Made by a program: the position numbers and the translations under genes. Of a stretch of DNA of 64,000 nucleotides, positions 1 to 64,000 are shown one piece after another; the stretch's first letter is position 1; the number at the start of each line of letters is the position of its first letter. The stretch covers positions 114,300 through 178,299 of the forward strand of contig JAHFUM010000002.1 of assembly GCA_023265135.1 (NCBI GenBank), written 5' to 3'. This stretch comes from Nitrosarchaeum sp. (lineage in GTDB: Archaea; Thermoproteota; Nitrososphaeria; Nitrososphaerales; Nitrosopumilaceae). The notes under the pieces were generated by a model that did not search any database, was not told the DNA's origin, and saw nothing but the letters and a program-made list of their open reading frames with translations.

Positions 1-1341
1 AATTGTCTTTAACTCCAAAGAAATTCCTTCAACCTCTTTCTTTTTTGTATCCACCAAACTATGATGATGATTAATTGTAATCTCTTGCTTGCAAGTAGGG
101 CATGCATTTCCCAACTGTGAAAACTTGGTAATCTCTTTTTGCAGAGATTCCACCAGTGTCTGCTTTTGTATCTTCTGGTCATTAACTTTCTCTAATTTGT
201 CATTTAACTCTTCAGAAAATCTTTGAAGCGATTTTTTCTCTAGTTCCAAATCTCTTAAAATATTTTCCATGGATTCCTTATCCAAGTTTACCTTCTCACC
301 TAATCTTTCTTTGATCTTTGAGATGTCCTTTGCAATGTTTTCCTTCTCTGATTGATATCTGATTAATTCATTATTGATCTCCTGATATTTTTTTATCTCT
401 AATGTCAGGGCGATAACACTTTTTGTAGTATCTGGTTTTTTTATTTCCAACAATTTCTCTAATTTGTCATTGTTTTCTGTTAATTCTATTTCTAATTCAG
501 AAAACTCTATCTCGATTCTTTCTATCTGGGCTTTTCCATGCTTTATCTTTTCTTCAATATTTTCTTTTCTTGATTCCAGTTTTATTTTTTCATTGTTTCT
601 TGTCTGCAACTCTTTTAATTGCAAACTTTTGATATTCTCTTTATCTTCCAACTCTTTTTTCTGCATCTGAAATTTTGCAATGTTTGAATTTACCTCTACA
701 ATTATTTTCTGAGATTCTGTAATTTGCAATTCTAATTCTGAAATGTTGCTAAATCTCTGCTGCAATACTGCCAGGTATGTGCGAATCTGACTGACAATCT
801 CTTTTGCATTTATCTGTGCAATGCTGTAATCCTCAATTCCAAATGCCTTTCTTATTGTCTCAAGGCGTTTTCTGGAATCTGCCAGGACCTCCTTCATAGC
901 TTCCTGGGGCGTAAATATGGCATATCGGAATATTCTGCTCTCAGCCATAGGCTCGGCAGGCTCGTTGAATTTTAAAATCTGTAATACCCGCTGCTTTAAC
1001 TCTGAAGGTGACAACGGCTCTGCAACATCTCCTGTCTTTATCCAAGAATTTTTTGAGTCCTGGCTGACGCCGCCACTCTTTCTTTTCAGTGTACGTTTAA
1101 TTTCATATTTTGCACCATCTACTGAAAATTCTAAAATGACATACCCTGATTCAGATTTTTTTGCCAACAATGATTCTGCTTTCTGAGATCCAAGTCCAAA
1201 GAGTGCAAATTCAATTGCCATCAGTATGGTTGATTTTCCAGAACCAATATCTCCTTCAAACAAAGAAATTCCTCGAGGAAATTCAATCTCCTCATGCAAA
1301 TAACTGCGAATATTTTCAACTACTAGAGAATTAAGAAGCAT
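1..1341 (-). CDS. rad50: DNA double-strand break repair ATPase Rad50 (N-terminal part, cut by window edge)
   Basis: SMC-like ATPase that works with Mre11 in DNA end recognition and resection. Reading from the ATG at 1341, the N-terminus carries a Walker A motif GDIGSGKST at about residues 24-32, followed by the usual ATPase start. A long coiled-coil-like stretch then leads to the zinc hook CPTC (C414 and C417, codons at 102-91), which joins Rad50 dimers. The frame stays open to the window edge, so the second coiled coil and the Walker B/signature half are missing only because the window ends. The start overlaps the mre11 stop by 11 bases, which points to translational coupling as last gene of a nurA-herA-mre11-rad50 operon. 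Identity is secure. Confidence 0.95.
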   Translation of the reverse strand, partial: MLLNSLVVENIRSYLHEEIEFPRGISLFEGDIGSGKSTILMAIEFALFGLGSQKAESLLAKKSESGYVILEFSVDGAKYEIKRTLKRKSGGVSQDSKNSWIKTGDVAEPLSPSELKQRVLQILKFNEPAEPMAESRIFRYAIFTPQEAMKEVLADSRKRLETIRKAFGIEDYSIAQINAKEIVSQIRTYLAVLQQRFSNISELELQITESQKIIVEVNSNIAKFQMQKKELEDKENIKSLQLKELQTRNNEKIKLESRKENIEEKIKHGKAQIERIEIEFSELEIELTENNDKLEKLLEIKKPDTTKSVIALTLEIKKYQEINNELIRYQSEKENIAKDISKIKERLGEKVNLDKESMENILRDLELEKKSLQRFSEELNDKLEKVNDQKIQKQTLVESLQKEITKFSQLGNACPTCKQEITINHHHSLVDTKKKEVEGISLELKTI

Positions 1342-2587
1342 CTGTATCTAGTCCCAATATGCCAAACGCATTTTCTTTAATCCTTGAATTATAGTCTGCA
1401 TTCTTTTCATTTTCTAATTTTTGCTGTGCCAGTCCTGCAAGCAACTTTTTTGCCAATTGCACTCCAGACTCTCCAAGCAAATTTTTCTGCTCAAATCTTA
1501 ACTGTCCGATATTTTCAAAAAATACATTTGTTTCAATCTCTTCTTTATTTGCACCCTTTGCTTCTGTAATGGAATACTCTTTTGACGTCAGTTGGTTCTT
1601 GTTGATGTTCACTACTAGTGCACCTTTTTGATTCAATTCATCTCTGATTGCAGAAATGTCCACATCCGCAGTCTTTCCGCTAGTCATCTCTCCTTGAACT
1701 TTGATGATTACAACTTGCTGTGCAGGGTCGATCTCTCTTATCTTCTCTAGCAGTTCTTTATTGACAGACTCTGCTATTCTGTTTTCTGCATTTATCTGAA
1801 TCATCTTGTATTGTACATTTTGAATCTCTACAAATTCTACATTTTTTATCTTATCTTCAAATTCAACTAAAACAAAACCGCGCTTTTGCCCCTTTGCATT
1901 ATCTTCCAAATCACTGTGATATCCTGCAAACAATGCTCCTGGATATACCACTCTGGAATAATCATCAAATTTCTGAGAGTTGAATTTGTGCATGTGTCCT
2001 CCTGCGTAATAGTCAAAGTTTCTTGGAAGCAAAGATAACGGCATATTCTCGCCATCCATGCCTGAATCAGTCTTCATTTCACTAATTCCGCCATGAAACA
2101 GAAATATCTTAAAGCCAGATTCTCCCTCCAAAGACTCTCTGTCTAATTTTTCATAATATTCCCGGTCTTTGCCTACCTTGAGTCCAGACAATCCTGCAAT
2201 CTTGACACCAGTTTTTCCATCCACCAAAAAATCCAATTTTATTTTTCCATTATCCAAACTTGTTGCTCTAGTTACTTTGGTGATGTAACCAACTTCAGCA
2301 AGCAAATCAATTACAGAGTTTGAAACAGGTGAGAAATCATGACTGCCATAAACGACATACACTGGAATACCTGCATCATAAATTTGCCTAAACTTTGCAA
2401 ATGCAAATTTCTGCACTCGCATCTCTGGAATGTTTACATGAAATAAATCTCCTGGAATTAAAATAAAATCTACTTTACGATTTATGCATTCATCAATTGC
2501 TCTCTCAAAGACTTGCTGCTCTATCTTTTGCAGAGCTTCATGTTTTTGAAACCCCAGATGAATATCCGATAAATGTGCAAACCTCAA
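1331..2587 (-). CDS. mre11: DNA double-strand break repair nuclease Mre11
   Basis: Metallophosphoesterase nuclease, 418 residues, the partner of Rad50. The metal-binding motifs appear in order: DIHLG (about 8-12), GDLFH (about 46-50), YGSHDF (about 80-85), FHGG (about 165) and GGHMHKF (about 196-202). The C-terminal 170 residues are the variable capping and Rad50-binding part. It starts one base after the herA stop and its last 11 bases overlap the rad50 start. The HerA-NurA helicase-nuclease and Mre11-Rad50 together make the archaeal end-resection machinery that generates 3' tails for RadA. The second metal motif has Ser in place of the common Asn (GSHD for GNHD). Confidence 0.95.
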   Translation of the reverse strand: MRFAHLSDIHLGFQKHEALQKIEQQVFERAIDECINRKVDFILIPGDLFHVNIPEMRVQKFAFAKFRQIYDAGIPVYVVYGSHDFSPVSNSVIDLLAEVGYITKVTRATSLDNGKIKLDFLVDGKTGVKIAGLSGLKVGKDREYYEKLDRESLEGESGFKIFLFHGGISEMKTDSGMDGENMPLSLLPRNFDYYAGGHMHKFNSQKFDDYSRVVYPGALFAGYHSDLEDNAKGQKRGFVLVEFEDKIKNVEFVEIQNVQYKMIQINAENRIAESVNKELLEKIREIDPAQQVVIIKVQGEMTSGKTADVDISAIRDELNQKGALVVNINKNQLTSKEYSITEAKGANKEEIETNVFFENIGQLRFEQKNLLGESGVQLAKKLLAGLAQQKLENEKNADYNSRIKENAFGILGLDTDAS

Positions 2588-4171
2588 TTAAAACACCTTT
2601 GTCTTTGTAGTGTCTCTCTGAATTCCTTTTTGCTTTACAATATCTTCAAACAAGGGAATTTTAATTGGCATTGCAAATGGTACAAATATACTGGTAATAA
2701 TTGCCTCCCCTTTATCCAAACTTGCAATGTTCTTGTCATCTTCTGATAAATCCTGAGATGCTGAAGATATGATTGCCTCTCTTTCTTGCTTCATCTCGTT
2801 TCCTAAAATTATTTTTGTATTCATGTTTGCCAAAATACTGCGAGGAATTACACTGCTCAGTTGTGTAATTGCAGTTAAACCCACTTTGAACTTGCGCCCT
2901 TCTTTAGCTATGATGGAATAAATGTTGTCGTTTCGTGTCGTCAATACATCCACTCCAATTACACGAGGAGCTTCCTCAATCACAATAGTTGCCACTGGTT
3001 TTCTATCTAAATCTCCACTAGCTTTGGCATCTTTGTATTTTTGCAATAATTTTGATGCGATAATATTTCCAACAAGCAACTCTGCCTCATCGCCTAATCG
3101 CGATGTATCTAATATTACGACTTTACCCTGCTCAATATCTTTAACAATATCCTCTACAGAGTTGAGTCCCTTTGTCGTAGAATCAAATACTTCATGTCTT
3201 GAAAAAATGACACCGTTTTCATCCTTTTCCAGGCTCAAAAGCAAGCGTAATTTTCTTTGGACCACCATCATTGTCGCTGCAGTAAACTCGCCCCTGCTTG
3301 GACTGCTGCTCTCCATTCCTGCATCAACTGCATCAGTTAGCATCAAATCTCGAATCCAATTATTCCGCGATTTTCTAAATGCCATTCTTATTGCCTGAAA
3401 TTGAGGATCTGAAAAATCTACAATTCCCTCAAAGTGTTCAGGTCTGATTGATTGTAAATTAATTGTCAGTCTGTTTGCACCGGCTGGTGGATTTGATGGG
3501 GTATAGTAAACTAGATTTTCTCTATTTTTTGGATGGTCCTTTAGTCCCACTCCCTGGCGTCCAAAATATTCGTCATGTGCATCTAATACCAGTGCACCAA
3601 CTTTGTTTGTATCTAAAACATGCCACAAGATAGTTTTTACTAGATTTGATTTTCCTCTTCCAGTAGTTGCCGGAATTAATACGTGATGCGAAAATACATC
3701 TTGTGCAGGTAACCACACTTCAGCTTCCATGATTACCTTGCTTCCACTTCTGATGTATCCGACAAATATTGCATCTTTTTCTTTGTGTAAAAATTTCAAA
3801 TCATCTTTGGTGATTAATCGTAGTTTGTTAAAAAATGAAGGAAGTGACTTTGGAATTTTGACTTCGCCTTTTTCTTTGTACACTCTAGCTAATGGTTTGA
3901 TTCGCGCCAAAACATAATTTACAAACTCTGGCTCAAAGAATTGTGCATCTACAATTCCCTGCTCCAAATTAACTCCTGACATCATCTGTTGCATCTTATC
4001 TTGAATTTGACTACCATACTCTAGTGCAAATACCTGCAAAATTAAATACGAACCATTTTCCTCAGAGACCATCAAATCTCCAATCTCCAAATTACTTCCA
4101 GATTTCTGGCGAATTATTATATCTCCAAATTTTCCACCGACTACCTGTCCTACAACTGAAATCTCGTCCAT
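2588..4171 (-). CDS. herA: HerA-type DNA translocase/helicase
   Basis: Hexameric FtsK/VirB4-like ATPase, 527 residues, that drives DNA into the NurA nuclease. An N-terminal HAS-barrel-like beta-rich part (about 1-140) is followed by Walker A in [12 protein letters not shown] (about 168-179). An acidic Walker B lies in [12 protein letters not shown], and a C-terminal region carries the arginine-finger and sensor motifs (EGRKFKVG). Its ATG overlaps the nurA stop as TAATG, and mre11 starts immediately after it. The four-gene order is that of most archaeal HerA operons. Length and motifs are normal. Confidence 0.93.
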
Positions 4172-5268
4172 TAGCTAGTTACTCCATTTAAAACATCATG
4201 TGCTCCCAAACTAGCTCCGTACTTTTGCAATTTCTTCCACTCGGGTCGCTTTAGCATCTCAGAAAGTATGAATCCTTTGTACATGTTTAATTCATCCATT
4301 CTTACTTGTGCAAATCTGTCTGCATCAATTGCACCATATGGATATCCAATCATGGCAACATCCTGGGAATTTTCAGCCAGGCTCTCAAGCACGGAATTGA
4401 GCTCATCTGGGCTCATTTTATAAAACTGTTCGCGCAATATCTCAAATCTAAAGACAAATCTTGATTTTGGATGAAATTTCACCACCATCATAAAGCCCCG
4501 GTCGTCTGCAGATACCTCTTCAGCTACCTTGACATACCATTTTCCAAAATGCACCCCTTCTGCAATCTCTGATATTCTTGCCAATAATGGGTCCCCTGAT
4601 TCTGTAATTAATCGACTGGTCTTTGCCAATCCGCAAACAATGACTCCCTTTCTTTGCGCAATTTCGTATAATCTGCTAGAGTATTTTATCTCATTTTTAA
4701 AACCTGTCTGCAAAGAGCCATCCATTACTATCACATCGCCTTGACTTAATTCATTTTCAACTACGTGAATTGCCAGCTGCCATTCTGCAAACCTTCTTGC
4801 AAGTGAGTTTAATCTTGCACCCTGCAAAATAGAGGTGCTCTCAGTCTTTGATGTTAAATCCTTCTCAGATGGAAGATATTTTTTGTCTTCCTGATTGTGT
4901 GGGAATAATCTAGTGTCGTAACTTACCTTCTTTTTTCCATCTTCAGTGTTTATTTTTGATAGTACATATGAAAAAAATTGCACTCGAGGATTTGCTTTTG
5001 GTTTTACTCTCTTTTTGCCCTGGAACAATGAAAAATACACTCGATTAATCGTAATCAAAAAATTTGGTGTCTCCTCCAATGGTCCGTCTCCGCCATCAAT
5101 AAAGGCAATCTTCCTATGATTCTCAATTGGTTTTATTTCTTGAAATTCTGAAGGTGCAATGAGAAACTGCTTTCCATTTCCATTGTTTAACAAAATATCC
5201 GAGTGCTCTTTTTGTGAAAGATGTGCTCCTAATTCTTCGATTAAACTTTTTACTGGATCGTCACTCAT
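4171..5268 (-). CDS. nurA: NurA nuclease (5'-3' end-resection nuclease)
   Basis: RNase H-like nuclease of the NurA family, 365 residues, the working partner of HerA. Catalytic acidic residues are visible in AFIDGGDG (about residues 50-57, motif I) and in VIVMDGSL (about 190-197), with C-terminal DELNMYKGF-type residues. It is the first gene of the resection operon. The roughly 190 bases upstream hold its promoter region and an 8-bp inverted repeat. The stop overlaps the herA start by one base. Only the family assignment is inferred; no unusual feature is seen. Confidence 0.9.
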
Positions 5269-5386
5269 GCTTTTTTTCCACTTGTCCTGTTATGAAACTT
5301 GTCTAGAGTAATAATCTGACTATTGGTTATCTGTTTTTTGACTTTCATGAATCTGATTAGATCAAATGGTATTAAGAGACATGAGT

Positions 5387-5411
5387 ATAGTATGCATACC
5401 AAACATACTAT
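5387..5411. repeat. 8-bp perfect inverted repeat upstream of nurA
   Basis: ATAGTATG at 5387-5394 is repeated as its reverse complement CATACTAT at 5404-5411 with a 9-base spacer. It lies between the end of a small minus-strand reading frame and the upstream region of nurA. It could be an operator or a transcript-end hairpin. No protein is known to bind it from the sequence alone. Confidence 0.5.
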
Positions 5412-5458
5412 TTGAGCCTAAAATTTGTATGGATGCAAATTACAGTCACAAAATTCAA

Positions 5459-5626
5459 TTATCTTGATGATGTTTTTTTGAATCTCTCTTTATTGTCCTG
5501 GCTAGATTTTCTATTTCTTACATTTTCTTTAGCTTTGTTTTCAGGATTTTCCAGATTCTCTATGATTTTCTTTTTAGAGTCTGTTTTTAGCGAATCTTTA
5601 ATTTTCTTTTTAGAATCAATCTTCAA
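5459..5626 (-). CDS. Small very basic protein, 55 aa (uncertain)
   Basis: A TTG-started frame of 55 codons lies just after the gene ending at 5660. The product is lysine-rich with KKK/KDS repeats in its first half, has no cysteines and no membrane segment, and reads like a disordered nucleic-acid-binding tail. An AGGT-like ribosome site precedes the TTG. It could be the 3' cistron of the 5660-5935 gene. The homopolymer-rich DNA allows chance frames, so this is a cautious call. No family is recognised. Confidence 0.35.
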   Translation of the reverse strand: MKIDSKKKIKDSLKTDSKKKIIENLENPENKAKENVRNRKSSQDNKERFKKTSSR

Positions 5627-5659
5627 TATTTTTCAACCTTTTTCTGTGACCTTGAATAT

Positions 5660-5935
5660 TTAATCATTCAAGTTGGAAATGACTCGCTCAAGGTCCTGCT
5701 TTTCATATCGCAGGCTCTTTGAAGTTATGCCTTCTTGCAGAGTCTGCGAGAATTTTTGCAGCATTGATTTGAATTCTTGAGATATTTCAGATGTTAGAAT
5801 GATTCCATTTAGGGTTTTAGACTGTAAAGACAGCGTTTTGATGTCTGGCTTGTCTGTGGATTTGGATAAAGAAATCTGTGAAATCAATTCATTTCTAATC
5901 TTTTCTAAAATTTCCTTTAGGGGATTTGATAACAT
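5660..5935 (-). CDS. Small helical/coiled-coil protein, 91 aa
   Basis: Hypothetical protein with regularly spaced Leu/Ile in an otherwise Lys/Glu/Ser/Gln-rich sequence, which suggests two or three amphipathic helices. It has no signal peptide, membrane segment or cysteine. It sits in tandem with 6006-6305 on the minus strand, separated by 70 bases. I do not recognise the family. The codon usage and ATG start look like a real gene. Confidence 0.6.
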   Translation of the reverse strand: MLSNPLKEILEKIRNELISQISLSKSTDKPDIKTLSLQSKTLNGIILTSEISQEFKSMLQKFSQTLQEGITSKSLRYEKQDLERVISNLND

Positions 5936-6005
5936 ACAATACTATACCCTTACTGACTAATAAGGTAGAAAACCCAAAGTAGATTCGTTTTTAGATATTT
6001 TCAAC

Positions 6006-6305
6006 TTATCGTGCTTTTCTGGTAAACCCGGGTAAAATTTTAAAGTTTGATGCAGAAGAGTTTTCAAATTTCTTGCCTCCTTTTCCCTTTTTTGATTCTA
6101 CATCTTTTTCAATTATGAAGATTTTTTCAACACGTGGTTTTACTTTGTCATCTGTGTAGATAATGTTAGTTGGAGACGTGTTTCTTGCTACTTTTTTCTT
6201 TTTTGATTTTTCAGTATCTGTCGGATTTTTATGCGTCCATCTGATGTTGCCTTCACCTGACAATGAGGACTGTTCAAGCATGTAATCACCAAATGATCTT
6301 GCCAT
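6006..6305 (-). CDS. Small basic hypothetical protein, 99 aa
   Basis: It begins MARSFGDYMLEQ and continues into a lysine-rich, low-complexity, probably disordered region (SKKKKVAR, ESKKGKGGKK). It ends in a short basic tail. No transmembrane segment or metal motif is present. A basic composition with a conserved-looking N-terminus fits a DNA- or RNA-associated protein, but nothing seen identifies a function. The first gene of a possible two-gene minus-strand unit with 5660-5935. Confidence 0.6.
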   Translation of the reverse strand: MARSFGDYMLEQSSLSGEGNIRWTHKNPTDTEKSKKKKVARNTSPTNIIYTDDKVKPRVEKIFIIEKDVESKKGKGGKKFENSSASNFKILPGFTRKAR

Positions 6306-6380
6306 GCTATTCTACTATTACTATGAACATAAGCGTATGGATCGAAGACAAAATAACTACATCATAAACTAGCTTATTCC

Positions 6381-6467
6381 ATGGCCCAAAGTATCAGTTG
6401 TTCAGATGCAGGCAAAGACTGTGGCTGGTCTGCAACTACTGATATCGTATATCTAGGTCAACAATAA
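6381..6467 (+). pseudogene. Truncated DUF1059-like gene (28 codons)
   Basis: The 28-residue frame starts MAQSISCSDAGKDCGWSATT, which is the typical N-terminus of the small DUF1059 proteins common in these archaea (two cysteines, CGWSA). The expected continuation, an acidic helix ending in His, is absent: the frame runs into unrelated residues and a TAA. It therefore looks like a 5' fragment left after deletion of the rest. It could instead be translated as a short peptide. Family recognition is from memory of the N-terminal motif. Confidence 0.5.
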
Positions 6468-6510
6468 GGAATTTAATTTCACAAACTCTTTTTTTATTTT
6501 TCATTTTATT

Positions 6511-6530
6511 TTTCTAAACCCTTAAGTTTA
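6511..6530 (+). repeat. Dispersed repeat, copy 1 (short form)
   Basis: TTTCTAAACC joined directly to CTTAAGTTTA; the middle CTnTTCCTAAAT block of the other copies is missing. It lies 20 bases upstream of the pentapeptide-repeat gene start, so its CTTAAG part also falls where an archaeal TATA element would be for a leaderless transcript. Confidence 0.55.
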
Positions 6531-6549
6531 CCCAAAAACTAGATAATTA

Positions 6550-7230
6550 TTGAATAAAATTCTAATAATATCTGTTTTAGCAGTTGTTCTCCTTAGTGTA
6601 TCTGTTGCTTCAATTTCAGCTCAAAGCAAGTACGCCATTCCTGGATGGGTTAAAGGCGTTGCAGGATTTTGGTCAGAGGGAAAGATCACAGATGATGAGT
6701 TTGGAGATGGATTATCTTTTCTAATTGACAATAATATAATCAAAGTTCCAAAAATCAAAGAACTAGAATCTGAAAATACTAAATTAAAAAATGATATTGT
6801 CAAATTACAATCTGAAAACACTAAATTACAATCTGGAAATACTCAACCAACCCAAAATCCAACAACCGATGCAGATACTCAACCAACCCAAAATCCAACA
6901 ATGACAGATGCCGATAGATGTTCTGCACTTCCTAAGCCCAACATTGATTTACATGGGTGTAACCTAAGTGGTTTAGACTTTTCTGGTGCCAACCTCAGTG
7001 GGGCAAATCTCAGCGGTGCGGACCTACGTGGGACAGGTTTCACTGGTGCCAACCTCAGTGGGGCAAATCTCAATGGAGTATTCTTTAGTAGCGGAGTAGT
7101 CGTTGAATATCAAACATACACAGTTTTCACTGGTGCCAACCTCAATGGTATAACATACGCAGGTTGTATTGGTACACCAATTGGAACACCATCGGCAGGA
7201 ACTTTGCCAGTCTGTATGGCAGCTCCGTAA
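6550..7230 (+). CDS. Secreted pentapeptide-repeat protein
   Basis: 226 residues from a TTG start. A signal peptide (about 1-24, cut after SAQ) is followed by an IPGWVKGVAGFW...FLIDNNIIKVP domain (about 29-68). This domain also occurs at the end of the 50248-50811 protein. Next come a Leu/Glu/Asn coiled-coil stretch (70-100) and a Thr/Gln/Pro linker with a directly repeated 30-base DNA unit. The C-terminal block is a run of A(D/N)LSG-type pentapeptides (about 130-175), which fold as a right-handed beta helix. The protein should act outside the membrane; its target is unknown. The start is supported by the signal peptide and a CTTAAG box 25 bases upstream. Confidence 0.8.
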   Translation: MNKILIISVLAVVLLSVSVASISAQSKYAIPGWVKGVAGFWSEGKITDDEFGDGLSFLIDNNIIKVPKIKELESENTKLKNDIVKLQSENTKLQSGNTQPTQNPTTDADTQPTQNPTMTDADRCSALPKPNIDLHGCNLSGLDFSGANLSGANLSGADLRGTGFTGANLSGANLNGVFFSSGVVVEYQTYTVFTGANLNGITYAGCIGTPIGTPSAGTLPVCMAAP

Positions 7231-7240
7231 CCGACATTTA

Positions 7241-7275
7241 ATTTTCTAAACTTTTCCTAAATCCTTAAATTAATA
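7241..7275 (+). repeat. Dispersed repeat, copy 2
   Basis: ATTTTCTAAAC, then TTTTCCTAAATCC, then TTAAATTAAT. It lies between the convergent pentapeptide-repeat gene and the methyltransferase gene, with a three-base deletion in the spacer compared with copies 3-6. Confidence 0.6.
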
Positions 7276-7357
7276 GTAAAATTCGTATCACATTAAATTA
7301 AAATCCATTGATATTTACAAACTATTTCAGTCGTAGATATAAGATTAAAAAATATCT

Positions 7358-8413
7358 CTACAATTTTGCTTCTATTACAATGTTGAATGGTGTGCTCGTT
7401 GAAACTCTGAAATTTTTAAAGCCCCCCGTTTTAACCACTTCTTCAAGCCTTTTGGGTCCAGCTTGAGCTCCAAGAGCAGGACCGTTTGAAGCAAGGGAAC
7501 AAGGAACACAAACCATAGTGGATGCGCCATAAAATAAACGCCCGATAGGATTCATGTTGTCTTTTACATCGTCTTTTGCAAAAGGCTCAACCAACATGAG
7601 TGTACCATCATGTTTGAGAATTTTTGAAATATGAGTAACTGTCCCAACAGGATCCGCCATATCATGTAACGCATCAAAAATTGCAACAAGATCGTAATCA
7701 TCTCCAGGAAAATCTGTAGCCATTGCAACTTCAAATTTTACTCGGTCACTCAAACCTTCTTTTTTTACTCTGTTTCTTGCCTCTATAATCGATGGTTCAT
7801 GATAATCAAAACCAATGAACTGTGATTTCGGATATGCTTTTGCCATGATAATAGTTGAAGCCCCATGTCCACAACCAACGTCTGCAACCTTTGCACCCCT
7901 CTTCAATTTTTCTTCCACCCCTTCAAGCGATGGAATCCAAGAACTCGTCAAGTTTGCAAGATATCCTGCGCGAAAAAATCTTTCAGTTCCTTCAAACAAA
8001 TCAGGATCATGGTCTCCCCACTTGACTCCACCACCACTCCTAAAAGCTTCTCTGATTTTTGGCTCATCCTTAAACAAAGACATTGCTATTTGAAACGCAC
8101 CAAGAACACTGCCTGGGCTGTTTTCATCTGCCAAACAAAAGGCTTGTTCTTCACTCAAATGATATTTTCCAGTTTTCTCATCATATGTTACATAACCTCC
8201 AGCGGACTGGTTGTTGAGCCATTCACTCACATATCTTTCTGCAGTTCTGGTTTTTAGTGCAAGTTCAGCAGGAGTAAGAGGACCAGATGCCATCATCTCC
8301 CTATACAAACCAAGTTTGTCACCAATAACAACCATCGGTGCACTGGCAATGGCTCCCATATCATTAACAATTTTTCCGAAAAAGTCCATTAGCTTTTCGT
8401 GGTCTATTGTCAT
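7358..8413 (-). CDS. SAM-dependent methyltransferase with N-terminal winged helix
   Basis: 351 residues. An N-terminal dimerisation/winged-helix part (about 1-95; LTPAELALKTRTAERYVSEWL) precedes a Rossmann methyltransferase domain. That domain has motif I VADVGCGHGAS (about 175-185), a D in GFDYHEPS (motif II), and LVAIFDALHDM (motif IV). This layout is that of the Rv2258c-like and plant O-methyltransferase-like group; the substrate cannot be told. It stands alone on the minus strand between dispersed repeat copies 2 and 3. It could have been acquired from bacteria, since the family is widespread there; this is inference only. Confidence 0.85.
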   Translation of the reverse strand: MTIDHEKLMDFFGKIVNDMGAIASAPMVVIGDKLGLYREMMASGPLTPAELALKTRTAERYVSEWLNNQSAGGYVTYDEKTGKYHLSEEQAFCLADENSPGSVLGAFQIAMSLFKDEPKIREAFRSGGGVKWGDHDPDLFEGTERFFRAGYLANLTSSWIPSLEGVEEKLKRGAKVADVGCGHGASTIIMAKAYPKSQFIGFDYHEPSIIEARNRVKKEGLSDRVKFEVAMATDFPGDDYDLVAIFDALHDMADPVGTVTHISKILKHDGTLMLVEPFAKDDVKDNMNPIGRLFYGASTMVCVPCSLASNGPALGAQAGPKRLEEVVKTGGFKNFRVSTSTPFNIVIEAKL

Positions 8414-8530
8414 GTGTATTATTGTAAGAAGATGTATAAAAAATTCTCCCTGATTTTATTTCGAATTATTGAGGTTATTTGTTTCCCCGCACTTACAAGT
8501 TAGACATAATCTCACCGATTCAATTTTTTA

Positions 8531-8564
8531 TTTTTCTAACCACTATTCCTAAATCCTTAAGTTT
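8531..8564 (+). repeat. Dispersed repeat, copy 3
   Basis: TTTTTCTAACCACTATTCC followed by TAAATCCTTAAGTTT. It lies between the start of the methyltransferase gene and the end of the 8582-8794 gene, on the same strand orientation as the other copies. Confidence 0.6.
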
Positions 8565-8581
8565 CTAAATTCCTTTTGGGA

Positions 8582-8794
8582 CTATTTAGAAAAGAATCCA
8601 ACAATTTTTTTCAATCCAATTCTAGCTGAAATAAGTAACAATACAACTCCAATTATCATTGGCAAAGTCATAGTAAGTAAATTATAGACAGGGTCTTTGG
8701 GCATAACTGAGAATGTCATTAAAGTAGCAGATATTATCAGTATTATTCCAACGACAAACATTATCAAAAGTACTTTGTTTGAGTTAGATACCAT
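8582..8794 (-). CDS. Small membrane protein, two helices, 70 aa
   Basis: Two hydrophobic segments (about 8-28 and 38-60) are joined by a short polar loop containing MPKDPVYN, ending in a positively charged tail (GLKKIVGFFSK). It is an integral membrane protein of unknown role, monocistronic, with repeat copies 3 and 4 on either side. No known family is recognised. Confidence 0.6.
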   Translation of the reverse strand: MVSNSNKVLLIMFVVGIILIISATLMTFSVMPKDPVYNLLTMTLPMIIGVVLLLISARIGLKKIVGFFSK

Positions 8795-8963
8795 ACTAAT
8801 TTCATAAAATATTTGCCATATATGCCAGCTCTTATCATGTGAGAATATTTTACATTTATAGTGCTTAATGTTGTAAATGTTACGTTGAATTGAAATTTAT
8901 CTAACATATTTTAAATTCAATTCTGATTATGGAACCAAACTAAAAGACCGATTCCTTAACATT

Positions 8964-9000
8964 ATTTTCTAAACTCTGTTCCTAAATCCTTAAATTAATA
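8964..9000 (+). repeat. Dispersed repeat, copy 4
   Basis: ATTTTCTAAACTCTGTTCC followed by TAAATCCTTAAATTAATA. This is the fullest copy and lies about 70 bases upstream of the small zinc-protein gene at 9068. Confidence 0.6.
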
Positions 9001-9067
9001 CAAAATTGTTGCCTAAAACAAAACAGCTAAGATTCGCGCTTAAATCTTGACTCTGTAAATCAAGTTA

Positions 9068-9199
9068 ATGAGAAATTATCTAAAGGAATACTCCCAGTCC
9101 TGTCCTATCTGCGGAATGAAATTAAAGGATTTACACATCGACCAGGACAATGTTGAATTTATCTATCAATGCGGACACCTAGCAAACTTAACACTCTGA
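9068..9199 (+). CDS. Small zinc-ribbon-like protein, 43 aa
   Basis: The frame reads MRNYLKEYSQSCPICGMKLK and ends with YQCGHLANLTL. The CPIC pair and the later CGH make a plausible single zinc site. A size of 43 residues and the repeat copies on both sides are noteworthy. It is too short for automatic calling, but the metal-binding pattern is unlikely by chance. Function unknown. Confidence 0.55.
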   Translation: MRNYLKEYSQSCPICGMKLKDLHIDQDNVEFIYQCGHLANLTL

Positions 9200-9226
9200 A
9201 TTAAAAAACATTGGAATTGCAGGTGT

Positions 9227-9260
9227 GTTCTAAACTCTCTTCCTAAATTCTTAATTTTTT
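9227..9260 (+). repeat. Dispersed repeat, copy 5
   Basis: GTTCTAAACTCTCTTCC followed by TAAATTCTTAATTTT, 28 bases after the stop of the small zinc-protein gene. Copies 4 and 5 therefore frame that gene. Confidence 0.6.
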
Positions 9261-9652
9261 AGAAATTTAACATCAATTTAAAAAATTACTCTCTAGTACG
9301 TAACATTGTTACCTGGCAATTGATTGTTTAAACAAATATTTTTGTTGCATAGTTGTGAATTTCAGTACAGTTCTCTAAAAGAAAAATTAAACTCAGATAC
9401 AAACAATCACGTGATCTTGTTTTCATTTAGATAAATGTCTCTCAAATGTATTAAGCAATTATCACGTAATATTCATAGAGGTGAAACAATATCAGATAAC
9501 AATTCAGCATCCGACCATGTTATTATTCGCAGTAGCGGTGTGAATAAACACCATTACTACGATTATTTCACAACGACTCCATCAAAAATTATAATTTTTA
9601 GAATCATCTATCAAAATATTATGCAAAATAGATTAAATACAAAAATGAATAG
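9261..9652. other. Intergenic stretch without a convincing gene
   Basis: AT-rich sequence between repeat copy 5 and the membrane-protein gene at 9653. A plus-strand frame begins at 9435, but it runs into the opposite-strand gene, has erratic composition and no ribosome site, so it was not accepted. No RNA gene or strong hairpin is seen. Confidence 0.5.
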
Positions 9653-9952
9653 TCACTTTTTTACAACTGCAAAAAAGAACAACAGTAAAATTCCTAATGT
9701 AATTAGTGACAACACCACATCTATTTGATCTTCTAAGATGTGAACTGCCTCATCTACATATTCTATGGCTAATTGTATTGCAAATAATGCAAATGCAGCT
9801 GCTGCAAAAGCAATTTTTTTGACTTTGGTGTTTTTGTAAGCCGTTATTGCCAAGGCAAACAAAACTAATGAAAATATTAGAATTGCCAGATTGATTATCT
9901 GCCCTACATCAAAGGTTGACTGTAAAACCAAGAAAATATTTGAGAGCATCAC
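9653..9952 (-). CDS. Membrane protein paired with a winged-helix regulator, 99 aa
   Basis: Three hydrophobic helices (about 15-38, 44-66 and 78-97) with a short acidic extracytoplasmic-type loop (YVDEAVHILEDQID) between the second and third. Its ATG overlaps the stop of the upstream regulator gene by 4 bases (ATGA), so the two are translated together. Such regulator plus small-membrane-protein pairs recur in archaea and suggest a membrane sensor or anchor that controls the regulator. That role is inferred from context only. Confidence 0.7.
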   Translation of the reverse strand: MMLSNIFLVLQSTFDVGQIINLAILIFSLVLFALAITAYKNTKVKKIAFAAAAFALFAIQLAIEYVDEAVHILEDQIDVVLSLITLGILLLFFFAVVKK

Positions 9953-10485
9953 TGTGTGTCCTCCTTTGAAAATGTTAAAAACATTTCAGCCAGCCTAGTG
10001 CTCCAGTTTGTCCACATGTTAGGATGATAGTTTTTCATAAGGGCGACGACATTTTTTGGATCCTCTAGCATATGATATCTCTTGAATTTCCTGTCTTTTC
10101 TCTCACCTATCATTCCTGATTCAATCAATCTTGAAAGGCTCCAGCTTACAGAGGCTGCAGACAAATCTAGTTTTTCTACAATTTCTGATTGTGTAGGATT
10201 TGTTTTTTCTATAATAAACATGATAATGTCTCGTAAAGTTTCAATTTTTAAAATATTTAAAATATTTTTTTCATTTTGTTTAAACATCCCGGCTGGAAAA
10301 TAGTTTTTGTAAAGATGTTGTTTTTCATAGATTATCTTGCCTTCTTTTTCAAGCAAATTAAGATGATATTGAATTGTTCCCATTGACATATCTAGCACTC
10401 TTTTAATTTCCCTGAGATGACAACCTGGATTTTTTTGTATGAATTGTAAAATTGTTTCGGCATTATCATTTTGTTTATCATTCAC
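9949..10485 (-). CDS. Transcriptional regulator with two winged-helix domains
   Basis: 178 residues with two consecutive winged helices. The first (about 8-60) contains NPGCHLREIKRVLDMSMGT, the ArsR/MarR-like recognition pattern. The second (about 80-140) contains TQSEIVEKLDLSAASVSWSL. A C-terminal helix contains Trp residues (MWTNWSTR). There is no evident ligand pocket or cysteine cluster. It is co-transcribed and overlapping with the 9653-9952 membrane protein. It probably regulates a membrane or stress response; the target is not visible. Autoregulation through the 200-base upstream region is possible. Confidence 0.8.
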   Translation of the reverse strand: MNDKQNDNAETILQFIQKNPGCHLREIKRVLDMSMGTIQYHLNLLEKEGKIIYEKQHLYKNYFPAGMFKQNEKNILNILKIETLRDIIMFIIEKTNPTQSEIVEKLDLSAASVSWSLSRLIESGMIGERKDRKFKRYHMLEDPKNVVALMKNYHPNMWTNWSTRLAEMFLTFSKEDTQ

Positions 10486-10691
10486 AATACCTCAACCTGC
10501 TCGTATTTACTGATATGGACGATATTATTAATGCCAACTATGACATAAAACCTAATTTCTTTGATTTAATTGTACTAGTACAAATGACTAATTGAATTCC
10601 AAATCAAATTTACTCATACGCAAGCATTATCCAAAAACAGTTAGTTATTTGTCTCTCAACACTCTTAAACAAAAATGAGTAATCTATTACA

Positions 10692-10922
10692 ATGAATGAA
10701 GAAAAGCGCAGAAAAACATATCTCGTCTTTTCTGTAGTGGCCTTGGCAGCATTGATAGTGTGTGCAGTAAGCATAAGCAGTTCTGCTGCAGGTTCAACTA
10801 GCGATTTATCTGACGCAAAAAATACACAAGATGAAACTGATAACACCGATACTAATGATGGAAAATCAGTAAGTGATGGTGACGGTGAAACCAACGATGA
10901 TATCAGCAATGATACCAAATAG
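10692..10922 (+). CDS. Membrane-anchored acidic low-complexity protein, 76 aa
   Basis: A short basic N-terminus (MNEEKRRK) precedes one hydrophobic helix (about 9-31). The tail that follows is rich in Asp, Ser, Thr, Asn and Gly (DETDNTDTNDGK). The basic-inside rule puts the acidic tail outside the cell. The tail is disordered and could bind cations or be a cell-surface spacer. No family is recognised. An opposite-strand frame over the same region is a shadow. Confidence 0.6.
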   Translation: MNEEKRRKTYLVFSVVALAALIVCAVSISSSAAGSTSDLSDAKNTQDETDNTDTNDGKSVSDGDGETNDDISNDTK

Positions 10923-11004
10923 GCAGCACCGACAACTTTTTTTATTTTTTAAAACATTATCTTGATATAATTAAAGACAAAAAAGTACAGAATATCTTTG
11001 TATT

Positions 11005-11805
11005 TTATTGGACTTCAGGTGTTTTGTCTTTGCTAATGACATCTTTTTTGGTGATAGACAAATAGATGACGATTCCCAAGATTATTGCAAGAAAAATCAC
11101 ACTAGTAATTTCAGGTCCCAGCTCCAAGCCTCCACTATCTGCATCTTGTGAGAGATAGTCCCCAATCGAGGCTCCCAGGGGACGAGTTAGTATGTATGCT
11201 AACCAAAATGCCAAGACGGCATTTATCTTAAAACCAAAATGACTCACAGCAATTAGTGCAATTAGTGCACCAAAGATGATTGCAGACAACAAGTAGCCCA
11301 ACTCGATGGATTCAGCTAATAGGTCACCTGCAGCAGTTCCAAGTGCGAATGTAAACAAGATGGCAAGCCAGTAAAACGCCTCTCTTCTAGTTGTAGTAAT
11401 TGAATGAATTGATAATGTCTTTTCTTTTTTGTACCATACAGCAAAGACTACGGCAAGTGAGATTGCAAAGATTATGGTAGTAGTCTGCAGAGGTACCCCA
11501 AGACTATCTGTTAGATTGTCCGTGATCAACGTACCTACAATACTGATTAGAACAACTGAAAGCCAGTAAATTCCAGGTATGTATTTTTTGGAGAGGAACT
11601 GAAATACAAGTGTTGCAGCAAGCAGGGCTCCAACAATTATTGTTACTCCGTCTAATCCAAGATTCATTTTTTCGTTTAAAAAATCTGCCCCAGTTTCACC
11701 AACCGTAGTGCAAAGAATTTTGATTACCCAAAAAAACAATGTGATTTCAGGAACTTTGTTTAGCATTCGTCTAGCGTTTGATTGTATGTTTTTGTCTTCT
11801 TTCAT
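11005..11805 (-). CDS. Multi-pass membrane protein with four internal repeats (COG4705-like)
   Basis: 266 residues and about eight membrane helices in four similar units. Each carries a Trp/Tyr-rich start and a G-x-x-x-x-D ending: FFWVIKILCTTVGETGAD, YWLSVVLISIVGTLITD, FYWLAILFTFALGTAAGD and FWLAYILTRPLGASIGD. This is the pattern of the uncharacterised membrane-anchored proteins grouped as COG4705, as I remember it. The conserved Gly and Asp inside membrane repeats hint at a transporter or channel, but substrate and activity are unknown. Monocistronic on the minus strand. Confidence 0.75.
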   Translation of the reverse strand: MKEDKNIQSNARRMLNKVPEITLFFWVIKILCTTVGETGADFLNEKMNLGLDGVTIIVGALLAATLVFQFLSKKYIPGIYWLSVVLISIVGTLITDNLTDSLGVPLQTTTIIFAISLAVVFAVWYKKEKTLSIHSITTTRREAFYWLAILFTFALGTAAGDLLAESIELGYLLSAIIFGALIALIAVSHFGFKINAVLAFWLAYILTRPLGASIGDYLSQDADSGGLELGPEITSVIFLAIILGIVIYLSITKKDVISKDKTPEVQ

Positions 11806-11975
11806 TTTAATACCTTATTTGAATTAAGAAAAATTCATCATGTTCATTTTTCATAAGTCATGTTCAAATTTTCATCTAAGGATATAATGATTGTAGTACA
11901 ATTGACTAACTTGAAAATACAATATATCCATAAACTAACCAATGAAAAATTAATTTGATCATAATCACAAATATA

Positions 11976-12125
11976 ATGTGTCACTCTTTGAAAAGATCAT
12001 TTTGGCAAGTGTCTCACAATGTAGATATATCAGAAATTTTTCTAACGCCTGATGGCAATAATTATTATCCTAAAAAAACATCTAGATGTAGAACAATACA
12101 AAGAATAGATTCAAAACAACCTTGA
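11976..12125 (+). CDS. Small protein, 49 aa (uncertain)
   Basis: An ATG frame starting MCHSLKRSFW and containing a reasonable middle part (VDISEIFLTPDGNNYYPKK), ending at a TGA two bases before repeat copy 6. Two cysteines and a basic C-terminal half are present. An AT-rich box precedes it. Neither family nor function is recognised. It may be a real small gene or a decayed piece. Confidence 0.35.
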   Translation: MCHSLKRSFWQVSHNVDISEIFLTPDGNNYYPKKTSRCRTIQRIDSKQP

Positions 12126-12126
12126 A

Positions 12127-12160
12127 TTTCTAAACTCTATTCCTAAATCCTTGGTTTTCA
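12127..12160 (+). repeat. Dispersed repeat, copy 6
   Basis: TTTCTAAACTCTATTCC followed by TAAATCCTTGGTTTT, directly after the stop of the 49-residue frame. It is the most distant of the six copies in the window. Confidence 0.6.
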
Positions 12161-12228
12161 CAAAGAAAATTAATCAAAATGACTAGATTAGTGTCAAATT
12201 ATACTCTGCAAAAATCGCTTGTTGATTT

Positions 12229-13245
12229 CTATCCGATTCTTCCTTTCAAAATTATCTTCTCGCTGGTATCTGAAGGTGTTGAGGAATCAATGTATCTAAT
12301 TTCATACCAGTCTCCAATGTCTACAACTTTGCCATCTATCTCCCTAGGAATCTCTATCTTTACTTCAAAGATGCCCGTGTTTGGTCCTGTCTCTGTAAGG
12401 TTGCTTGAATTTGCACTGAATCTTGGATTTGCAAGTGTCGTTCTAATTCCACCCTCTCCCCTGTACTCTAATTTGCTCAAAGATATTGTATCTTCATCTT
12501 TTGAATCCTTGTTTGCATCCGGTTCATACAGCCTAACTACAAACTCGTGTCCAATTCTAGAGCCGCCGCCATACGTCTCCACTTTGGCAAATGATTTTGT
12601 CAAGGGAACTGATTTTGTTATTACCTGTTTGTCCCCAGAGTAATTTGATGCATCCAAATATTTTATTACAACTATATCATTTTGGTCCAGTGGTCTATCA
12701 TTAATCGTATCAGGTAATTCCAATTTTAAATAAAATCTCCCAGTATCTTGACCCGTTTCAACCATACTTGAAGGTCCATCAATTGCAACTCCATTAATTG
12801 AAAATTCAAACAACCCTTCAGTAGATACCGTCTCTATTCCGTTATGAGCCAAATTCAAGTCGTCATCTGTAATATAGAAATTAACTACACTTCCCAATGA
12901 CGCAGGAACCACTTCAATGTTTCCTGAATTTTTCACAGGTGCTTGATTTTTTTCTAAATCTTTAACCGACACATTTGGATTTGTAACTTTGGCAACTATT
13001 ATTTTTCCCAGTCCCATCTTTTCTAATTTGTCTGCAGTTGCAGGTTTTACACATACTGGATTTCCATTATTTCGTATAACTAAACTAAGACCTGCTTTGC
13101 AAGTGATATTTTCTGCTAATATTCCTAGTTTGATCTGTTTTCTTGGAGATTCCCACTCTGCATTTGCAGGATTCGCTACAAGTACTGCCAAAGATAATGT
13201 CAAAAATAATCCAACAAACAATACTTTTTTTAAACAAAAACTCAT
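12229..13245 (-). CDS. Secreted protein with two-cysteine module and two Ig-like domains
   Basis: 338 residues. A signal peptide (about 1-29, cut after ANA) is followed by a module at 34-79 (GILAENITCKAGLSLVIRN ... PVCVKPAT, Cys49 and Cys65). The same module occurs in three other secreted proteins of this window. Two Ig-like domains follow (about 100-215 and 220-338), each with an acidic D-x-D start and a strand ending in ETGxxTGxF (TGQDTGRFYL, ETGPNTGIFEV). This last pattern is frequent in thaumarchaeal surface proteins. There is no C-terminal anchor, so it is probably secreted or held by the S-layer. The function is likely structural or adhesive (inference). Confidence 0.75.
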   Translation of the reverse strand: MSFCLKKVLFVGLFLTLSLAVLVANPANAEWESPRKQIKLGILAENITCKAGLSLVIRNNGNPVCVKPATADKLEKMGLGKIIVAKVTNPNVSVKDLEKNQAPVKNSGNIEVVPASLGSVVNFYITDDDLNLAHNGIETVSTEGLFEFSINGVAIDGPSSMVETGQDTGRFYLKLELPDTINDRPLDQNDIVVIKYLDASNYSGDKQVITKSVPLTKSFAKVETYGGGSRIGHEFVVRLYEPDANKDSKDEDTISLSKLEYRGEGGIRTTLANPRFSANSSNLTETGPNTGIFEVKIEIPREIDGKVVDIGDWYEIRYIDSSTPSDTSEKIILKGRIG

Positions 13246-13350
13246 CTAGTTTTATTATTATTTTTTATCTTAAATAGATTGGTGAGAAATCATTCTTAAA
13301 CTATCTATCCTTCAGGGCGTGAGTATATCTGATGATTATTCACTTTCTAA

Positions 13351-13360
13351 TTTTATATAC
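13351..13360 (+). promoter_or_regulatory. TATA-like box for the HicB-like gene
   Basis: TTTTATATAC centred about 26 bases upstream of the ATG at 13382. That spacing fits a leaderless archaeal transcript and favours 13382 over the ATG at 13373 as start. Confidence 0.4.
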
Positions 13361-13381
13361 TAAAAATTCTAAATGATCACC

Positions 13382-13561
13382 ATGAGTGAAAAAAGAGATT
13401 ATAGCATTTTACTAAAAAAAGATGGTACTTTCTATGTCGGACAGTGTTTAGAGATCCCTCAAGCTAGAGGTCAAGGAAATACAAAAGCGGAAGCAATCGA
13501 AGATACAAAAAAAGCCATCAAAATCTGCAAGTCATATCTAGAAAGTAAAAAAATTATCTAA
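13382..13561 (+). CDS. HicB-like antitoxin-type protein, stand-alone
   Basis: 59 residues forming one HicB fold: a first strand (YSILLKKDGTFYVGQCLEIP), the GxGxTxxEA turn (QGNTKAEAIEDTKKAI) and a final helix. HicB proteins normally pair with the toxin HicA. No frame with the HicA double-stranded RNA-binding pattern (G-S-H in the loop) is seen within 400 bases on either side, and no C-terminal DNA-binding domain follows. It is probably an orphan. An ATG nine bases upstream could add three residues. Confidence 0.75.
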   Translation: MSEKRDYSILLKKDGTFYVGQCLEIPQARGQGNTKAEAIEDTKKAIKICKSYLESKKII

Positions 13562-13706
13562 TCTAGTGACAGTTTCAGTTTGAGTCTTCCAATAATTGGT
13601 TAGAAAGAGTTTCTTGAATTATTATAAATCAAAAACCATCTAGACTGTCTCTTTTTGGCACTCTTTGGACTAGAATTAATTAAGTGAATGTTTCTAGTAA
13701 AGTCAC

Positions 13707-14525
13707 TTGAAAAAAATTGGATTATTAGGTTGCGGTGCTATTGGAACTCAAATTGCACTTGCAATTGATTCAGGAAAAATTCCAGGCGTCTTGACCCATG
13801 TATATGATTTTTCTAAAGACGCATCAGAAACACTGGTGCAGAAATTAAAAAACAAACCTGAAATTGTTGCAAACCCACACCTCCTATCCTCTCATCCTGT
13901 AGATATCATAGTTGAAGCCGCATCACAAGAAGCAGTTAGAAATGTAGCTCACAGTGTTTTGCAAAACAAAAGAGATTTGATGATAATGAGTGTCGGAGCT
14001 TTACTTGATGAATCCATCTTTGATATTTTATCTGAAGCGTGTGAACATTTTCATAAAACAATCTATCTGCCGTCTGGTGCAATTGCAGGACTGGATGCAC
14101 TCAAATCAGTTCGCGACCAATTAGATTCTGTGACACTAACTACCACCAAACATCCAAGATCACTTAAAGGTGCAAAATTCTTTGAAACATCAAATATTGA
14201 TTTAGATAAAATAGACAAACCTACAATCATCTTTGAAGGAAAAGCAAAAGAGGCAGTATCGCTATTTCCTGCAAACATCAATGTTGCAGCATTGCTCAGT
14301 TTGGCTGGAATAGGAAGTCAAAAGACTGGGGTAAAAATTGTCGCAGACCCAAACACGAACAAAAACACTCACAATATTGTGGCGCAAGGAAAATTTGGCA
14401 AGATGACCTTTACCATAGAAAATGTCCCAGATGAGACAAATCCCAAGACAAGCAAACTAGCAATTTTGTCTGCAATTGAAACTCTCCGAAAATACTGCTC
14501 CAGTGGAATCTCTATTGGTACATGA
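13707..14525 (+). CDS. nadX: Aspartate dehydrogenase
   Basis: Oxidises L-aspartate to iminoaspartate with NAD(P), supplying the substrate of NadA and replacing L-aspartate oxidase. 272 residues from a TTG start. The N-terminal Rossmann motif is GLLGCGAIGT (about 4-13), the catalytic-domain signature IYLPSGAIAGLDAL comes at about 118-131, and DPNTNKNTHNI with its conserved Asn/His at about 212-222. nadA follows 90 bases downstream on the same strand and nadC lies 2 kb further on the other strand, so this is the first of three linked quinolinate-pathway genes. Confidence 0.93.
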   Translation: MKKIGLLGCGAIGTQIALAIDSGKIPGVLTHVYDFSKDASETLVQKLKNKPEIVANPHLLSSHPVDIIVEAASQEAVRNVAHSVLQNKRDLMIMSVGALLDESIFDILSEACEHFHKTIYLPSGAIAGLDALKSVRDQLDSVTLTTTKHPRSLKGAKFFETSNIDLDKIDKPTIIFEGKAKEAVSLFPANINVAALLSLAGIGSQKTGVKIVADPNTNKNTHNIVAQGKFGKMTFTIENVPDETNPKTSKLAILSAIETLRKYCSSGISIGT

Positions 14526-14618
14526 TATGGCAAGAATTGCCATAATTGCCTGTTTTTTAGAATAATCCTGACCTGATCTTCTTCTTTAAATCACTACTTG
14601 ATGGTATAGTGTTTGCAA

Positions 14619-15572
14619 ATGTTAGTCCAAGAAACAAGTCTCAAAGATGAGATCATGCGTTTGAAAAAAGAAAAGGATGTGATTATCCTGGCTCATAATT
14701 ACCAAATTCCCGATGTTCAAGATGTCGCAGATTTTACCGGTGATTCACTAGGATTATCAAGACAAGCTGCCAAAGCTTCGCAAAAAACAATTCTTTTTTG
14801 CGGCGTTCATTTTATGGCAGAGACTGCAGCAATTATCTGTCCTGACAAAAAAGTTCTGATTCCTGACTTGCAAGCAGGATGCTCGTTATCTGATTCAATT
14901 ACTATTAATGAGTTGAGAAACTGGAAGAAACAACATCCAGGTGCTATCACAGTTGGTTATGTCAATACAACTGCAGAGATAAAATCTGAATTAGATTACT
15001 GTTGCACTTCTGCAAATGCGGTAAATGTAGTTAAAGCAATTCCAGCTGACAAAGAAATTTTATTTTTACCTGACATGTTTTTAGGTTCTTATGTTGCCAA
15101 AGTAACTGGACGAAAGAACATGTTCATATGGGCAGGTGAATGTCACGTTCATGCCGGAATCAAACCGGAAGATATCACAAAAAAATTAGATTCTCTAAAA
15201 GATGCAGAATTTGTAATACATCCTGAATGCAGCTGTACCACTCCAATGATGTATGATGTCGCATCAGGAAGCTTTGATGGTAAAAGAGTTTCAATTCTTT
15301 CTACAGAGGGAATGCTCAATCATGTAAGTAATTCAAAAGCAAAGAACTTTGTTGTTGCAACTGAGACAGGAATTTTATACAAAATGAGACAACAAAATCC
15401 TGGCAAGACATTCATTCCAGCATCAGAAAAAGCAGAATGTCAGTACATGAAGATGATCACACTGAAAAAAGTATACGATTCACTGGTGCAAGAAAAAAAT
15501 CAAGTCATTGTACCAAAAGAGATTGCAGATAAGGCAAGATTGGCAATAGAGAGAATGCTCACAATCAGTTAA
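14619..15572 (+). CDS. nadA: Quinolinate synthase A
   Basis: Condenses iminoaspartate and dihydroxyacetone phosphate to quinolinate with a [4Fe-4S] cluster. 317 residues from the ATG at 14619; a TTG six bases earlier is possible but unneeded. Features are AHNYQIPDVQD near the N-terminus, the first cluster cysteine in FCGVHFMAETA, a second in WAGECHVHAG, and the third in HPECSCTTPMM. The triose-binding His and Ser residues stand in the same segments. Length is normal for the archaeal type. It follows nadX on the same strand. Confidence 0.95.
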   Translation: MLVQETSLKDEIMRLKKEKDVIILAHNYQIPDVQDVADFTGDSLGLSRQAAKASQKTILFCGVHFMAETAAIICPDKKVLIPDLQAGCSLSDSITINELRNWKKQHPGAITVGYVNTTAEIKSELDYCCTSANAVNVVKAIPADKEILFLPDMFLGSYVAKVTGRKNMFIWAGECHVHAGIKPEDITKKLDSLKDAEFVIHPECSCTTPMMYDVASGSFDGKRVSILSTEGMLNHVSNSKAKNFVVATETGILYKMRQQNPGKTFIPASEKAECQYMKMITLKKVYDSLVQEKNQVIVPKEIADKARLAIERMLTIS

Positions 15573-15659
15573 TCTGAGCCTAATTTAAAAAAAGTCCTGG
15601 ATATAATTTGATGATTATTAAAGTAGATTTTATACAAAGCCCTGTTATTGATATAATTT

Positions 15660-16085
15660 GTGAAAAACAAAACATTTGACTTTCATGGAACAAAAATGAC
15701 TATCAAAATACTTAGTTCTGAAACAAATGGAACGTATTCAATAATCCATTTTGTGCATCCATCTAATGTAGGTCCAGCATTGCATATGCATCCTAGAGGC
15801 TCTGAAAGTTTTCACATACTCAAAGGCGAATATCGATTTTTAATCGGAGATAAAAACATCGATGCAAAAATAGGAGACACTATCATAGTTCCAAAAGGCA
15901 TTTCTCACAAATTCAACTCTGGCAATAATGGTGGAGAATTTTTAGTTATTAGTCCACCCGATCTGGAAAATTATTTTTATAAAGTAAGTCAACTGTCCAC
16001 CAAAGGTACAGTCACATGGGAAATTGAATCTGATATTGCAAAGCAACATGGACAAATTTTCTTGGAAAATACAAACCATTGGTAA
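15660..16085 (+). CDS. Cupin-domain protein
   Basis: A single small beta-barrel of 141 residues from a GTG start. Cupin motif 1 is HMHPRGSESFHILKGEYRF (about 42-60) with His, His, Glu and His as metal ligands. Motif 2 is GDTIIVPKGISHKF (about 77-90). It resembles the mannose-6-phosphate-isomerase-like cupins of unknown reaction. Monocistronic, following nadA by 90 bases with its own AT-rich upstream region. The chemistry is not predictable from this sequence. Confidence 0.8.
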   Translation: MKNKTFDFHGTKMTIKILSSETNGTYSIIHFVHPSNVGPALHMHPRGSESFHILKGEYRFLIGDKNIDAKIGDTIIVPKGISHKFNSGNNGGEFLVISPPDLENYFYKVSQLSTKGTVTWEIESDIAKQHGQIFLENTNHW

Positions 16086-16144
16086 TTTTGTAAAATAATA
16101 ATTTTAAATAAAAAAGGAATTACTTCTTATTTGCTAATTAGTAG

Positions 16145-16543
16145 TTGAAATTTGATTTGTTTGGCAAAAAACCAAAAAACAATGAGGTAAAAACTTCACA
16201 AAAAAAGAAAGAACTGCGAAAACTTGTAAAGCAAAAACAGTATGATGACGCTTTAAAGAAAGCATCCGAGATTTTACAGAAAACTCCTCATGAAAATGAC
16301 GTCTTATTCATTGTTGGCGGGATATACTACATGAAAAACAAATACAACACTGCAATCTCTTATTTTGATAAAGCCCTGGAAATTGCCACTCTAGACACTG
16401 AAGTTTTGATACTAAAGGCAAACGCACATTATTTTCTAGGTGAGCACAAGCAGGCAATTTCATGCTGCAACAAAATCAAAGAAATTGACTCAAAAAATAA
16501 GGCAGTCATAGAATTACTATCTAAAATTGAATCTGCAAAATAA
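16145..16543 (+). CDS. TPR-repeat protein, 132 aa
   Basis: After a lysine-rich N-terminus (about 1-30), three tetratricopeptide repeats follow. The clearest is YYMKNKYNTAISYFDKALEI (about 58-77), followed by ANAHYFLGEHKQAISCCNKI. TPRs bind partner proteins through a helical groove. There is no signal peptide or membrane helix, so it is cytoplasmic. TTG start; it runs head-on into nadC with one base between the stops. The partner is unknown. Confidence 0.75.
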   Translation: MKFDLFGKKPKNNEVKTSQKKKELRKLVKQKQYDDALKKASEILQKTPHENDVLFIVGGIYYMKNKYNTAISYFDKALEIATLDTEVLILKANAHYFLGEHKQAISCCNKIKEIDSKNKAVIELLSKIESAK

Positions 16544-16544
16544 T

Positions 16545-17363
16545 CTAAATTTCCAAACTCATGTCAATTCCCTTGACAGAGTTTGTTATGCTTCCAACTG
16601 AAATAATATCCACACCTGTACTGCCGTACTTGGCAATATTTTTTGAATTGATTCCTCCAGAAGCCTCTAGCAATACTTTGTCTCGCAATTTCTGATCTCT
16701 GAGAACCTGAATTGTTTTTTTAATCTGCTCTGGGGAAAAATTATCCAGCATAATTATTGCAGCACCTTGCTTTGCAGCCAATACCGCATCTAGAGTATTT
16801 TCCACTTCCACTTCAAATTTTTTATATTTTCTTTTCGCAGCTTTAATCAAAAATAACAACGAGTCTGATACTGCAATGTGATTGTCTTTGATCATCACCA
16901 TCTCATCTAGTTTCAATCGGTGTTTCTTTCCACCGCCAATCTCAACTGCCTCCTTGTCAAAATATCTCAAGCCAGGGGCTGTCTTTCTTGTCGCATATAG
17001 TCTGGTTTTTTTATTTGAAATCTTTTTTACCAACTGGTCTGTCTGCGTTGCAATACCGCTCATTCTTGTAAGTAGATTTAGTGCAGTTCTCTCACACATC
17101 AAAATATTTCCAGCATTTCCAAAAATAGTCATTATTGTTTGATTTGGCTTTATCCTGCTACCGTCTTTTTTTACAATCTTTACACTGCATCCTTTTAACT
17201 TGAATATCTCACTTGCATGTCTTACTCCTGCAATTACAGCTTCTTCTCTTGAAATAATTTTTGCAGAGATTTTTCTTTTTGGCAAAAGCGCACTTGTAAT
17301 GTCTCCCTTGCCAATATCTTCGGATAAAAATTCCTTTAACTGTTTTTTAGAATTAAATGACAA
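16545..17363 (-). CDS. nadC: Nicotinate-nucleotide diphosphorylase (quinolinate phosphoribosyltransferase)
   Basis: Converts quinolinate and PRPP to nicotinate mononucleotide, the step after NadA. 272 residues with EDIGKGDITSALL near the N-terminus, ERTALNLLTRMSGIAT (substrate-binding Arg), TRKTAPGLRYFDKEAVEIGGG, the KDNH motif in MIKDNHIAVS, the EVEVEN strand (FEVEVENTLDAV) and the PRPP-binding ASGGI. All standard motifs are present. The Spt4-Rpo7 pair lies just upstream on the same strand. Confidence 0.95.
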   Translation of the reverse strand: MSFNSKKQLKEFLSEDIGKGDITSALLPKRKISAKIISREEAVIAGVRHASEIFKLKGCSVKIVKKDGSRIKPNQTIMTIFGNAGNILMCERTALNLLTRMSGIATQTDQLVKKISNKKTRLYATRKTAPGLRYFDKEAVEIGGGKKHRLKLDEMVMIKDNHIAVSDSLLFLIKAAKRKYKKFEVEVENTLDAVLAAKQGAAIIMLDNFSPEQIKKTIQVLRDQKLRDKVLLEASGGINSKNIAKYGSTGVDIISVGSITNSVKGIDMSLEI

Positions 17364-17404
17364 TGTGGTGATATGCTCTAGTATGATTTTAAAGATTTAG
17401 AAAT

Positions 17405-17593
17405 TTACGTGACTTTTATTGCGTACTTGCCTTTTTGTTTTATCCCTAATGTCTTTGAAACTTGGGAGTTTGTTGGGTCCACTACTAGCACAATTCCGCT
17501 CCAATCTGGTGTCAAATCAGATGATTTGCAAACTGGACATACTTTTCCTGTAGTTACAAACTTGCATTTTCTACAAGCCATCTCTCGTGCCAT
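17405..17593 (-). CDS. spt4: Transcription elongation factor Spt4 (RNA polymerase subunit E'')
   Basis: 62-residue zinc-ribbon protein that binds Spt5 and keeps RNA polymerase processive. Four zinc cysteines appear as CRKC (about 7-10) and CPVC (about 19-22), followed by the conserved DWSGIVLVVDP strand and GKYAIKV C-terminus. Its ATG follows the rpo7 stop directly, so the two form the rpoE'-rpoE'' operon known across archaea. Confidence 0.95.
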   Translation of the reverse strand: MAREMACRKCKFVTTGKVCPVCKSSDLTPDWSGIVLVVDPTNSQVSKTLGIKQKGKYAIKVT

Positions 17594-18178
17594 TTAACTT
17601 GCCTCAACTTTAGCTTTAGAATCAGAGCTACCTGATTTTTTTATCTCTTCTGCAATCCAGTCATCTGCACCAAGGAATGGCTGTCTGCATGTGATTCCAA
17701 TTTTTCCCATTGCAGCAGCTTTACCTAAAGATACTGCTGTAATTCTTGCTCGAAGAGTTGAACCAACTTTTAATGTTCTTCCACTTTGATTAGCTAAAAT
17801 CATTCCAGATTTTACATCGCTCTTTAGATAGTCATCCATGACCTGTGATAAGTGTAGTAATGCATCAGTTGGACCAATTCTTACAAATGCACCAAAGTCT
17901 GTAATGTCTACAATTTCTCCTTGAACTATTTCTTGGAGTTTTGGATAAAATGTCAATGCTTCAAATTCTACTTTGTGAAATGTTCCGCCATCTCCGGCAA
18001 TCATCTTTCCCATTTCATCTACTTTGGCATCTAAAATCATAATGATGTAACCTAATTCTGCATTGATCATACTCTCGTACTTGTCTTTGAGGATGTTCAT
18101 TGCTGCCTTTTTTATTACTGTCCCAAACATGCTTGGTGGAATCCTTACAACATCAACTAGGGTAGATATAGAAAACAA
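17594..18178 (-). CDS. rpo7: DNA-directed RNA polymerase subunit Rpo7 (E')
   Basis: 194 residues. The N-terminal tip domain (VVRIPPSMFGT, about 10-20) is followed by an S1/OB fold (EIVQGEIVDITDFGAFVRIGP, about 83-103, and DALLHLSQV). It forms the stalk of RNA polymerase with Rpo4 and contacts exiting RNA. A Ser/Lys-rich C-terminal tail follows. It is divergent from the Mrp gene, with 140 bases between the starts. Operon partner: spt4. Confidence 0.95.
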   Translation of the reverse strand: MFSISTLVDVVRIPPSMFGTVIKKAAMNILKDKYESMINAELGYIIMILDAKVDEMGKMIAGDGGTFHKVEFEALTFYPKLQEIVQGEIVDITDFGAFVRIGPTDALLHLSQVMDDYLKSDVKSGMILANQSGRTLKVGSTLRARITAVSLGKAAAMGKIGITCRQPFLGADDWIAEEIKKSGSSDSKAKVEAS

Positions 18179-18290
18179 CTGTTTTTTTCCTTGATTTTGA
18201 ATTTATGAATCTTTGGATAATTTACGCTTAATTTGAGTAATATTTTGTGTATTTTGGAAATATTTGATGTTTTTTAACCATCGACCTATG

Positions 18291-18300
18291 TTTAAATAAA
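18291..18300 (+). promoter_or_regulatory. Archaeal TATA box for the Mrp/NBP35 gene
   Basis: TTTAAATAAA centred 27 bases upstream of the ATG at 18322, the spacing expected for a TATA box serving a leaderless transcript. Confidence 0.55.
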
Positions 18301-18321
18301 GTAAAGTGACTTTTTGACCCA

Positions 18322-19422
18322 ATGGTCGGAATAGATCAAGTTCTTGAAAAGCTAAGTACAGTAATTGATCCTGATTTGAAAAAAGACATCGTATCTATGG
18401 GGATGATCAAAGACCTTGAGCTAAATGACGGTAATCTGAAATTTACTTTGGAGCTTACAACTCCGGCATGTCCATTTAATGTAGAGATTGAAGATGATGT
18501 ACGAAAAGCAATTAGCGAATTAAAAGAACTCAAAAATTTTGATATGAAAGTAACTGCAAAAGTTATGGAAGGCCGTTCACTTGAAGCAGACTCTACAATG
18601 GCAACTGTCAAAAATATTATTGGTGTTGCAAGTGGTAAAGGCGGAGTAGGAAAATCAACGGTCTCTTTGAATTTATCTTTGGCATTATCTCAAATGGGCG
18701 CAAAGGTCGGCTTGCTTGATGCAGATATCTACGGTCCAAGTATTCCTTTGATGCTTGGAATGAAAAGCGCGTATATGGATGTAGAAAATAACAAACTACA
18801 ACCTGCTAAATCTCACGGGTTGCAGGTAGTTTCATTTGGTTTTTTTGCAGAGCAATCTCACCAAGCAGCAATTTATCGGGGACCAATCATTTCTGGAATT
18901 CTAAAACAATTCCTAGTTGACACCAATTGGTCTGACTTGGATTATCTTATTGTGGATCTTCCACCTGGTACTGGTGATATTCCTCTAACTCTTGCACAAA
19001 CAATTCCTATTACAGGAATTTTGGTGGTGACAACTCCGCAAGATGTTGCAAGCAATGTCGCAGTAAAAGCAATTGGAATGTTTGAAAAATTAAATGTCCC
19101 GATTCTTGGCGTAATTGAAAACATGAGTCACTTTATTTGTCCTGCTTGCACTGAAAAGCACTACATCTTTGGTGAAGGAGGTGCAAAAAAGATCAGCGAA
19201 CAATTTAAAATTCCATTCCTTGGTGAGATTCCATTAAATTCCGGAATTATGGCAGGCTCTGATTTGGGCAAGCCGATCATGATTACTAATCCTGATTCTC
19301 CAAGTGCAAATGCATTTAGAACAAGCGCAAAAAATATCGCAGCACAATGCAGTATTCTTGCGCAAAAAATGCAAGAAGAAATGAAATCTGAAAGTACAAA
19401 TGAATCAATCCCTACAAGCTAA
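18322..19422 (+). CDS. Mrp/NBP35-family iron-sulfur carrier ATPase
   Basis: 366 residues. The N-terminal MIP18-like (DUF59) domain (about 1-85) has the PACPF motif. The ParA/MinD-like ATPase domain begins with the deviant Walker A GVASGKGGVGKSTVSL (about 101-116), and VDLPPGTGD is the Walker B/switch region. A CxxC pair (FICPACTEK, about 272-280) bridges Fe-S clusters in the dimer. It hands [4Fe-4S] clusters to target enzymes; NadA in this window is a possible client (inference). The dephospho-CoA kinase gene follows by nine bases. Confidence 0.93.
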   Translation: MVGIDQVLEKLSTVIDPDLKKDIVSMGMIKDLELNDGNLKFTLELTTPACPFNVEIEDDVRKAISELKELKNFDMKVTAKVMEGRSLEADSTMATVKNIIGVASGKGGVGKSTVSLNLSLALSQMGAKVGLLDADIYGPSIPLMLGMKSAYMDVENNKLQPAKSHGLQVVSFGFFAEQSHQAAIYRGPIISGILKQFLVDTNWSDLDYLIVDLPPGTGDIPLTLAQTIPITGILVVTTPQDVASNVAVKAIGMFEKLNVPILGVIENMSHFICPACTEKHYIFGEGGAKKISEQFKIPFLGEIPLNSGIMAGSDLGKPIMITNPDSPSANAFRTSAKNIAAQCSILAQKMQEEMKSESTNESIPTS

Positions 19423-19431
19423 GCGATTCCC

Positions 19432-19929
19432 GTGAAACTTCCTGATTCTCTTAGAGACCAACTGAAAACTCCACTAGGTCAACTGATTCCTGAAAGTCAG
19501 GCAAACAAATCCACCATACAAAAACACCTTACAAAAAATTCCTATCTAATTACAGTCGGTGACAGAACATCAGAGAAGATGGTATCTTTTGGCTTGATTC
19601 CATCATTGCAAATTATTGACAATCAAGAAAAAAGAATAAAGCGTGAACCTGCAAAAAATGATAAATCATACACCGAGCTTGTCTGCGACAATCCTGCAGC
19701 TGAAATAACTCCTCAAAGTATTGTTACAATCAAAAAAGCATTTGTCTCAAAAACACCTGTGAGACTTACAGTTTCAGGTGAGGAAGACCTTTTGGTGATT
19801 CCGGTGTGTATCCATGCTCCTGAAAATTCCATAGTCATGTATGGTCAGCCAAACGAAGGGTTAGTCATAGTCAAAATTACTCCAGAAATTAGAAATAAAA
19901 CACAAAGGTTACTTGATTTAATGGAATAA
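19432..19929 (+). CDS. GTP-dependent dephospho-CoA kinase (DUF359 family)
   Basis: 165-residue protein of the archaeal DUF359 family, which performs the last step of coenzyme A synthesis using GTP. Conserved elements are PLGQLIP near the N-terminus, ITVGDRTSEKM (about 40-50), LQIIDNQEKR and the acidic VSGEEDLLVIPV (about 115-126), followed by YGQPNEGLVIV. GTG start nine bases after the Mrp stop, so probably co-transcribed with it. No ribosome site is obvious in the short gap. Confidence 0.9.
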   Translation: MKLPDSLRDQLKTPLGQLIPESQANKSTIQKHLTKNSYLITVGDRTSEKMVSFGLIPSLQIIDNQEKRIKREPAKNDKSYTELVCDNPAAEITPQSIVTIKKAFVSKTPVRLTVSGEEDLLVIPVCIHAPENSIVMYGQPNEGLVIVKITPEIRNKTQRLLDLME

Positions 19930-20082
19930 CGGGGTATGATGAGACGGTGGCTGTATGATTTGTGATTACACTACAAAATATTCTGACCCTATTAATTCAC
20001 AAATTTCATTCTAAAGACAAATCCTGCTCTGATAATTATGATGCGGGTTTATTACTTACTCAAATCGGTTTGAAAATATCTT

Positions 20083-21432
20083 ATGAAACAAATAGGTATT
20101 TTGTATATTGTTATAGGAGTTATTATCGGATTCAGTATTGCCTTTGTCGCATTTATGCAATCTCCAAATATTCAAACAAGTGACGCTGCATCCACTGATG
20201 TTTTCCCAAAATTCCAAAATCCAAATCCACACAAATTATTTTACACTCTAGTTGCAGAGAATGCAGAAATCGAAGTATCCAAAGGCGTAATGGCAAAAGT
20301 GTGGACATACAACGGAACAGTTCCTGGACCAACTCTGAGATTTACTGAAGGCGATGATGTCACTGTTAAATTTATAAATAAAACCCCATATGCCCACACA
20401 ATTCACTTTCATGGCACTCACGATGCTGCTAATGACGGAGTATTTCCACAAATAATGCCAGGCGAAGAGTACACGTATCATTTTGTGGCACAGGAATCAG
20501 GACTCTTCATGTATCACTGTCATGCATTTCCAACATCTGAGCATGTCCGAATGGGAATGTTTGGTGCCATGATTATAGACCCTGCAATACGCCCAATGGA
20601 CCCTGCACGAGAATATTTCTTTACACTAAGTGAGTTTGATCCAAATAATCCGCTGGAATATTTTACAAAATACTATCCAATTAACGGATACGCCAGTCAA
20701 TACATGGATAACCCAATCCAGGTTGTAAAAGGGGAGACAGCTAGATTCTATGTACTTGGAATCGGTGGAGTCTTGCCGTCATCATTTCATGTTCACAGTA
20801 CTATTACCAAAGTATATCCTTCAGGAATTTTATGGAACAAACCATACTATGCTCAAACGCATCTAATTGGAAACGGGGATACTGCAATAATTGAGGCAAA
20901 ATGGGACGAACCTGGAACGTACTTTTTACATGTACATGGAATACAAGAGGAACGCGGTTCTATGGCAACAGTTGAAGTCTTAGATAATGCTTCTTCATTA
21001 TCATCCAAACAAACTCCTAGTAACAACAAGGGAAGTTACTCTATGATAAAATGGCAAGAAGATCTGATAAAATTATTGGAGCATCCAGAAATTATTAACT
21101 ATGATAATTTAACCAACTCTGCAATTGTTGACGCAAAGAAAATTCATACAAACAATGTCTCTATTACAAAAGATTCCTGGAATCCAAAAACGGTTGAATC
21201 ATTTTCCCCCACCGCAATTGAAGTAGATCCTGGCACTACTGTAACGTGGACAAATAACGACTCTGTAATTCATACAGTTGCCGACACTCAAAAAACATTT
21301 GACTCTAAATTCATACAACCTGGTGCAACTTGGAAGTACACATTTGAAACACCTGGCCAATATGATTACCTCTGTACATTACATCCTTGGATGAAAGGAA
21401 CAATCAGTGTAGAGTCTTCTCACCACATGTAG
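20083..21432 (+). CDS. NirK-like two-domain multicopper oxidase with C-terminal cupredoxin domain
   Basis: 449 residues; signal anchor at about 5-27. Domain 1 carries a NirK-like ligand set: His105 and His110 (AHTIHFHGTH), His145-Cys146 (YHCHAF), His154 and Met159. These fit type 1 and type 2 copper with NirK spacing. Domain 2 holds HVHS and FLHVHG, the likely partner histidines at the subunit interface. A third, plastocyanin-like domain (about 365-449) has its own type 1 site (VIHTVAD ... CTLHPWM). It probably reduces nitrite to NO or is a related oxidase outside the membrane. The fused blue-copper domain could deliver electrons directly. Nitrite reductase is likely but not certain. Confidence 0.85.
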   Translation: MKQIGILYIVIGVIIGFSIAFVAFMQSPNIQTSDAASTDVFPKFQNPNPHKLFYTLVAENAEIEVSKGVMAKVWTYNGTVPGPTLRFTEGDDVTVKFINKTPYAHTIHFHGTHDAANDGVFPQIMPGEEYTYHFVAQESGLFMYHCHAFPTSEHVRMGMFGAMIIDPAIRPMDPAREYFFTLSEFDPNNPLEYFTKYYPINGYASQYMDNPIQVVKGETARFYVLGIGGVLPSSFHVHSTITKVYPSGILWNKPYYAQTHLIGNGDTAIIEAKWDEPGTYFLHVHGIQEERGSMATVEVLDNASSLSSKQTPSNNKGSYSMIKWQEDLIKLLEHPEIINYDNLTNSAIVDAKKIHTNNVSITKDSWNPKTVESFSPTAIEVDPGTTVTWTNNDSVIHTVADTQKTFDSKFIQPGATWKYTFETPGQYDYLCTLHPWMKGTISVESSHHM

Positions 21433-21486
21433 CATACAAAACAATACACCAACTCTCTTACAAGAATTGACATTTGAGAATAAACA

Positions 21487-21870
21487 TTGATTCTATCACA
21501 AATCCATGTGAAGTTAGATCCCGAACTAAAACTGCAGATATTAGAAAAAGTTGGCGTCTACTCAAACCGCTTCTCCATATCCGAACCTAAAATTCTGTTG
21601 ACTACCAAAGAAGTACTGGATATGCCCAAAGAAATGACCGAAGGCAGAAGGACATCTGCTTACAAGTATTATGGTGTTTCATATTTGCAACATAACATGG
21701 TCTTCATCAATGTACGAAAAATTCCAGATGAAAAGAATTTAGAAAATACATTGGTCCATGAATTAATCCACATGAGATTTCCGTATCTTGCACATGGCAA
21801 GCGATTCAACAAACTTGTAAGGCAAGGGCTTCGTGGTAAAACATTTCTGCCATATCAAAAAAGAAAGTAA
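21487..21870 (+). CDS. Zinc metallopeptidase-like protein (HELIH motif)
   Basis: 127 residues from a TTG start. The zincin motif HELIHMRFPYLAHGKRF (about 90-106) gives two zinc histidines, the catalytic Glu and a third His, in the spacing of SprT/WLM-like proteins. The N-terminal 80 residues are a compact alpha/beta part with no signal peptide, so it is cytoplasmic. The family is related to DUF45/SprT-like peptidases; the substrate is unknown. It lies between the multicopper oxidase and pyrophosphatase genes on the same strand, 50 bases apart, but functional linkage is not evident. Confidence 0.65.
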   Translation: MILSQIHVKLDPELKLQILEKVGVYSNRFSISEPKILLTTKEVLDMPKEMTEGRRTSAYKYYGVSYLQHNMVFINVRKIPDEKNLENTLVHELIHMRFPYLAHGKRFNKLVRQGLRGKTFLPYQKRK

Positions 21871-21918
21871 AATTCCTCATTGATTTATATTTCCTGCATT
21901 AAGCAAGCCAAATACAGC

Positions 21919-23958
21919 ATGGATATTCAACAAATTCTGCCCATTGGGGCTGGCATTGCTTCTTTTATCGTTGCTTTAGGTATTGTTAGTTGGATTACAA
22001 AACAACCTTCAGGCACCAAAGAGATGATGGAGATATCAAATGCTGTCAAAGTTGGGGCAGCAGCATTCCTGAGAAGAGAGATGAAAATTATCATCCCCAT
22101 AGCAATCACCCTTTCAATCATTATAGGATACTTTATTGGATTTTCAAACGGTCTGGCATTTGCAGTAGGTGCAACACTTTCAGCAGTTGCAGGATTGATC
22201 TCATTAAAAATTACTGTCAAGGCAGCAGTGCGAGCTGCTCATCTAAGTGGCAGTGGGCTAGGTAAGACATTTGCAATGGCATTTAGAGGCGGAGCAACTG
22301 TCGGACTGGCAGTTCCAGCAATGGCCTTATTGGCAATCACTGGACTTTACATGGTTTACCCTAATCCAATTACAATTGCCGGAGTTGGCATCGGCGCAAG
22401 TCTGATTGCGTTGTTTATCAGAATTGGTGGTGGAATTTTTACAAAGGCTGCAGATATGGGCGCAGACCTTGTGGGAAAAGTAGAATCCAACATTCCTGAA
22501 GATGATCCTAGAAACCCAGCAACTATCGCAGACAACGTAGGTGACAATGTAGGTGATGCAGCCGGAATGGGCTCTGATGTCTACGAATCTTACATTGTTA
22601 CTATACTTGCTTCTCTGCTAATTGCAGCACTTATCGGGGCTCCTCAAATCTTCATGTATCCTATTTTAATTGGAACCTCTGGAATGATTGCATCAATTAT
22701 CGGAATTGTAATAGTTCGCTCTAAAAATATTACAGATGTAATGAAACCTCTGAACGTGTCATTTTATGTTTCTGCTACAATTGCAATTATTTTGAATTTT
22801 ATATTTACATATTATTTCATTGGACAAACAACAATCGCATATGCATTATTTGGAACAACTGTAATTGGAGTGATTCTTGTCCCCGTTATTCAAAAGATCA
22901 CTGACAGATATACAAATTACAAATACACACCAGTCAAAGATATAGTCGAATCTGCAAAATGGGGATATGCCTCACTTACATTGATGGGAATCATCAAAGG
23001 GATGCAATCCACTGGACCATTTATGATTGCATTAATTGTTGCAATTATCCTCTCATTTAGTATTGCTTCACATGCTGCACCCGAAGGTACAGACCCAATA
23101 TTGTATGGAATATTTGGAACATCACTGACTGCAATGGCTATGCTTAGTCTGGCAGGAATCGTTCTTAGCATTGATGCCTTTGGACCAATAGCAGACAATG
23201 CAGGCGGAATTGTAGAGATGACAGGAATGGGCGAGGAAAATCGTAAAGTCACTGATGAAATTGATGCTGTAGGAAACACCACCAAAGCCGTAACCAAAGG
23301 ATTTGCTATTGCTAGCGCCGGATTGGCTGCACTTGCCATGATACAGGCATTCCAATTTGAAGCATCACATATCTTTGCAGGAATTTTGAATTTGAATTAC
23401 AGTTTGACAAATGTAACTGTTATTGTAGGATTGTTAGTTGGTGGATTACTCCCGTTTATTATTACTGGACAGCTTATCAACGGCGTATCACGTGCTGCCG
23501 GAAAGATGGTAGACGAAGTAAGACGACAGTTCAAATCAGACTCTGGAATTTTAGCAGGAACATCAAAACCTGATTATGCAAAGTGTGTCGACATTGCAAC
23601 CGCTGCATCAATTAAGGAACTATGGAAACCTGCAATCATTGCAATTATCTCTCCAATCGCATTGGGCATTCTCTTAGGACCAACAGCTGTTGCTGGTTTA
23701 TTGATGGGTGCAGTAGTCACTGGACTCCCATTGGCATACCACTTGGCAAACACTGGTGGTGCATGGGATAATGCAAAGAAACTAGTTGAGATGCAAGGAA
23801 ACAAAGGAACCGAGTTGCACAAAGTAGCTGTAGTCGGCGACATTATCGGTGATCCTTACAAGGACACAGCTGGTCCTGCATTAAACACCGTAATTAAATT
23901 ACTAAACACAATTGCAATTGTATTTGTATCTGCATTTGTAGCGATACTTGCTCTTTAG
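21919..23958 (+). CDS. hppA: Membrane-bound proton-pumping pyrophosphatase, K+-independent type
   Basis: 679 residues, about 16 membrane helices. It hydrolyses pyrophosphate and pumps H+ (or Na+) out. The catalytic signature is present: DMGADLVGKVESNIPEDDPR (about 180-199) followed by ATIADNVGDNVGD; further active-site parts are DAFGPIADNAGGIVEM and GDIIGDPYKDTAGPA near the C-terminus. The GNTTKA motif has Lys where K+-dependent enzymes have Ala, which marks the K+-independent proton-pumping class. The ATG at 21919 is preferred because an upstream in-frame extension has no homologous look. Confidence 0.95.
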   Translation: MDIQQILPIGAGIASFIVALGIVSWITKQPSGTKEMMEISNAVKVGAAAFLRREMKIIIPIAITLSIIIGYFIGFSNGLAFAVGATLSAVAGLISLKITVKAAVRAAHLSGSGLGKTFAMAFRGGATVGLAVPAMALLAITGLYMVYPNPITIAGVGIGASLIALFIRIGGGIFTKAADMGADLVGKVESNIPEDDPRNPATIADNVGDNVGDAAGMGSDVYESYIVTILASLLIAALIGAPQIFMYPILIGTSGMIASIIGIVIVRSKNITDVMKPLNVSFYVSATIAIILNFIFTYYFIGQTTIAYALFGTTVIGVILVPVIQKITDRYTNYKYTPVKDIVESAKWGYASLTLMGIIKGMQSTGPFMIALIVAIILSFSIASHAAPEGTDPILYGIFGTSLTAMAMLSLAGIVLSIDAFGPIADNAGGIVEMTGMGEENRKVTDEIDAVGNTTKAVTKGFAIASAGLAALAMIQAFQFEASHIFAGILNLNYSLTNVTVIVGLLVGGLLPFIITGQLINGVSRAAGKMVDEVRRQFKSDSGILAGTSKPDYAKCVDIATAASIKELWKPAIIAIISPIALGILLGPTAVAGLLMGAVVTGLPLAYHLANTGGAWDNAKKLVEMQGNKGTELHKVAVVGDIIGDPYKDTAGPALNTVIKLLNTIAIVFVSAFVAILAL

Positions 23959-24137
23959 TCTTCAATTACTAGAGTCAAATCCAACTCATCAATTTGTGTT
24001 TGAATGGCTTTTTTCAAAATATCATTATGTTTTTTACAGAATTTGAAATAATCATCTACTGTTTGAAAGCAACCGCAAATCCATCTTGTTTTTTTATCCC
24101 CCTCTACTGTCCACTTTGAATATCTCTGGTCTACCAT
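23955..24137 (-). CDS. Small conserved-looking protein with cysteines, 60 aa
   Basis: It starts MVDQRYSKW and contains WICGCFQTVDDYFKFCKKH, giving three cysteines and a histidine that could hold a metal, then an amphipathic C-terminal helix. It overlaps the hppA stop by four bases head-on. No membrane segment. I believe such short proteins occur across related genomes but do not know a function. Confidence 0.6.
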   Translation of the reverse strand: MVDQRYSKWTVEGDKKTRWICGCFQTVDDYFKFCKKHNDILKKAIQTQIDELDLTLVIED

Positions 24138-24195
24138 ACTTTAAAGAAAATAACTGACCTAAAAAATATAGATCAAGATTAAAAAAGGAAAATGT

Positions 24196-24453
24196 TTAAG
24201 GACAGCCTTCCATCTTTTGGATGAAATAACCTTTTTCCTTAATTGCCCGTTCAACAGGCTCTGGTGCACCTTGTGAATGACAGAATTGACATTCATTGGT
24301 GGTCATTGTAGCACTTGCCTCACCAACTGATTTTAACCACTCTTTGCCGAATGTTAAGGCCTTTTCGTGATTTTTTTCACCAGTAATTACATCAAAGTGC
24401 ATGGTATGACCATCTTTTGCTTTGACATAGGTGTCGTATACATGAATTTCCAT
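24196..24453 (-). CDS. DUF2024-family protein
   Basis: 85 residues; begins MEIHVYDTYVKAKDGHTMHF, the typical start of the DUF2024 family. It has a CQFCHSQ pair (about 56-62) and another Cys near the C-terminus. The alpha/beta fold is small and cytoplasmic. Family members are found in bacteria and thaumarchaea with unknown function. It has its own AT-rich upstream region and no co-transcribed partner. Assignment rests on N-terminal similarity from memory. Confidence 0.7.
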   Translation of the reverse strand: MEIHVYDTYVKAKDGHTMHFDVITGEKNHEKALTFGKEWLKSVGEASATMTTNECQFCHSQGAPEPVERAIKEKGYFIQKMEGCP

Positions 24454-24542
24454 AACTCTCTTTAAAAAAAGGGATATTTAATTCAAAGATAAAATAAAAA
24501 TATATGATAAAATACTAGACAAGATCAAAGACTAATATTTTC

Positions 24543-24638
24543 CTATAATGGCAATTGTATAAAAAACAAGTATAATCCTATCCAAAATCCAATGATTAAT
24601 GCCAGAGACTGCCAGTGTCTGGATAACCATTTTTTCAT
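24543..24638 (-). CDS. Single-helix micro-protein, 31 aa, coupled to the leader array
   Basis: It starts MKKWLSRHWQSLALIIGFW, with a basic N-terminus and one membrane helix ending in IQLPL. Its ATG overlaps the stop of the 24635-25258 gene as ATGA, a hallmark of coupled translation. It closes the minus-strand array of secreted proteins. The size is below usual gene-calling limits. The positive-inside pattern and the overlap make it more than a chance frame. Function unknown. Confidence 0.5.
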   Translation of the reverse strand: MKKWLSRHWQSLALIIGFWIGLYLFFIQLPL

Positions 24639-25258
24639 TTTCTTTTTCTCCAATAGAACATTAACCCAAGAAATGAACCTCCTCCAATTATCATTCCAAC
24701 AATAGCAGGAGTTACAAAAATTGAAGTTCTATCCAACAAAGGCGAAGAAGATCCCGGCGTGTTGGATTCTTGCATTACTGATTTTTTTGCAATCTGTAAT
24801 TTTTCCTCAATGGATTGTGATTCTGTATCTTGATTGGCAATTTCATTCGGGTTTAAATGAATTTCTTGGGGGGTAGAGTATTGTGTTGGATAAGAATCCA
24901 TTTTTAGAATCTTTTTTTCTTGTAAACTAAATAATATGCTAACTGATGTTTCATTGTTTACATTTAATGCAATTATCGGATCACATTTTCCAATATTAGT
25001 ACTACATTCATATCCATTTCCATCAATAAACGAAAATGGTTTTTCGCCTACGATTTTTTGAAACGAATCATCTAAAATTATTATTTTTTTTATTTCATCT
25101 AATGTTTCAACAGATAATGGTTCTGATGGAAACTGACTTGGCATTGTATCATTTCCAACATGTTCATTTGAATTTCCCAGATATTGTGCAAAAACAGATG
25201 ATGTAAACGTTGGAAGTAAAACAAGAGTTCCAATTATGATCAAAAGTCTAGTTTTCAT
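24635..25258 (-). CDS. Secreted, C-terminally anchored protein with shared MKTRLL leader
   Basis: 207 residues. Signal peptide MKTRLLIIIG... (cut near SVFAQ, about 25), a polar domain with two cysteines (CSTNIGKC), an acidic/Gln-rich stalk (about 130-165), one membrane helix (about 178-200) and a basic stop-transfer tail FYWRKRK. It is an extracellular, membrane-held protein. The first 11 bases ATGAAAACTAG contain the TAG stop of the upstream gene, so the two overlap by 11 bases. A member of the leader array at 24.5-30.1 kb. No known domain. Confidence 0.7.
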   Translation of the reverse strand: MKTRLLIIIGTLVLLPTFTSSVFAQYLGNSNEHVGNDTMPSQFPSEPLSVETLDEIKKIIILDDSFQKIVGEKPFSFIDGNGYECSTNIGKCDPIIALNVNNETSVSILFSLQEKKILKMDSYPTQYSTPQEIHLNPNEIANQDTESQSIEEKLQIAKKSVMQESNTPGSSSPLLDRTSIFVTPAIVGMIIGGGSFLGLMFYWRKRK

Positions 25259-25823
25259 TTTTCACACCTGTAGAATTTTTATCAAACGGTATCATGCATC
25301 CATGTAGTGGAAAATCACAAGCGATTCTTATCTCAGTTCCATTATCAAAAGTACCATAACAAATCCAAGGCTTTTCAGTACAAGCGTTCTCAACACGCAT
25401 TTGAGATATGTTTAGATCTTTATGAGATGGAAGTCGTTTTTCCAAAATAACATCCACGCATTCTTGTAATTTCTCCCAAGTTATTCCCTCAGGCAATCCT
25501 ATAGTAGCAATGATATAGTTGCCATCAAATTCTTGGTCAAATAAATTTGAATATTTGTAGAGATGATCAAGTATTTGCTTGTCACAACCAAGATCTTCTA
25601 AATCCTCTAATGGGAAACACCTATCCCGAGTTACAGCACTTTCTTTTTCAACTGAAATTGCCCTATCTATGACAAAACATATTGGATCAGGAATATGTTG
25701 TGATTCAGGATAAAAAACATCAATACCTACGCTATTTTTTGGTGGATTTTGAATTACAAAAGCAGATAGTATGGAAATTCCTACAGCAAATGATGCAATT
25801 AGAATTATTGAACTAGTTTTCAT
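25248..25823 (-). CDS. Secreted protein with MKT leader, cysteine-rich
   Basis: 191 residues from the ATG at 25823; a TTG nine bases earlier is possible. The leader MKTSSIILIASFAVGISIL shares ATGAAAACTAG with the other array genes but then diverges. The mature part contains eight cysteines, including CFVID, RCFPLEDL, ENACTEKPWICYG and CDFPLHGC, which suggests disulfide bonds outside the cell. No C-terminal anchor. It ends KNEN followed by TAG, which lies inside the start of the next gene. No recognised domain. Confidence 0.65.
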   Translation of the reverse strand: MKTSSIILIASFAVGISILSAFVIQNPPKNSVGIDVFYPESQHIPDPICFVIDRAISVEKESAVTRDRCFPLEDLEDLGCDKQILDHLYKYSNLFDQEFDGNYIIATIGLPEGITWEKLQECVDVILEKRLPSHKDLNISQMRVENACTEKPWICYGTFDNGTEIRIACDFPLHGCMIPFDKNSTGVKNEN

Positions 25824-25838
25824 TTTCAGCAAAATAAC

Positions 25839-27497
25839 TCATATCAAACAAGCTCTAATAATTTCTATTTTCTTTGCATTTTCTTGAAATTGAATTAACA
25901 CGATTTGTTTGTCAGTTGTCATGGTTTCATGAAAGTTAACTTCTTCACCATCTACTATAACAAAAAGTGGCATACTTGTCTCGTCATAATTCTTGTTATA
26001 ATTTTTGTCACATTGACCAATTATTGCATCCACAAGAGTTTTTGGAAGTGCAATAGTAAGTTGTCCTGCTTCTGATTTATCTAATGTAATAACAATTGAA
26101 TTTGTATCCACGTTTGAAATTATATTTGATAATTTCGCACCCTCAATAAAATACGGTATCTGGAATGTTCCGTTTTTACCTACATCTAACGTAAACGTTG
26201 ACTCGTTTAATTTGCAGAGACTGTAATCAATTGTAGCATTGCCATAAAGTATTCCTCGTTCCTTAGGAGTCACAATAGAATCATCATCTTTTATTAAAAA
26301 TCCGTATTTGCCAAATCCAAATTTTTCAATTCCGCATTTTAAATCACGATAACCATTGCCACAATGCATACCTTCACAAGTCATATCATGCTTCCCCTCT
26401 TGCCAGTATTCATATGGTTTGAATGTCCATCTTATTTTATCATCAACATGTTTCAATGCTTCCTCTTGTGAAATCTTGTAATTCAAATTCAACATTTTAT
26501 CAACGTCAGATTCTGAAACTAGAAGATACAACGTATAGCGAGCGGAACAAGAGCACGATGCACAGAGAACAACATTCTCACCCACTGAACTTGTTCTTAC
26601 ATCAAAAACTGTTATGCCTTGTTTTTTGTAATAATTTTCTATGGCAATTTTTTCTTCATAAATTATGCCTTCTGCATGCTCACCAATCGGGTATGACGAA
26701 TAATTCCCATCATGTGACTGCACCCAATCCTTTTCCCATGGATTACCCAAACATTGGATTGGATAGGTTTCAACCCAAGTTTTTTCAGACGTATCTTTAG
26801 GAACTGATTCGGATTGTTTTGGAATAATGCCTGCATCTGTTGGACCAGCAATCATCAGAAGCATTGCAAAGCCTCGCTCAATGAGTTTTGCTTTCGATTC
26901 AGGTTTTACACACATTGGACGATGTGTGTGGTCTCTTTTGATTACAATCTCCAGTCCTTCTTTACAAGTAATCTCATCGGGTTGAATTCCGGATTTGGAT
27001 TGTTTTAGTGGTGAAAGAATAAGTTTTTCTTTATTGATTAGAGTTGGTATATTTTCATTTCTAATCTCATGGTCTATACCAAAAATTATTGAATCTGACC
27101 AAAAACTCTTGAGCGGTACATCATGAAGACCCACGCCAACATATGAAATATTTAGAAATATTTTATCATACTCAATATCTGGGTCTACTGTTACAGTAAC
27201 TGGAATTCTTACAATGGAATTTTGATTAACATTCACTGGTTCTGTATCAAAATGCACTTTAGATGTAGCGCCGCGTGGAGTGATATCTGCTATTGCGGTC
27301 ACATTACTGAGCGAATATGCTCCTTCTGTATATTGGAATTTGATCTCAAACTGTGTGGTGGAATTAGGCGATATAGTTACTGGTATTCTTTCAAGGGCCG
27401 TGGTTCCATAAAAGAAATTATCACTTGCACTAAATGCTTGATGAATGATAACACCTGTAAATCCAATCAAAATTAGTAATAAAACAAGATATTTCAT
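25839..27497 (-). CDS. Large secreted protein: two-cysteine module plus C-terminal beta domain
   Basis: 552 residues from the ATG at 27497, where a clean signal peptide begins (MKYLVLLLILIGFTG). A TTG at 27563 would add 22 polar residues and is less likely. Parts: a beta-sandwich (about 28-145, VRIPVTVTVDPD), the two-cysteine module (162-210; LSPLKQSKSG ... TCKEGLEIVIKR ... CVKPESKAKL), and a cysteine-rich central domain (about 240-420) with CASCSCSARY. The C-terminal beta domain (about 435-552) resembles the N-terminal part of the 28882-29976 protein. Extracellular, no anchor. Unknown function; the build is clearly modular. Confidence 0.7.
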   Translation of the reverse strand: MKYLVLLLILIGFTGVIIHQAFSASDNFFYGTTALERIPVTISPNSTTQFEIKFQYTEGAYSLSNVTAIADITPRGATSKVHFDTEPVNVNQNSIVRIPVTVTVDPDIEYDKIFLNISYVGVGLHDVPLKSFWSDSIIFGIDHEIRNENIPTLINKEKLILSPLKQSKSGIQPDEITCKEGLEIVIKRDHTHRPMCVKPESKAKLIERGFAMLLMIAGPTDAGIIPKQSESVPKDTSEKTWVETYPIQCLGNPWEKDWVQSHDGNYSSYPIGEHAEGIIYEEKIAIENYYKKQGITVFDVRTSSVGENVVLCASCSCSARYTLYLLVSESDVDKMLNLNYKISQEEALKHVDDKIRWTFKPYEYWQEGKHDMTCEGMHCGNGYRDLKCGIEKFGFGKYGFLIKDDDSIVTPKERGILYGNATIDYSLCKLNESTFTLDVGKNGTFQIPYFIEGAKLSNIISNVDTNSIVITLDKSEAGQLTIALPKTLVDAIIGQCDKNYNKNYDETSMPLFVIVDGEEVNFHETMTTDKQIVLIQFQENAKKIEIIRACLI

Positions 27498-27568
27498 TAT
27501 TTGATTACATGAATAATACAAAGTTGATAAAGTGTTCTCATCATTATTGTTGGCATTTTCCAATTTAT

Positions 27569-27829
27569 CTAATGTTTTCTTTTGATCATTATAATTAAAG
27601 TCAAAATCAGTGCAATCATTCCAATTATTACTACAGTCATTATCAAAAGAGGAATGTTTAGTTCAACGAGCGGATGACTGTTGTTGACCCCAAATTCATA
27701 TGGAAGATTATTCGGGGCAGTACAAGGCTGAGCATAAAGATCTACACATTTTGCATTCGCAGATGAATTTGATAATATAGAAAAAACAATGACAAAAATT
27801 CCCATAATTACTAAAAGTCTAGTTTTCAT
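27569..27829 (-). CDS. Small membrane-anchored secreted protein with MKTRLL leader, 86 aa
   Basis: The leader MKTRLLVIMGIFVIVFSIL (cut near NSSANA) is followed by about 30 outside residues with two cysteines (KCVDLYAQPC), then one membrane helix (about 57-80) and a basic tail IMIKRKH. The layout is a miniature version of the 24635-25258 protein: the same leader and the same anchor type with almost no domain between. An array member. Confidence 0.65.
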   Translation of the reverse strand: MKTRLLVIMGIFVIVFSILSNSSANAKCVDLYAQPCTAPNNLPYEFGVNNSHPLVELNIPLLIMTVVIIGMIALILTLIIMIKRKH

Positions 27830-27839
27830 TTTATCTCAA

Positions 27840-28871
27840 TCATTGAAGTGACTCTGCCACTTTGATCAACTCGTTCAAAGGAATTCCAGCCTGGAGTGAA
27901 TATTTCACACCATTTTCATCAATGAATTTGATTTTAGTCTCAGCAGAAGTATGCTTTTGGATAACTGTTCCGTCCGTAAAGTTTGCTGTTTGTATACCAC
28001 AATCATTGCATGAATCAACTGCATATGCCAGCATTCCGTTAATTTGGATTAATTGTGGGTGCAATGACGGGTTTTCCACCATTACCCCATCATATGTGTC
28101 CTGAATTCTTTGTGTTGCAGATCCATATATTGCAAATTCTTTTTCACCAACTAATCTTTTTTCATCCGTTTGGAAAATGAAAATTGCGCCATCTGAAATC
28201 AATTCAGGATAATTGGATATCCATCCATCAGGTACTTTTTTGTTATGAAATATCATATAGGATTCATAGGGTGTGCCCGAAAACGAACATTTGAAAGAAT
28301 ATCCATCAGGCAAATAGGAAGGTATTTTGAAAAATGTCGCAGTATCTTTACTTTTTTCTAGTGTCATACACATCACGTTTACCTTAGAGTCAGGTTCTGC
28401 ATTAAATCCATCCTCAGCAATTTCCGATTCACCTAGATCAATATAGAATGGTTCAGGTTGTGAATGTGTTATGCCCTTATCATATTCTGTAACTACTTGT
28501 ACCTTGAGAGATATCTTGTCACCTACATTCCACTTGTTTCCATCAAATATCGGGATTATTCCTGAGTCCTTTGTAGAAAATTGCATATGATCTTGGCTTA
28601 CACAGGAAAATCCACTGCAAATCTTGTATCCTTGTAAAATAGCTGGAACATCTGACCTTATGCTTAATTGGAGATGGGTACCGCAATCATCCGTTTGTAT
28701 AGGGCACATTATTGGTAAGAAATGTGGATCATAAAACACATGTGCTGAAAACCCATATGGATTTTCTTTGGAATATTGCTGATCATCTGAAGATAGTGTA
28801 AAAAATCCAACAGCAATAGCAGAAATAACAGTTATTGTGATTCCAATTATTATCAAAAGTCTAGTTTTCAT
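27840..28871 (-). CDS. Secreted protein with MKTRLL leader, 343 aa
   Basis: Leader MKTRLLIIIGITITVISAI, then an N-terminal beta-type domain (about 35-150) with cysteines (MCPIQTDDCGTH, KICSGFSCVS). A second part (about 165-343) resembles DUF4367/outer-surface lipoprotein-like folds (PSYLPDGYSF ... VNGMLAYAVD-type strand). The likeness of PSYLPDGYSF to that family is from memory and weak. The C-terminal helix has no anchor. An array member, 10 bases from each neighbour. Confidence 0.65.
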   Translation of the reverse strand: MKTRLLIIIGITITVISAIAVGFFTLSSDDQQYSKENPYGFSAHVFYDPHFLPIMCPIQTDDCGTHLQLSIRSDVPAILQGYKICSGFSCVSQDHMQFSTKDSGIIPIFDGNKWNVGDKISLKVQVVTEYDKGITHSQPEPFYIDLGESEIAEDGFNAEPDSKVNVMCMTLEKSKDTATFFKIPSYLPDGYSFKCSFSGTPYESYMIFHNKKVPDGWISNYPELISDGAIFIFQTDEKRLVGEKEFAIYGSATQRIQDTYDGVMVENPSLHPQLIQINGMLAYAVDSCNDCGIQTANFTDGTVIQKHTSAETKIKFIDENGVKYSLQAGIPLNELIKVAESLQ

Positions 28872-28881
28872 TTTCTAATTA

Positions 28882-29976
28882 CTATCTTATCACAAAGTCC
28901 TTTTGAATTATGTCATCACCAAACGTAACAAATAATGTGTAAAATCCTTCTTTGTTAATAATTGGTGTTCCAAAATGTGTATTGTCACCTATCTTCCATT
29001 CTTTGTTGATGTGAGCATTTTTCATGTCAGGATCACATAATGATACAACACCTCCACTTTCCCAAATTTTATCATGATTACTGTCTTCGATTCTTAGTTG
29101 AGGATATCTGCAACCATGCCCTATTCCGTCAAACTTTACTGTAAATTCAATTTTTTGTCCGACACTATATGTTTCGTTTAATCCCTCTACTGTAAGCGAT
29201 GGTTTGAATGTATGATCTTCTCTTGGGATGACAAATCCTTCTTCAGTAATTAGGGGTGGTTCTACTAATCCCTCTTGAAGTAGTTTAGATTTAGTGTGAG
29301 ATTTTACACATATTGGATGTCCGTTATTTTTCTTTATTACAAGCTCTAGTCCCTCTTTACAAGAAACTTGTTGGGATGGAATTCCAGACTTGAACTGCTT
29401 TAGTGGTGAAAGAAAATATGCAAATGGAGGATCATGTGTTCCATTACAGGCATTTTCTCCCATGTGTTCTGGATAGTTTACTCCAATTATCTTAATCTGT
29501 AAGGTTTCGTTTGAGAACGGTATTATTAAAACTCTTAATTTTTCACCTGCAATATCTGAGTGCTGTGTTTCCTTTGAATTCAACAATACAAGGAAATTGT
29601 CATCTTTATTCCCACTCATCTTTGAATCAATAAGATGTCGTGGAAGTGCCAATGTGATCCAACCTTGTTTTGTAGTTGGAGCAATATCCAGGACTAGTTC
29701 TGTGTTGTCACAATCGATACTAATTTCAGAAACAGTTCCATTTGAAATGATATATGGCACATTATAGCGATAGTTGCCTGCGATTACAGAATATTTTTCA
29801 AACTCTGGATTAGAATAGTAAAAATCAGCATATGAATGAGGGAAAACATCTTTTCCAGTTTCAGCATCATACATTGTGTTTGGAGGAAGTTTGTCACCCA
29901 AGTATTGCCCATATGCAGTTCCAACAAGTCCCAAGGTAAGAGAAAATCCAATTAATATCAATAATCTAGTTTTCAT
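28882..29976 (-). CDS. Secreted protein with MKTRLL leader, beta domain and two-cysteine module
   Basis: 364 residues from the ATG at 29976; the longer frame to 30108 lacks a leader and is rejected. Signal peptide 1-23 (cut after AYG), then a beta domain (about 70-165: YNVPYIISNG ... WITLALPRHLID) matching the C-terminus of the 25839-27497 protein. The two-cysteine module follows (190-238: SPLKQFKSG ... SCKEGLELVIKK ... CVKSHTKSKL), then an Ig-like domain (about 255-364). A GGAG ribosome site precedes the ATG, which also overlaps the stop of a micro-protein gene as ATGA. First large gene of the array. Confidence 0.72.
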   Translation of the reverse strand: MKTRLLILIGFSLTLGLVGTAYGQYLGDKLPPNTMYDAETGKDVFPHSYADFYYSNPEFEKYSVIAGNYRYNVPYIISNGTVSEISIDCDNTELVLDIAPTTKQGWITLALPRHLIDSKMSGNKDDNFLVLLNSKETQHSDIAGEKLRVLIIPFSNETLQIKIIGVNYPEHMGENACNGTHDPPFAYFLSPLKQFKSGIPSQQVSCKEGLELVIKKNNGHPICVKSHTKSKLLQEGLVEPPLITEEGFVIPREDHTFKPSLTVEGLNETYSVGQKIEFTVKFDGIGHGCRYPQLRIEDSNHDKIWESGGVVSLCDPDMKNAHINKEWKIGDNTHFGTPIINKEGFYTLFVTFGDDIIQKDFVIR

Positions 29977-30053
29977 TTTCTCCAAACCACATAACCTGTA
30001 CCCAAAACTAATAATGCAAATCCAACAACACCCAATACCCACATGACAGACAT
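29973..30053 (-). CDS. Single-helix micro-protein or anchor remnant, 26 aa
   Basis: The frame starts MSVMWVLGVVG, is one membrane helix, and ends YVVWRK followed by TGA inside the ATGA overlap with the next gene. The tail resembles the FYWRKRK anchor of the 24635-25258 protein. It may be an independent micro-protein that leads the array, or the last helix of a decayed larger gene. The open frame extends only about ten codons upstream of this ATG. Confidence 0.4.
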   Translation of the reverse strand: MSVMWVLGVVGFALLVLGTGYVVWRK

Positions 30054-30204
30054 AAAATGGGCAGATAGTTCGGCTATTTGGCATTACTGGAGCGCTGGAA
30101 CTCCTCAAGTCAATTCACCATTTTGGGCGAAGCTTAACTGTAGTCCTAGTTATAGACACATACATGCAGGAACTACAGGTTCAGCAACATGTGCAGAATA
30201 CTAG
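30043..30204 (+). pseudogene. Possible 3' remnant of a secreted-protein gene
   Basis: A 53-residue frame rich in Trp, His and Ser (AIWHYWSAGTPQVNSPFW) with two cysteines near the end (LNCSPSYRH ... SATCAEY). The composition reads like the C-terminal part of a folded secreted domain, yet no signal peptide precedes it. A stop lies 18 codons upstream and no promoter is evident. It sits at the upstream border of the minus-strand array. It could be chance; confidence is low. Confidence 0.3.
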
Positions 30205-30218
30205 GAGATTGAACTGAC

Positions 30219-30872
30219 ATGAAAAACAAAAACTTGGGAATCATCACAGCTTTGATGACCATTGCAGTTATTGGTGGATTTGTTATTTCATATCAAGTAT
30301 TCCAACCAGAAACAACTCCAACAATAACCACGAAAATAGATACAGCTAATTTTGAAAAGTCACAAATGCGTGGATTAGGTGATCTGTATTTACTTGATTA
30401 TGGGAATGAAATTTCTGCTGATGCAGCAAGAACTATGACGGGCTTTACAAAAGCTTCTACTCCTTCTATGGTTATTGAAAATTTGGCGCTAAAATCTGTC
30501 AGAGTTCGAGACTATGCAGAATCTCATATGATGACAGCTTTTTACGTTCCATCAATCATCATGTTACAGGATCTTGATACATTTGAAAGTGTGATGAACA
30601 ATAAAGGAATAATTGTAATCTTCACAGAAGAAAAACAATCTTCAACATATGACTCACAAAAGTGGCGAGAAGAATTTGTTAAGGCAGCACCACAAGTAAG
30701 AAAATCCGATACCATAAATGGTTATCCGACAATTGTAATAACTGGAAATCCTGACAAAGATATCAAATCTGAGGTTCTTGTCTACAAAGACAATTTACAG
30801 ATAGACATTGTGTCAGTGAAACATAATGTTAATGAATTAGTAGGGATTGCGCAATTAATTACCAGAGGATAA
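30219..30872 (+). CDS. Secreted or lipid/membrane-anchored hypothetical protein, 217 aa
   Basis: One N-terminal hydrophobic helix (about 7-27) works as signal anchor, followed by a Thr/Pro spacer (ETTPTITTK) and a folded alpha/beta domain of about 180 residues with no cysteines. The domain contains EEKQSSTYDSQKWREEF and ends in a helix. It would face outside. The family is not recognised. It diverges from the array and is 177 bases upstream of the serpin gene on the same strand. Confidence 0.65.
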   Translation: MKNKNLGIITALMTIAVIGGFVISYQVFQPETTPTITTKIDTANFEKSQMRGLGDLYLLDYGNEISADAARTMTGFTKASTPSMVIENLALKSVRVRDYAESHMMTAFYVPSIIMLQDLDTFESVMNNKGIIVIFTEEKQSSTYDSQKWREEFVKAAPQVRKSDTINGYPTIVITGNPDKDIKSEVLVYKDNLQIDIVSVKHNVNELVGIAQLITRG

Positions 30873-31049
30873 CTCCTTTTTTCTTTTGTTATGTTGCATT
30901 GTCTATAGTATTAACTCTTAATTTTCAGCAAACCCATCTTTAAAACACTTGAAAAGCAATTTAATTTGAAACAATTTTTTCATTCTAAGAATAACTAGAA
31001 TTGATGCTTTTGTAGAACTCCTTATAGTCTCATCGAATGTATTTTAATT

Positions 31050-32861
31050 ATGAGATATTTTTTTGTAGTTGTCACATATGCGGTTGTATTCTTTGGTTTT
31101 GCAACACAGGCTGATGTTTTTGCATCAGTTTCATTAGATTCGAAATCTATCTATGGAGAAAGTTACCAAGTTGCGAAAATCTATTTCGATAAACCACAAT
31201 ACGGCGACATGAACAATGAGACACAAGCAAAGATTCGACTAATAGAGCCAGACAACAATGTTGATTCTAATAGCATTGACAATACATCTGTACTAATATT
31301 TTCAGACTCTGATCCACAAGGACAATCTGTATCTGTAATAGAAACAGGAAAGAACACAGGAATCTTTGAGGGGAACATAAAACTAACTTTTGATAAAACT
31401 ACAGAGGAACAAATCTATGTAAGTGATGGAGATACAGTGACGGCCGAATTTGTTGATCTGACTTTGCCTTTTAGCTATAAAGGCCAAAAAGAGATTACGG
31501 TCACTGCATTTATTGAGAAAATAGGTTCATCAGTTAAGCGAGTCTCGATTCCATATGATTCACCATTGAAGCAATTCCATTCTGGAATCTTAACTAAAGA
31601 GATTCAATGTAAAGATGGATTGGAGCTTGCAATAAAAAGAAGCAACAGTTCTCCTGCATGTGTAACGCATAGCACTCTTGAGATTCTTAAACAACGAGGA
31701 TGGATTGCAAATTCAACATCAAACTATACCAAACCAATAATCAATCCACCTGAAATTAGAAAGCCTGCAAAAAATATCGTTGATTCAACTAATCAATTCA
31801 TGCTTGACTATTATTCCACAACTAACACCAAAGATGATAATTTTTTTTTCTCCCCATGGAGCATATTAAGCGCATTTTCTGTTCTTTATGAGGGAGCAGA
31901 GGGACAAACTGCAGATGAAATAGCAGGCATATTTTATTTGCCTAAAGATGATTCAGAAAGAAGAGACTCATTTGGAACAATGCAAAACAACCTCAATGTA
32001 AATGGCTCAGGATATGAGCTCAGAAACGCAAATGCATTGTGGATAAAACATGGATTTGATGTAAAAGATGAATTTGTAAATATGTCAAAACAATACTATG
32101 ACAGCAAAGTATCAGAGGTTAATTTTCCTGCAGATGAATCAATTGTTGACTCTTGGGTTGAAAACCAAACAAACAACAAGATAAAGGATCTAATAAAAGG
32201 AAAGACAGATGGAGGGACAGAATTAGTAATTACAAATGCCATCTACTTTAAGGGAACATGGCAGACTCAGTTTGAATCAAAAAATACAAAAGATAGACCT
32301 TTTCATGTGACTTCAGACAAGTCAGTTTCAGTACCCATGATGAACACACAATCAAAGTTTGCTTATGCAGAAACTGATGATCTGCAGATAATATCCATGC
32401 CATACAAGGGACAAAAAATCTCAATGTCAGTGTTGCTTCCAAAGAATAATCTTGAATCCCTAGAAAAATCAATCACAGTACAAAAACTAGAAGATTGGAA
32501 AAAAAGCCTACGTGAACAAGATGTGATATTGTCTCTTCCAAAATTCAAGCTAGAAACAGAATATGACTTGGCAAAAATAATGCCCAAGATGGGAATTAAA
32601 TTAGCTTTTGATCCTGAGAATGCGGATTTGTCGGGAATATCAGACTTGAAAGGACTGTTCGTACAATCTGCAATTCACAAAGCGTTTGTTGACGTAAATG
32701 AAGAGGGGACAGAGGCGGCCGCTACAACGACTGTTAGTAGTGGATTAACAGGTGAAACATCACCAATGTTTAGGGCAGATCATCCATTTGTATTTTTGAT
32801 ACAGGATAATGAAACTGGATTAATCTTGTTTATGGGCAAGGTATCTGATCCTACTAAATAG
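31050..32861 (+). CDS. Secreted serpin with N-terminal Ig-like domain and two-cysteine module
   Basis: 603 residues. Signal peptide 1-25; Ig-like domain about 30-160 with ETGKNTGIFEG; two-cysteine module 171-218 (SPLKQFHSG, Cys187, Cys204); complete serpin domain about 240-603. Serpin signatures include FFFSPWSILSAFSVLYEGA, NAIYFKGTWQTQF and ADHPFVFLI. The hinge NEEGTEAAATT (550-560) fits the inhibitory consensus. Counting 17 residues from Glu551 puts the scissile bond near Thr567-Gly568, after Leu566, suggesting an elastase/subtilisin/chymotrypsin-like target. It is a suicide inhibitor that would act outside the cell, perhaps against proteases of neighbours or the cell's own. Confidence 0.9.
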   Translation: MRYFFVVVTYAVVFFGFATQADVFASVSLDSKSIYGESYQVAKIYFDKPQYGDMNNETQAKIRLIEPDNNVDSNSIDNTSVLIFSDSDPQGQSVSVIETGKNTGIFEGNIKLTFDKTTEEQIYVSDGDTVTAEFVDLTLPFSYKGQKEITVTAFIEKIGSSVKRVSIPYDSPLKQFHSGILTKEIQCKDGLELAIKRSNSSPACVTHSTLEILKQRGWIANSTSNYTKPIINPPEIRKPAKNIVDSTNQFMLDYYSTTNTKDDNFFFSPWSILSAFSVLYEGAEGQTADEIAGIFYLPKDDSERRDSFGTMQNNLNVNGSGYELRNANALWIKHGFDVKDEFVNMSKQYYDSKVSEVNFPADESIVDSWVENQTNNKIKDLIKGKTDGGTELVITNAIYFKGTWQTQFESKNTKDRPFHVTSDKSVSVPMMNTQSKFAYAETDDLQIISMPYKGQKISMSVLLPKNNLESLEKSITVQKLEDWKKSLREQDVILSLPKFKLETEYDLAKIMPKMGIKLAFDPENADLSGISDLKGLFVQSAIHKAFVDVNEEGTEAAATTTVSSGLTGETSPMFRADHPFVFLIQDNETGLILFMGKVSDPTK

Positions 32862-33088
32862 AAATTATCACTTTTTTTTATGGTATTCTTTTCGGACCCA
32901 CTAAAGCCAGATCCTTATAGTTACAGAAGGAAATTAGTGCAAAATCTAATCACCTAACTATATTCCCCGCGCGTTATGCGAGCAGTCAAATTTGAACCCC
33001 AATATACAAAATCAAAAAAATTATTGAATTTTGAGCAAAAATCCCTCAACTACGCAACGGTTTTCTAATTCACAGATCTTTAAAACGC

Positions 33089-33478
33089 ATGAAGCACAGA
33101 ATCATACTCCAAATTCCAAATACATCAGACATTACTCTGGAATTAGATGAACAATATTCTCCCAAGACTGTCAAAGCCTTTGTAGAAACATTACCATTTA
33201 CAGTTCAACTAAACATTTGGGGTGAGGAGATATACTCTTCTGAATCACCAATTCAAATATCTGAAGAAAATGCAAAATCTCCTGTAGAATTAAATGATGT
33301 CGCATATTGGCCTTCAGGCAAAGCAATCTGTCTGTTTTATGGTCCTACACCAATCGGAAAAAAAGGAGAAATAACACCTGCATCACCTGTTAATGTGATT
33401 GGAAAAATTATCTCACCTGACAAAACAATTTTAAAAAAAGTCGACGGAAGCTATGCAACTTTTAGATTAAGTCATTAA
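33089..33478 (+). CDS. Cyclophilin-like-fold protein
   Basis: 129 residues resembling the cyclophilin-like family (PF04126 type, TM1367-like). The N-terminal strand-helix is ITLELDEQYSPKTVKAFVETLP; the central part is VAYWPSGKAICLFYGPTPIG, and the C-terminal part VNVIGKI. Members have the cyclophilin barrel but not the full proline-isomerase residues, so enzyme activity is doubtful. It ends one base before the convergent JAMM gene. TTTAAAA before the ATG is a likely promoter element. Confidence 0.75.
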   Translation: MKHRIILQIPNTSDITLELDEQYSPKTVKAFVETLPFTVQLNIWGEEIYSSESPIQISEENAKSPVELNDVAYWPSGKAICLFYGPTPIGKKGEITPASPVNVIGKIISPDKTILKKVDGSYATFRLSH

Positions 33479-33880
33479 TTATGTTTCAATGTCAATTTCC
33501 AAAACATCTTGCTCTAAAACAAATGCTCTAAATTCGTCTGATATTCCTGAATAAATTATCCACACCACCGGGTTACTGTACATGAATTTCCTGTCAGTCT
33601 CTGAGGGATACGCCACAAAATTTGGATGCGAATGAAAAATGCCAACAACTTCGATCTTTTTCTCATCTGCAATTTTGTAACATTTGATTAATTGCTCATT
33701 TGAAATTGTAAAGTTTGTTGGGGATTCGTCTATGTTTTTTGTAAGAAATATTTCGCTAACTGTGGTTTTCTGCCCTTCCACCTTTCCAAATAATATGGCA
33801 CATGATTCATTTGGCTTTTCATTATTTGCGTGATTTGAAAGGATTTTTTTTTGAGATTCCGTTATGATTATTTTTTGCAA
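33479..33880 (-). CDS. JAMM/MPN+ domain metalloprotease
   Basis: 133 residues, a single Mov34/MPN/PAD-1 domain. The JAMM motif is complete: the catalytic Glu in ESCAILFGK (about 25), then HSHPNFVAYPSETD (about 83-96), giving zinc His, His and Asp with the supporting Ser. In archaea such enzymes remove SAMP/ubiquitin-like modifiers or process ThiS/MoaD-like proteins, so deconjugation is the likely role. It has no added domains. It is followed by the cyclophilin-like gene head-on and separated by two bases from the double-cupredoxin gene upstream. Confidence 0.88.
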   Translation of the reverse strand: MQKIIITESQKKILSNHANNEKPNESCAILFGKVEGQKTTVSEIFLTKNIDESPTNFTISNEQLIKCYKIADEKKIEVVGIFHSHPNFVAYPSETDRKFMYSNPVVWIIYSGISDEFRAFVLEQDVLEIDIET

Positions 33881-33882
33881 AT

Positions 33883-34974
33883 CTATTTTACTTCAACAGA
33901 ACCTGCCATCCAAGGATGCACCATGCAAAAGTAATCCTCTTTTCCTGGAGAATTAAATGTAAACTTGAATGATTGTCCTGCATTTAGCATGTTTGAGTCA
34001 AATGTACTGTCTGGTCCATCTTTTGAATTACCTGAAGTCACTGTATGTGCTACATTGTCATTGTTTTCCCAAACTACTGTAGTTCCAACTGAAACTTGAG
34101 CCATTGGAGGATCAAAATATTTCTGTCCGTCTTTTTGAGTTCCTGCCCCAATTGGAATTACCACTTTGACATCCTCTTTTGGTCCTTCTATGATCAAAGT
34201 AGATGTCATCCAAGGATGTACTACACACATGTATTCATATTCACCAGTTGCTAGTTTGCTTGTATCTAGTGCAAATTTCTCACCCGGGTTGATCATGTTT
34301 GAGTTAAATGTATCACCAAAGTCCACTGAGCTAGTTACAGTGTGAGCTACTGAATCTTTGTTTGTCCATTCCGCCACATTTCCTTTTGGAACATGTGCTA
34401 TATCTGGATCATAATCTGGATTTCCTTGTGTTGACGAACCGTTCAAAATTGTAATTGCAACTATTGGTCCTGTTGACTGGACAGGTTTTTCAGTTTTTTC
34501 CTCTACTATTGGTTCATTGATCATGTAAGTATCGGGACTGACCAATCCAAATGAGAACCACATGATAATTCCTGTAGCACTTGCAAGACAGACAATTATT
34601 CCAACTGGTTTGGCATATTGTGGTTTTTTCATAGTAAGATATGCAATGATTATTGACGGAAATGCAATTGCCATCAAGATTCCTGCTAATGTAATTGTGT
34701 AATTTGATGTGTTCATTGTTAATGCAAATGTTCCAAATCCTAATGCAATTGATATTACAACTAGAGTAGTTGCTTTTGCTCTGTTGCTAGTTGAGATGCC
34801 ACCATCTAAGATTCCTGCTGATAGAAAGATTAGTCCAATAAACATGGTTAGACCTGTCAGTGCATGCATTCCGTCTACAAATGTGTGAGCTACTCCAGCA
34901 TACGATATTGTAACACCTGCTAAGCCTATAGATGTCAATCCCATGCCTGGCATCATGAGGTCCCAATTACTCAT
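33883..34974 (-). CDS. Membrane protein with two plastocyanin-like copper domains
   Basis: 363 residues. Five or so membrane helices occupy about 10-155; an acidic linker (EEKTEKPVQ) leads to two extracellular cupredoxin domains (about 165-260 and 262-363). Each has a type 1 copper site: VAHTVTSS ... CVVHPWM and VAHTVTSG ... CMVHPWM (His, Cys, His, Met). These would carry electrons outside the membrane, as plastocyanins replace cytochrome c in ammonia-oxidising archaea. It is divergent from ctaB by 73 bases, which links it to the terminal oxidase region (inference). Confidence 0.88.
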   Translation of the reverse strand: MSNWDLMMPGMGLTSIGLAGVTISYAGVAHTFVDGMHALTGLTMFIGLIFLSAGILDGGISTSNRAKATTLVVISIALGFGTFALTMNTSNYTITLAGILMAIAFPSIIIAYLTMKKPQYAKPVGIIVCLASATGIIMWFSFGLVSPDTYMINEPIVEEKTEKPVQSTGPIVAITILNGSSTQGNPDYDPDIAHVPKGNVAEWTNKDSVAHTVTSSVDFGDTFNSNMINPGEKFALDTSKLATGEYEYMCVVHPWMTSTLIIEGPKEDVKVVIPIGAGTQKDGQKYFDPPMAQVSVGTTVVWENNDNVAHTVTSGNSKDGPDSTFDSNMLNAGQSFKFTFNSPGKEDYFCMVHPWMAGSVEVK

Positions 34975-35047
34975 TCAAGCTAGCTGTTAGGGCTGATATA
35001 CTTAATTCTTTTGAAATAACACAGATCATCAAAGCCGAATAAATTAA

Positions 35048-35956
35048 ATGGCTTCTGATTTGCATATAGTGAGATTGGGCTTTAAGGAAATAATGGAAAT
35101 ATCCAAACCACGAATTGTTGTTTTACTGGTAATTACCGCAGTGACATCTATGTATGCAGCAAACAAACTAGTTCCAAATACTCCTCAATTGGATTATTGG
35201 GCATATTTGCATATCATTATAGCTGGTGCATTGGCTTCCGCTGGTTCTAGTGCTCTGAATCACTACTATGACAAAGACATTGATCCAAAAATGACGCGAA
35301 CTAGTACTAGACCAATACCTTCTGGCAGAATGACAGCATCACACGTTTTGATTTATGGATTGGTTCTAAGTTGTATTTCTGTAATTTATGGATATTTTGC
35401 ACTAAACGCAGTCTCTGCATTTTTTATCGCACTTGGAATTTTCTCTTATGTCATAATATACACAGTGTGGCTTAAACGACTAAACACATCAAATATTGTA
35501 ATTGGCGGAATTGCCGGCAGCGCTGCATCTTGGGCTGGTTGGTCAGCTGCAACTGGCAGTATGGATTTGTTGGGATTTCTGGTAGGATTTTTGGTATTTG
35601 TATGGACACCATCACACTTTTGGTGTCTTGCAATGAAAATAAAAGATGAATATGCACAAGCCAATATTCCAATGCTTCCAGTTGTAATTGGAATGCAGAG
35701 AACATCAAAATACATCTTGGGAAATACTTTGATTCTACTTCCATACTCTTTGATGCTTTCTGCATTTGGTATGGGAATTGTTTACACTGCAATTGCAGCA
35801 GTATCAGGCGGATTGATGTTGTTGTACCATTACAAACTCACAAAGAATCCTACATCAGAGTTTGCCTGGAAAGCTTACAAAGTAACTGCACCATACCTTA
35901 CAATAATTTTTGTAGCAGTTGCATTAGATGCAGCATTTCATTTCCCATTATTTTAG
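35048..35956 (+). CDS. ctaB: Protoheme IX farnesyltransferase (heme o synthase)
   Basis: UbiA-family membrane prenyltransferase, 302 residues and about nine helices, making heme o for heme-copper oxidase. The first Asp-rich motif is NHYYDKDIDPKMTRTSTRP (about 76-94) followed by IPSGR. The second conserved part (about 195-215) is SHFWCLAMKIKDEYAQANIPM. Length and topology are normal. It is divergent from the double-cupredoxin membrane protein. Confidence 0.95.
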   Translation: MASDLHIVRLGFKEIMEISKPRIVVLLVITAVTSMYAANKLVPNTPQLDYWAYLHIIIAGALASAGSSALNHYYDKDIDPKMTRTSTRPIPSGRMTASHVLIYGLVLSCISVIYGYFALNAVSAFFIALGIFSYVIIYTVWLKRLNTSNIVIGGIAGSAASWAGWSAATGSMDLLGFLVGFLVFVWTPSHFWCLAMKIKDEYAQANIPMLPVVIGMQRTSKYILGNTLILLPYSLMLSAFGMGIVYTAIAAVSGGLMLLYHYKLTKNPTSEFAWKAYKVTAPYLTIIFVAVALDAAFHFPLF

Positions 35957-35964
35957 AAATCTAA

Positions 35965-36261
35965 TTATTTTTCAAAACCAGGAAAACTAGCCTCATAGTC
36001 TTTTTCCATCATCTCTTGATTCTGCTCATCAACTATGTCTATTTCCTCTTTTATTGTGACTACCTCTATTCTGCGTGCATCTTTTGTTATCCATGCAACT
36101 TTGATCAATCCCAAAATTTCCAGATCAAGTAGTACTTTGTTAAATTTGTCTTCTGTAATAATCATCCCGTCTTTTGTTATAGCTTTGTATAACTCAGAGT
36201 CCGTAAGGGCATTTGCTTCCATGATTTTTTCATGAATGATATTTTTTAGTGGAATTGCCAT
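35965..36261 (-). CDS. Winged-helix-like hypothetical protein, 98 aa
   Basis: The pattern NALTDSELYKAITKDGMIITEDKFNKVLLDLEILGLIKV fits one winged helix (helices plus a wing strand), followed by an acidic, likely disordered C-terminus (about 75-98). It starts two bases after the cdc48 stop, so it is probably co-transcribed with it. It may be a DNA- or protein-binding adaptor. No family name can be given with assurance. Confidence 0.65.
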   Translation of the reverse strand: MAIPLKNIIHEKIMEANALTDSELYKAITKDGMIITEDKFNKVLLDLEILGLIKVAWITKDARRIEVVTIKEEIDIVDEQNQEMMEKDYEASFPGFEK

Positions 36262-36263
36262 TT

Positions 36264-38432
36264 CTATCCGTAAAATGATTTATCTCCTGACTTGGGTACC
36301 ACGTTAGATATACTTTCTCTTACTAAATTATACCATTGATCAACCTCTTTGGTGATTGATGGTTTAATCTGTTTCATGCCGCTTGCAAAATCCAAGCTGG
36401 AAATTTTTGCAGAGTTATTCCTCATTGCTTGAACTGCTGCTTCTCTGCAGAGTGCCGCCAAATCTGCCCCAGTATAGTTCTGAGTGGTAACTGCTATCTC
36501 TTCTAATTTAACATCTCCAGATAATGGCATCTTTTTTGTCAGAATTTTGATAATCTCTAATCTACCTTTGTCATCTGGTGGTGGAACATAGAGCACTAGA
36601 TCCAATCTTCCTGTTCTTAGCAGGGAATTATCTAATACGTCTGGTCTATTTGTAATTCCTATTACAACTACTCTTGATGATGCCCCATCCTCAATCTCTG
36701 TTAACAGTTGACTTAGAACCGTCTCACCTACTCCGCCTTCTCCTGATTTAAAACGTGCAAGAGAATCAAGCTCATCAAAAATTACAACACACGGAGATGA
36801 TGTTTTTGCCTTTCTGAAAATTTCTCGAACAGCTTTTTCTGATTCACCAATCCACTTTGAAAGAATCTCTGGACCTTTGACCAAAATCATGTTGGCCCCT
36901 GTCTCAGTAGCAAGTGCTCTTGCAAGAAGTGTTTTGCCGCAACCTGGTGGTCCATAGATTAGTGCTCCTTTTGGAGGTCTGATTCCCATCTTGGTAAATT
37001 TGCTTGGCTCTTTCATGGCTACAATTAGATTATCTGTCAATGATTTTTTTATATCATCTAATCCCCCAACATCTTGCCACCAAACTTTTGGTCTTTCTAC
37101 GTAGAATTCTCTCATTGCAGTAGGTATTACTTCATGCATTGCATCGTAGAAATCGATTAATTTTATTTCCATTGATTCTAATACATCTGCTGAAATTTTT
37201 TCAGTTTCAAGATCAATCTCCGGCAGATAACGTCGAATTGATTTTAATGCAGCTTCTCTGCAAAGTGATTTGATATCTGCACCAGTGTATCCGTGTAACT
37301 CTGATGCCAAGTCTTTAAGGTCTACATCATCTGCAACAGGCATTCCTCTTGTGTGAATTATGAGAATTTCTAATCTACCGTCTTCATTTGGAACTGATAT
37401 CTCAAACTCTCTGTCAAATCGTCCTGGTCTTCTAAGTGCAGGATCGATACTTTCTGGTCTGTTAGTTGCCCCAAGAACAATTACATTTCCTCTATCATTT
37501 AGACCATCCATTAGAGCTAACAATTGAGCAACAACTCTTTTTTCTACATCTCCGTAAGCTTCTTCCCTTTTTGGAGCAATGGCATCAATTTCATCAATGA
37601 ATATGATACTTGGAGAATTGTCCTTTGCTTCTTTGAATATGTCTCTTAGCTTTGCTTCTGTCTCACCATAATACTTGTTCATGATTTCAGGACCGTTAAT
37701 TGAAAACATGTTTGCCTCTGATTCGCTTGCAAGAACTTTTGCAATCAATGTTTTACCACAACCTGGAGGACCATACAGCAAGATTCCACTGTGAGGCTCT
37801 ACACCTAACCTTACAAATAACTCTGGATGTTTTAATGGAAGCTCTACAATTTCCCTCATTGATTTTATTTCGTGTCCCAGACCTCCTACTTCCTCGTATG
37901 TGACTCTTGTTTTTCTGTCACCTGCTACCTCTGTAGAGATTGTGAGATTTGTAGCTCTGTCTATTTTGACTATGTGCTTTGGAGATGTCTTGCTAATCTT
38001 AAAGTCCATCGAGTTTCCTAAAATCATTACAGAAATTTCATCTCCATGTGTAATTGGTAATCCTTTCAATCTGTTTTTTACAAAATCTGTAAACTCTTTA
38101 TCGACTGTCACAGAATCATTAACTGGTATTAACACAACTGATTTTGCAATTTTTGATACAGCTTTTCTTATCTTTACAATGTCATTTAATGAAGCTCCGA
38201 CATTTTTTCTTGTCTGTCCATCGATTCTTATTGTTTCTGGAGATTTTTCATCTTCATCTGCTGGCCAAACAACTGCGCAACTTGTTCTTGATCCCATAAC
38301 CTCGATAATATCGCCTGGAGTGACTTTAAGTTGATCCATGGCTTCTGGTCCAATCCTTGCACGCTTTTTGCCAACATCCCTTTGTTTAGCTTCTCCCACT
38401 CGCATTTGCAAAGTATCATCTTTGCGGACCAA
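36264..38432 (-). CDS. cdc48: Cdc48/VCP-like AAA+ ATPase
   Basis: 722 residues. The N domain (about 1-180) has the double-psi-barrel [20 protein letters not shown]1 has Walker [16 protein letters not shown] and Walker [14 protein letters not shown]2 has Walker [16 protein letters not shown] and [11 protein letters not shown], and each has its sensor and arginine-finger residues. It is a hexameric unfoldase that feeds the proteasome and remodels complexes. The aEF-1 beta gene lies eight bases upstream and a winged-helix gene three bases downstream on the same strand, so the group may be one transcript. Confidence 0.95.
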
Positions 38433-38440
38433 GTAACCAC

Positions 38441-38722
38441 CTATTTCATGTCTACTGACATTCTACTCATGTTGAGCACTTCAAATTCACTAACTCCCTC
38501 AACAGATTTAACAGAATCTTCTAACGAATCCATCTGACCTTCTTTGTCTTCTAAAACAAATTCTGCTTTCAGAAATTCTATTCCAAATGCCAGTGGTTCT
38601 TTTGCATGTCTTTTCATTTGTATTCCTTCTTTTAATGCCTCTTTGATGTTCTGAGACAATTTATCAAGATCAATATCCATTCCAGTTGGAAGAATTTTAG
38701 TAACTAGTAGCAATTGGGCCAT
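38441..38722 (-). CDS. aef1b: Elongation factor 1-beta (aEF-1 beta)
   Basis: 93-residue guanine nucleotide exchange factor for aEF-1 alpha. Conserved elements are [16 protein letters not shown] near the N-terminus, IKEALKEG, and the central [20 protein letters not shown] with the aEF-1 beta fold. The expected C-terminal [15 protein letters not shown] is present. It lies three bases after the zinc-finger gene, the order found in many archaea. Confidence 0.92.
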
Positions 38723-38725
38723 TTT

Positions 38726-38905
38726 CTAAGGTCCTTGAAATTTACAAGAATCACAAGTGTATGTTTTTGCGGATTCTCTGCAACTTTCACATCTCCATAT
38801 TAATTTCTCACCGCAATTTGGGCAATTGAATTTTACACATTTATCGTTAGGCATAATATGTCGGTGACAGCAACTGCATATTGGTAACGAAATAGTTGAT
38901 GACAT
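38726..38905 (-). CDS. Small zinc-finger protein (HVO_2753-like)
   Basis: 59 residues from the ATG at 38905; an earlier ATG at 38929 adds eight poor residues. Four CxxC-type knuckles are seen: CSCCHRH, CPNCGEK, CESC and CDSCKF. They form two zinc sites, as in the archaeal HVO_2753 family that sits upstream of aEF-1 beta. Both the size and the gene neighbourhood match. The role in the cell is not well known; a link to translation is inferred from context. Confidence 0.85.
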   Translation of the reverse strand: MSSTISLPICSCCHRHIMPNDKCVKFNCPNCGEKLIWRCESCRESAKTYTCDSCKFQGP

Positions 38906-38957
38906 GCCACAACTTTCGGTAAACATCATTTATATCTTGCTTAGGATTTATACACCT

Positions 38958-40094
38958 TCAACTCAAGAGTTTTTTAAATTCTCCGCCAATCAAGGCTTGA
39001 GCTGTTTTGAGCGAACCTTTGATCCCAAGTAATTTTACAATGGACCCTGTATGAAAGTCAAAATCCTCTTTTTCGGAAATCTCTTTTACCATCTCAGGTG
39101 TCACTGATTCAAATAATTTATTGATAGTGCTGTTGTCTAATCTTTCTAAAATTTTTCTTGCAAATATCTGCTTTTCAAATTCATTTCCAAATTTTGCTGT
39201 CCATCTTTTTTGATACTCTTCTAAATCTGTTTTGTCTTTTGACTCTAAAAATTTCGAGATTGCTTGCCCTGCATACAGTCCTCCCATCCCACTAGAGTAA
39301 ATTCCTCCTGCTGTGGTTGGTTTTGCTTGTCCTGCTGCATCTCCAATTATTACAATTTTTCCTTCGTTAAATTTGTTGATTGGTCCTTTGATCCAAATTG
39401 GTGCATAAATTTTTCTAATTGTTGAATATTTTCCCATTATTTCAAGAAATTTTTCTATCGCATCTGCCGCATTGATTCCTTTTCCTGCCACTCCGATCTT
39501 TCCCTTACCTTCATTGGAAGGAATAATCCATGCAAAAAATCCAGGATATTTTTCCTGATCAAAAAATACTTCGACTTTTCCTTTCTTTATCCAATCAGCG
39601 TAAATTTCGTATTGTGCAGATGATAAAATTCCGGTTCTGTCTTTATGGATAAGAGATGATACTCCTCTTGCATCGACAAAAATTTTGCATTCAACTTCAC
39701 CCTCACTGGTTCTTACTCCGGCGTCTGTTAATTCTTGAAAACTAGTTCTCACTTTGATTATAGCACCATTTTTTTGAGCTTGATGTGCTATTTGTTTGTC
39801 CAACTCTCTTCTGCTAATTTCTGCAACTTTCTGGTTCTTTGAATTTATAGTAAAACTATTTCCATTTGGTGCATGAATTTCTGCAGATTCAATTAAATGC
39901 TCAAAAGTTTTCCTAAATGGAACTATGCCAAGTTCCTCCAGCCCAGCAGTACTGACTAATCCCCCACAGTGTTCAGGTGTACCTATTTCATAATCTTCTT
40001 CAATGACAAGAACACTGTGATTATTGCTGGCGATTTCTCTTGCACAAATTAATCCTGCAATACTTCCACCGGCAATTACTACATCTGAATACAT
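38958..40094 (-). CDS. Geranylgeranyl reductase family flavoprotein
   Basis: 378 residues. The N-terminal FAD motif GGSIAGLICA (about 9-18) is followed by VLVIEEDYEIG. The family signature EHCGGLVS (about 41-48) and the C-terminal FAD-contact IGDAAGQAKPTTAGGIYSSG follow. It probably reduces the double bonds of geranylgeranyl groups in archaeal membrane lipids; the alternative is another isoprenoid substrate. Monocistronic or first gene before the zinc-finger/aEF-1 beta unit, with about 50 bases between. Confidence 0.88.
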   Translation of the reverse strand: MYSDVVIAGGSIAGLICAREIASNNHSVLVIEEDYEIGTPEHCGGLVSTAGLEELGIVPFRKTFEHLIESAEIHAPNGNSFTINSKNQKVAEISRRELDKQIAHQAQKNGAIIKVRTSFQELTDAGVRTSEGEVECKIFVDARGVSSLIHKDRTGILSSAQYEIYADWIKKGKVEVFFDQEKYPGFFAWIIPSNEGKGKIGVAGKGINAADAIEKFLEIMGKYSTIRKIYAPIWIKGPINKFNEGKIVIIGDAAGQAKPTTAGGIYSSGMGGLYAGQAISKFLESKDKTDLEEYQKRWTAKFGNEFEKQIFARKILERLDNSTINKLFESVTPEMVKEISEKEDFDFHTGSIVKLLGIKGSLKTAQALIGGEFKKLLS

Positions 40095-40227
40095 GCATTT
40101 CGTTTCTTTGTCAATTATTTAACTCAAAAGATTACTCACTAATTCAAAATTTCATTTTTTCCACTAGTCTGATTAACAATTCCTTGTTGACTTAATATTA
40201 TTAAGCCTGATTGATCATCAAAATACA

Positions 40228-40608
40228 ATGTCTGGAACATTGAAGGCTACCTCACTTGACCACATCAATATGACTGTAAAAAATTTAGATGAAAGTGTAG
40301 AATTTTACAAAAACCTTTTTGGTTTTGAAATTAAAAAAGAACAGCCAGAAGACAAATCAAAAATTATTGGTAATGACACCATCAAACTCTGTCTTTATGA
40401 ATCTCCTGAGATGAAACCTGAAGGTGCAATTGCCCATTTTGGATTTCATGTGGAAAATTTTGATGAAATTATGGATGTATGCAAGTCACTCGGTGTCAAA
40501 ATATACTATGACGGTCCTATTAAATTTGAAAAATCACGGTCAATTTACATCAGTGATCCAAGCGGATATGATATTGAGCTAAGTGAAGTTCATGGAGGGG
40601 GATTATGA
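40228..40608 (+). CDS. VOC-family (glyoxalase-like) metalloprotein
   Basis: 126 residues made of two beta-alpha-beta-beta-beta modules. The first contains LDHINMTVKNLDESVEFYKNL with His13-type metal ligand; the second contains AHFGFHVENFDEIMD and SIYISDPSGYDIEL with the last Glu ligand. Members isomerise, open rings of, or bind small compounds; no substrate is suggested here. The palindromic CTTAATATTATTAAG at 40191-40205 lies at the right distance for a TATA element. Confidence 0.85.
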   Translation: MSGTLKATSLDHINMTVKNLDESVEFYKNLFGFEIKKEQPEDKSKIIGNDTIKLCLYESPEMKPEGAIAHFGFHVENFDEIMDVCKSLGVKIYYDGPIKFEKSRSIYISDPSGYDIELSEVHGGGL

Positions 40609-40661
40609 TTGACCCAAAGATTATCAATTCGACAAATCACAATTAATAAAATCTCAAAAAA

Positions 40662-41129
40662 TTAGGTTCTAGCTAATTCTGCACTCCCAAACAACACGCT
40701 AAATGATTTACACCAGATCAAGACTTGACTATATTTTTTAAGGTCTGTACCTTCTGGAATTTCATAGTTTTGATTTCCAACACTTGCTTTTAGTTTTCCT
40801 AGATTTACAATGTCCGTAGCTTTGGTGTCTGTTGAGAGATACACGTAGAGGTCAGGACCATTTGTCGATTTAAAATCCTCAAGGCGAAGTATTTCTTTAC
40901 CATCATCCAATAAGAGCACTTTGGAATTTCCTTCAGCATTATGTATTCCATCATTTATGCCCACAAAAGTTCCTGCATAAGATTTAGTGTCTTCCTTCAT
41001 CATCGTGTCTTCCTTCATAGTGACAGGAATTGGCTCATTGATCTGTGTGTTATAAAATAATGGACTGGCAAAAACAATCGAAATTCCGGCAATCGCTGCT
41101 ACAATGGTAGGAATTATGAATTTGTTCAT
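40662..41129 (-). CDS. Secreted DM13-domain protein
   Basis: 155 residues from the ATG at 41129, where a signal anchor begins (MNKFIIPTIVAAIAG). A short repeat-rich linker (MKEDTMMKEDTK) leads to a DM13 domain (about 55-155) with GPDLYVYLS, LGKLKASVGNQNYEIP and the conserved single Cys in LIWCKSFSVLFG. DM13 domains are thought to take part in extracellular redox chemistry. It is divergent from pth2. A frame to 41195 would add non-leader residues and is not preferred. Confidence 0.82.
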   Translation of the reverse strand: MNKFIIPTIVAAIAGISIVFASPLFYNTQINEPIPVTMKEDTMMKEDTKSYAGTFVGINDGIHNAEGNSKVLLLDDGKEILRLEDFKSTNGPDLYVYLSTDTKATDIVNLGKLKASVGNQNYEIPEGTDLKKYSQVLIWCKSFSVLFGSAELART

Positions 41130-41272
41130 ACCAAAAACCCAATAAAATAATATTAAAAGGATTTTCCAAATTATATCCGTCCTTTTGAATTCCATCTTTC
41201 TTTATACATTATTTGACATTGTCTGGCTAAAAAATCAAAAGTTTTTCATCAAGTGTTGTTTTTGATATCTTT

Positions 41273-41626
41273 ATGGGCGATATCAAACAAGTAATCATAA
41301 TTCGAACTGATCTTGATATGGGAAAAGGAAAGATTGCTGCACAAGTAGGTCATGCCTGTGTTCTAGGTGCTGAACATGTTAGAAAATCTCATCCTGAGTG
41401 GTTCAGTAAGTGGTGGGGTGGTCAAGAGAAAGTTGTACTCAAAGTTTCAGGCATTAAAGAATTACAAGAAGTAAAAAGACATGCAATTGATTTGGATCTT
41501 CCTTGGTCTGAAGTCACAGATGCAGGTCATACTCAAATTGCTCCTGGTACAATAACTTGTATTTCTATAGGTCCAGCTCCGGAAAATCTAATTGATAAAA
41601 TAACTGGCAACTTGAAATTGCTCTGA
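41273..41626 (+). CDS. pth2: Peptidyl-tRNA hydrolase (Pth2 type)
   Basis: 117 residues; releases tRNA from peptidyl-tRNA dropped by ribosomes. All family motifs are present: VIIIRTDLDMGKGKIAAQVGHA (read as two parts: the catalytic Lys in MGKGKIAAQ and the His in VGHA), VLKVSG, and the C-terminal VTDAGHTQIAPGTITCISIGP. Length matches archaeal Pth2. Followed on the same strand by the beta-propeller gene at 57 bases. Confidence 0.95.
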   Translation: MGDIKQVIIIRTDLDMGKGKIAAQVGHACVLGAEHVRKSHPEWFSKWWGGQEKVVLKVSGIKELQEVKRHAIDLDLPWSEVTDAGHTQIAPGTITCISIGPAPENLIDKITGNLKLL

Positions 41627-41682
41627 GTTTTCATTACTTTTTCTTGGAATGAGATATAACTCGGCTTGATATTTTTTAAATT

Positions 41683-43257
41683 ATGAAGAAAAAAGGGTTA
41701 ATTCTTGCAGCCTTTTTTGGAACAATAATGTTGACATCTTTGGGTGCTGGTGTGTTTCTTAGGAATACCCCAACACAATCTCCCGATACTGAAATAACTA
41801 CTACGGGCACTCCGGCTGATCATTTCCCTGATTCAAAACGTGCACAATTCTGTGGTTCAGGAAATGCAAAATCGACACCGTTTGTTAAAGAATACACTGT
41901 TCCTACTGTTTGTACAAATCCTTTGGCAATAGTTACAGACCATGATGGAAATGTATGGTTTGCACAAACCAATACTGGTAAACTAGCAAAATTTGATCCT
42001 AATCTAAAATCTTTTACTGAATTTGATAATCCTCTTTGGCCAAAAAATGGTCGCTCCATGATCTGGGGTATTGACTATTCTCCTGACGGTTCACTTTGGT
42101 TCACCGATGAATCTTATGATTCTATCTGGCGATTCTCCATTCAAAATGACAAGTATCAACGAATAGCTTATCCTTCTGAAGGTGATGCACTACCTCAAAA
42201 ATTGAAAGTTGATGGCTCACAAATAGTGATAAATGATTTTACTGGAAACAAAATTACCTTTATGGATCCTAATCAATCTGACAATAGCTTGAGATATCTG
42301 AATCTGCCTTCTCCTGTTAACGGTTCTGTAACGGGCGCTTTTACTATTGATACTAATAAAAATGTCTGGTATACTAATTGGCTTTTCCAACAAGGAGGGG
42401 CTCTGGTAAAATTTGATCAAGAAGGTTATCGCAATTCCATAGCTAACAGTAATACTACTCTTCCATCCCTTGATTACATTCAAGTATTCCAGTTGCCTCT
42501 TGAACTACTTACTCCAAACGGTATTTCTGAATCTAACGGAATGATTTGGATGGCAGACACATCAAGCTCTGCTATCTTTAGCTTTGATCCTACCACTAAA
42601 CAATTTACTCAATATGTTACATCTGATCCAAAAACATCTACATATGGTAACGCTACGGGAATTATCAAAACTCCAATCTCTAGACCATATTGGATTAAAA
42701 CCAATTCTGATGGTCAATTAGTTTTCAATGAACAAACATCAAACAACATTGCAATCATGGATCCAAAATCTGAATCACTGGTAGAATACTTAATTCCATC
42801 AAAAAACCCATCTTGGGCTGACTGTACACCTGATTCAGATTGCGGCTTGGCGCAAATCTTTGATTTTGCAGTGCACGGCGATAAAATCTGGTTTACTGAA
42901 TGGGTCGAAAATAATATCGGCGTAGTTGACACTTCGGTTGCACTTCCATTTGAAATTAAGCTTGACTCTAAAGATATTTCACTTAAGTCAGGCGAATCAA
43001 AGAATTTGTCATTTCTAATTTCTCCACGGCAAGATGTATCTGATGTGTCTTTGATAATGTCAAATCCTCACAGCTTTTTGAATTTGACTTCCAGTGTATC
43101 TGTTCCTTTCCAATTAAGTTCTGATACTCCTACATCCGTGGATGTGACAATTTCTGCATCTGGTGAATCCACTCCTGGAAAATACAAAGTATTGCTAGGA
43201 TCTCAAATTGAAGATGTTTCAGTAAGTAAATTTGTTACAGTGACAATTTTACCGTGA
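41683..43257 (+). CDS. Secreted beta-propeller protein (virginiamycin B lyase-like)
   Basis: 524 residues. A signal peptide (about 1-25) is followed by a seven-blade propeller (about 60-425). Its blades carry the Vgb-type motif, for example AIVTDHDGNVWFAQTNTGKL, GIDYSPDGSLWFTDES and GDKIWFTEWVENNIGVV. The C-terminal 90 residues make an Ig-like domain (KSGESKNLSFLISP). Streptogramin lyase activity is unlikely; such proteins occur in many environmental archaea as surface binding proteins. Its stop overlaps the truD start by four bases (GTGA). Confidence 0.82.
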   Translation: MKKKGLILAAFFGTIMLTSLGAGVFLRNTPTQSPDTEITTTGTPADHFPDSKRAQFCGSGNAKSTPFVKEYTVPTVCTNPLAIVTDHDGNVWFAQTNTGKLAKFDPNLKSFTEFDNPLWPKNGRSMIWGIDYSPDGSLWFTDESYDSIWRFSIQNDKYQRIAYPSEGDALPQKLKVDGSQIVINDFTGNKITFMDPNQSDNSLRYLNLPSPVNGSVTGAFTIDTNKNVWYTNWLFQQGGALVKFDQEGYRNSIANSNTTLPSLDYIQVFQLPLELLTPNGISESNGMIWMADTSSSAIFSFDPTTKQFTQYVTSDPKTSTYGNATGIIKTPISRPYWIKTNSDGQLVFNEQTSNNIAIMDPKSESLVEYLIPSKNPSWADCTPDSDCGLAQIFDFAVHGDKIWFTEWVENNIGVVDTSVALPFEIKLDSKDISLKSGESKNLSFLISPRQDVSDVSLIMSNPHSFLNLTSSVSVPFQLSSDTPTSVDVTISASGESTPGKYKVLLGSQIEDVSVSKFVTVTILP

Positions 43258-44450
43258 TACCTAAAGTAGACTTAGAGATAGGCATCTCCGTTTACAGTAC
43301 AAAATTTAATGGAATTGGAGGACAAATCAGAACCGAAGCTGAGGACTTTAATGTAACTGAGGTTCTCTCTGAGAAATCATTAAAATCAATTAATCAGAAA
43401 GACGGTTACGCCGTTTACAAACTAAAAAAGAAAAAAATAGATACAACTCATGCTCTTTCTGATATTTTTCGAAAAAAAGGAATTAGATTAAAATCTCTTG
43501 GACTAAAGGACGCTTCTGCAGTTACTGAACAATTTGTATGCTCTGATAATAGAGGTAAATCAATTGAAAACTATGTCTCTGAGAAATATTCTCTTGAAAA
43601 AATTGGTTTTGTAAAAAAACCACTGTCAAAAAAAGACATGATTGCAAATCATTTCAGCATAAAAATCTCTGATTGCACAGGTAACGTCTCTGACTTTACA
43701 GAATACGATAAAATTTTAAATTTTTATGGTTACCAAAGGTTTGGTTCCAAAAGACCAGTGACACATCTTATTGGCAAGGCACTTTTAAAGCGCAATTTCA
43801 AAAAGGCAGTTGAACTGATAGTCTCTTTTACCTCACCTTATGACTCTAAAGAAAACACTGAGATCCGAGAAAAACTAGCTGACAAATCAAACTACAAAAA
43901 ATACCTTGACCAGGTTCCTTTACAAATGGACACGGAAAGAATCGTACTTCAAGAAATGATTGACCATAATGATGAGCAAAAAGCAATTCATGCTATTCCT
44001 TTACCTCTAAGAAGATTTTATGTTCAAGCATATCAGTCGTTTCTTTTCAATCATGCATTAAGTGCGGCGTTTGTTGACGGTGAGAATCTCTTTGAGGCAC
44101 ATGAAGGCGACGTTTGTTACGATCATCATGGGATAATTGGAAAATATGTAAAAGGCCTCGATCAAAATCTTGCATTGCCTTTTGTAGGATACTCGTATTA
44201 CAAAAAGACGCGATTTGATTTTCAAATATCTAAAATTTTAGAAATTGAGGAGATTACACCAAAAGATTTTTTCATCAAAGAAATGCAGGAGATCAGCAGC
44301 GAAGGTGGATTCAGACAAGCAGCAATACAATGCACTGATTACTCTTCAAAAGATAACATTGTCAAATTTTCTCTTTCCAGAGGTTCATTTGCTACTATTT
44401 TGTTACGTGAAATAATGAAACCTGAAGATCCAATTCTTGCAGGATTTTAA
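43254..44450 (+). CDS. truD: tRNA pseudouridine synthase D
   Basis: 398 residues from a GTG that overlaps the previous stop. It makes pseudouridine 13 in tRNA. Markers are RTEAEDFNVTEVL near the N-terminus, the catalytic Asp in LGLKDASAVTEQ (about 81-92), NFYGYQRFGSKRPVTHLIG (about 160-178) and the TRUD insertion domain (about 190-330). The C-terminal GSFATILLREIMKP is normal. Translational coupling to a secreted propeller gene is curious and probably only a matter of compact genome layout. Confidence 0.92.
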   Translation: MIPKVDLEIGISVYSTKFNGIGGQIRTEAEDFNVTEVLSEKSLKSINQKDGYAVYKLKKKKIDTTHALSDIFRKKGIRLKSLGLKDASAVTEQFVCSDNRGKSIENYVSEKYSLEKIGFVKKPLSKKDMIANHFSIKISDCTGNVSDFTEYDKILNFYGYQRFGSKRPVTHLIGKALLKRNFKKAVELIVSFTSPYDSKENTEIREKLADKSNYKKYLDQVPLQMDTERIVLQEMIDHNDEQKAIHAIPLPLRRFYVQAYQSFLFNHALSAAFVDGENLFEAHEGDVCYDHHGIIGKYVKGLDQNLALPFVGYSYYKKTRFDFQISKILEIEEITPKDFFIKEMQEISSEGGFRQAAIQCTDYSSKDNIVKFSLSRGSFATILLREIMKPEDPILAGF

Positions 44451-44515
44451 AATATGTTAAAATATTTTTTTCAGATGTCTTTAAGTTACTGCTTATTTTA
44501 GAAAGCTCAATTAGA

Positions 44516-44746
44516 ATGGAAAAAGCATACATGTTGATTAGCTGCGAAATAGGAGAAGAACATACACTTTATTCACAACTAAAAGAAATTCCAGAGATCA
44601 AAGACTGTATTATCACTTATGGCAGCTATGATCTTGTTGTTAAATTTGAAACAAGCACTGCAGAAGAAATGAATAAAATCATTTCTTCAAAGATTAGAAA
44701 GTTAGACAAAATCCGTAGTACCATAACCCTTCGTGTAACTGATTAA
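44516..44746 (+). CDS. Stand-alone Lrp/AsnC ligand-binding (RAM) domain protein
   Basis: 76 residues with only the RAM/ACT-like domain and no DNA-binding helix: AYMLISCEIGEEHTLYSQLKEIP and CIITYGSYDLVVKFET. It would form dimers or octamers and bind a small molecule such as an amino acid; it may act by pairing with full-length Lrp regulators. It has a similar relative at 57521-57751. It overlaps the convergent 44743-44955 gene by four bases. Confidence 0.88.
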   Translation: MEKAYMLISCEIGEEHTLYSQLKEIPEIKDCIITYGSYDLVVKFETSTAEEMNKIISSKIRKLDKIRSTITLRVTD

Positions 44747-44955
44747 TTTTTTTTGATAAAACTCAATCCAATTCCCACTGCCAAAATTATTCCTCCAAAC
44801 ATTGCTATCTGAATTCCATATGTAACCCACTGTGGATTTGAATACATGAATGATGATTCTGGACCTACAATTGATTGTCCTTGAAGATGAAAAATCACAC
44901 CCATTATCATAATGACGATTCCTACAACTATGGCTGCCTTTTTGCCTTTCATCAT
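44743..44955 (-). CDS. Small two-helix membrane protein, 70 aa
   Basis: Helices at about 7-25 and 45-65 with a polar loop between them (QSIVGPESSFMYSNPQWV), basic at both ends (MMKGKK, FIKKN), so the loop faces outside. It is one of three small membrane-protein genes in a row (44743-46000). No family is known to me. Confidence 0.6.
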   Translation of the reverse strand: MMKGKKAAIVVGIVIMIMGVIFHLQGQSIVGPESSFMYSNPQWVTYGIQIAMFGGIILAVGIGLSFIKKN

Positions 44956-45032
44956 GCTTTCTAGGTAAGCATAAGTAAAAAGGGTAAAGAGAATTGATTA
45001 TTTGACCAAATGATTTTTTGACTTGATCTTTA

Positions 45033-45746
45033 ATGATTTTCTTACGATTACTAAAAATGTACAATTGGGAATATAATGCCTCTGACTCAGGCGACCGCAA
45101 ATACCTCAATCTAATACTGTTTGTAGTATCTGCATCTGCCGCAGTTCTTTTGTTTTTGATATTTTTCCCTCAAATCGAGGCAATCAATCAAGAATCCCCG
45201 ATTTTAATTAATATCATGTTTCTTCCTGCTGCCGCAGTAGGATTTCTTTACGGAGTCAGAATTACTGAAAGAGCTGTAAAACCAAGTGAAATACGCAGTC
45301 CTCGTAAAAGATCAATTGTTAAAATTTTGTTATTCTTTTTTGTTATAGGTAGCATGTTCGGTGCTGTTAATTTTGCAATAAATAAAGGCAGCACGATGCC
45401 AGTATCTAATATCTTAGAAGATGGTCTTCTGCCTTGGCTAAATGAATATGTAACTGCAAACGGTGGTGCCACATTCCTGATAATTTCTAGCATTGCCTTG
45501 ATGGCAGGAGCAACAAAAAGAATTGTTGGACTTGGTTCTGGAATCATAGATAGATTGATCACATGTGTTGGCACTTTTGTTTTCTTTACAATGCTTATAC
45601 TCAGTTTTACAAAATCTGATCATACTTCTTCAGCTGTATTTTTGTATACGTTTTACCATGCCGGAATTGTAGGGGGGGCATTTTATGCGATGAACAGACT
45701 GACAAAAAATCTAAACAATATGGAAGATTTTGCAAACGGATACTAG
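45033..45746 (+). CDS. Membrane protein with about six helices, 237 aa
   Basis: Hydrophobic segments at about 27-45, 58-77, 95-115, 140-160, 168-190 and 200-220. The start may be the ATG at 45057 (MYNWEYNAS), which gives 229 residues without the first hydrophobic octet. Mostly featureless, with acidic and basic loop residues (ERAVKPSEIRSPRKR). No transporter signature is recognised. Its neighbours are other small membrane proteins of unknown function. Confidence 0.65.
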   Translation: MIFLRLLKMYNWEYNASDSGDRKYLNLILFVVSASAAVLLFLIFFPQIEAINQESPILINIMFLPAAAVGFLYGVRITERAVKPSEIRSPRKRSIVKILLFFFVIGSMFGAVNFAINKGSTMPVSNILEDGLLPWLNEYVTANGGATFLIISSIALMAGATKRIVGLGSGIIDRLITCVGTFVFFTMLILSFTKSDHTSSAVFLYTFYHAGIVGGAFYAMNRLTKNLNNMEDFANGY

Positions 45747-45751
45747 CTTTA

Positions 45752-46000
45752 TCACTTACCTGAATCTACATAAATTCCAGAAACGTCATTGTTTATTCTG
45801 TCCAAATATTTTTCACAATCCTTTGTTTTGAAATCATTTGCTTTGCACTCTTTGAAGTGAGCAGTATTTGCTCTCTGAAGATGATCTCCAAAAAGCACGT
45901 TAGAGCCTATTGCCAATGCAACCAGTGCAATTACCGTGAGACTTGCTGCAACTAAAATCATGCCATAGCCTACATGGGCACGATTGTGAGGATCTTTCAT
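45752..46000 (-). CDS. Single-helix membrane protein with cysteine-bearing tail, 82 aa
   Basis: MKDPHNRAHVGYG, then one helix (about 14-36) and an outside tail of about 45 residues with two cysteines (FKECKANDFKTKDCEKYL) that could form a disulfide. Five bases separate its stop from the convergent neighbour. Function unknown. Confidence 0.6.
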   Translation of the reverse strand: MKDPHNRAHVGYGMILVAASLTVIALVALAIGSNVLFGDHLQRANTAHFKECKANDFKTKDCEKYLDRINNDVSGIYVDSGK

Positions 46001-46115
46001 TCAACGAAAATCTATTTCTCTTGAATTTATTCTTTTCAAGAAGTAAATCACGATCAAATAATGACACTATTCTCATAATACCAGAAAAAACAAAAGCCAG
46101 TAACTCCTTCTGAAT

Positions 46116-46619
46116 TTGTTGAGTATTCAAATTCTACAATACGAGTTTCTAGGTCCAATCAAACTCCAAGAATGGGGACCACCAATGGAAAAAGTAGTGT
46201 TTTTGATAATGTCTCGTCAAAATGACTCTTTTAACATAATTTATGCCGGTAACTGCGAGAAGACTTCTGACGAAGGATATCTTACTGCGCATTCTAGTTT
46301 CAAATGCTGGACTGACAATTCAGGCTCTGAAAAATCTCTGTATGTTGCAATTTTTCCTACATCTGAATTTGGAAATGAAGAGCGGGAAAAAATTTTAGAC
46401 AAAATAATTGCCCGTTACCGTCCCGTTTGTAATCCTGAAATCAAAAAAGAGGAAAAGCCTCAATACAAGGTTCGCCCCAAATCCGATTTACAAAATACAT
46501 CTACCAAATCACTCTGTCCATGCTGTGGCTCTGAGATGAAAGTAGACAAAGTGCTTGATAATACAACAATTATCAGATGCACTGAATGCGGTTTGAGTGA
46601 TACTAGGCTTAACTCTTAA
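46116..46619 (+). CDS. Hypothetical protein with C-terminal zinc ribbon, 167 aa
   Basis: The N-terminal alpha/beta domain (about 1-110; VFLIMSRQNDSFNIIYAGNCEK) is followed by a basic linker. A zinc ribbon follows at about 134-163 with CPCCGSEM and CTECGLSD. A TTG start at 46116 is used because residues EFLGPIKLQEWGPP before the internal ATG look protein-like. The ribbon suggests nucleic-acid or protein binding; the front domain is not recognised. Confidence 0.6.
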   Translation: MLSIQILQYEFLGPIKLQEWGPPMEKVVFLIMSRQNDSFNIIYAGNCEKTSDEGYLTAHSSFKCWTDNSGSEKSLYVAIFPTSEFGNEEREKILDKIIARYRPVCNPEIKKEEKPQYKVRPKSDLQNTSTKSLCPCCGSEMKVDKVLDNTTIIRCTECGLSDTRLNS

Positions 46620-46854
46620 TTTTATTTTGAACTTTGAATAATTCCAATGTCAACAAATCTATTGCTTTTTTTAAATGATCAAATTCATTAATTGAATGAA
46701 TTTGCCCTTCTACAAGCGCTCTCAATACTTTGACTGAACCTTTTTGAAATTCATCTGAAGCAATGATCTCCATTGCATTGATTTTTGACAAAAGATTGTC
46801 TAACTCTTTTTTCATTTCATCAGCATGAGCATGCTTGTCCATAAAGTATCTCAA
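46609..46854 (-). CDS. Coiled-coil small protein, 81 aa
   Basis: The whole protein looks helical (LDNLLSKINAMEII, HLKKAIDLLTLELFKVQNKI) with a His-rich start (MDKHAHADEM). The real start could be the ATG at 46842. Eleven bases overlap the convergent zinc-ribbon gene. No other feature or known family. Confidence 0.55.
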   Translation of the reverse strand: MRYFMDKHAHADEMKKELDNLLSKINAMEIIASDEFQKGSVKVLRALVEGQIHSINEFDHLKKAIDLLTLELFKVQNKIKS

Positions 46855-46878
46855 AGAAATTTAGTATATGAATTATAG

Positions 46879-47031
46879 TTAAATTAGGTCTTCGTCTATT
46901 TGCTGAATCGGATCAAGATATTGCTGACAGGTACAACTAGGAATCTTACATTTGCCCACTTTCATCAATGATTTATTTCCATCTGATGGAATATGCACCT
47001 CACTAGTGTGATGACATCGCTTGCAGTTCAA
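46879..47031 (-). CDS. Small zinc-binding protein, 50 aa
   Basis: TTG-started frame of 50 codons with a CKRCHHTSEVHIP front and a KCKIPSCTC middle, giving five Cys and three His for one or two metal sites. The C-terminus is acidic (QQIDEDLI). Too short for standard calls, yet the ligand spacing and normal composition support a real gene. The position 24 bases behind the coiled-coil gene start suggests one transcript. Function unknown. Confidence 0.55.
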   Translation of the reverse strand: MNCKRCHHTSEVHIPSDGNKSLMKVGKCKIPSCTCQQYLDPIQQIDEDLI

Positions 47032-47133
47032 TGGATAAATTTTGTTGCTCCGTTATTTAAGCAAGTAAACAAGTAACAACTCAAACATTTCAAAAACTAA
47101 TTGATTTGAATTTATGATTTTGCTCCGTGTTTG

Positions 47134-47328
47134 TTATATTATATTTTTAACGCGTCCAATTTTTCCACTGTCTAATTCAACTTTGATTCCATGAGGGTGA
47201 GAATTGCTTGAAGTAAGAATCCTCTTGACTGTGCCCTCAGTCAGATTTCCTGAACGCTGATCTTGTTTTTGTACTATCTGAACTCTAACTCCAATTTTTA
47301 TTTTATCTCTTGAAGGTCCAGCACTCAA
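47134..47328 (-). CDS. YwbE-like (DUF2196) protein
   Basis: 64 residues: RDKIKIGVRVQIVQKQDQRSG, LTEGTVKRILTSS, HPHGIKVELDSGKIGRV. This is the usual pattern of the YwbE/DUF2196 family, a small SH3-like beta barrel of unknown function. Complete length. No operon partner. Confidence 0.85.
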   Translation of the reverse strand: MSAGPSRDKIKIGVRVQIVQKQDQRSGNLTEGTVKRILTSSNSHPHGIKVELDSGKIGRVKNII

Positions 47329-47409
47329 TAATATTCTGTAGCTATGACTGATTCTAAATCTTTGTTTAATAAAATTTCGGAGTTTTGAGTTTTGCTCAAA
47401 ACAATCTAT

Positions 47410-47790
47410 CTAATTTTGTCTGTGATTTTGGAAACATTCTCTGCAATAAACAGGTCTGTCGTCCTTTGGTTTGAATGGTATTTGACATTCATTTCCACAG
47501 TCGCCACAGGTTGCAGTAAACATCTCTCTTGGTCTATCGTCTCTACTAAACCTGGACCCTCTGTCGCTTGATCCTCTACCGTAGCCAGATCCTCTGTCGC
47601 TTGATCCTCTACCGTAGCTTGATCTACCACCGAATCTAGATCCTCCAGTGCGTTCTTGTGGTTTGTGCTTTTGGAAACATTCTCTGCAATAAACAGGTCT
47701 GTCGTCCTTTGGTTTGAATGGTATTTGACATTCATTTCCACAGTCGCCACAAGTCGCTTTGTACATTTCTCGTTCTCTATCGAATGACAT
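47410..47790 (-). CDS. Tandem zinc-ribbon protein with Arg/Gly-rich linker
   Basis: 126 residues. Two nearly identical zinc ribbons (about 13-40 and 92-120), each with CGDCGNEC, PFKPKDDRPVYC and CRECF, are joined by an RG/SG-rich linker (about 50-88; GRGSSDRGSGYGRGSSDRG). The linker is typical of RNA-binding proteins. The two ribbon units share an exact 83-base DNA match, and the linker has 30-base repeats. It is related to the 60186-60344 protein. A nucleic-acid-related role is inferred. Confidence 0.8.
   Translation of the reverse strand: MSFDREREMYKATCGDCGNECQIPFKPKDDRPVYCRECFQKHKPQERTGGSRFGGRSSYGRGSSDRGSGYGRGSSDRGSRFSRDDRPREMFTATCGDCGNECQIPFKPKDDRPVYCRECFQNHRQN
47426..47508 (-). repeat. 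83-bp direct repeat, copy A
   Basis: Encodes the C-terminal zinc ribbon of the tandem zinc-ribbon protein; identical base for base to copy B as read here. Confidence 0.85.
47669..47751 (-). repeat. 83-bp direct repeat, copy B
   Basis: Encodes the N-terminal zinc ribbon; the copies differ only outside these limits. Indicates a recent duplication or gene conversion. Confidence 0.85.
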
Positions 47791-47935
47791 ATCTTTCTAA
47801 AACTTGGTGAAATCGTGTTGTAATTAAACTATTGTAAAATTGTCTTTTGAATCAAAACGGACAAAAATACTGTTCTTGTTTTGCATTCCTTTGGACTGGG
47901 TATATCCAAATATTTGTTAGAACTCTTGTTAAATT

Positions 47936-48433
47936 ATGAAAGGAATACTCATGATTGGAGTTTCAGGCTCGGGCAAAACTACCTGGGTAAATTCTCATAA
48001 GGAGTACATTGTATGTTCTACCGATTCCATACTTGAACAATTGGCTGAGACTATGGGGATTTCGTATACTGAGGCATTTAACTATGTTCAAAGTAAAAAA
48101 AAATTCGATTTCATCACATCCAAATTCTTTGAAAAAATACGCGATTGCATTTTAACTGAGAAGGATTTTGTAATAGACCGAACCCATCTAAAACGTAATA
48201 TTCGAATCTCATTGATTAATGAATTGAAGACAATCGCAATAGAGAATGGAAAACACTTGGAATTATTTGCAGTGAGTTTTGAATTACCTAAGAATATAAT
48301 ATTTGAAAGATTGAAGAGCAGAGCAAAGAAAACTGGAAAATTCATACCTAAAGAAGTGATATTAGATCAAATTGATTCATTTGACATCCCTACAATCGAT
48401 GAGGGATTTGATTCAATAGAAAGGATCACTTGA
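47936..48433 (+). CDS. P-loop kinase-like ATPase (AAA_33/polynucleotide-kinase type)
   Basis: 165 residues. Walker A in IGVSGSGKTTWV (about 7-18), STDSILEQL, the conserved IDRTHLKRNIR (about 83-93) and a C-terminal LKSRAKKTGKFIPKE lid region. This is the polynucleotide kinase/zeta-like phosphotransferase fold. The substrate may be RNA/DNA ends or a small molecule. No toxin-antitoxin partner is visible nearby. Confidence 0.75.
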   Translation: MKGILMIGVSGSGKTTWVNSHKEYIVCSTDSILEQLAETMGISYTEAFNYVQSKKKFDFITSKFFEKIRDCILTEKDFVIDRTHLKRNIRISLINELKTIAIENGKHLELFAVSFELPKNIIFERLKSRAKKTGKFIPKEVILDQIDSFDIPTIDEGFDSIERIT

Positions 48434-48593
48434 TTTTAATCATTTCAAATGGGTTTAATCCAATATCTGCTAAAGTTCAGAATTCTGTTTTTTGTAATTT
48501 CAACTCTTTTCTAGAATATTTTTTCATACTGTAATGAAAATAAACTTAATTTTGTTCTTGATAATCCATAAGTTGACATTTCTTGTATGAAAC

Positions 48594-48808
48594 ATGACTA
48601 TAGATAGTGCAATAGATTTAATCCAAGAAAAATGAAATTTGCTCCTCACTCTAATCTCTAAAATTAATTTACATGATAATGAAGACCACGATGAGTTGGA
48701 CAAGGAAATTCTTCAACACGAGATGAAAATTATAGAACTTTGGAAAAGGATTTAGAAGATATTTTTGATGAATTAATTAATGATCTGATTTTGGATTTGT
48801 TTTTCTAA
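48594..48808 (+). pseudogene. Decayed small gene: in-frame stop plus frameshift
   Basis: A plausible coding trace starts MTIDSAIDLIQEK, meets TGA, continues in the same frame as LLLTLISKINLHDNEDHDELDKEILQ..., and then after a one-frame shift reads LEKDLEDIFDELINDLILD to a TAA. The pieces form a coherent acidic coiled-coil. Two lesions suggest a pseudogene. Its 3' end overlaps the opposite small gene. Reading error or chance cannot be excluded. Confidence 0.35.
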
Positions 48809-48937
48809 ACCACAATATCCGTAATCAGATGTTATCTCCCCGTAGTAGGCTCCATCATCATCATATTCTAATTCACCTTCGATAAAATCATCTACTTCGA
48901 GTTTTGATTTGTTTGTCATTAATTCTATTTGTAGCAT
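48773..48937 (-). CDS. Small acidic protein, 54 aa
   Basis: It starts MLQIELMTNK; the body is acidic with aromatic residues (DDFIEGELEYDDDGAYYGE, YGYC). One cysteine, no membrane segment. The upstream region on this strand has its own AT-rich promoter-like sequence. No family is recognised. Below usual size limits but compositionally sound. Confidence 0.5.
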   Translation of the reverse strand: MLQIELMTNKSKLEVDDFIEGELEYDDDGAYYGEITSDYGYCGLEKQIQNQIIN

Positions 48938-49080
48938 TGTGGTATAATCAGATCGTATAGGTTTCTTGTAACACTATAGAATTTCAATTATCTATATAGA
49001 TTTCTTAGACCATATGACATTTGGCAGTTTTTACCAAATGTGTTCTAGGCACATCATTCTGAAAAATCTCATGTCTTTGG

Positions 49081-50112
49081 TTATGGTACCAATACAGCCC
49101 TTGCCTGAATTTGAGAATCTTTTAGTTTTTTGAGAACATGATTTGCTTTTTCCAACGGATATGTCTCTGTAATTACTACGAGATTTTTTTCATCACATAT
49201 TTTGATCACTTGCTCCATGTCTTTTGTTGATCCAATTACTGTTCCACGGATTGTCTTTTCCTCAAAGGCAAAAAATATTGGATTTTTTCCAACTGTTGCA
49301 ATTACAATTAATCCCCCCTTCTTAACTGACTTGATAGCTACATCAGTTACTATGTCTGCCGGTGCAAAAACTATGGCAGCATCTAACATTCCATGTCTTT
49401 TCTTTAGTTCATCTAGAAATTTTTGATTTCCAGAAAAAGTCATGACATCTGTTGCTCCTAATCTCTTTGCTACATCAAGATGATTTTTGCTACGTGAGAA
49501 CGCAATGACATCACACCCTTCTACTTTTGCAAATTGGATTGCCATGTGACCCACTCCGCCAATTCCAAATATTCCTATTTTTTTATGTGATTGTGGTTCT
49601 GCTGCTTTTACTGCCTTGTAAGCTGTAATCCCTGCACAGAATAACGGGGCTGCATATTCTGATTTCATTCTCTCTGGAATTTTTGTTGCAAAATCTTCTG
49701 ACACTGTAATGTATTCTGCATATCCCCCCCTAAGCGATTCTCCTGTAATTATTGATGATTCACAAAGTTGCTCTTTTCCTTCTTTGCAATACTGGCATAC
49801 TTTGCAAGCCTCAAGTAATGGTGTTATCCCTGCTCTATCTCCTATTTTGAATTTGGTGACATTACTGCCAACTTCAACAACCTTTCCCACTACCTCATGA
49901 CCTGGAACTGTGGGCAAAGTAGGAGGAATTCCAATATCTTTCCAATCTCCCTCAATTCCGTGTAATTGTGAATGACAAACTCCACATGCCTCAATTTTTA
50001 ATAAAATTTCATCTGGTTTTTTGATTTCATGTCTATCAATTTCAGTTAATTTTAAAGGACTAGTCTCAATTGGGGCACATTCAGATAGCACCATTGCTCT
50101 CATTTTTTTCAT
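49081..50112 (-). CDS. Zinc-dependent alcohol dehydrogenase (MDR family)
   Basis: 343 residues. Catalytic zinc ligands in EACGVCHSQLHG and PGHEVVGKV; structural zinc cysteines in CKVCQYCKEGKEQLC (about 104-118). The NAD(P)-binding GIFGIGGVGHMA is at about 181-192. Oxidises or reduces an alcohol/aldehyde; the exact substrate is unclear. Single gene; the usual length. Confidence 0.9.
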   Translation of the reverse strand: MKKMRAMVLSECAPIETSPLKLTEIDRHEIKKPDEILLKIEACGVCHSQLHGIEGDWKDIGIPPTLPTVPGHEVVGKVVEVGSNVTKFKIGDRAGITPLLEACKVCQYCKEGKEQLCESSIITGESLRGGYAEYITVSEDFATKIPERMKSEYAAPLFCAGITAYKAVKAAEPQSHKKIGIFGIGGVGHMAIQFAKVEGCDVIAFSRSKNHLDVAKRLGATDVMTFSGNQKFLDELKKRHGMLDAAIVFAPADIVTDVAIKSVKKGGLIVIATVGKNPIFFAFEEKTIRGTVIGSTKDMEQVIKICDEKNLVVITETYPLEKANHVLKKLKDSQIQARAVLVP

Positions 50113-50247
50113 ATCTTTCTATTTTAAGCATGAAATTTTAAGATTCGTACATAAAGTTGATCTAATCTTATATTTCTCAAAAATTCTATTTTTGTTATAT
50201 TTTAACTTGGTCATATTGGGTTTCTAGACACAAAAAGAGTTTAGAAT

Positions 50248-50811
50248 CTAATTTAGTTTTATTATTCCTTCTTTAACCAAAAACTGTATTGCTGAAATCA
50301 TTTCATCTTCCGAGATTGAACCGTCAAGATACCACTGCATTGTTTTTTTAACCCAATCAGGGATTTTAGACGGTTTTTCTAATATAATAGGTCCATCTAT
50401 TTTCTTTGTATTATCTACTAGTGTAAATGAAATTGTTTCTACTTTCATGTGGGTTGTCCCATACTGTGCCCTTAGAGTATACTCACCAACTTTGGATAAT
50501 TTTTCATTGTTTAACACATAAGAGAATATTCCATTTGTAGCAATTGGAATTTCTGTGGTTAAAACCAGTTTATTTGTAGAATCAAAAACTGTAATTTGTA
50601 ATGTTCGATTTTCTTCGTATTTGCTAACATTGCCAGATAGAGTAATTGTTTCACCTATTGCATATGATGCCTTGTCTGAGTTTATTGATATCTTGTAATC
50701 ATTTGCAGTACTTGTAGGAGGAGCGCCTCCATATTGACCATAAACATGCTGACCTGTAGTACCAACTAATACCGATATTACAACAATAGCTAGAAATCCC
50801 GAGATATTCAT
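50248..50811 (-). CDS. Secreted Ig-like protein with C-terminal PDWVK module
   Basis: 187 residues. Signal peptide (about 1-25, cut near VYGQ), an Ig-like/macroglobulin-type domain (about 35-140; KASYAIGETITLSGNVSK, TLRAQYG) and a C-terminal module IPDWVKKTMQWYLDGSISED... (about 148-187). The last part matches the module after the signal peptide of the pentapeptide-repeat protein, indicating a shared surface domain. Function unknown. Confidence 0.7.
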   Translation of the reverse strand: MNISGFLAIVVISVLVGTTGQHVYGQYGGAPPTSTANDYKISINSDKASYAIGETITLSGNVSKYEENRTLQITVFDSTNKLVLTTEIPIATNGIFSYVLNNEKLSKVGEYTLRAQYGTTHMKVETISFTLVDNTKKIDGPIILEKPSKIPDWVKKTMQWYLDGSISEDEMISAIQFLVKEGIIKLN

Positions 50812-51092
50812 TATGTTTTATCTCCATAGTCAAGTTATACGTCTTTTTAATCCCATGCCAAGTTTATTCAACATATTTAGGCGTAAAATTGGATTAAGAA
50901 CATAATTATCTGAATTTACATACATGCAAAACAAAATATCTCAAAAGTCCATGGATATATAGACAACATGATTTTTGTAGTCCATATTACCGCTCCTACA
51001 AAAATAGGAAATCTCAATGTCCATATAGACATCAATTATTTTAATCCTCACTTTAAATGCAGGTGTGTGCTCATAGTATTGATTAAAAAGAA

Positions 51093-52067
51093 TTGTCTAC
51101 TGAATACGCGCCATTTAATTTTGCAGAACGATTGATCAAACAAAAAGGCTCTGGTTCTCACGTTATTGTAGGAGTGTTAATTCTCATCATTGGTATTAGT
51201 GTGGGACTAACAATTAATAATTCATTGATAATCTACGTATCACTTGCTTTAGGCATATCAATTATTATCTCTGCATTTCTAATGATTATCAACCAATATG
51301 AACGAGCAGTAATACTAAGACTGGGGAAATATCAAAGACAGGTAGGTCCAGGCGTTCAACCTAGATTGCCTTTTGCAGATAACATACTTGTTGTAGATGT
51401 AAGAGAAAAAGTGAGCGAATTCAAAGCCGAAAGAATGTTAACAAAAGATAACGTTCCAGTAACTATTGATGCTATACTTCGTTACAAAATAATAGAGCAG
51501 CGAGCTAAAGATGCAATACTAAATGTAGAGAATTTTAATCAAATGATACGACAGGTTTCTCAAACAACATTACGTAATAATATTGGTTCTTCATCATTTC
51601 AAGATGTACTTTCAAAAAGAGAAGAAATTAATCAACACATCAAAACCACAATTTCAAGTGAGGCAAGTAACTGGGGAATGGAAGTAACTGGTGTGGAAAT
51701 TCGTCAGGTAATAATACCACAAGAGTTGGAATCTGCAATGTCAATGCAAGCTCAGGCTGAGCGTGAAAAAAGTGCGAGAGTGACATATGGCGAATCCGAA
51801 GTTCTGGTTGCACAAAAATTTCTAGAGGCAGCAAAAGTATATGGCGATAATCCTGTGGCATATGCGCTAAGACAATCCAACATGCTGTATGAATCGATAA
51901 AGGTTCAAGGAAATACTATTGTTATGGTTCCATCAGAATCACTCAATTCAATGGGATTTGGGAACTTGGGAACTACTATTGCATACCTAGAAAGCACTAA
52001 AACGGCTGTGACCCAACAAAAATCAAAAGACGATAAGACTAAACAGAAGGATATTGATCCACAATAG
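51093..52067 (+). CDS. SPFH/stomatin-like membrane protein
   Basis: 324 residues from a TTG. Two hydrophobic segments near the N-terminus (about 25-68) precede an SPFH domain (about 70-250) with IINQYERAVILRLGKYQRQVGPG-type start (ERAVILRLGKY), REKVSEF, LRYKI and VEIRQVIIPQELESAM. A coiled coil with AQAEREKSARVTYGESEVLVA follows. Stomatins scaffold membrane microdomains and regulate proteases or channels; no NfeD-type partner gene is adjacent. Confidence 0.9.
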   Translation: MSTEYAPFNFAERLIKQKGSGSHVIVGVLILIIGISVGLTINNSLIIYVSLALGISIIISAFLMIINQYERAVILRLGKYQRQVGPGVQPRLPFADNILVVDVREKVSEFKAERMLTKDNVPVTIDAILRYKIIEQRAKDAILNVENFNQMIRQVSQTTLRNNIGSSSFQDVLSKREEINQHIKTTISSEASNWGMEVTGVEIRQVIIPQELESAMSMQAQAEREKSARVTYGESEVLVAQKFLEAAKVYGDNPVAYALRQSNMLYESIKVQGNTIVMVPSESLNSMGFGNLGTTIAYLESTKTAVTQQKSKDDKTKQKDIDPQ

Positions 52068-52171
52068 AATTTTTCTATTCTAAGCATAATTGGCGGCTAT
52101 AAGAAATGGAGTCTAAGATTTGTTAGTAATCGTTCATTAGAAAAATAAAGCCCCTAATTCCATACCAATAC

Positions 52172-52408
52172 ATGCCTGGGGATATCTCTGCTGAGGATCG
52201 TGAACGAATAAACCTTCTCCAACTTGTTTCAAGCTCAAAAAATGAATTCAAAAAGCTTTCACTAGAACAATTAAAACGATTGCAAGAATTAGTAGAAAAA
52301 AAAGATTATAGTCACGACAAAAAAGCGCATAAATCAAAAGTTAAACTATTAGCCAAAATCAATCTCCGAATATACGAACTAGAAGAAGGCAAGGGAATTT
52401 TTTACTAA
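52172..52408 (+). CDS. Helical hypothetical protein, 78 aa
   Basis: All-helical, charged (NEFKKLSLEQLKRLQELVEKK, LLAKINLRIYELEEGKG). No cysteine and no membrane segment. 100 bases downstream of the stomatin gene, 44 bases upstream of the DUF255 gene, same strand. No family recognised. Confidence 0.6.
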   Translation: MPGDISAEDRERINLLQLVSSSKNEFKKLSLEQLKRLQELVEKKDYSHDKKAHKSKVKLLAKINLRIYELEEGKGIFY

Positions 52409-52452
52409 TCTGCCCCAATTAAGTACAAATACCAATGGAGATGTGATTTATC

Positions 52453-54480
52453 GTGACTGAAAATAATCTGATAAACGAAACTAGTCCATACTTGCTTCAG
52501 CATGCACACAATCCTGTTGATTGGTATGCATGGAATGACGAGTCTCTGAAAAAGGCAAAGGATGAAAACAAGCCAATCTTTCTTAGTGTTGGATACAGCG
52601 CTTGTCACTGGTGTCATGTAATGGCACACGAGTCATTTGAAAATGAGGAAGTTGCAAAATTCATGAATGAGAGTTTTGTAAACATCAAAGTTGACAGAGA
52701 AGAACGTCCTGACATTGACGATATTTACCAAAAAGTTTGCCAGATAGCAACAGGACAGGGCGGATGGCCACTGAGTATTTTTCTAACTCCTGATCAAAAA
52801 CCATTCTACGTTGGAACTTATTTTCCTGTCTTTGATTCTTACGGTCGTCCTGGATTTGGAAGTATTACAAGACAATTAGCACAAGCTTGGAAAGAAAAGC
52901 CAAAAGATATTGAAAAATCAGCCGATAATTTTCTTGGGGCATTACAAAAAGCAGAGACTGTAAAAATTCCATCAAAACTAGAGAGAATCATTCTTGATGA
53001 GGCAGCTATGAATTTATTTCAACTTGGTGATTCTTCATATGGTGGATTTGGTTCTGCCCCAAAATTTCCAAACGCTGCCAACGTGTCCTTTTTGTTTAGA
53101 TATGCGAAATTTACTGGACTATCAAAATTCAATGAATTTGCGCTTAAAACTCTAAATAAAATGGCTAAAGGAGGCATATTTGACCAAATTGGTGGCGGAT
53201 TTCATAGATATTCCACAGATGCCAAGTGGCTGGTTCCACATTTTGAAAAGATGCTATATGATAATGCGTTGATTCCTGTAAATTATGCAGAAGCGTATCA
53301 AATTACAAAAGATCCTTTCTATATGGAGATACTGCATAAAACACTAGGTTATGTTCTAAGAGAAATGACATCAGATGGAGGCGGATTTTTTTCTGCATAT
53401 GATGCCGATTCAGAAGGTGTAGAAGGAAAATACTATGTGTGGAAGAAAAGCCAAATCAAAGAAATTCTTGGAGATGATGCAGAAATATTTTGTCTGTACT
53501 ATGATGTAACTGATGGTGGAAATTGGGAAGGTAATAGTATTTTGTGTAACAATATTAATATCTCTGCTGTCGCATTTCACTTTGGCATATCTGAAGACAA
53601 GATCAGAGAGATTCTTGCCCGTTGTTCTGAAAAATTACTGAATGTTAGATCCAAAAGAGTTGCACCTGGACTTGATGATAAAATACTAACATCTTGGAAC
53701 TCGTTGATGATTACGGCGTTTGCCAAAGGGTATAGAGTTACTGGTGATATCAAATATCTTGATGCAGCAAAAAATTGTGTTTCTTTTATTGAAAAAAATC
53801 TTTTGCACGATGACAAATTACTGCGAACTTACAAAAACAATACTGCAAAAATAGATGGATATCTGGAGGATTATTCTTATTTTGCAAATGCACTGCTTGA
53901 CGTATTTGAGATTGAACCTGAATCAAAATACCTGGACTTGGCTTTAAGGTTGGGGCATTATCTGGCGGAATACTTCTGGGATTCTGAGAGCAGCAGCTTT
54001 TTTATGACTTCGGACAATCATGAAAAATTAATCATCCGACCAAAGAGTAACTATGATTTGTCATTGCCGTCTGGAAATTCTGTTTCGTGTTTTGTAATGC
54101 TTAGATTATTCCATCTAACTCAAGAAGAAAAATTCCTAAAAATTGCAACTCAAATAATGGAATCTCAGGCACAAATTGCAGCAGAAAACCCCTTTGGATT
54201 TGGATATTTGCTAAATACAATTTACATCTACTTGCAAAAACCTACCGAAATTACAACTATCAACTCTGAAAATTCAGAAATTTCCAAGTTTCTTTCCAGC
54301 AAATTCTTACCTGAATCCATTTTGGTAACAATTAACAACAAAACTCAATTACAAAACCTTGTAAAATTCCCATTTTTTTCAGGTAAAATTTTCACTGACA
54401 AGACATCTGTTTTTGTTTGCAGAGACTTTACCTGTTCCCTACCTCTAAGTTCTATTGCTGAGATTGATTCTCATCTTTAG
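52453..54480 (+). CDS. Thioredoxin-like/six-hairpin glycosidase fusion protein (DUF255, YyaL-like)
   Basis: 675 residues from GTG. The N-terminal thioredoxin-like DUF255 domain (about 1-165) has the CxxC in [14 protein letters not shown] (about 49-62). A C-terminal (alpha/alpha)-6 barrel part (about 200-580) carries [24 protein letters not shown] and GYLEDYSYF. The family (spermatogenesis-associated protein 20-like) is widespread; its reaction is unknown. It overlaps the convergent gene at 54477 by four bases. Confidence 0.93.
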
Positions 54481-54800
54481 AGTTTTTTTAGGTTTATTCC
54501 AATGACATTTCCGACTTGTGGTCTGCCCATGCTTTCATATCTTGATCTTGGCATTGCAATTGTAATTTGTGTTTGTTGATAGCTTACTATATTCACTGTT
54601 GGCTGAGCTTGTAAGATTGCCTCCAATAACGGCATGACCTGTTCTTTTGTTTCGGCATCCAGTCTTTTTGAAACATTTTCAATAATCATCTGTTTTTGTG
54701 ATATTGGCTCAGTTGACACATTTTCAATTAATGTTAATTGTATCATTTGACCATTATCTACTATCTGAGTAATTTTGAATTCGTCTGTTGCTGACAACAT
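54477..54800 (-). CDS. Hypothetical protein, 107 aa
   Basis: Alpha/beta pattern with Gln-rich strands ([28 protein letters not shown]) and a C-terminal [14 protein letters not shown]. No membrane segment, cysteine or catalytic motif is seen. It may belong to a group-specific family. Convergent with the DUF255 gene. Function unknown. Confidence 0.6.
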
Positions 54801-54824
54801 GTTATCATTCCATTTGTTGATTTA

Positions 54825-54917
54825 TCAACGTATTGAAAAATAGAGCGCTATAATAGCCGTTATAACTGCTGACGCCACTCCTAAACCAAAGATGATTTTA
54901 CTTCCATCCAATTTCAT
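54825..54917 (-). CDS. Single-helix micro-protein, 30 aa
   Basis: MKLDGSKIIFGLGVASAVIT leads into one membrane helix (about 8-28) and an SIR tail. The start has a proper ATG. It lies between 54949 and 54800 genes on the same strand with short gaps, fitting a three-gene unit. The small size makes chance possible. Confidence 0.45.
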   Translation of the reverse strand: MKLDGSKIIFGLGVASAVITAIIALYFSIR

Positions 54918-54948
54918 GTTTTTTGATATTATAAAATCAAATTAAACT

Positions 54949-55311
54949 TTAACTATGCTTTTCTAATTCTTTGACGGACTCTGAATGTTTTGCTGGTTTG
55001 TTTTTAAGAGTATTTTTTTCTATCTGTTGTCTTATGGGCTCAAGAATTGCTTTCTTGATTAATGGCGCACGGTCCTTTAGAATTCGATTGAATTCTCTGA
55101 TGTCTTCTAATCCTGGAATTTGTTGTTGGTTTTGATAAGCCTGTAAAAATCCAGAATACACACACCCTGTAATAATTCCAAATGCTGTATCTGGAACAGA
55201 TCCCACTTCTGGAACAAAGTTTTCTGCAATCTGCCTATATGATTCTGATTCATTAATGTAGTAATCAATCAAACTATCAATGAATACTCTGTTTTCTTTG
55301 GAAATTGCCAT
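54949..55311 (-). CDS. Helical hypothetical protein, 120 aa
   Basis: Mostly helices (ISKENRVFIDSLIDYYINES, ILKDRAPLIKKAILEPIRQQIEK) with a Lys-rich disordered tail. A central hydrophobic stretch (TAFGIITGCVYSGFLQAY) could be buried or membrane-associated. No recognised domain. First gene of a possible unit with 54825-54917 and 54477-54800. Confidence 0.6.
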   Translation of the reverse strand: MAISKENRVFIDSLIDYYINESESYRQIAENFVPEVGSVPDTAFGIITGCVYSGFLQAYQNQQQIPGLEDIREFNRILKDRAPLIKKAILEPIRQQIEKNTLKNKPAKHSESVKELEKHS

Positions 55312-55386
55312 GTTTTTCTTCTTCCCTTTGTTTATTTAACTCCCTTGGGTAAATTGTTTATTTATTTATGCTCTATTGCCTAGTTA

Positions 55387-55842
55387 TTGTGGAAATTAGA
55401 ATTAGATGAAGAATATTTTAAAATTTTTGATTCTAAAAAATTGATAGCCGGATACTTTGATCCTGAATACGGTAATATCTATCCGAAAGAAAACTCTACA
55501 GAAATTATTTCACAAATGCATAAAAATCATGATAAAATTTCAGGTGGGCTTATTATGATTCCACTTGTTAAATTTGGATTATTTGATTCGGATTTGGATA
55601 TTGACATTGATGAATTAGAGAATCAGGTAAATCGTGTTGCAGAGCACCTAAAAAAATGGAAAGATTTTATCGCAAAAACCAATAATTCACTTCATTCTAT
55701 CAGGATATCTCACACTGATCAAGACATGCTTACAATTACCTTTCCAATCAAATTTTCAGAACCTACTCCGTTGGATAAGGCAGAAATTCTAAAAGAACTT
55801 TCACCCACCTTGGATTTATTGCAGAAACTTAATTTGTTATAA
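55387..55842 (+). CDS. Hypothetical protein, 151 aa
   Basis: TTG start. Acidic alpha/beta protein (LFDSDLDIDIDELENQVNRV) with an internal amphipathic helix and strands (HSIRISHTDQDMLTITFPI). No signal peptide, membrane helix or cysteine. 22 bases before the convergent gene. No family is recognised. Confidence 0.6.
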   Translation: MWKLELDEEYFKIFDSKKLIAGYFDPEYGNIYPKENSTEIISQMHKNHDKISGGLIMIPLVKFGLFDSDLDIDIDELENQVNRVAEHLKKWKDFIAKTNNSLHSIRISHTDQDMLTITFPIKFSEPTPLDKAEILKELSPTLDLLQKLNLL

Positions 55843-55863
55843 TTATTTTTGAATATTTGTTAA

Positions 55864-56355
55864 CTATCTTAACCCTGCTTTTTCTGCATTAAACTCTCCT
55901 AACGCAGATGTCTCATACTCAAACGATTCTTGCAACAGTGAATCTGATCTGATTTTATGAGACGTATCGTTGGTTTTTATCCACTCTATGAACTCCGAAT
56001 CACTGTCTAACTGTGATTGTGTTGAAAGTTTGAATAATTCCACAGACGGGGAAAATTGCTTTGGCGGCGTCAACTCATCGTATTTTAAAATCAAACTCTG
56101 CAGTTTTTCAATATGTGTTTTTGAATATTCCAATAATTCCTGCTTGGTCAAATCCTCTTCCTTCCACTGTGTTACTTGTGAGTCAAATTCTATCTGTAAC
56201 TGCTTGAGATCTTCCTGAATTTTTTGAAGATCGTTGCCAAACTTGAATCCTTTTTGCTTAGTTTGATCTACTGAATAATTGTAGCCAGCTATTGCCACTA
56301 CGATAATAATTGCTATTGATGCAAGTATTATATTTTGTTTCTTTGATTTTTTCAA
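55864..56355 (-). CDS. Membrane-anchored coiled-coil protein, 163 aa
   Basis: A basic N-terminus (MKKSKKQN), one helix in the membrane (about 9-26), then a long coiled coil (about 38-95; LQKIQEDLKQLQIEFDSQV) and a helical end. The body should lie outside. Follows the 56358 gene by two bases, so the pair is probably co-transcribed. Function unknown. Confidence 0.65.
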   Translation of the reverse strand: MKKSKKQNIILASIAIIIVVAIAGYNYSVDQTKQKGFKFGNDLQKIQEDLKQLQIEFDSQVTQWKEEDLTKQELLEYSKTHIEKLQSLILKYDELTPPKQFSPSVELFKLSTQSQLDSDSEFIEWIKTNDTSHKIRSDSLLQESFEYETSALGEFNAEKAGLR

Positions 56356-56357
56356 AA

Positions 56358-56645
56358 TTAATCTGTATAGTTTCCTTCTTCATTTAATTTTAGTTCAATT
56401 GTCATAACAGTACCGCTGATAAATGATTCATTACGAATAGTTCTAACTCTTCCTACATCAAGATGATAAGGCCAAATCTCTACTACTATCGCACCGACTT
56501 TGACGTTGTCAGGAGCATCAGTTAATTGAATATCTTCTTTTTTTACTCCGTGCATCTCTAATGTGTGTAAAGCATGTTTCACTAATGGCTCTGGATTATT
56601 GTGATTGATTGCCCAAACAATTCCTTCATAGTCTATTTTTTCCAT
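56358..56645 (-). CDS. Hypothetical protein, 95 aa
   Basis: Compact alpha/beta protein: YEGIVWAINHNNPEPLVKHA, KVGAIVVEIWPYHLDVGRV, SGTVMTIELKLN. The second half might be an OB-like barrel. No known family. First gene of a two-gene unit with the coiled-coil membrane protein. Confidence 0.6.
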   Translation of the reverse strand: MEKIDYEGIVWAINHNNPEPLVKHALHTLEMHGVKKEDIQLTDAPDNVKVGAIVVEIWPYHLDVGRVRTIRNESFISGTVMTIELKLNEEGNYTD

Positions 56646-56770
56646 TTTTGATTAAATCAGAATCATCTCCTATAACAATTATTCTTTTTGTCTGAACAAC
56701 CATGATTTTCTCAAAAAACCATTTTGATATAATCTCTAAACGAGCCAGCACAATAACACATATCTAAAAC

Positions 56771-57358
56771 TCAGATGGTTTTTGGAAATCTATTTGGGGG
56801 ATTAATTGAACCAAGGTCCCCCATTATTGATAAATTTCCGTCGAACAACCCTCTTCCAATATGTATATTGTCTATGTGTTTGGAAAGTGCTATCTTATCA
56901 TCAAATGACGAAGAGCAATAAGGGCATCTTATTTGAGTCGGCATCTCAAGCTCTGGTAATGCAATTGCATGTTTTGCTATATTTCCAACCAATACCTTTT
57001 GTGAGATTACACCAATTGGAACGTTGTCATCAAAAACTACCAATCTTCGAACATTGTTTTTAGTCATTAATGAGATGGCATCTTTAATTTTTGCACTCTT
57101 TTGTATGGACAAGAGAGGCGAATGCATTATTTCTTTTAACTTTACCTTTGTCGGATCCTTTCCTTTTGAAACAACATCAAAAAGAACATCTCTATACGTA
57201 ACTATGCCTTTGATTTCTCCCGTATCTCTTACCAGCAAGCTATCTATTCCTCCTGCTTCCATTTTTTTTACAGAATCTGATACATTTTGATTGCTTTCTT
57301 GGATGGACATTTTTGTATCTATGAAGTCAGATATTGGTCTATCCAGTACATTACTCAT
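56771..57358 (-). CDS. CBS-domain pair with C-terminal zinc finger
   Basis: 195 residues. Two CBS domains (about 8-60 and 78-128) form a nucleotide-sensing Bateman module: GGIDSLLVRDTGEIKGIVTYRD and NNVRRLVVFDDNVPIGVIS. A short linker leads to a C2H2-type finger at about 142-168 (CPYC ... HIDNIH). The finger points to nucleic-acid or protein contact under AMP/ATP control. This combination is uncommon but occurs in archaea. Single gene. Confidence 0.85.
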   Translation of the reverse strand: MSNVLDRPISDFIDTKMSIQESNQNVSDSVKKMEAGGIDSLLVRDTGEIKGIVTYRDVLFDVVSKGKDPTKVKLKEIMHSPLLSIQKSAKIKDAISLMTKNNVRRLVVFDDNVPIGVISQKVLVGNIAKHAIALPELEMPTQIRCPYCSSSFDDKIALSKHIDNIHIGRGLFDGNLSIMGDLGSINPPNRFPKTI

Positions 57359-57520
57359 GCGTTTGTTTTGATTTAGTTTAATTTTAAATCAGATATCGAT
57401 TATCAAAAATGAAAGTAATTGCTATTGCAATCTCTTGTAATCCCAACTTACAGTTCAATACGAAATATCATTTTCTGGTATAAACAAGTCTATAAAATCG
57501 GATATATCTATTGACTATTA

Positions 57521-57751
57521 TCATGAGCTTATGATACTTAATGTCATTGTGCTTTCTACTCTGGATAATTTTCTAATCTCTGCAACTGTTTTATCAAATA
57601 TTTGTTGATCTTTTGCGCTTACTTCGGCAATTACATCATATGCTCCAAACGTAAGATATGCATTTTTCACATTGGGTATTTTTTTTAATTCTTCTGCAAT
57701 GTAATCTTCTGCTCCAAGATCACAATTTAATAGAATAAATCCGCTATGCAT
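57521..57751 (-). CDS. Stand-alone Lrp/AsnC ligand-binding (RAM) domain protein, second copy
   Basis: 76 residues, same length and same plan as the 44516-44746 protein: GFILLNCDLGAEDYIAEELKKIP and AYLTFGAYDVIAEVSAK. No helix-turn-helix. Paralogous to the other copy but with many changes, so they may bind different ligands. It is just downstream of the DEAD-box helicase gene on the same strand. Confidence 0.88.
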   Translation of the reverse strand: MHSGFILLNCDLGAEDYIAEELKKIPNVKNAYLTFGAYDVIAEVSAKDQQIFDKTVAEIRKLSRVESTMTLSIISS

Positions 57752-57799
57752 TTTTTCTTCGAATGACTTTTCTAATACTTGTCTTTAAGTTTTACACTA

Positions 57800-59137
57800 T
57801 TACCATCTGCTACGTCCGCCATAGCTATTTTTGCCGCCACGGTCTCCGTACTTTTTTCTTCCCCCACTTCTATCGTCTCTCGCATCTCCTCTGCTAGAAC
57901 CTCCGTATCCGCCAGATCTTCCATATCCACCAGAACGAGAACTTCTAGAATATCCTGTCCTTGATTGTGAACCCCCATATCTTCTAGATGGAACTTGTCT
58001 TTTCAGGGGATCAGGAATTGAAATTTCGATTCCCATTTCCTTGTTCAAGTCTGTCAAATTTACTTTGATTTGACGCTTTATCAAATTCCAATCTCCAACG
58101 GATGAATATGATACTAGTGTAATTGCCCTTCCTTTAGCACCTGCTCTAGCGGTTCTTCCAATTCTGTGAAAATATGCCAATTCTTGGTTTGGAACATCAT
58201 AGTTTACTACCAGTTCCACTCTTGGCACGTCAATTCCTCTTGAGGCAACATCTGTTGCAACAAGAATGTCTACTTTGCCTGTTCTGAATTTTGACATTGA
58301 TTGCTCTCTTCTGCTTTGTGACATGTCTCCTTCTATTGCTACGGCATCAAATTTTTCTTGATGGAGGTATTTGGCAACATCACGGGTTCTGTATTTTGTA
58401 GAACAAAAAACAATGATTTGTCCTTTAACCGGTTTGATAAAATCCATCAGATACTTCATTTTATCTCTGTCCTTAATTACAAGAAATGCTTGATCTATTC
58501 CTTCTCCACTAAGATCATCTGCGTCAAGGAGAAATTGTTTTGGATTTTTCAAATATTCTTCAGATAGTCTTAGAATTTCTGTTGGCATTGTTGCTGAAAA
58601 TAAGGACATCACTCTTTCTTCTGGGGCTAAATCTAAAATAAACTGGATATCGTCAACAAATCCCATATCCAACATTGTATCTGCCTCATCTAATACGATG
58701 TGTGTGATATCGCCAAGTTCTATTGAACCACGTTTAAGATGATCAATCAGTCTTCCAGGTGTTGCAACTACAATCTCCACCCCTCTGTCTAATGCATCTA
58801 ATTGTAAGCCCATTCCCTGACCTCCGTATACGGTCGCTACTCTAATTCCAGTGTACTTGCCAAATTTCTTTATCTCGCCTGTAATCTGCATTGCAAGCTC
58901 TCTTGTTGGTGCCATGACCAAACCTTGAATGCCTTTTTTTGGTTGAATCTCTTGGAGCATTGCTAAAGCAAATGCAGCTGTTTTGCCAGAACCTGTATGT
59001 GCTTGTCCTACAACATCTCTTCCGGTAAGTAACACTGGGATTACTGCTTCTTGAATAGGAAATGCATCTTCATACCCCATTTCACGTATTCCTTTCAGTA
59101 TCTCTTCTTTTAATCCTAAATCTTGAAATTTTGTCAT
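57800..59137 (-). CDS. DEAD-box RNA helicase with Arg/Gly-rich tail
   Basis: 445 residues. Motifs in order: Q motif FPIQEAVIP, Walker A AHTGSGKTAA (motif I), PTRELA, GG, TPGR, DEAD in VLDEADTML, SAT, then motifs IV-VI with HRIGRTARAG. The tail (about 385-445) is RG/GY-rich (SRSGGYGRSGGYGGSSRG), typical of RNA-annealing helicases. RNA unwinding and ribosome assembly or cold adaptation are likely. Ends about 50 bases from the RAM gene. Confidence 0.95.
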   Translation of the reverse strand: MTKFQDLGLKEEILKGIREMGYEDAFPIQEAVIPVLLTGRDVVGQAHTGSGKTAAFALAMLQEIQPKKGIQGLVMAPTRELAMQITGEIKKFGKYTGIRVATVYGGQGMGLQLDALDRGVEIVVATPGRLIDHLKRGSIELGDITHIVLDEADTMLDMGFVDDIQFILDLAPEERVMSLFSATMPTEILRLSEEYLKNPKQFLLDADDLSGEGIDQAFLVIKDRDKMKYLMDFIKPVKGQIIVFCSTKYRTRDVAKYLHQEKFDAVAIEGDMSQSRREQSMSKFRTGKVDILVATDVASRGIDVPRVELVVNYDVPNQELAYFHRIGRTARAGAKGRAITLVSYSSVGDWNLIKRQIKVNLTDLNKEMGIEISIPDPLKRQVPSRRYGGSQSRTGYSRSSRSGGYGRSGGYGGSSRGDARDDRSGGRKKYGDRGGKNSYGGRSRW

Positions 59138-59241
59138 TTTGTTTTCTTCTCTTAAGCAATGACGAAAAAGCTCATTGCCTACTCGTCATTATTCCGATAT
59201 TTCTAAATCCCTTCTAGGTCTAATAAACGCTTGTTCCTATC

Positions 59242-60087
59242 TCATGTGTTTAGTTGAGAATCAATTACGCTCTTGAATGCTTCAAAAGGTTGGGCTCCAT
59301 TTATTTTTATAAATCCTATTTTCTCATTTCCTATGAAAAATCCAGGAGTTCCCGTCACTCCGTAATTTCTTCCATCATTTAGATCATTGTTGATCTCTGG
59401 GAGATACTTTCCTGTTTCAAGACAAGTATCAAATTGTTCCTGATTGAAATTTAATTTTGTTGCATATTCTTTAAAGATTGTAATTGCAGATGCAGTATCC
59501 ACTTTACTCCAAACCCCTTGATTTTCAAATAATACATCGTGATATTCCCAAAACTTGTTCTGTTCATTTGCACATCCTGCAGCAGCTGCTGACGGCAATG
59601 CATTAGGATGAATGTTTTGAATTGGAAAGTCTCTAAATACGAATTTCACTTTTCCTGTATCCACATATTGTTCTACAATTGATGGAAGTGTCTCAACTTG
59701 AAATCTACCGCAAAATGGACATTGAAAATCAGAAAATTCTATAATTGTAACAGGTGCATCTTGATCTCCTTTTGATGGGTCATCGTCCGCTGATATACTG
59801 ATAGGCTCCACTTTGGGTTGATTTCCTTGCTGTTGAGCATTTACTATTTTTGTTTCTAACTTTGCAATTGCCTCGTTTAATTCTGCTTTTGTTAATTCAT
59901 TTGATTTTAAGCTAACATATGATCCTGCAAAAAATGCAGCAATAATGCTAATTGCTACTACTGAAATGACCAAAGATCTGAATGCAGATTTCTTAATGGA
60001 GATTTTTCCATCATCTGTTTTGCTCTGAGCAGATTCTACATCTGAACCCATCTTGCTCTGAGTAGGTTCTACATCATCAGAATCCAT
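59242..60087 (-). CDS. Membrane-anchored DsbA-family thiol oxidoreductase
   Basis: 281 residues. A repetitive acidic N-terminus (about 1-30; QSKMGSDVESAQSKTDDGK) precedes one membrane helix (about 36-57), a coiled-coil linker and a thioredoxin/DsbA fold (about 105-281). Its active site is CPFC in SDFQCPFCGRFQ (about 133-144), with the cis-Pro loop GTPGFFIG. It would make or shuffle disulfides outside the cell, useful for the cysteine-bearing secreted proteins at 24.5-33 kb (inference). Monocistronic. Confidence 0.9.
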   Translation of the reverse strand: MDSDDVEPTQSKMGSDVESAQSKTDDGKISIKKSAFRSLVISVVAISIIAAFFAGSYVSLKSNELTKAELNEAIAKLETKIVNAQQQGNQPKVEPISISADDDPSKGDQDAPVTIIEFSDFQCPFCGRFQVETLPSIVEQYVDTGKVKFVFRDFPIQNIHPNALPSAAAAGCANEQNKFWEYHDVLFENQGVWSKVDTASAITIFKEYATKLNFNQEQFDTCLETGKYLPEINNDLNDGRNYGVTGTPGFFIGNEKIGFIKINGAQPFEAFKSVIDSQLNT

Positions 60088-60185
60088 TTGGGTTTGTTTG
60101 AATTATAACATACTTATTCGTATTGCCAAATTTTGCCATTTTCGCTTCTCACAGTTCTTATATTCCATCATAATTATTCAAAATA

Positions 60186-60344
60186 ATGTCAGAAGACGAA
60201 CGTAAAATGTACCCATGTACATGTTCTGATTGCGGAAAAGAATCACAAGTACCTTTTCAACCAATTGAAGGTAGAGATGTTTTTTGCAAAGAATGTTTAC
60301 CAAAACATAGAAAACCAAGATTTGAAAATAGAGGAAGATATTAG
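60186..60344 (+). CDS. Small CxDCG zinc-ribbon protein, 52 aa
   Basis: Cysteines in CTCSDCGKES and VFCKECLPKH with the VPFQPIEGR middle; the pattern is the same as each ribbon of the 47410-47790 protein. The tail is basic (KPRFENRGRY). Small but complete. Upstream sequence has an AT-rich box; tRNA-Thr lies on the opposite strand 60 bases downstream. Confidence 0.75.
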   Translation: MSEDERKMYPCTCSDCGKESQVPFQPIEGRDVFCKECLPKHRKPRFENRGRY

Positions 60345-60406
60345 GCTGAAACACGCTTAACGTCGTTTTTTCTTACTCTTTCGAAGTTATTTTTATAAAA
60401 TTTAAG

Positions 60407-60481
60407 AGCCAATAATGGGATCCGAACCCACGACCCTCAGATTACAAATCTGATGCTCTAACCAGGCTGAGCTATATTGGC
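60407..60481 (-). tRNA. tRNA-Thr: tRNA-Thr (anticodon TGT)
   Basis: Acceptor arms GCCAATA and TATTGGC pair; the D arm contains GCTCAGCCTGGTTAGAGC. The anticodon stem TCAGA/TCTGA encloses the loop TTTGTAA with anticodon TGT. The T arm GTGGGTTCGGATCCCAT is standard. The discriminator base is T; CCA is not encoded. No intron is seen. Confidence 0.95.
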
Positions 60482-60672
60482 ACAAAATCCAATAATAATT
60501 TTGTATCTTTAAAGTGTTACCCGACAAAGTGTTTGAAATAAAACTTTGGTACGTATGTCTGGAAATTGTGTTTATTTTTTTAGGCGATTACAATTCTCAG
60601 AAACATGCATTCTCTTATTTGATATGTGTATCCAATCAGATTATAATACTGTGAAATTGAGATTAATTATCA

Positions 60673-60909
60673 ATGAAATACGTTAGCCCATTACGACTTA
60701 AAATTTTGATGGTTATGTTTTTTGTAACCGGTGTTCTTGGAATTGTAGTTGGTCTGTATGTTGCACCACAGCGAGCCCCTGGTGCAATCTTGCTAATTAC
60801 GTTTATGGGCGTTATCAATTTATCATTAGGTGCATTTTTTGGTTGGATCTTTCTAACTCAAGTACCCCAATCAAATGAAAAAAGAAAGAAAAAGCGCAAT
60901 GACAACTAG
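60673..60909 (+). CDS. Small two-helix membrane protein, 78 aa
   Basis: Helices at about 10-29 and 36-62 with a short loop; a basic tail (NEKRKKKRND). Positive residues at both ends place termini inside. It overlaps the convergent CPBP gene by 39 bases, so the last dozen residues may be tolerant to change. Function unknown. Confidence 0.6.
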   Translation: MKYVSPLRLKILMVMFFVTGVLGIVVGLYVAPQRAPGAILLITFMGVINLSLGAFFGWIFLTQVPQSNEKRKKKRNDN

Positions 60910-61419
60910 TATGTTTGTTGCAAAATGCATTGCATATGCATGATTGATTCCCTTTTTGTCATAAATATATTTGAACACAAATCCTATTGGTATCAACAAC
61001 AACGCCATGTGCACTTTTACTCCCATTGCAATATGGATAGATGCCCACACTACTACCATCTTTTTTGATTTTCTAAAATACAATTCTTCTACATAGTTGA
61101 CATGAATAAACATGTACACTAATAACGGGATGAAAGGAACTATTCCCCAAAATCCCTGGTCTGCAAATGGACCGAAAGCAATGTTGTATCCAAGCCAACT
61201 CCAATTCAGAATAGGTATTGTTTCAACAAACTTATGAACAAAAACAATGTATACAAATAAAATTCCAAAAGGTATTGGTGCGTATTTTATTGAACTGATT
61301 CCTATTTTTAGATCATTGATTCTCTTTTTTGTTTCTTTGATAAGAAGAAGTGATGCCCCCACCGTCAGAATATAGTACCCAATTAAGAAAATATTTGATT
61401 GAAAAAAATCTTCTAACAT
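60871..61419 (-). CDS. CPBP-family intramembrane protease-like protein
   Basis: 182 residues, about six helices. The CPBP (CAAX protease/bacteriocin-processing) motifs appear as EELYFRK (EExxxR), WASIHIAMG with the His of motif 2, and HFATN (HxxxN). The catalytic-type Glu-Glu and His residues are therefore present, but the family's substrates in archaea are unknown. It could be a membrane protease or a non-catalytic relative. Confidence 0.78.
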   Translation of the reverse strand: MLEDFFQSNIFLIGYYILTVGASLLLIKETKKRINDLKIGISSIKYAPIPFGILFVYIVFVHKFVETIPILNWSWLGYNIAFGPFADQGFWGIVPFIPLLVYMFIHVNYVEELYFRKSKKMVVVWASIHIAMGVKVHMALLLIPIGFVFKYIYDKKGINHAYAMHFATNILVVIALFLSFFI

Positions 61420-61771
61420 AATCTACGCTGTTATACATTATAAAAAAATCTAACTCATTAAAGATCAGTTGATGTAGTATGCTAAACTGGTATTATTACG
61501 TACGAGAAATGAATCACATGTTACCTCTCGAATTGTCTTCAGAGACTAATTGTGCTATTTCTGTTTTGTTGATACACCAAATACATGTTCTTCAACATCT
61601 TACTGTTTACTATCTGCAAAAGTGTCAAGATAATGTGGTCAAAAAATATATCGGCAAAAATTTCTAGGATTTTGAATAGAAAATACTTGGATCAGATATT
61701 TTTTTGATAAAAAGTCTACTGATGATTCTCAATCAAAGTATAAATAATAAAACCGTTTCATCAAAAAAGAA
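61420..61771. other. Intergenic stretch without a supported gene
   Basis: A plus-strand frame at 61479-61667 (62 codons) is His/Leu/Tyr-rich with no membrane or domain pattern and was not accepted. No RNA gene or convincing hairpin was found. The last 50 bases hold the likely promoter of the arginine decarboxylase gene. Confidence 0.45.
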
Positions 61772-62323
61772 TTGATAGATTTAGTAGCCAAAAAATTATT
61801 CCTCACAAAAGGTAGAGGCGTTCATGAAGACAGATTGACGAGTTTTGAATATGCCTTGAGGGATGCTGGAATTGCAGGAACCAACCTTGTTTTAATTTCT
61901 AGTATATTCCCACCAAATGCAAAATTAATTTCCAAAAATGAAGGTCTCAAGCATATTCAGCCAGGGCAGATTTTGTTTACAATTTATTCAAAGAATCAAA
62001 CTAACGAATCTCATAGATTGTGTGCTGCCTCAGTTGGTATTGCACGACCTAAAGATACAAATCGATATGGCTATCTTTCAGAATACGAATCATATGGGCA
62101 AAATGAGCAAATAGCAGGTGATTATGCTGAAGACATTGCAGCACAAATGCTCGCATCCTCTCTTGGTATACCGTTTGACATTGATAAAAGCTGGGATCAG
62201 AAGAGACAGCAATGGACAATCTCTGGAAAGATATACAAAACACAAAATATCACTCAAACAGCAAAAGGCGATAAGGACGGTAAGTGGACTACTGTCTTTG
62301 CAGCAGCTGTTTTGCTTGTATAG
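61772..62323 (+). CDS. pdaD: Pyruvoyl-dependent arginine decarboxylase
   Basis: 183 residues from TTG. Makes agmatine from arginine for polyamine synthesis. Self-cleavage occurs between Ser43 and Ser44 in VLISSIFPPNAKL, producing the pyruvoyl group. Conserved parts include KGRGVHEDRLTSFEYALRDA near the N-terminus and GYLSEYESYG plus EDIAAQMLASSLG. No speB-like gene is in the window; polyamine steps continue elsewhere. Confidence 0.93.
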   Translation: MIDLVAKKLFLTKGRGVHEDRLTSFEYALRDAGIAGTNLVLISSIFPPNAKLISKNEGLKHIQPGQILFTIYSKNQTNESHRLCAASVGIARPKDTNRYGYLSEYESYGQNEQIAGDYAEDIAAQMLASSLGIPFDIDKSWDQKRQQWTISGKIYKTQNITQTAKGDKDGKWTTVFAAAVLLV

Positions 62324-62325
62324 TT

Positions 62326-63492
62326 TTACTTTTTGTATCCTTTAAGATAAAATATTGCTGCTGCAACTGCTACAACTGTAATTATTATTACAATTATGAC
62401 TGATTCGTCAAACGACGTCTCAATTTTTTCAGGTATTCCTGTTCCGTTACCTGCCAATGAAAAAATTAACTCCTCTTTGCTGATGGATGTTTTTTTACCG
62501 AAAATATATTTTCCTTGAATTTTCTTACCCTGATCTGGATCAAAAACCCATCCTTCCTTTGTAATTTCTTTTGGAATTTTTTCGCCATCTACTATCTCAG
62601 TAGGAACAATATTTCCTTTTACATCTGATATGGTAACTGTTTCTGGGGACAACACCACGACTTGTAATATTGAGTTTAATGGGTAAAATCCGGATGAAAA
62701 GTAATCTGATCTTTTTAATTCATCTGTTTTCAAAAATTCTAATGGACTGACTTGATTAATTGATGATGCCTTGTTTGGATAATCTACTGATAATTTCAAT
62801 TGTAGTAATGATTTATTTTTAACAGGTATGATTGAAAATGTAACCTTTGAATTTTCTTCTTTTGATAGATTCTTTGCAATGTCGTAAAATCCGCCTGAGT
62901 CTCTGATGATTTTTGGAAGTAATAACGCTGAAATCTTTTCATACATTGATCCTGTATCTTCCATAGGCATCGTGTACACTGCAGATATTGTACCACTGCC
63001 TGAAATTACACCTGATGTTTCAAGGGCTTTTCCCAATTCGTCATTGGTCTGGATGAATACTGAATTGTATTTTGCATCTGTATCAAACACTTTATTCAGA
63101 TCATCGATAAATGAATCGGCAATTCTCTTTGTTGAGTTTTGAATTTGTGGATAATTTTTGTCTGCCGGGTCTCTTGCAACATTTATGATGATACATGATT
63201 GTTCTAACACTCCCAAAATGCATCGATCCTGGTTTGTCAGAACTATTGCTGTTATTCTACCGTTATCCCTAATTTTTTGCTCCAATTCTGCAGGAATTTT
63301 TATTTCTTGTATACTTGTACTTTGTAAAGTAATTGCTGCTGTGACATTTTGTGATATGTTTTTGTCAATTATCACTTGTGCTGTCTCTTGAAATGTGGCA
63401 AGACCAGTTCCTTGCGAATATGCATAATTTGTTGTAAAAACTAGTATTCCAATTAACCCAAACAAAACTATGAATTTATACATAGGTGTCAC
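62326..63492 (-). CDS. Secreted, C-terminally anchored protein of unknown function, 388 aa
   Basis: Signal peptide (about 1-26, cut near AYSQ), then an extracellular domain rich in Ile, Ser and Asn to about residue 350, one membrane helix (about 361-381) and a basic KGYKK end. The first 120 residues include TAAITLQSTSIQEIKIP and a Cys-containing strand (RCILGVLEQSCII). A vWA-like or solute-binding fold is possible but not proved. Three bases from the convergent pdaD gene. It may be group-specific. Confidence 0.72.
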   Translation of the reverse strand: MTPMYKFIVLFGLIGILVFTTNYAYSQGTGLATFQETAQVIIDKNISQNVTAAITLQSTSIQEIKIPAELEQKIRDNGRITAIVLTNQDRCILGVLEQSCIIINVARDPADKNYPQIQNSTKRIADSFIDDLNKVFDTDAKYNSVFIQTNDELGKALETSGVISGSGTISAVYTMPMEDTGSMYEKISALLLPKIIRDSGGFYDIAKNLSKEENSKVTFSIIPVKNKSLLQLKLSVDYPNKASSINQVSPLEFLKTDELKRSDYFSSGFYPLNSILQVVVLSPETVTISDVKGNIVPTEIVDGEKIPKEITKEGWVFDPDQGKKIQGKYIFGKKTSISKEELIFSLAGNGTGIPEKIETSFDESVIIVIIITVVAVAAAIFYLKGYKK

Positions 63493-63780
63493 TCAAGTGA
63501 TGAAATTATTAACTTTACTCTTAATTTCTCTATTTTTTCTGATTTTGTCTTGATGAAATTATTTTGCTGATTTTATCGAAATTATGATTGATACTGATAG
63601 ATTCACTGATTTGACTATTGACACTTATGTTTTTTATATTTTCTTTACCATCTTAAAATCCAGGTTGGAATCTTGTCTGCTCAAATAGAAAAGCAAATCA
63701 AAAAACTGTGTTTGAATTAATTTTAAACATTTAAATCAGATTATTTTAAACTTAAAATTGACATCGAATTCAAACCGTTC
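63493..63780. other. AT-rich intergenic stretch
   Basis: No gene is seen between the secreted protein start and the hairpin at 63781. A very short Leu/Ile-rich plus-strand frame (17 codons from 63500) was not called. This should contain the promoter of the minus-strand gene at 63492. Confidence 0.4.
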
Positions 63781-63821
63781 GGGGAACAAGCTGGCAGTCC
63801 TTGCGTTGGACTGCCAGCCCC
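63781..63821. other. GC-rich hairpin, probable structured RNA or transcript-end element
   Basis: GCTGGCAGTCC at 63790-63800 is perfectly complementary to GGACTGCCAGC at 63808-63818, around a seven-base loop TTGCGTT. GGGG before it (63781-63784, after an AACAA bulge) and CCCC after it (63818-63821) can extend the helix. The stem is strikingly GC-rich in an AT-rich genome. It lies 22 bases downstream of the pepF stop on the minus strand. No coding frame explains it. Confidence 0.7.
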
Positions 63822-63842
63822 ATATTATTACTATTAAAAATT

Positions 63843-64000
63843 CTAGTTTAATGCAGAAAGAGCTTTTACTTGACTCTCAACATAATCAAGTCCCTCCTGC
63901 CAGAACTTTTGGGAACTGATATCGAAACCATATTCTGTCAACAATTTTTCTGGTTTTTTAGAACCACCAGCTGCAAGAATATCGATGTATGACGGAACAA
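63843..64000 (-). CDS. pepF: Oligoendopeptidase F (M3 family), 3' end only
   Basis: The visible C-terminal 51 residues contain YIDILAAGGSKKPEKLLTEY and GFDISSQKFWQEGLDYVES, the typical C-terminal part of M3 oligoendopeptidase F. The catalytic HExxH and most of the protein lie beyond the window edge. The call rests on this short piece. Full proteins of the family run to roughly 600 residues and cut small peptides in the cytoplasm. Confidence 0.8.
   Translation of the reverse strand, partial: VPSYIDILAAGGSKKPEKLLTEYGFDISSQKFWQEGLDYVESQVKALSALN

Follow-up and report, generated by a model that had tools for sequence, protein, structure and literature searches.

We conclude that a minus-strand run of genes for secreted and membrane proteins in a Nitrosarchaeum-like genome is probably a small instance of a type of gene-cassette array that occurs in Nitrosarchaeum and Nitrosopumilus and whose cassettes appear to be exchanged through homology at a leader that is repeated at the gene starts. 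Few microbes on Earth are as abundant as the ammonia-oxidising archaea, whose surface diversification and gene exchange are little understood. By shuffling whole genes at a junction of stop and start codons, archaea could trade surface proteins between strains or species without breaking genes. We found no published description of arrays built on such junction elements.

Results

The window, by which we mean the whole 64,000-nucleotide stretch of DNA that was analysed, contains five exact copies of ATGAAAACTAG, all on the minus strand, at gene starts 29976, 28871, 27829, 25823 and 25258. This agrees with an initial annotation, which had described five genes sharing their first 11 bases, synonymous positions included, and had said that four of them encode MKTRLL; the fifth (25823) encodes MKTSS. 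When one mismatch is allowed, the window has 11 matches versus 2.8 expected, and none of 100 shuffles has as many as 11. Genome-wide, there are 10 exact copies.

The array lies on an island of about 9 kb (24491..33463), the right border of which falls at ~33110 or ~33464, depending on the relative compared. The island is missing from the same place in nine relatives, and this place is a variable insertion hotspot: its flanks (up to 24490, and from 33111-33539) adjoin, or bracket other inserts, in these relatives (L184 and L186-L193), with 78 bp at the island position in L184. No tRNA was found near the island, and we saw no long direct repeat that links one end with the other.

All features of the run are on the minus strand and are given here from the high coordinates downwards. 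A 26-aa transmembrane fragment (29973..30053; MSVMWVLGVVGFALLVLGTGYVVWRK, then stop; TM-WRK), whose TGA overlaps the next start, is the probable 3' remnant of a truncated cassette. Gene 1 (28882..29976; junction element, -5 to +22, at 29954..29981) encodes a 364-aa secreted protein with a WING-49 domain; a Nitrosarchaeum MAG (L113) has a counterpart of its C-terminal part (29236-28846) at 85% identity, followed there by a different gene. The junction element of gene 2 (28849..28876) is a cassette breakpoint in comparisons with L113 and L060 and with contig C19 of the same genome (L194). Gene 2 itself (27840..28871) encodes 343 aa with a C-terminal DUF4367 (E 9e-6), and the two halves of its product, N- and C-terminal, resemble different proteins. 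Gene 3 (27569..27829; element 27807..27834), for an 86-aa secreted protein with a C-terminal transmembrane anchor, shares its cassette with gene 4 (25839..27497), which encodes 552 aa, has another leader (MKYLVLLLILIGF) and carries a WING-49 domain. The element of gene 5 (25801..25828) diverges past the 11-mer, into MKTSS. This 191-aa gene (25248..25823) has KNEN as its last residues and terminates at the TAG of the following junction (25236..25263), which provides both its stop codon and the start codon of gene 6, confirming the proposal that the TAG in the leader core serves as an upstream stop. Gene 6 (24635..25258) encodes a 207-aa secreted protein that has a C-terminal transmembrane segment and a final WRKRK and shares 56% identity with a protein of L048/L100. 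Beyond the five leader genes, the run includes, along with the 26-aa fragment, a 31-aa membrane ORF (24543..24638; MKKWLSRHWQSLALIIGFWIGLYLFFIQLPL), whose ATGA overlaps the gene 6 stop and which has a counterpart of 79% nucleotide identity over 95 bp in L182 (G007).

To compare relatives, we scanned for the element pattern, a protein scan of GTDB contigs with gene 2 having given nothing usable; we left out roughly a dozen hits from bins labelled as bacterial, taking them for chance matches or misbinning. The shared 11-base start is real, but the true element is longer, about 28 nt (AGAAA-ATGAAAACTAGACTTTTGATAAT), extending from -5 to +22 relative to the start and present in up to about 30 copies per genome in Nitrosarchaeum and Nitrosopumilus. 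It supplies the downstream gene with its start codon and opening 8 codons and is conserved at synonymous sites, with conservation gone at codon 8. Among 150 leaders picked on the amino-acid level only, ACT is used in 91% (background 36%) and TTG at codon 6 in 84% (background 24%), and codon 7 is mostly ATA (background 31% of Ile). When each cassette family is represented by a single copy (n=51), TTG accounts for 43 of 46 Leu codons and ATA for 36 of 40 codons for Ile, and usage at codon 8 is normal again; leader bases do not, then, vary freely in relatives, even after deduplication. Leaders coding MKTRLLI differ by a mean of 1.48 nt, versus 4.90 expected from genome codon usage. On this and the codon counts, codon bias was dropped as the cause of leader conservation. 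The consensus is identical in seven of nine genomes, and mismatches between sites are as numerous within a genome (4.61) as between genomes (4.64); genome-specific homogenisation was dropped on this ground.

The element also contains stop codons in both other frames, TGA at +1 and TAG at +8, and closes an upstream ORF of at least 60 codons at 138 of 291 sites. The AGAAA context is favoured before other MK genes too, less strongly. There are also orphan elements, some with 0-1 mismatches and no leader function, which code for only 5-32 residues; 26 of 199 near-perfect sites lack a signal peptide. Because it is kept where no signal peptide is made, the element acts not only as an export signal but also as a junction at the DNA level. 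An inverted repeat as good as its best one arises in 32% of shuffles and is thus not significant, and a palindromic recombinase site was dropped.

Related genomes carry this leader ahead of unrelated downstream sequences, and vice versa: in a comparison of 272 sites, flank similarity was found on both sides in 13 pairs, upstream only in 113 and downstream only in 130. Nine cassette pairs, from separate species or from distinct positions of a single genome, match end to end with 76-97% identity, mostly at equal or near-equal length (760/760, 610/610, 733/733, 431/431, 275/275), and in all seven testable pairs both neighbours are unrelated. The arrays thus read as mosaics, cassette by cassette, and the cassettes are co-directional with interchangeable order. 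Many of the source genomes are MAGs; several, including both of the G169/G151 cassette pair, are single-contig.

The end of a homologous stretch lies no more than 25 bp from an element in 123 cases versus 12.8 expected, about tenfold; for non-leader ORF starts the figures are 86 observed versus 47 expected. At 85% identity or above, 31 of 41 pairs at leaders are one-sided, versus 21 of 58 at other starts (Fisher p=2e-4). Rearrangements of the islands occur outside the element as well. Breakpoints were inferred from 15 high-identity pairs: the first mismatch on the right side falls at +5, +6, +10, +11 or +19 and the last on the left side upstream of the ATG or at +4, +10 or +12, so breakpoints vary inside the element. 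To judge from these sequences, the element is a recombination junction and the moving unit is a whole gene, from leader to next leader, often ending on the stop inside the latter. The initial annotation had envisaged extracellular domains swapped behind a constant export signal. Exchange at the leader stands, but whole genes move; constancy is limited to roughly the first 8 codons, and the remainder of the signal peptide travels with the body.

We also looked for an enzyme or a carrier. The integron integrase TIGR02249 scored over cut-off in none of 11 genomes, and searches found neither a serine recombinase nor a shared tyrosine recombinase. PF00589, which does not separate the Xer type from other integrases, occurs in 17 of 20 genomes; the array-bearing, single-contig G151 has no match to it, to PF16795 or to the Y1 transposase. 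Serine, archaeal-type and Y1 recombinases were dropped as the enzyme after these searches. So was one shared island integrase: the integrases near some islands differ, with 23-34% identity or no match. The element occurs 0 times in IMG/VR, and PLSDB contains no match to the gene 1 protein; viral or plasmid carriage was dropped.

Discussion

Because breakpoints vary in the element and our searches yielded neither an integron integrase nor a serine or shared tyrosine recombinase, we infer that cassettes are most likely exchanged over the short repeat by ordinary homology-directed recombination, whether of the RadA type or by annealing; the absence of known recombinases suggests that exchange may be independent of a dedicated enzyme. 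A cassette normally comprises one gene, sometimes two, with a secreted or membrane-anchored product, from junction to junction. DNA from elsewhere or from another cell would recombine at the repeated 28-nt junction, and cassettes could be gained, lost, duplicated and reordered while their products stay in frame, exported and co-directional, the junction's stop codons in the other two frames ending the upstream gene. Such a triple junction of stop, start and export signal would explain how unlike secreted proteins are shuffled across species without frame errors. The array genes are presumably co-transcribed, and the benefit may be turnover of surface proteins. With the cassette, horizontal transfer in ammonia-oxidising archaea can also be followed in units that are defined and countable. 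Two observations run counter to homologous exchange: a repeat of 25-28 bp is short for RadA-type recombination, and homogenisation per genome should give local sub-types, whereas most genomes have the same consensus. The lack of sub-types therefore points somewhat towards a common pool of cassettes or towards a factor with sequence specificity.

It is possible but unlikely that the 28-nt element is the target of a dedicated enzyme that has escaped recognition, a site-specific recombinase or nuclease, in an integron-like cassette system of ammonia-oxidising archaea. Such an enzyme would account for conserved DNA with sharp edges at -5 and +22, for one consensus over two genera, for near-perfect orphans and for cassettes that are precise from site to site. 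Against it are the varying breakpoints, the insignificant inverted repeat, the mutually unlike island integrases, the lack of a serine recombinase, the subthreshold integron integrase in 11 of 11 genomes and the array in G151, a genome with no PF00589, PF16795 or Y1 transposase match. We are similarly doubtful about a dedicated system unrelated to integrons whose site combines the stop, the start codon and the beginning of the export signal; if it exists, the recombination site itself is coding, and every insertion would yield an in-frame exported product.

Known systems offer partial parallels. Archaeal integrons are counted among integron gene-cassette arrays (PMC9668308). Like those arrays, ours consist of co-directional, short, mostly unknown genes that form exchangeable units with a repeat between them and are shared by different species. 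Unlike them, they have no integron integrase over cut-off, and the element overlaps the downstream start and the upstream stop. The attC site is a longer, folded and imperfectly palindromic structure placed after the gene, whereas here the boundary lies inside the next gene's start, with no significant inverted repeat and with variable breakpoints. In p-dif modules of Acinetobacter plasmids, genes lie between intergenic Xer sites of ~28 bp on which XerC/D act. Genes here also move as modules bounded by sites of about 28 bp, but the archaeal site is coding and G151, with its array, has no PF00589 match; nor do the weak symmetry and varying breakpoints resemble a Xer/dif site, with its 28 bp, 11-bp inverted arms, 6-bp spacer and fixed crossover. 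Mycoplasma variable surface lipoproteins (vsa, vpma) switch silent genes at one expression site by means of an adjacent recombinase and a conserved 5' leader. Both systems place unlike surface proteins behind a constant leader and recombine at it, but each archaeal gene has its own leader and start, genes overlap in operon-like runs, and exchange crosses species. Finally, YSIRK-type motifs likewise start many export signals of Gram-positive surface proteins; they are conserved as protein, whereas here synonymous DNA positions and leaderless orphan copies are conserved.

Selection on expression, through translation start context, stop-start coupling or regulator binding, might keep the element, and breaks would cluster there simply because genes do not survive exchange at other places. 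The frequent use of its stop codons would explain T8-A9-G10, and the AGAAA preference before other MK genes fits too. This leaves unexplained TTG at codon 6, ATA at codon 7 and orphans with nothing translated beyond 5-32 residues. Breakpoints are also much weaker at other gene starts of these loci, and we consider this reading improbable.

Ordinary tandem paralogues, with diverged mature parts and a signal peptide held by protein constraint and codon bias, are already refuted as a full account, and we give them very little credence in any form. Genes 1 and 4 do share some further similarity besides WING-49 (NF058652, E 1e-19; 40% identity over 89 aa), and the claim that all mature parts are unrelated fails for these two proteins (29976 and 27497). 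However, the MKTRLLI leaders are far more alike than codon usage predicts, 42 array proteins have a mean column identity of 8% and belong to scattered families including serpin, PQQ propeller and SNase, and flanks and bodies are shuffled independently. Least credible of all is that assemblers joined unrelated contigs at leader repeats, fragmented though several source MAGs are: the same arrays occur in single-contig G125, G130, G097, G169 and G151, the 733/733-bp G169/G151 cassette has different flanks on both sides, and a 28-bp repeat is shorter than ordinary reads.

WING-49 resembles an internal hinge. Since it shows no conservation at the DNA level (median ungapped identity 43%), we do not take it as proof of mechanism; the N-side is similar in 47 pairs, the C-side in 30 and both in 10.

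The leader array and its cargo

As the initial annotation had noted, five of the six array genes in the window begin with the same 11 bases, ATGAAAACTAG. These are the core of an element of about 28 nt around the gene start, and we call the stretch from one element to the next a cassette. The genes lie on the minus strand with starts at 29976, 28871, 27829, 27497, 25823 and 25258 (genes 1-6), preceded by a 26-residue transmembrane fragment (29973-30053, minus strand) and followed by a 31-residue membrane ORF (24543-24638, minus strand). Few belong to known families: WING-49 (NF058652) occurs in genes 1 and 4 and also in the serpin neighbouring the array, and DUF4367 occurs in gene 2. Export signals and membrane anchors suggest that the cargo serves surface diversification.

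The serpin (31050-32861) combines an S-layer-like N-terminal region with WING-49; serpins are also cassette cargo elsewhere (L164:16115-17350). WING-49 copies lie at 29265-29403, 26865-27011 and 31563-31706, with 97 across the loci analysed. Among pairs of copies, 47 were similar on the N-side, 30 on the C-side and 10 on both, so that relatives on the two sides seldom agree; the domain appears to act as an internal hinge. The gene at 27497 opens with another recurrent leader, MKY[LF]V(I/L)LL-I-G-, which is also present at many array loci, L164 and L167 among them. A longer gap often precedes genes with this leader, which perhaps carry their own promoter. At about 30055-30208 on the plus strand, an open C-terminal fragment without a start (WADSSAIWHYWSAGTPQVNSPFWAKLNCSPSYRHIHAGTTGSATCAEY*) lies opposite the truncated minus-strand cassette and looks like the mark of an old rearrangement point.

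Nine relatives lack the region from 24491 to about 33464, and their flanks adjoin or contain other inserts. By this comparison, 24490 / 33111-33539 appears to be an insertion hotspot. By eye, locus L189 carries a Dps-like gene there and L186 two small genes resembling a toxin-antitoxin pair; the insert in L188 is about 15 kb.

Conservation of the element as DNA

Alignment of 272 copies revealed strong conservation from -5 to +22 (AGAAA-ATGAAAACTAGACTTTTGATAAT) and little beyond. Because this set was picked by nucleotide similarity, we retested conservation on 150 leaders picked by a degenerate amino-acid pattern. Here ACT reached 91% against a background of 36%, TTG at codon 6 reached 84% against 24%, and codon 7 was mostly ATA, which makes up 31% of Ile codons in the background. 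In a deduplicated set with a single copy per cassette family (n=51), 43 of the 46 Leu codons were TTG and 36 of the 40 Ile codons were ATA; codon 8 followed the genome's normal habit. Leaders coding for MKTRLLI differed by 1.48 nt, compared with 4.90 expected from codon usage. The initial annotation had held that free synonymous variation would leave no need for a cassette mechanism; instead, ACT, TTG and ATA are far above background, and the element is conserved as DNA, not just as peptide.

Among 199 sites with no more than 3 mismatches, 26 run into a stop after 5-32 residues, and several of these 26 have no mismatch. Examples of these orphans in the window's own genome (1.8 Mb, archaeal) are MKTRLLIIK* and MKTRLLIITMII*, and several orphans still supply the end of the upstream gene. 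It seems, then, that the element works without its peptide. The alternative frames of ATGAAAACTAG contain TGA in one and TAG in the other. At 138 of 291 sites, one of these two stops closes an upstream ORF of 60 or more codons (TGA at 75 sites, often as ...WRKRK*, and TAG at 63, as ...NEN*). A cassette thus often borrows its stop from the next one.

Cassette exchange

We compared the flanks of element sites, taking 394 bp upstream and 400 bp downstream. Similarity extended to both flanks in 13 site pairs, and was confined to the upstream flank in 113 and to the downstream flank in 130. Upstream identity of up to 98% can end in ATGAA and give way to unrelated sequence in different species, and the reverse was also seen; the same leader with different downstream sequence, anticipated in the initial annotation, is therefore present among relatives. 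Nine cassette pairs matched end to end at 76-97% identity, with lengths mostly equal to the base, and both neighbours were unrelated in all seven with readable flanks. One pair lies within a genome (G175; 760 bp, two places 34 kb apart) and another spans genera (G097/L181; 275 bp, 85%). In the window, 29236-28846 (the C-terminal part of gene 1 and the next leader) has an 85% identical counterpart in another Nitrosarchaeum MAG, with a different protein after it; a further copy (78%), on contig C19 of the window's own genome, leads into an orphan leader.

Homology ended within 25 bp of the element in 123 cases, compared with 12.8 expected. The figures were 86 versus 47 near other ORF starts and 205 versus 45 near ORF stops away from the element, the latter implying that similarity fades at gene ends in general. 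At 85% identity or more, 31 of 41 pairs were one-sided at leaders, compared with 21 of 58 at other starts (p=2e-4). Shuffling in these loci, which were collected around the element and come in many cases from MAGs, is concentrated at the element, though not confined to it.

Mechanism

Tyrosine recombinases are common, but those near islands are not shared (23-34% identical or unrelated), and none was found in G151, an array-bearing genome that consists of a single contig. The integron integrase model scored below cut-off in all 11 genomes, serine recombinases were absent from all 13, and Y1 transposases were absent or broken in the genomes searched. Crossover limits differ in position along the element, which contains no significant inverted repeat. 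On these results we favour, with some reserve, ordinary homologous exchange between the repeated copies of the leader. The same observations make it rather doubtful that a dedicated enzyme, not yet recognised, acts on the element. Pointing the other way, two genera have one and the same consensus for the element, and copies from a single genome resemble each other no more closely than copies from different genomes do. Such a pattern would be expected of a sequence recognised by a protein, or of a common cassette pool.

The available text of a survey of integrated mobile elements of Thaumarchaeota (PMC6563490) and of a report on archaeal integrons (PMC9668308) describes no such arrays. We found no mention of 'MKTRLL' or 'WING-49' in a literature search that covered papers mostly from outside the subscription journals, where a description is possible.

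Distribution

The strict leader pattern was matched in 40 of 200 Nitrosopumilaceae genomes, up to 16 times in a single genome; looser element counts reached 28 in one island set. IMG/VR contained no match to the element. Judged by eye from the 200-genome table, the pattern is generally missing from the smallest genomes (about 1.2 Mb) in the genera that carry it. Element number appears to track genome size, with many at 1.6-2.2 Mb and few or none at about 1.2 Mb. Three element-bearing contigs, L108, L133 (OFTM22) and L158 (OFTM376), sit in bins labelled bacteria and are probably misbinned Nitrosopumilus.

Follow-up and report, generated by a model that had tools for sequence, protein, structure and literature searches.

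A putatively secreted inhibitory-type serpin with an S-layer-type Ig domain and a WING-49 domain in an ammonia-oxidising archaeon

Serpins of the ammonia-oxidising archaeal lineage have already been published, mostly from sponge symbionts. The available portions of two papers describe them from the sponge-associated Ca. Nitrosospongia ianthellae and Cenarchaeum symbiosum and from the soil species Nitrosotenuis chungbukensis; the first paper (PMC6790972) names N. chungbukensis as the sole species with a serpin that is not host-associated, and the account in the second (PMC7848895) agrees. Ca. N. ianthellae is credited with 15 serpins, nine of them predicted to be extracellular, and the genes frequently, but not universally, lie next to genes for S8 proteases (PMC6790972, available portion). 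These serpins are of the same family and archaeal lineage as the one reported here, which has no S8 gene beside it. No S-layer-type or WING-49 domain is described for the sponge and soil serpins in those portions, whereas the present serpin has both. Among the hyperthermophilic archaea, Tk-serpin and Pnserpin are inhibitory and are reported to act on endogenous subtilisin-like or chymotrypsin-like proteases (PMC8233489, an account of serpins in general, available portion). They resemble the present protein as archaeal inhibitory serpins, a likeness drawn from their description only. We know of no S-layer-type or WING-49 domain in either. The S-layer protein of Nitrosopumilus maritimus, Nmar_1547 (1734 residues), forms a structural array and has ten Ig-like domains, with no serpin described in the available portion of the report; its ninth Ig-like domain was modelled to residue 1616, with disordered density beyond, in the pseudoperiplasmic space (PMC11153153).

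The window analysed here, the whole stretch of 64,000 nucleotides from a Nitrosarchaeum sp. contig, contains an intact serpin gene, an observation far beyond chance (Table 1). The serpin is a new member of a known family, and what is apparently new is the order of S-layer domain, WING-49 and serpin. Among the titles and abstract openings listed from the open literature on archaeal serpins, S-layers and Kunitz domains, none describes this order, which may be in print elsewhere.

Table 1. Positions in the window of the serpin gene, its parts and the neighbouring features.
Feature	Position	Strand	Basis
Variable segment with serpin and neighbour genes	24491..33066		relative G339 has a clean empty site
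Protein combining one WING-49 domain with two Ig domains of the S-layer type	12229..13245	-	profile; outside the variable segment
Neighbouring WING-49 protein, 574 aa	25839..27563	-	WING-49 profile
Neighbouring WING-49 protein, called at 408 aa (probably with an internal true start)	28882..30108	-	NF058652
Serpin gene	31050..32861	+	complete ORF of 603 aa from ATG to stop
Signal peptide, residues 1-25 (putative cleavage A25/S26)	31050..31124	+	sequence read by eye, hydropathy
Ig-like domain, residues 59-150	31224..31499	+	homology to Nitrosopumilus S-layer protein Ig domain 9
WING-49 domain, residues 172-219, Cys187 and Cys204	31563..31706	+	NF058652
Serpin domain, residues 246-601	31785..32852	+	PF00079 profile and predicted model
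Reactive-loop hinge P17-P9, EEGTEAAAT, residues 551-559	32700..32726	+	sequence
Predicted P1-P1' bond, Thr567-Gly568	32748..32753	+	17-residue count

The serpin domain matched PF00079 (MEROPS I4) with an E-value of 4.9e-119 (398.3 bits against a cut-off of 27) and is complete, covering positions 2-370 of the 370 in the profile. Its hinge has Gly at P15, Thr at P14 and Ala at P12-P10, in agreement with the inhibitory consensus, given as ExGTEAAAA in the available portion of PMC8233489. A sequence-only reading had recognised this hinge and had ended the reactive loop around Leu566-Thr567-Gly568; these positions are right, since the 17-residue count places the three residues at P2, P1 and P1'. 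The stretch between P17 and the Pro-Phe that follows the loop is 30 residues long, and the loop region is presumably one residue longer than that of alpha-1-antitrypsin. At the other end of the protein, Val-Phe-Ala precedes Ser26, by eye a cleavable-looking signal peptide with its hydropathy peak at residues 4-18, and the hydropathy plot of the serpin protein has no strong hydrophobic stretch after it. The same reading had proposed that this ammonia oxidiser has a secreted serpin of the inhibitory type to which further domains are fused, and as far as sequence tells this is correct.

The best PDB sequence match of the 603-aa protein was conserpin (5cdx), which we take to be a designed consensus protein. 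It matched the serpin domain only, sharing the serpin fold and the hinge, and in the alignment has Arg-Ser at the centre of the loop in contrast to the Thr-Gly of the present protein. In an AlphaFold model made with 38 sequences, the serpin and WING-49 parts were confident and the Ig part was of low confidence; 348 residues across the whole protein had a pLDDT of at least 90, and loop residues 555-566 fell below 50. Foldseek searches against the PDB gave TM scores by target length of 0.75 to 0.91 among the 50 matches listed, all of which we take, by title or general knowledge, to be serpins.

The Ig-like domain aligned over 94 of its residues with residues 1517-1611 of PDB entry 8c8k (E 3.8e-19), a chain of 1734 residues titled "cell surface protein". 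From its length, title and general knowledge we take 8c8k to be the Nmar_1547 S-layer protein, so that the homologue of the serpin's Ig-like domain is Ig domain 9 of the N. maritimus S-layer protein. The same Ig domain is present in the organism's own S-layer protein, a 1681-aa open frame (40% identity, E 3.1e-18), and in three further proteins of the genome besides the S-layer protein and the serpin; a profile added the protein at 12229-13245 of the window to the carriers. The serpin ORF has one such domain and lacks an S-layer-style tandem array. Homology to an S-layer domain does not by itself show S-layer binding; the domain is found in other proteins of this genome too.

The two-cysteine domain was identified as NCBIfam family NF058652, WING-49 (72.3 bits, cut-off 22). 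Both added domains of the sequence-only reading are thus real homologous domains, although it had missed that the Ig-like one belongs to the S-layer protein and that the two-cysteine one is the lineage-specific WING-49. There were 18 WING-49 matches in the present genome, four of which (L015, L016, L018 and L019) were scanned only within a pooled Pfam tally. Across the phylum, sampled as genomes with a completeness of at least 80%, WING-49 was found in 46 of 299 genomes, all 46 from the same family as the present one, and three other listed members of that family were without it. None of 14 control genomes had a match. Both cysteines were invariant in 50 aligned copies of the 62 collected, the other 12 segments having been left out before the domain alignment (3 of 77 WING-49 ORFs were likewise left out before the ORF alignment), and the pair may form a disulfide. 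A 67-residue model of WING-49 alone had a mean pLDDT of 83.9 and only two VIA-align matches (Z 2.2 and 2.0), too weak to point to a structural relative, and a sequence search of the PDB for the domain gave no match up to an E-value of 1. In ten proteins of the genome, WING-49 was fused to a dienelactone-hydrolase-like domain, to a beta-propeller or to regions without a Pfam match, and it is therefore not specific for inhibitors. The Pfam tally of 74 WING-49 proteins, 16 with a serpin and 4 with a Kunitz domain, is a biased sample because many of the loci were fetched for holding serpins. Chance figures for WING-49 are rough, as they take the domain to occur independently and in about 1% of genes.

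Homology between the window and the relative G339 (contig L123) runs to position 24490 and resumes at 33066. The present genome thus has about 8.6 kb that G339 lacks, and this DNA includes two WING-49 genes and others besides the serpin. In another relative (G225, contig L122) homology was lost at the same base, 24490, and the gap held other genes. From these alignments the serpin gene is read as an accessory gene on exchangeable DNA. The list of repeats showed no conspicuous terminal pair of the kind that bounds an integrated element, and the GC content of the gene (35.8%) is close to that of the window (35.3%). A 54-nt repeat was observed in four copies (25208-25261, 27779-27832, 28821-28874 and 29926-29979), 63-78% identical to the reference copy. 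On the minus strand these repeats read like signal peptide starts of the MKTRLL type; three lie at or in listed genes and the copy at 27779 is intergenic.

Within the order, a serpin match was found in 31 of 400 sampled genomes (30 over the cut-off). The proposal that archaeal serpins are rare is consequently only partly upheld, given also the published ammonia-oxidiser serpins in the available portions of PMC6790972 and PMC7848895. At the genus level the present genome was the only one of the 17 listed to have a serpin: no serpin match was found in the 16 genus mates searched, 11 of which were at least 90% complete. A first scan of genome contigs with the full-length protein as query detected no relative. 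The fetched loci contained 50 distinct serpin-like ORFs, in 42 of which the serpin match spanned at least 320 residues. WING-49 was present in 15 of these 42 and absent from 27, and contig ends may hide further copies among them. An S-layer-type Ig domain was found in only two of the 42, the present serpin and L052 (genome G238, from another lineage), and both also have WING-49; the remaining 40 lack the Ig domain. In L052 the order is again Ig, WING-49 and serpin. The relatives with WING-49 beside or in their serpins include a record that its title assigns to groundwater (L178), so such inhibitors occur outside sponge hosts as well. Some serpin ORFs of relatives were in pieces or truncated (L090:5106-6833, plus strand, and the L206-type fragments L089 and L080) and could be either decaying copies or assembly errors.

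A quick tree was made of 119 serpins, 41 from genomes of the same family, one from a groundwater thaumarchaeon and 77 others. L090, whose serpin match is in two pieces, was left out of the alignment and tree, yet is counted among the 42 above, and L164 and L172 were left out as repeats of G150 and G268. The present serpin paired with L066 (genome G192) with a support of 100. L066 consists of WING-49 and a serpin, is 69% identical over the serpin domain, the nearest sequence, and has Thr-Ser where the present serpin has its predicted P1-P1' residues; the GC content of its locus is 42.7%. L052 was placed elsewhere and did not pair with the present serpin. The Ig domains of the present serpin and L052 are respectively 41% and 48% identical to domain 9 of their own S-layer proteins and 39% identical to each other, which fits two separate captures of the domain without showing them. 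Presence of WING-49 as a label required eight changes on the tree, at least six of them forced by well-supported branches. The 77 other serpins fell on one side of a branch with a support of only 60, and for that reason monophyly of the family's serpins is not claimed. Glu, Asp, Gln or Thr followed by Ser was read at P1-P1' in 28 of 40 serpins of the family against 12 of 78 others, counts that come from related sequences and from a comparison set picked for its similarity to the query. Where both a 16- and a 17-residue count were possible, the rule leaned towards Ser; the pattern misread L145 at least, and L087 was omitted as no hinge was found. A family loop chemistry of an acidic residue, Gln or Thr followed by Ser is thus possibly indicated, as a lead only; the present serpin, with Thr-Gly, falls outside the 28.

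Two further kinds of serpin were observed. L053 (8097-10664, minus strand) and L056 (317-2911, minus strand) combine an NHL beta-propeller with a serpin, lack WING-49, have by eye an N-terminal hydrophobic stretch, and sit close to the groundwater record in the tree. Six viral contigs (L222-L227) encode serpins with 30-38% identity to the present one; viral carriage was considered and set aside, as these are not close to the present serpin.

WING-49 was also found with an inhibitor of a different fold. L057 (genome G194, 7519-9045, plus strand) joins WING-49, a Kunitz/BPTI domain and a serpin in one archaeal protein. Its Kunitz domain has, by eye, six cysteines and Arg at the P1 position, making the protein a predicted double-headed inhibitor. 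A Kunitz search of 400 genomes found six, of which five were credible. The match in G104, which has in-frame stops and belongs to another family, was dropped. In four of the five credible Kunitz genomes (including those of L216, L218 and L220) WING-49 lies in the same ORF as the Kunitz domain. For the fifth (L219), the locus coordinates place a WING-49 ORF some 50 nt upstream; it shares the strand and seems to be in a different frame. In L220 there is, in addition, a zinc-peptidase match that falls short of its cut-off.

The present genome encodes three S8 proteases, all on contigs other than that of the serpin, and a location of the serpin beside its target protease was accordingly rejected. 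Downstream of the organism's S-layer gene come first a 330-aa open frame and then a 1271-aa subtilase (L126:1-8110), both of which have hydrophobic C-terminal ends by eye. Subtilases were found in 16 of 17 genus mates, a count that includes G400, which was absent from the serpin search; the one without is a 61% complete genome. Throughout the genus, subtilases are found repeatedly with open frames of around 685 and around 1280 residues. Around the other serpins, S8 ORFs were detected in only two loci, L062 and L087, by phmmer with the three S8 proteins of this genome at 1e-6, an insensitive search on several short contigs that does not contradict the published S8 adjacency.

We infer export, retention at the S-layer, protease inhibition and the target of the serpin from sequence. 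The reading we prefer, to which we give an even chance, is that of an inhibitory serpin held at the S-layer and likely shielding surface proteins from the proteases of other organisms. The secreted serpin would stay at the surface of the archaeon, positioned in or under the S-layer by its S-layer-type Ig and WING-49 domains. The serpin domain would offer its loop as bait, and a serine (possibly cysteine) protease cutting near Thr567 would become covalently trapped during insertion of the loop into sheet A, each inhibitor molecule serving for a single event. Its likely role would be to shield the S-layer and the membrane enzymes from proteases released by other organisms. Free secretion, in which the Ig and WING-49 domains would be only spacers or stabilisers, agrees with the lack of a strong hydrophobic stretch after the signal peptide and with the 27 full-length serpins that have no WING-49. 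We nevertheless consider it unlikely, as an Ig domain of the S-layer protein and a domain that recurs in many proteins of the family suit retention better than release. Loss of inhibition, with the protein now serving some other purpose, is very improbable: the presumed additional loop residue relative to alpha-1-antitrypsin would speak for it, but the hinge agrees with the inhibitory consensus and the loop is unstructured in the model.

A serious rival, possible if somewhat doubtful, is that the serpin controls the organism's own secreted or membrane-anchored subtilases, for example the 1271-aa one. It has to be taken seriously because this subtilase is encoded two genes after the S-layer gene and because there are published precedents. 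The sponge-symbiont serpins often adjoin subtilase genes (PMC6790972, available portion), an arrangement that speaks for control of the organism's own proteases in those symbionts, and Tk-serpin is a reported precedent in Thermococcus. However, the contig of the present serpin has no S8 gene, and subtilases recur across the genus while the 16 mates searched have no serpin match. This distribution, together with the accessory nature of the gene, whose variable segment has a clean empty site in a relative, modestly favours an outside protease as the target over the organism's own subtilases. Both roles put forward by the sequence-only reading, defence against the proteases of neighbours and control of its own surface proteases, remain, with a modest preference for the former.

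The most useful lead from this analysis is that WING-49 is repeatedly fused to inhibitors of two unrelated folds, which gives a first functional clue for a domain common in the family. We tentatively suggest that WING-49 and the S-layer-type Ig domain may be envelope docks, by which Nitrosopumilaceae would display inhibitors of unrelated folds (serpin, Kunitz, or the two combined in a single chain) on the S-layer or within it. Ammonia-oxidising archaea are very abundant, and to our knowledge it is not known how they protect their protein coat from proteases. A serpin that carries the S-layer's own domain is a concrete candidate for such protection. If the suggestion is true, envelope docks would provide an exchangeable coat of inhibitors guarding the pseudoperiplasm.
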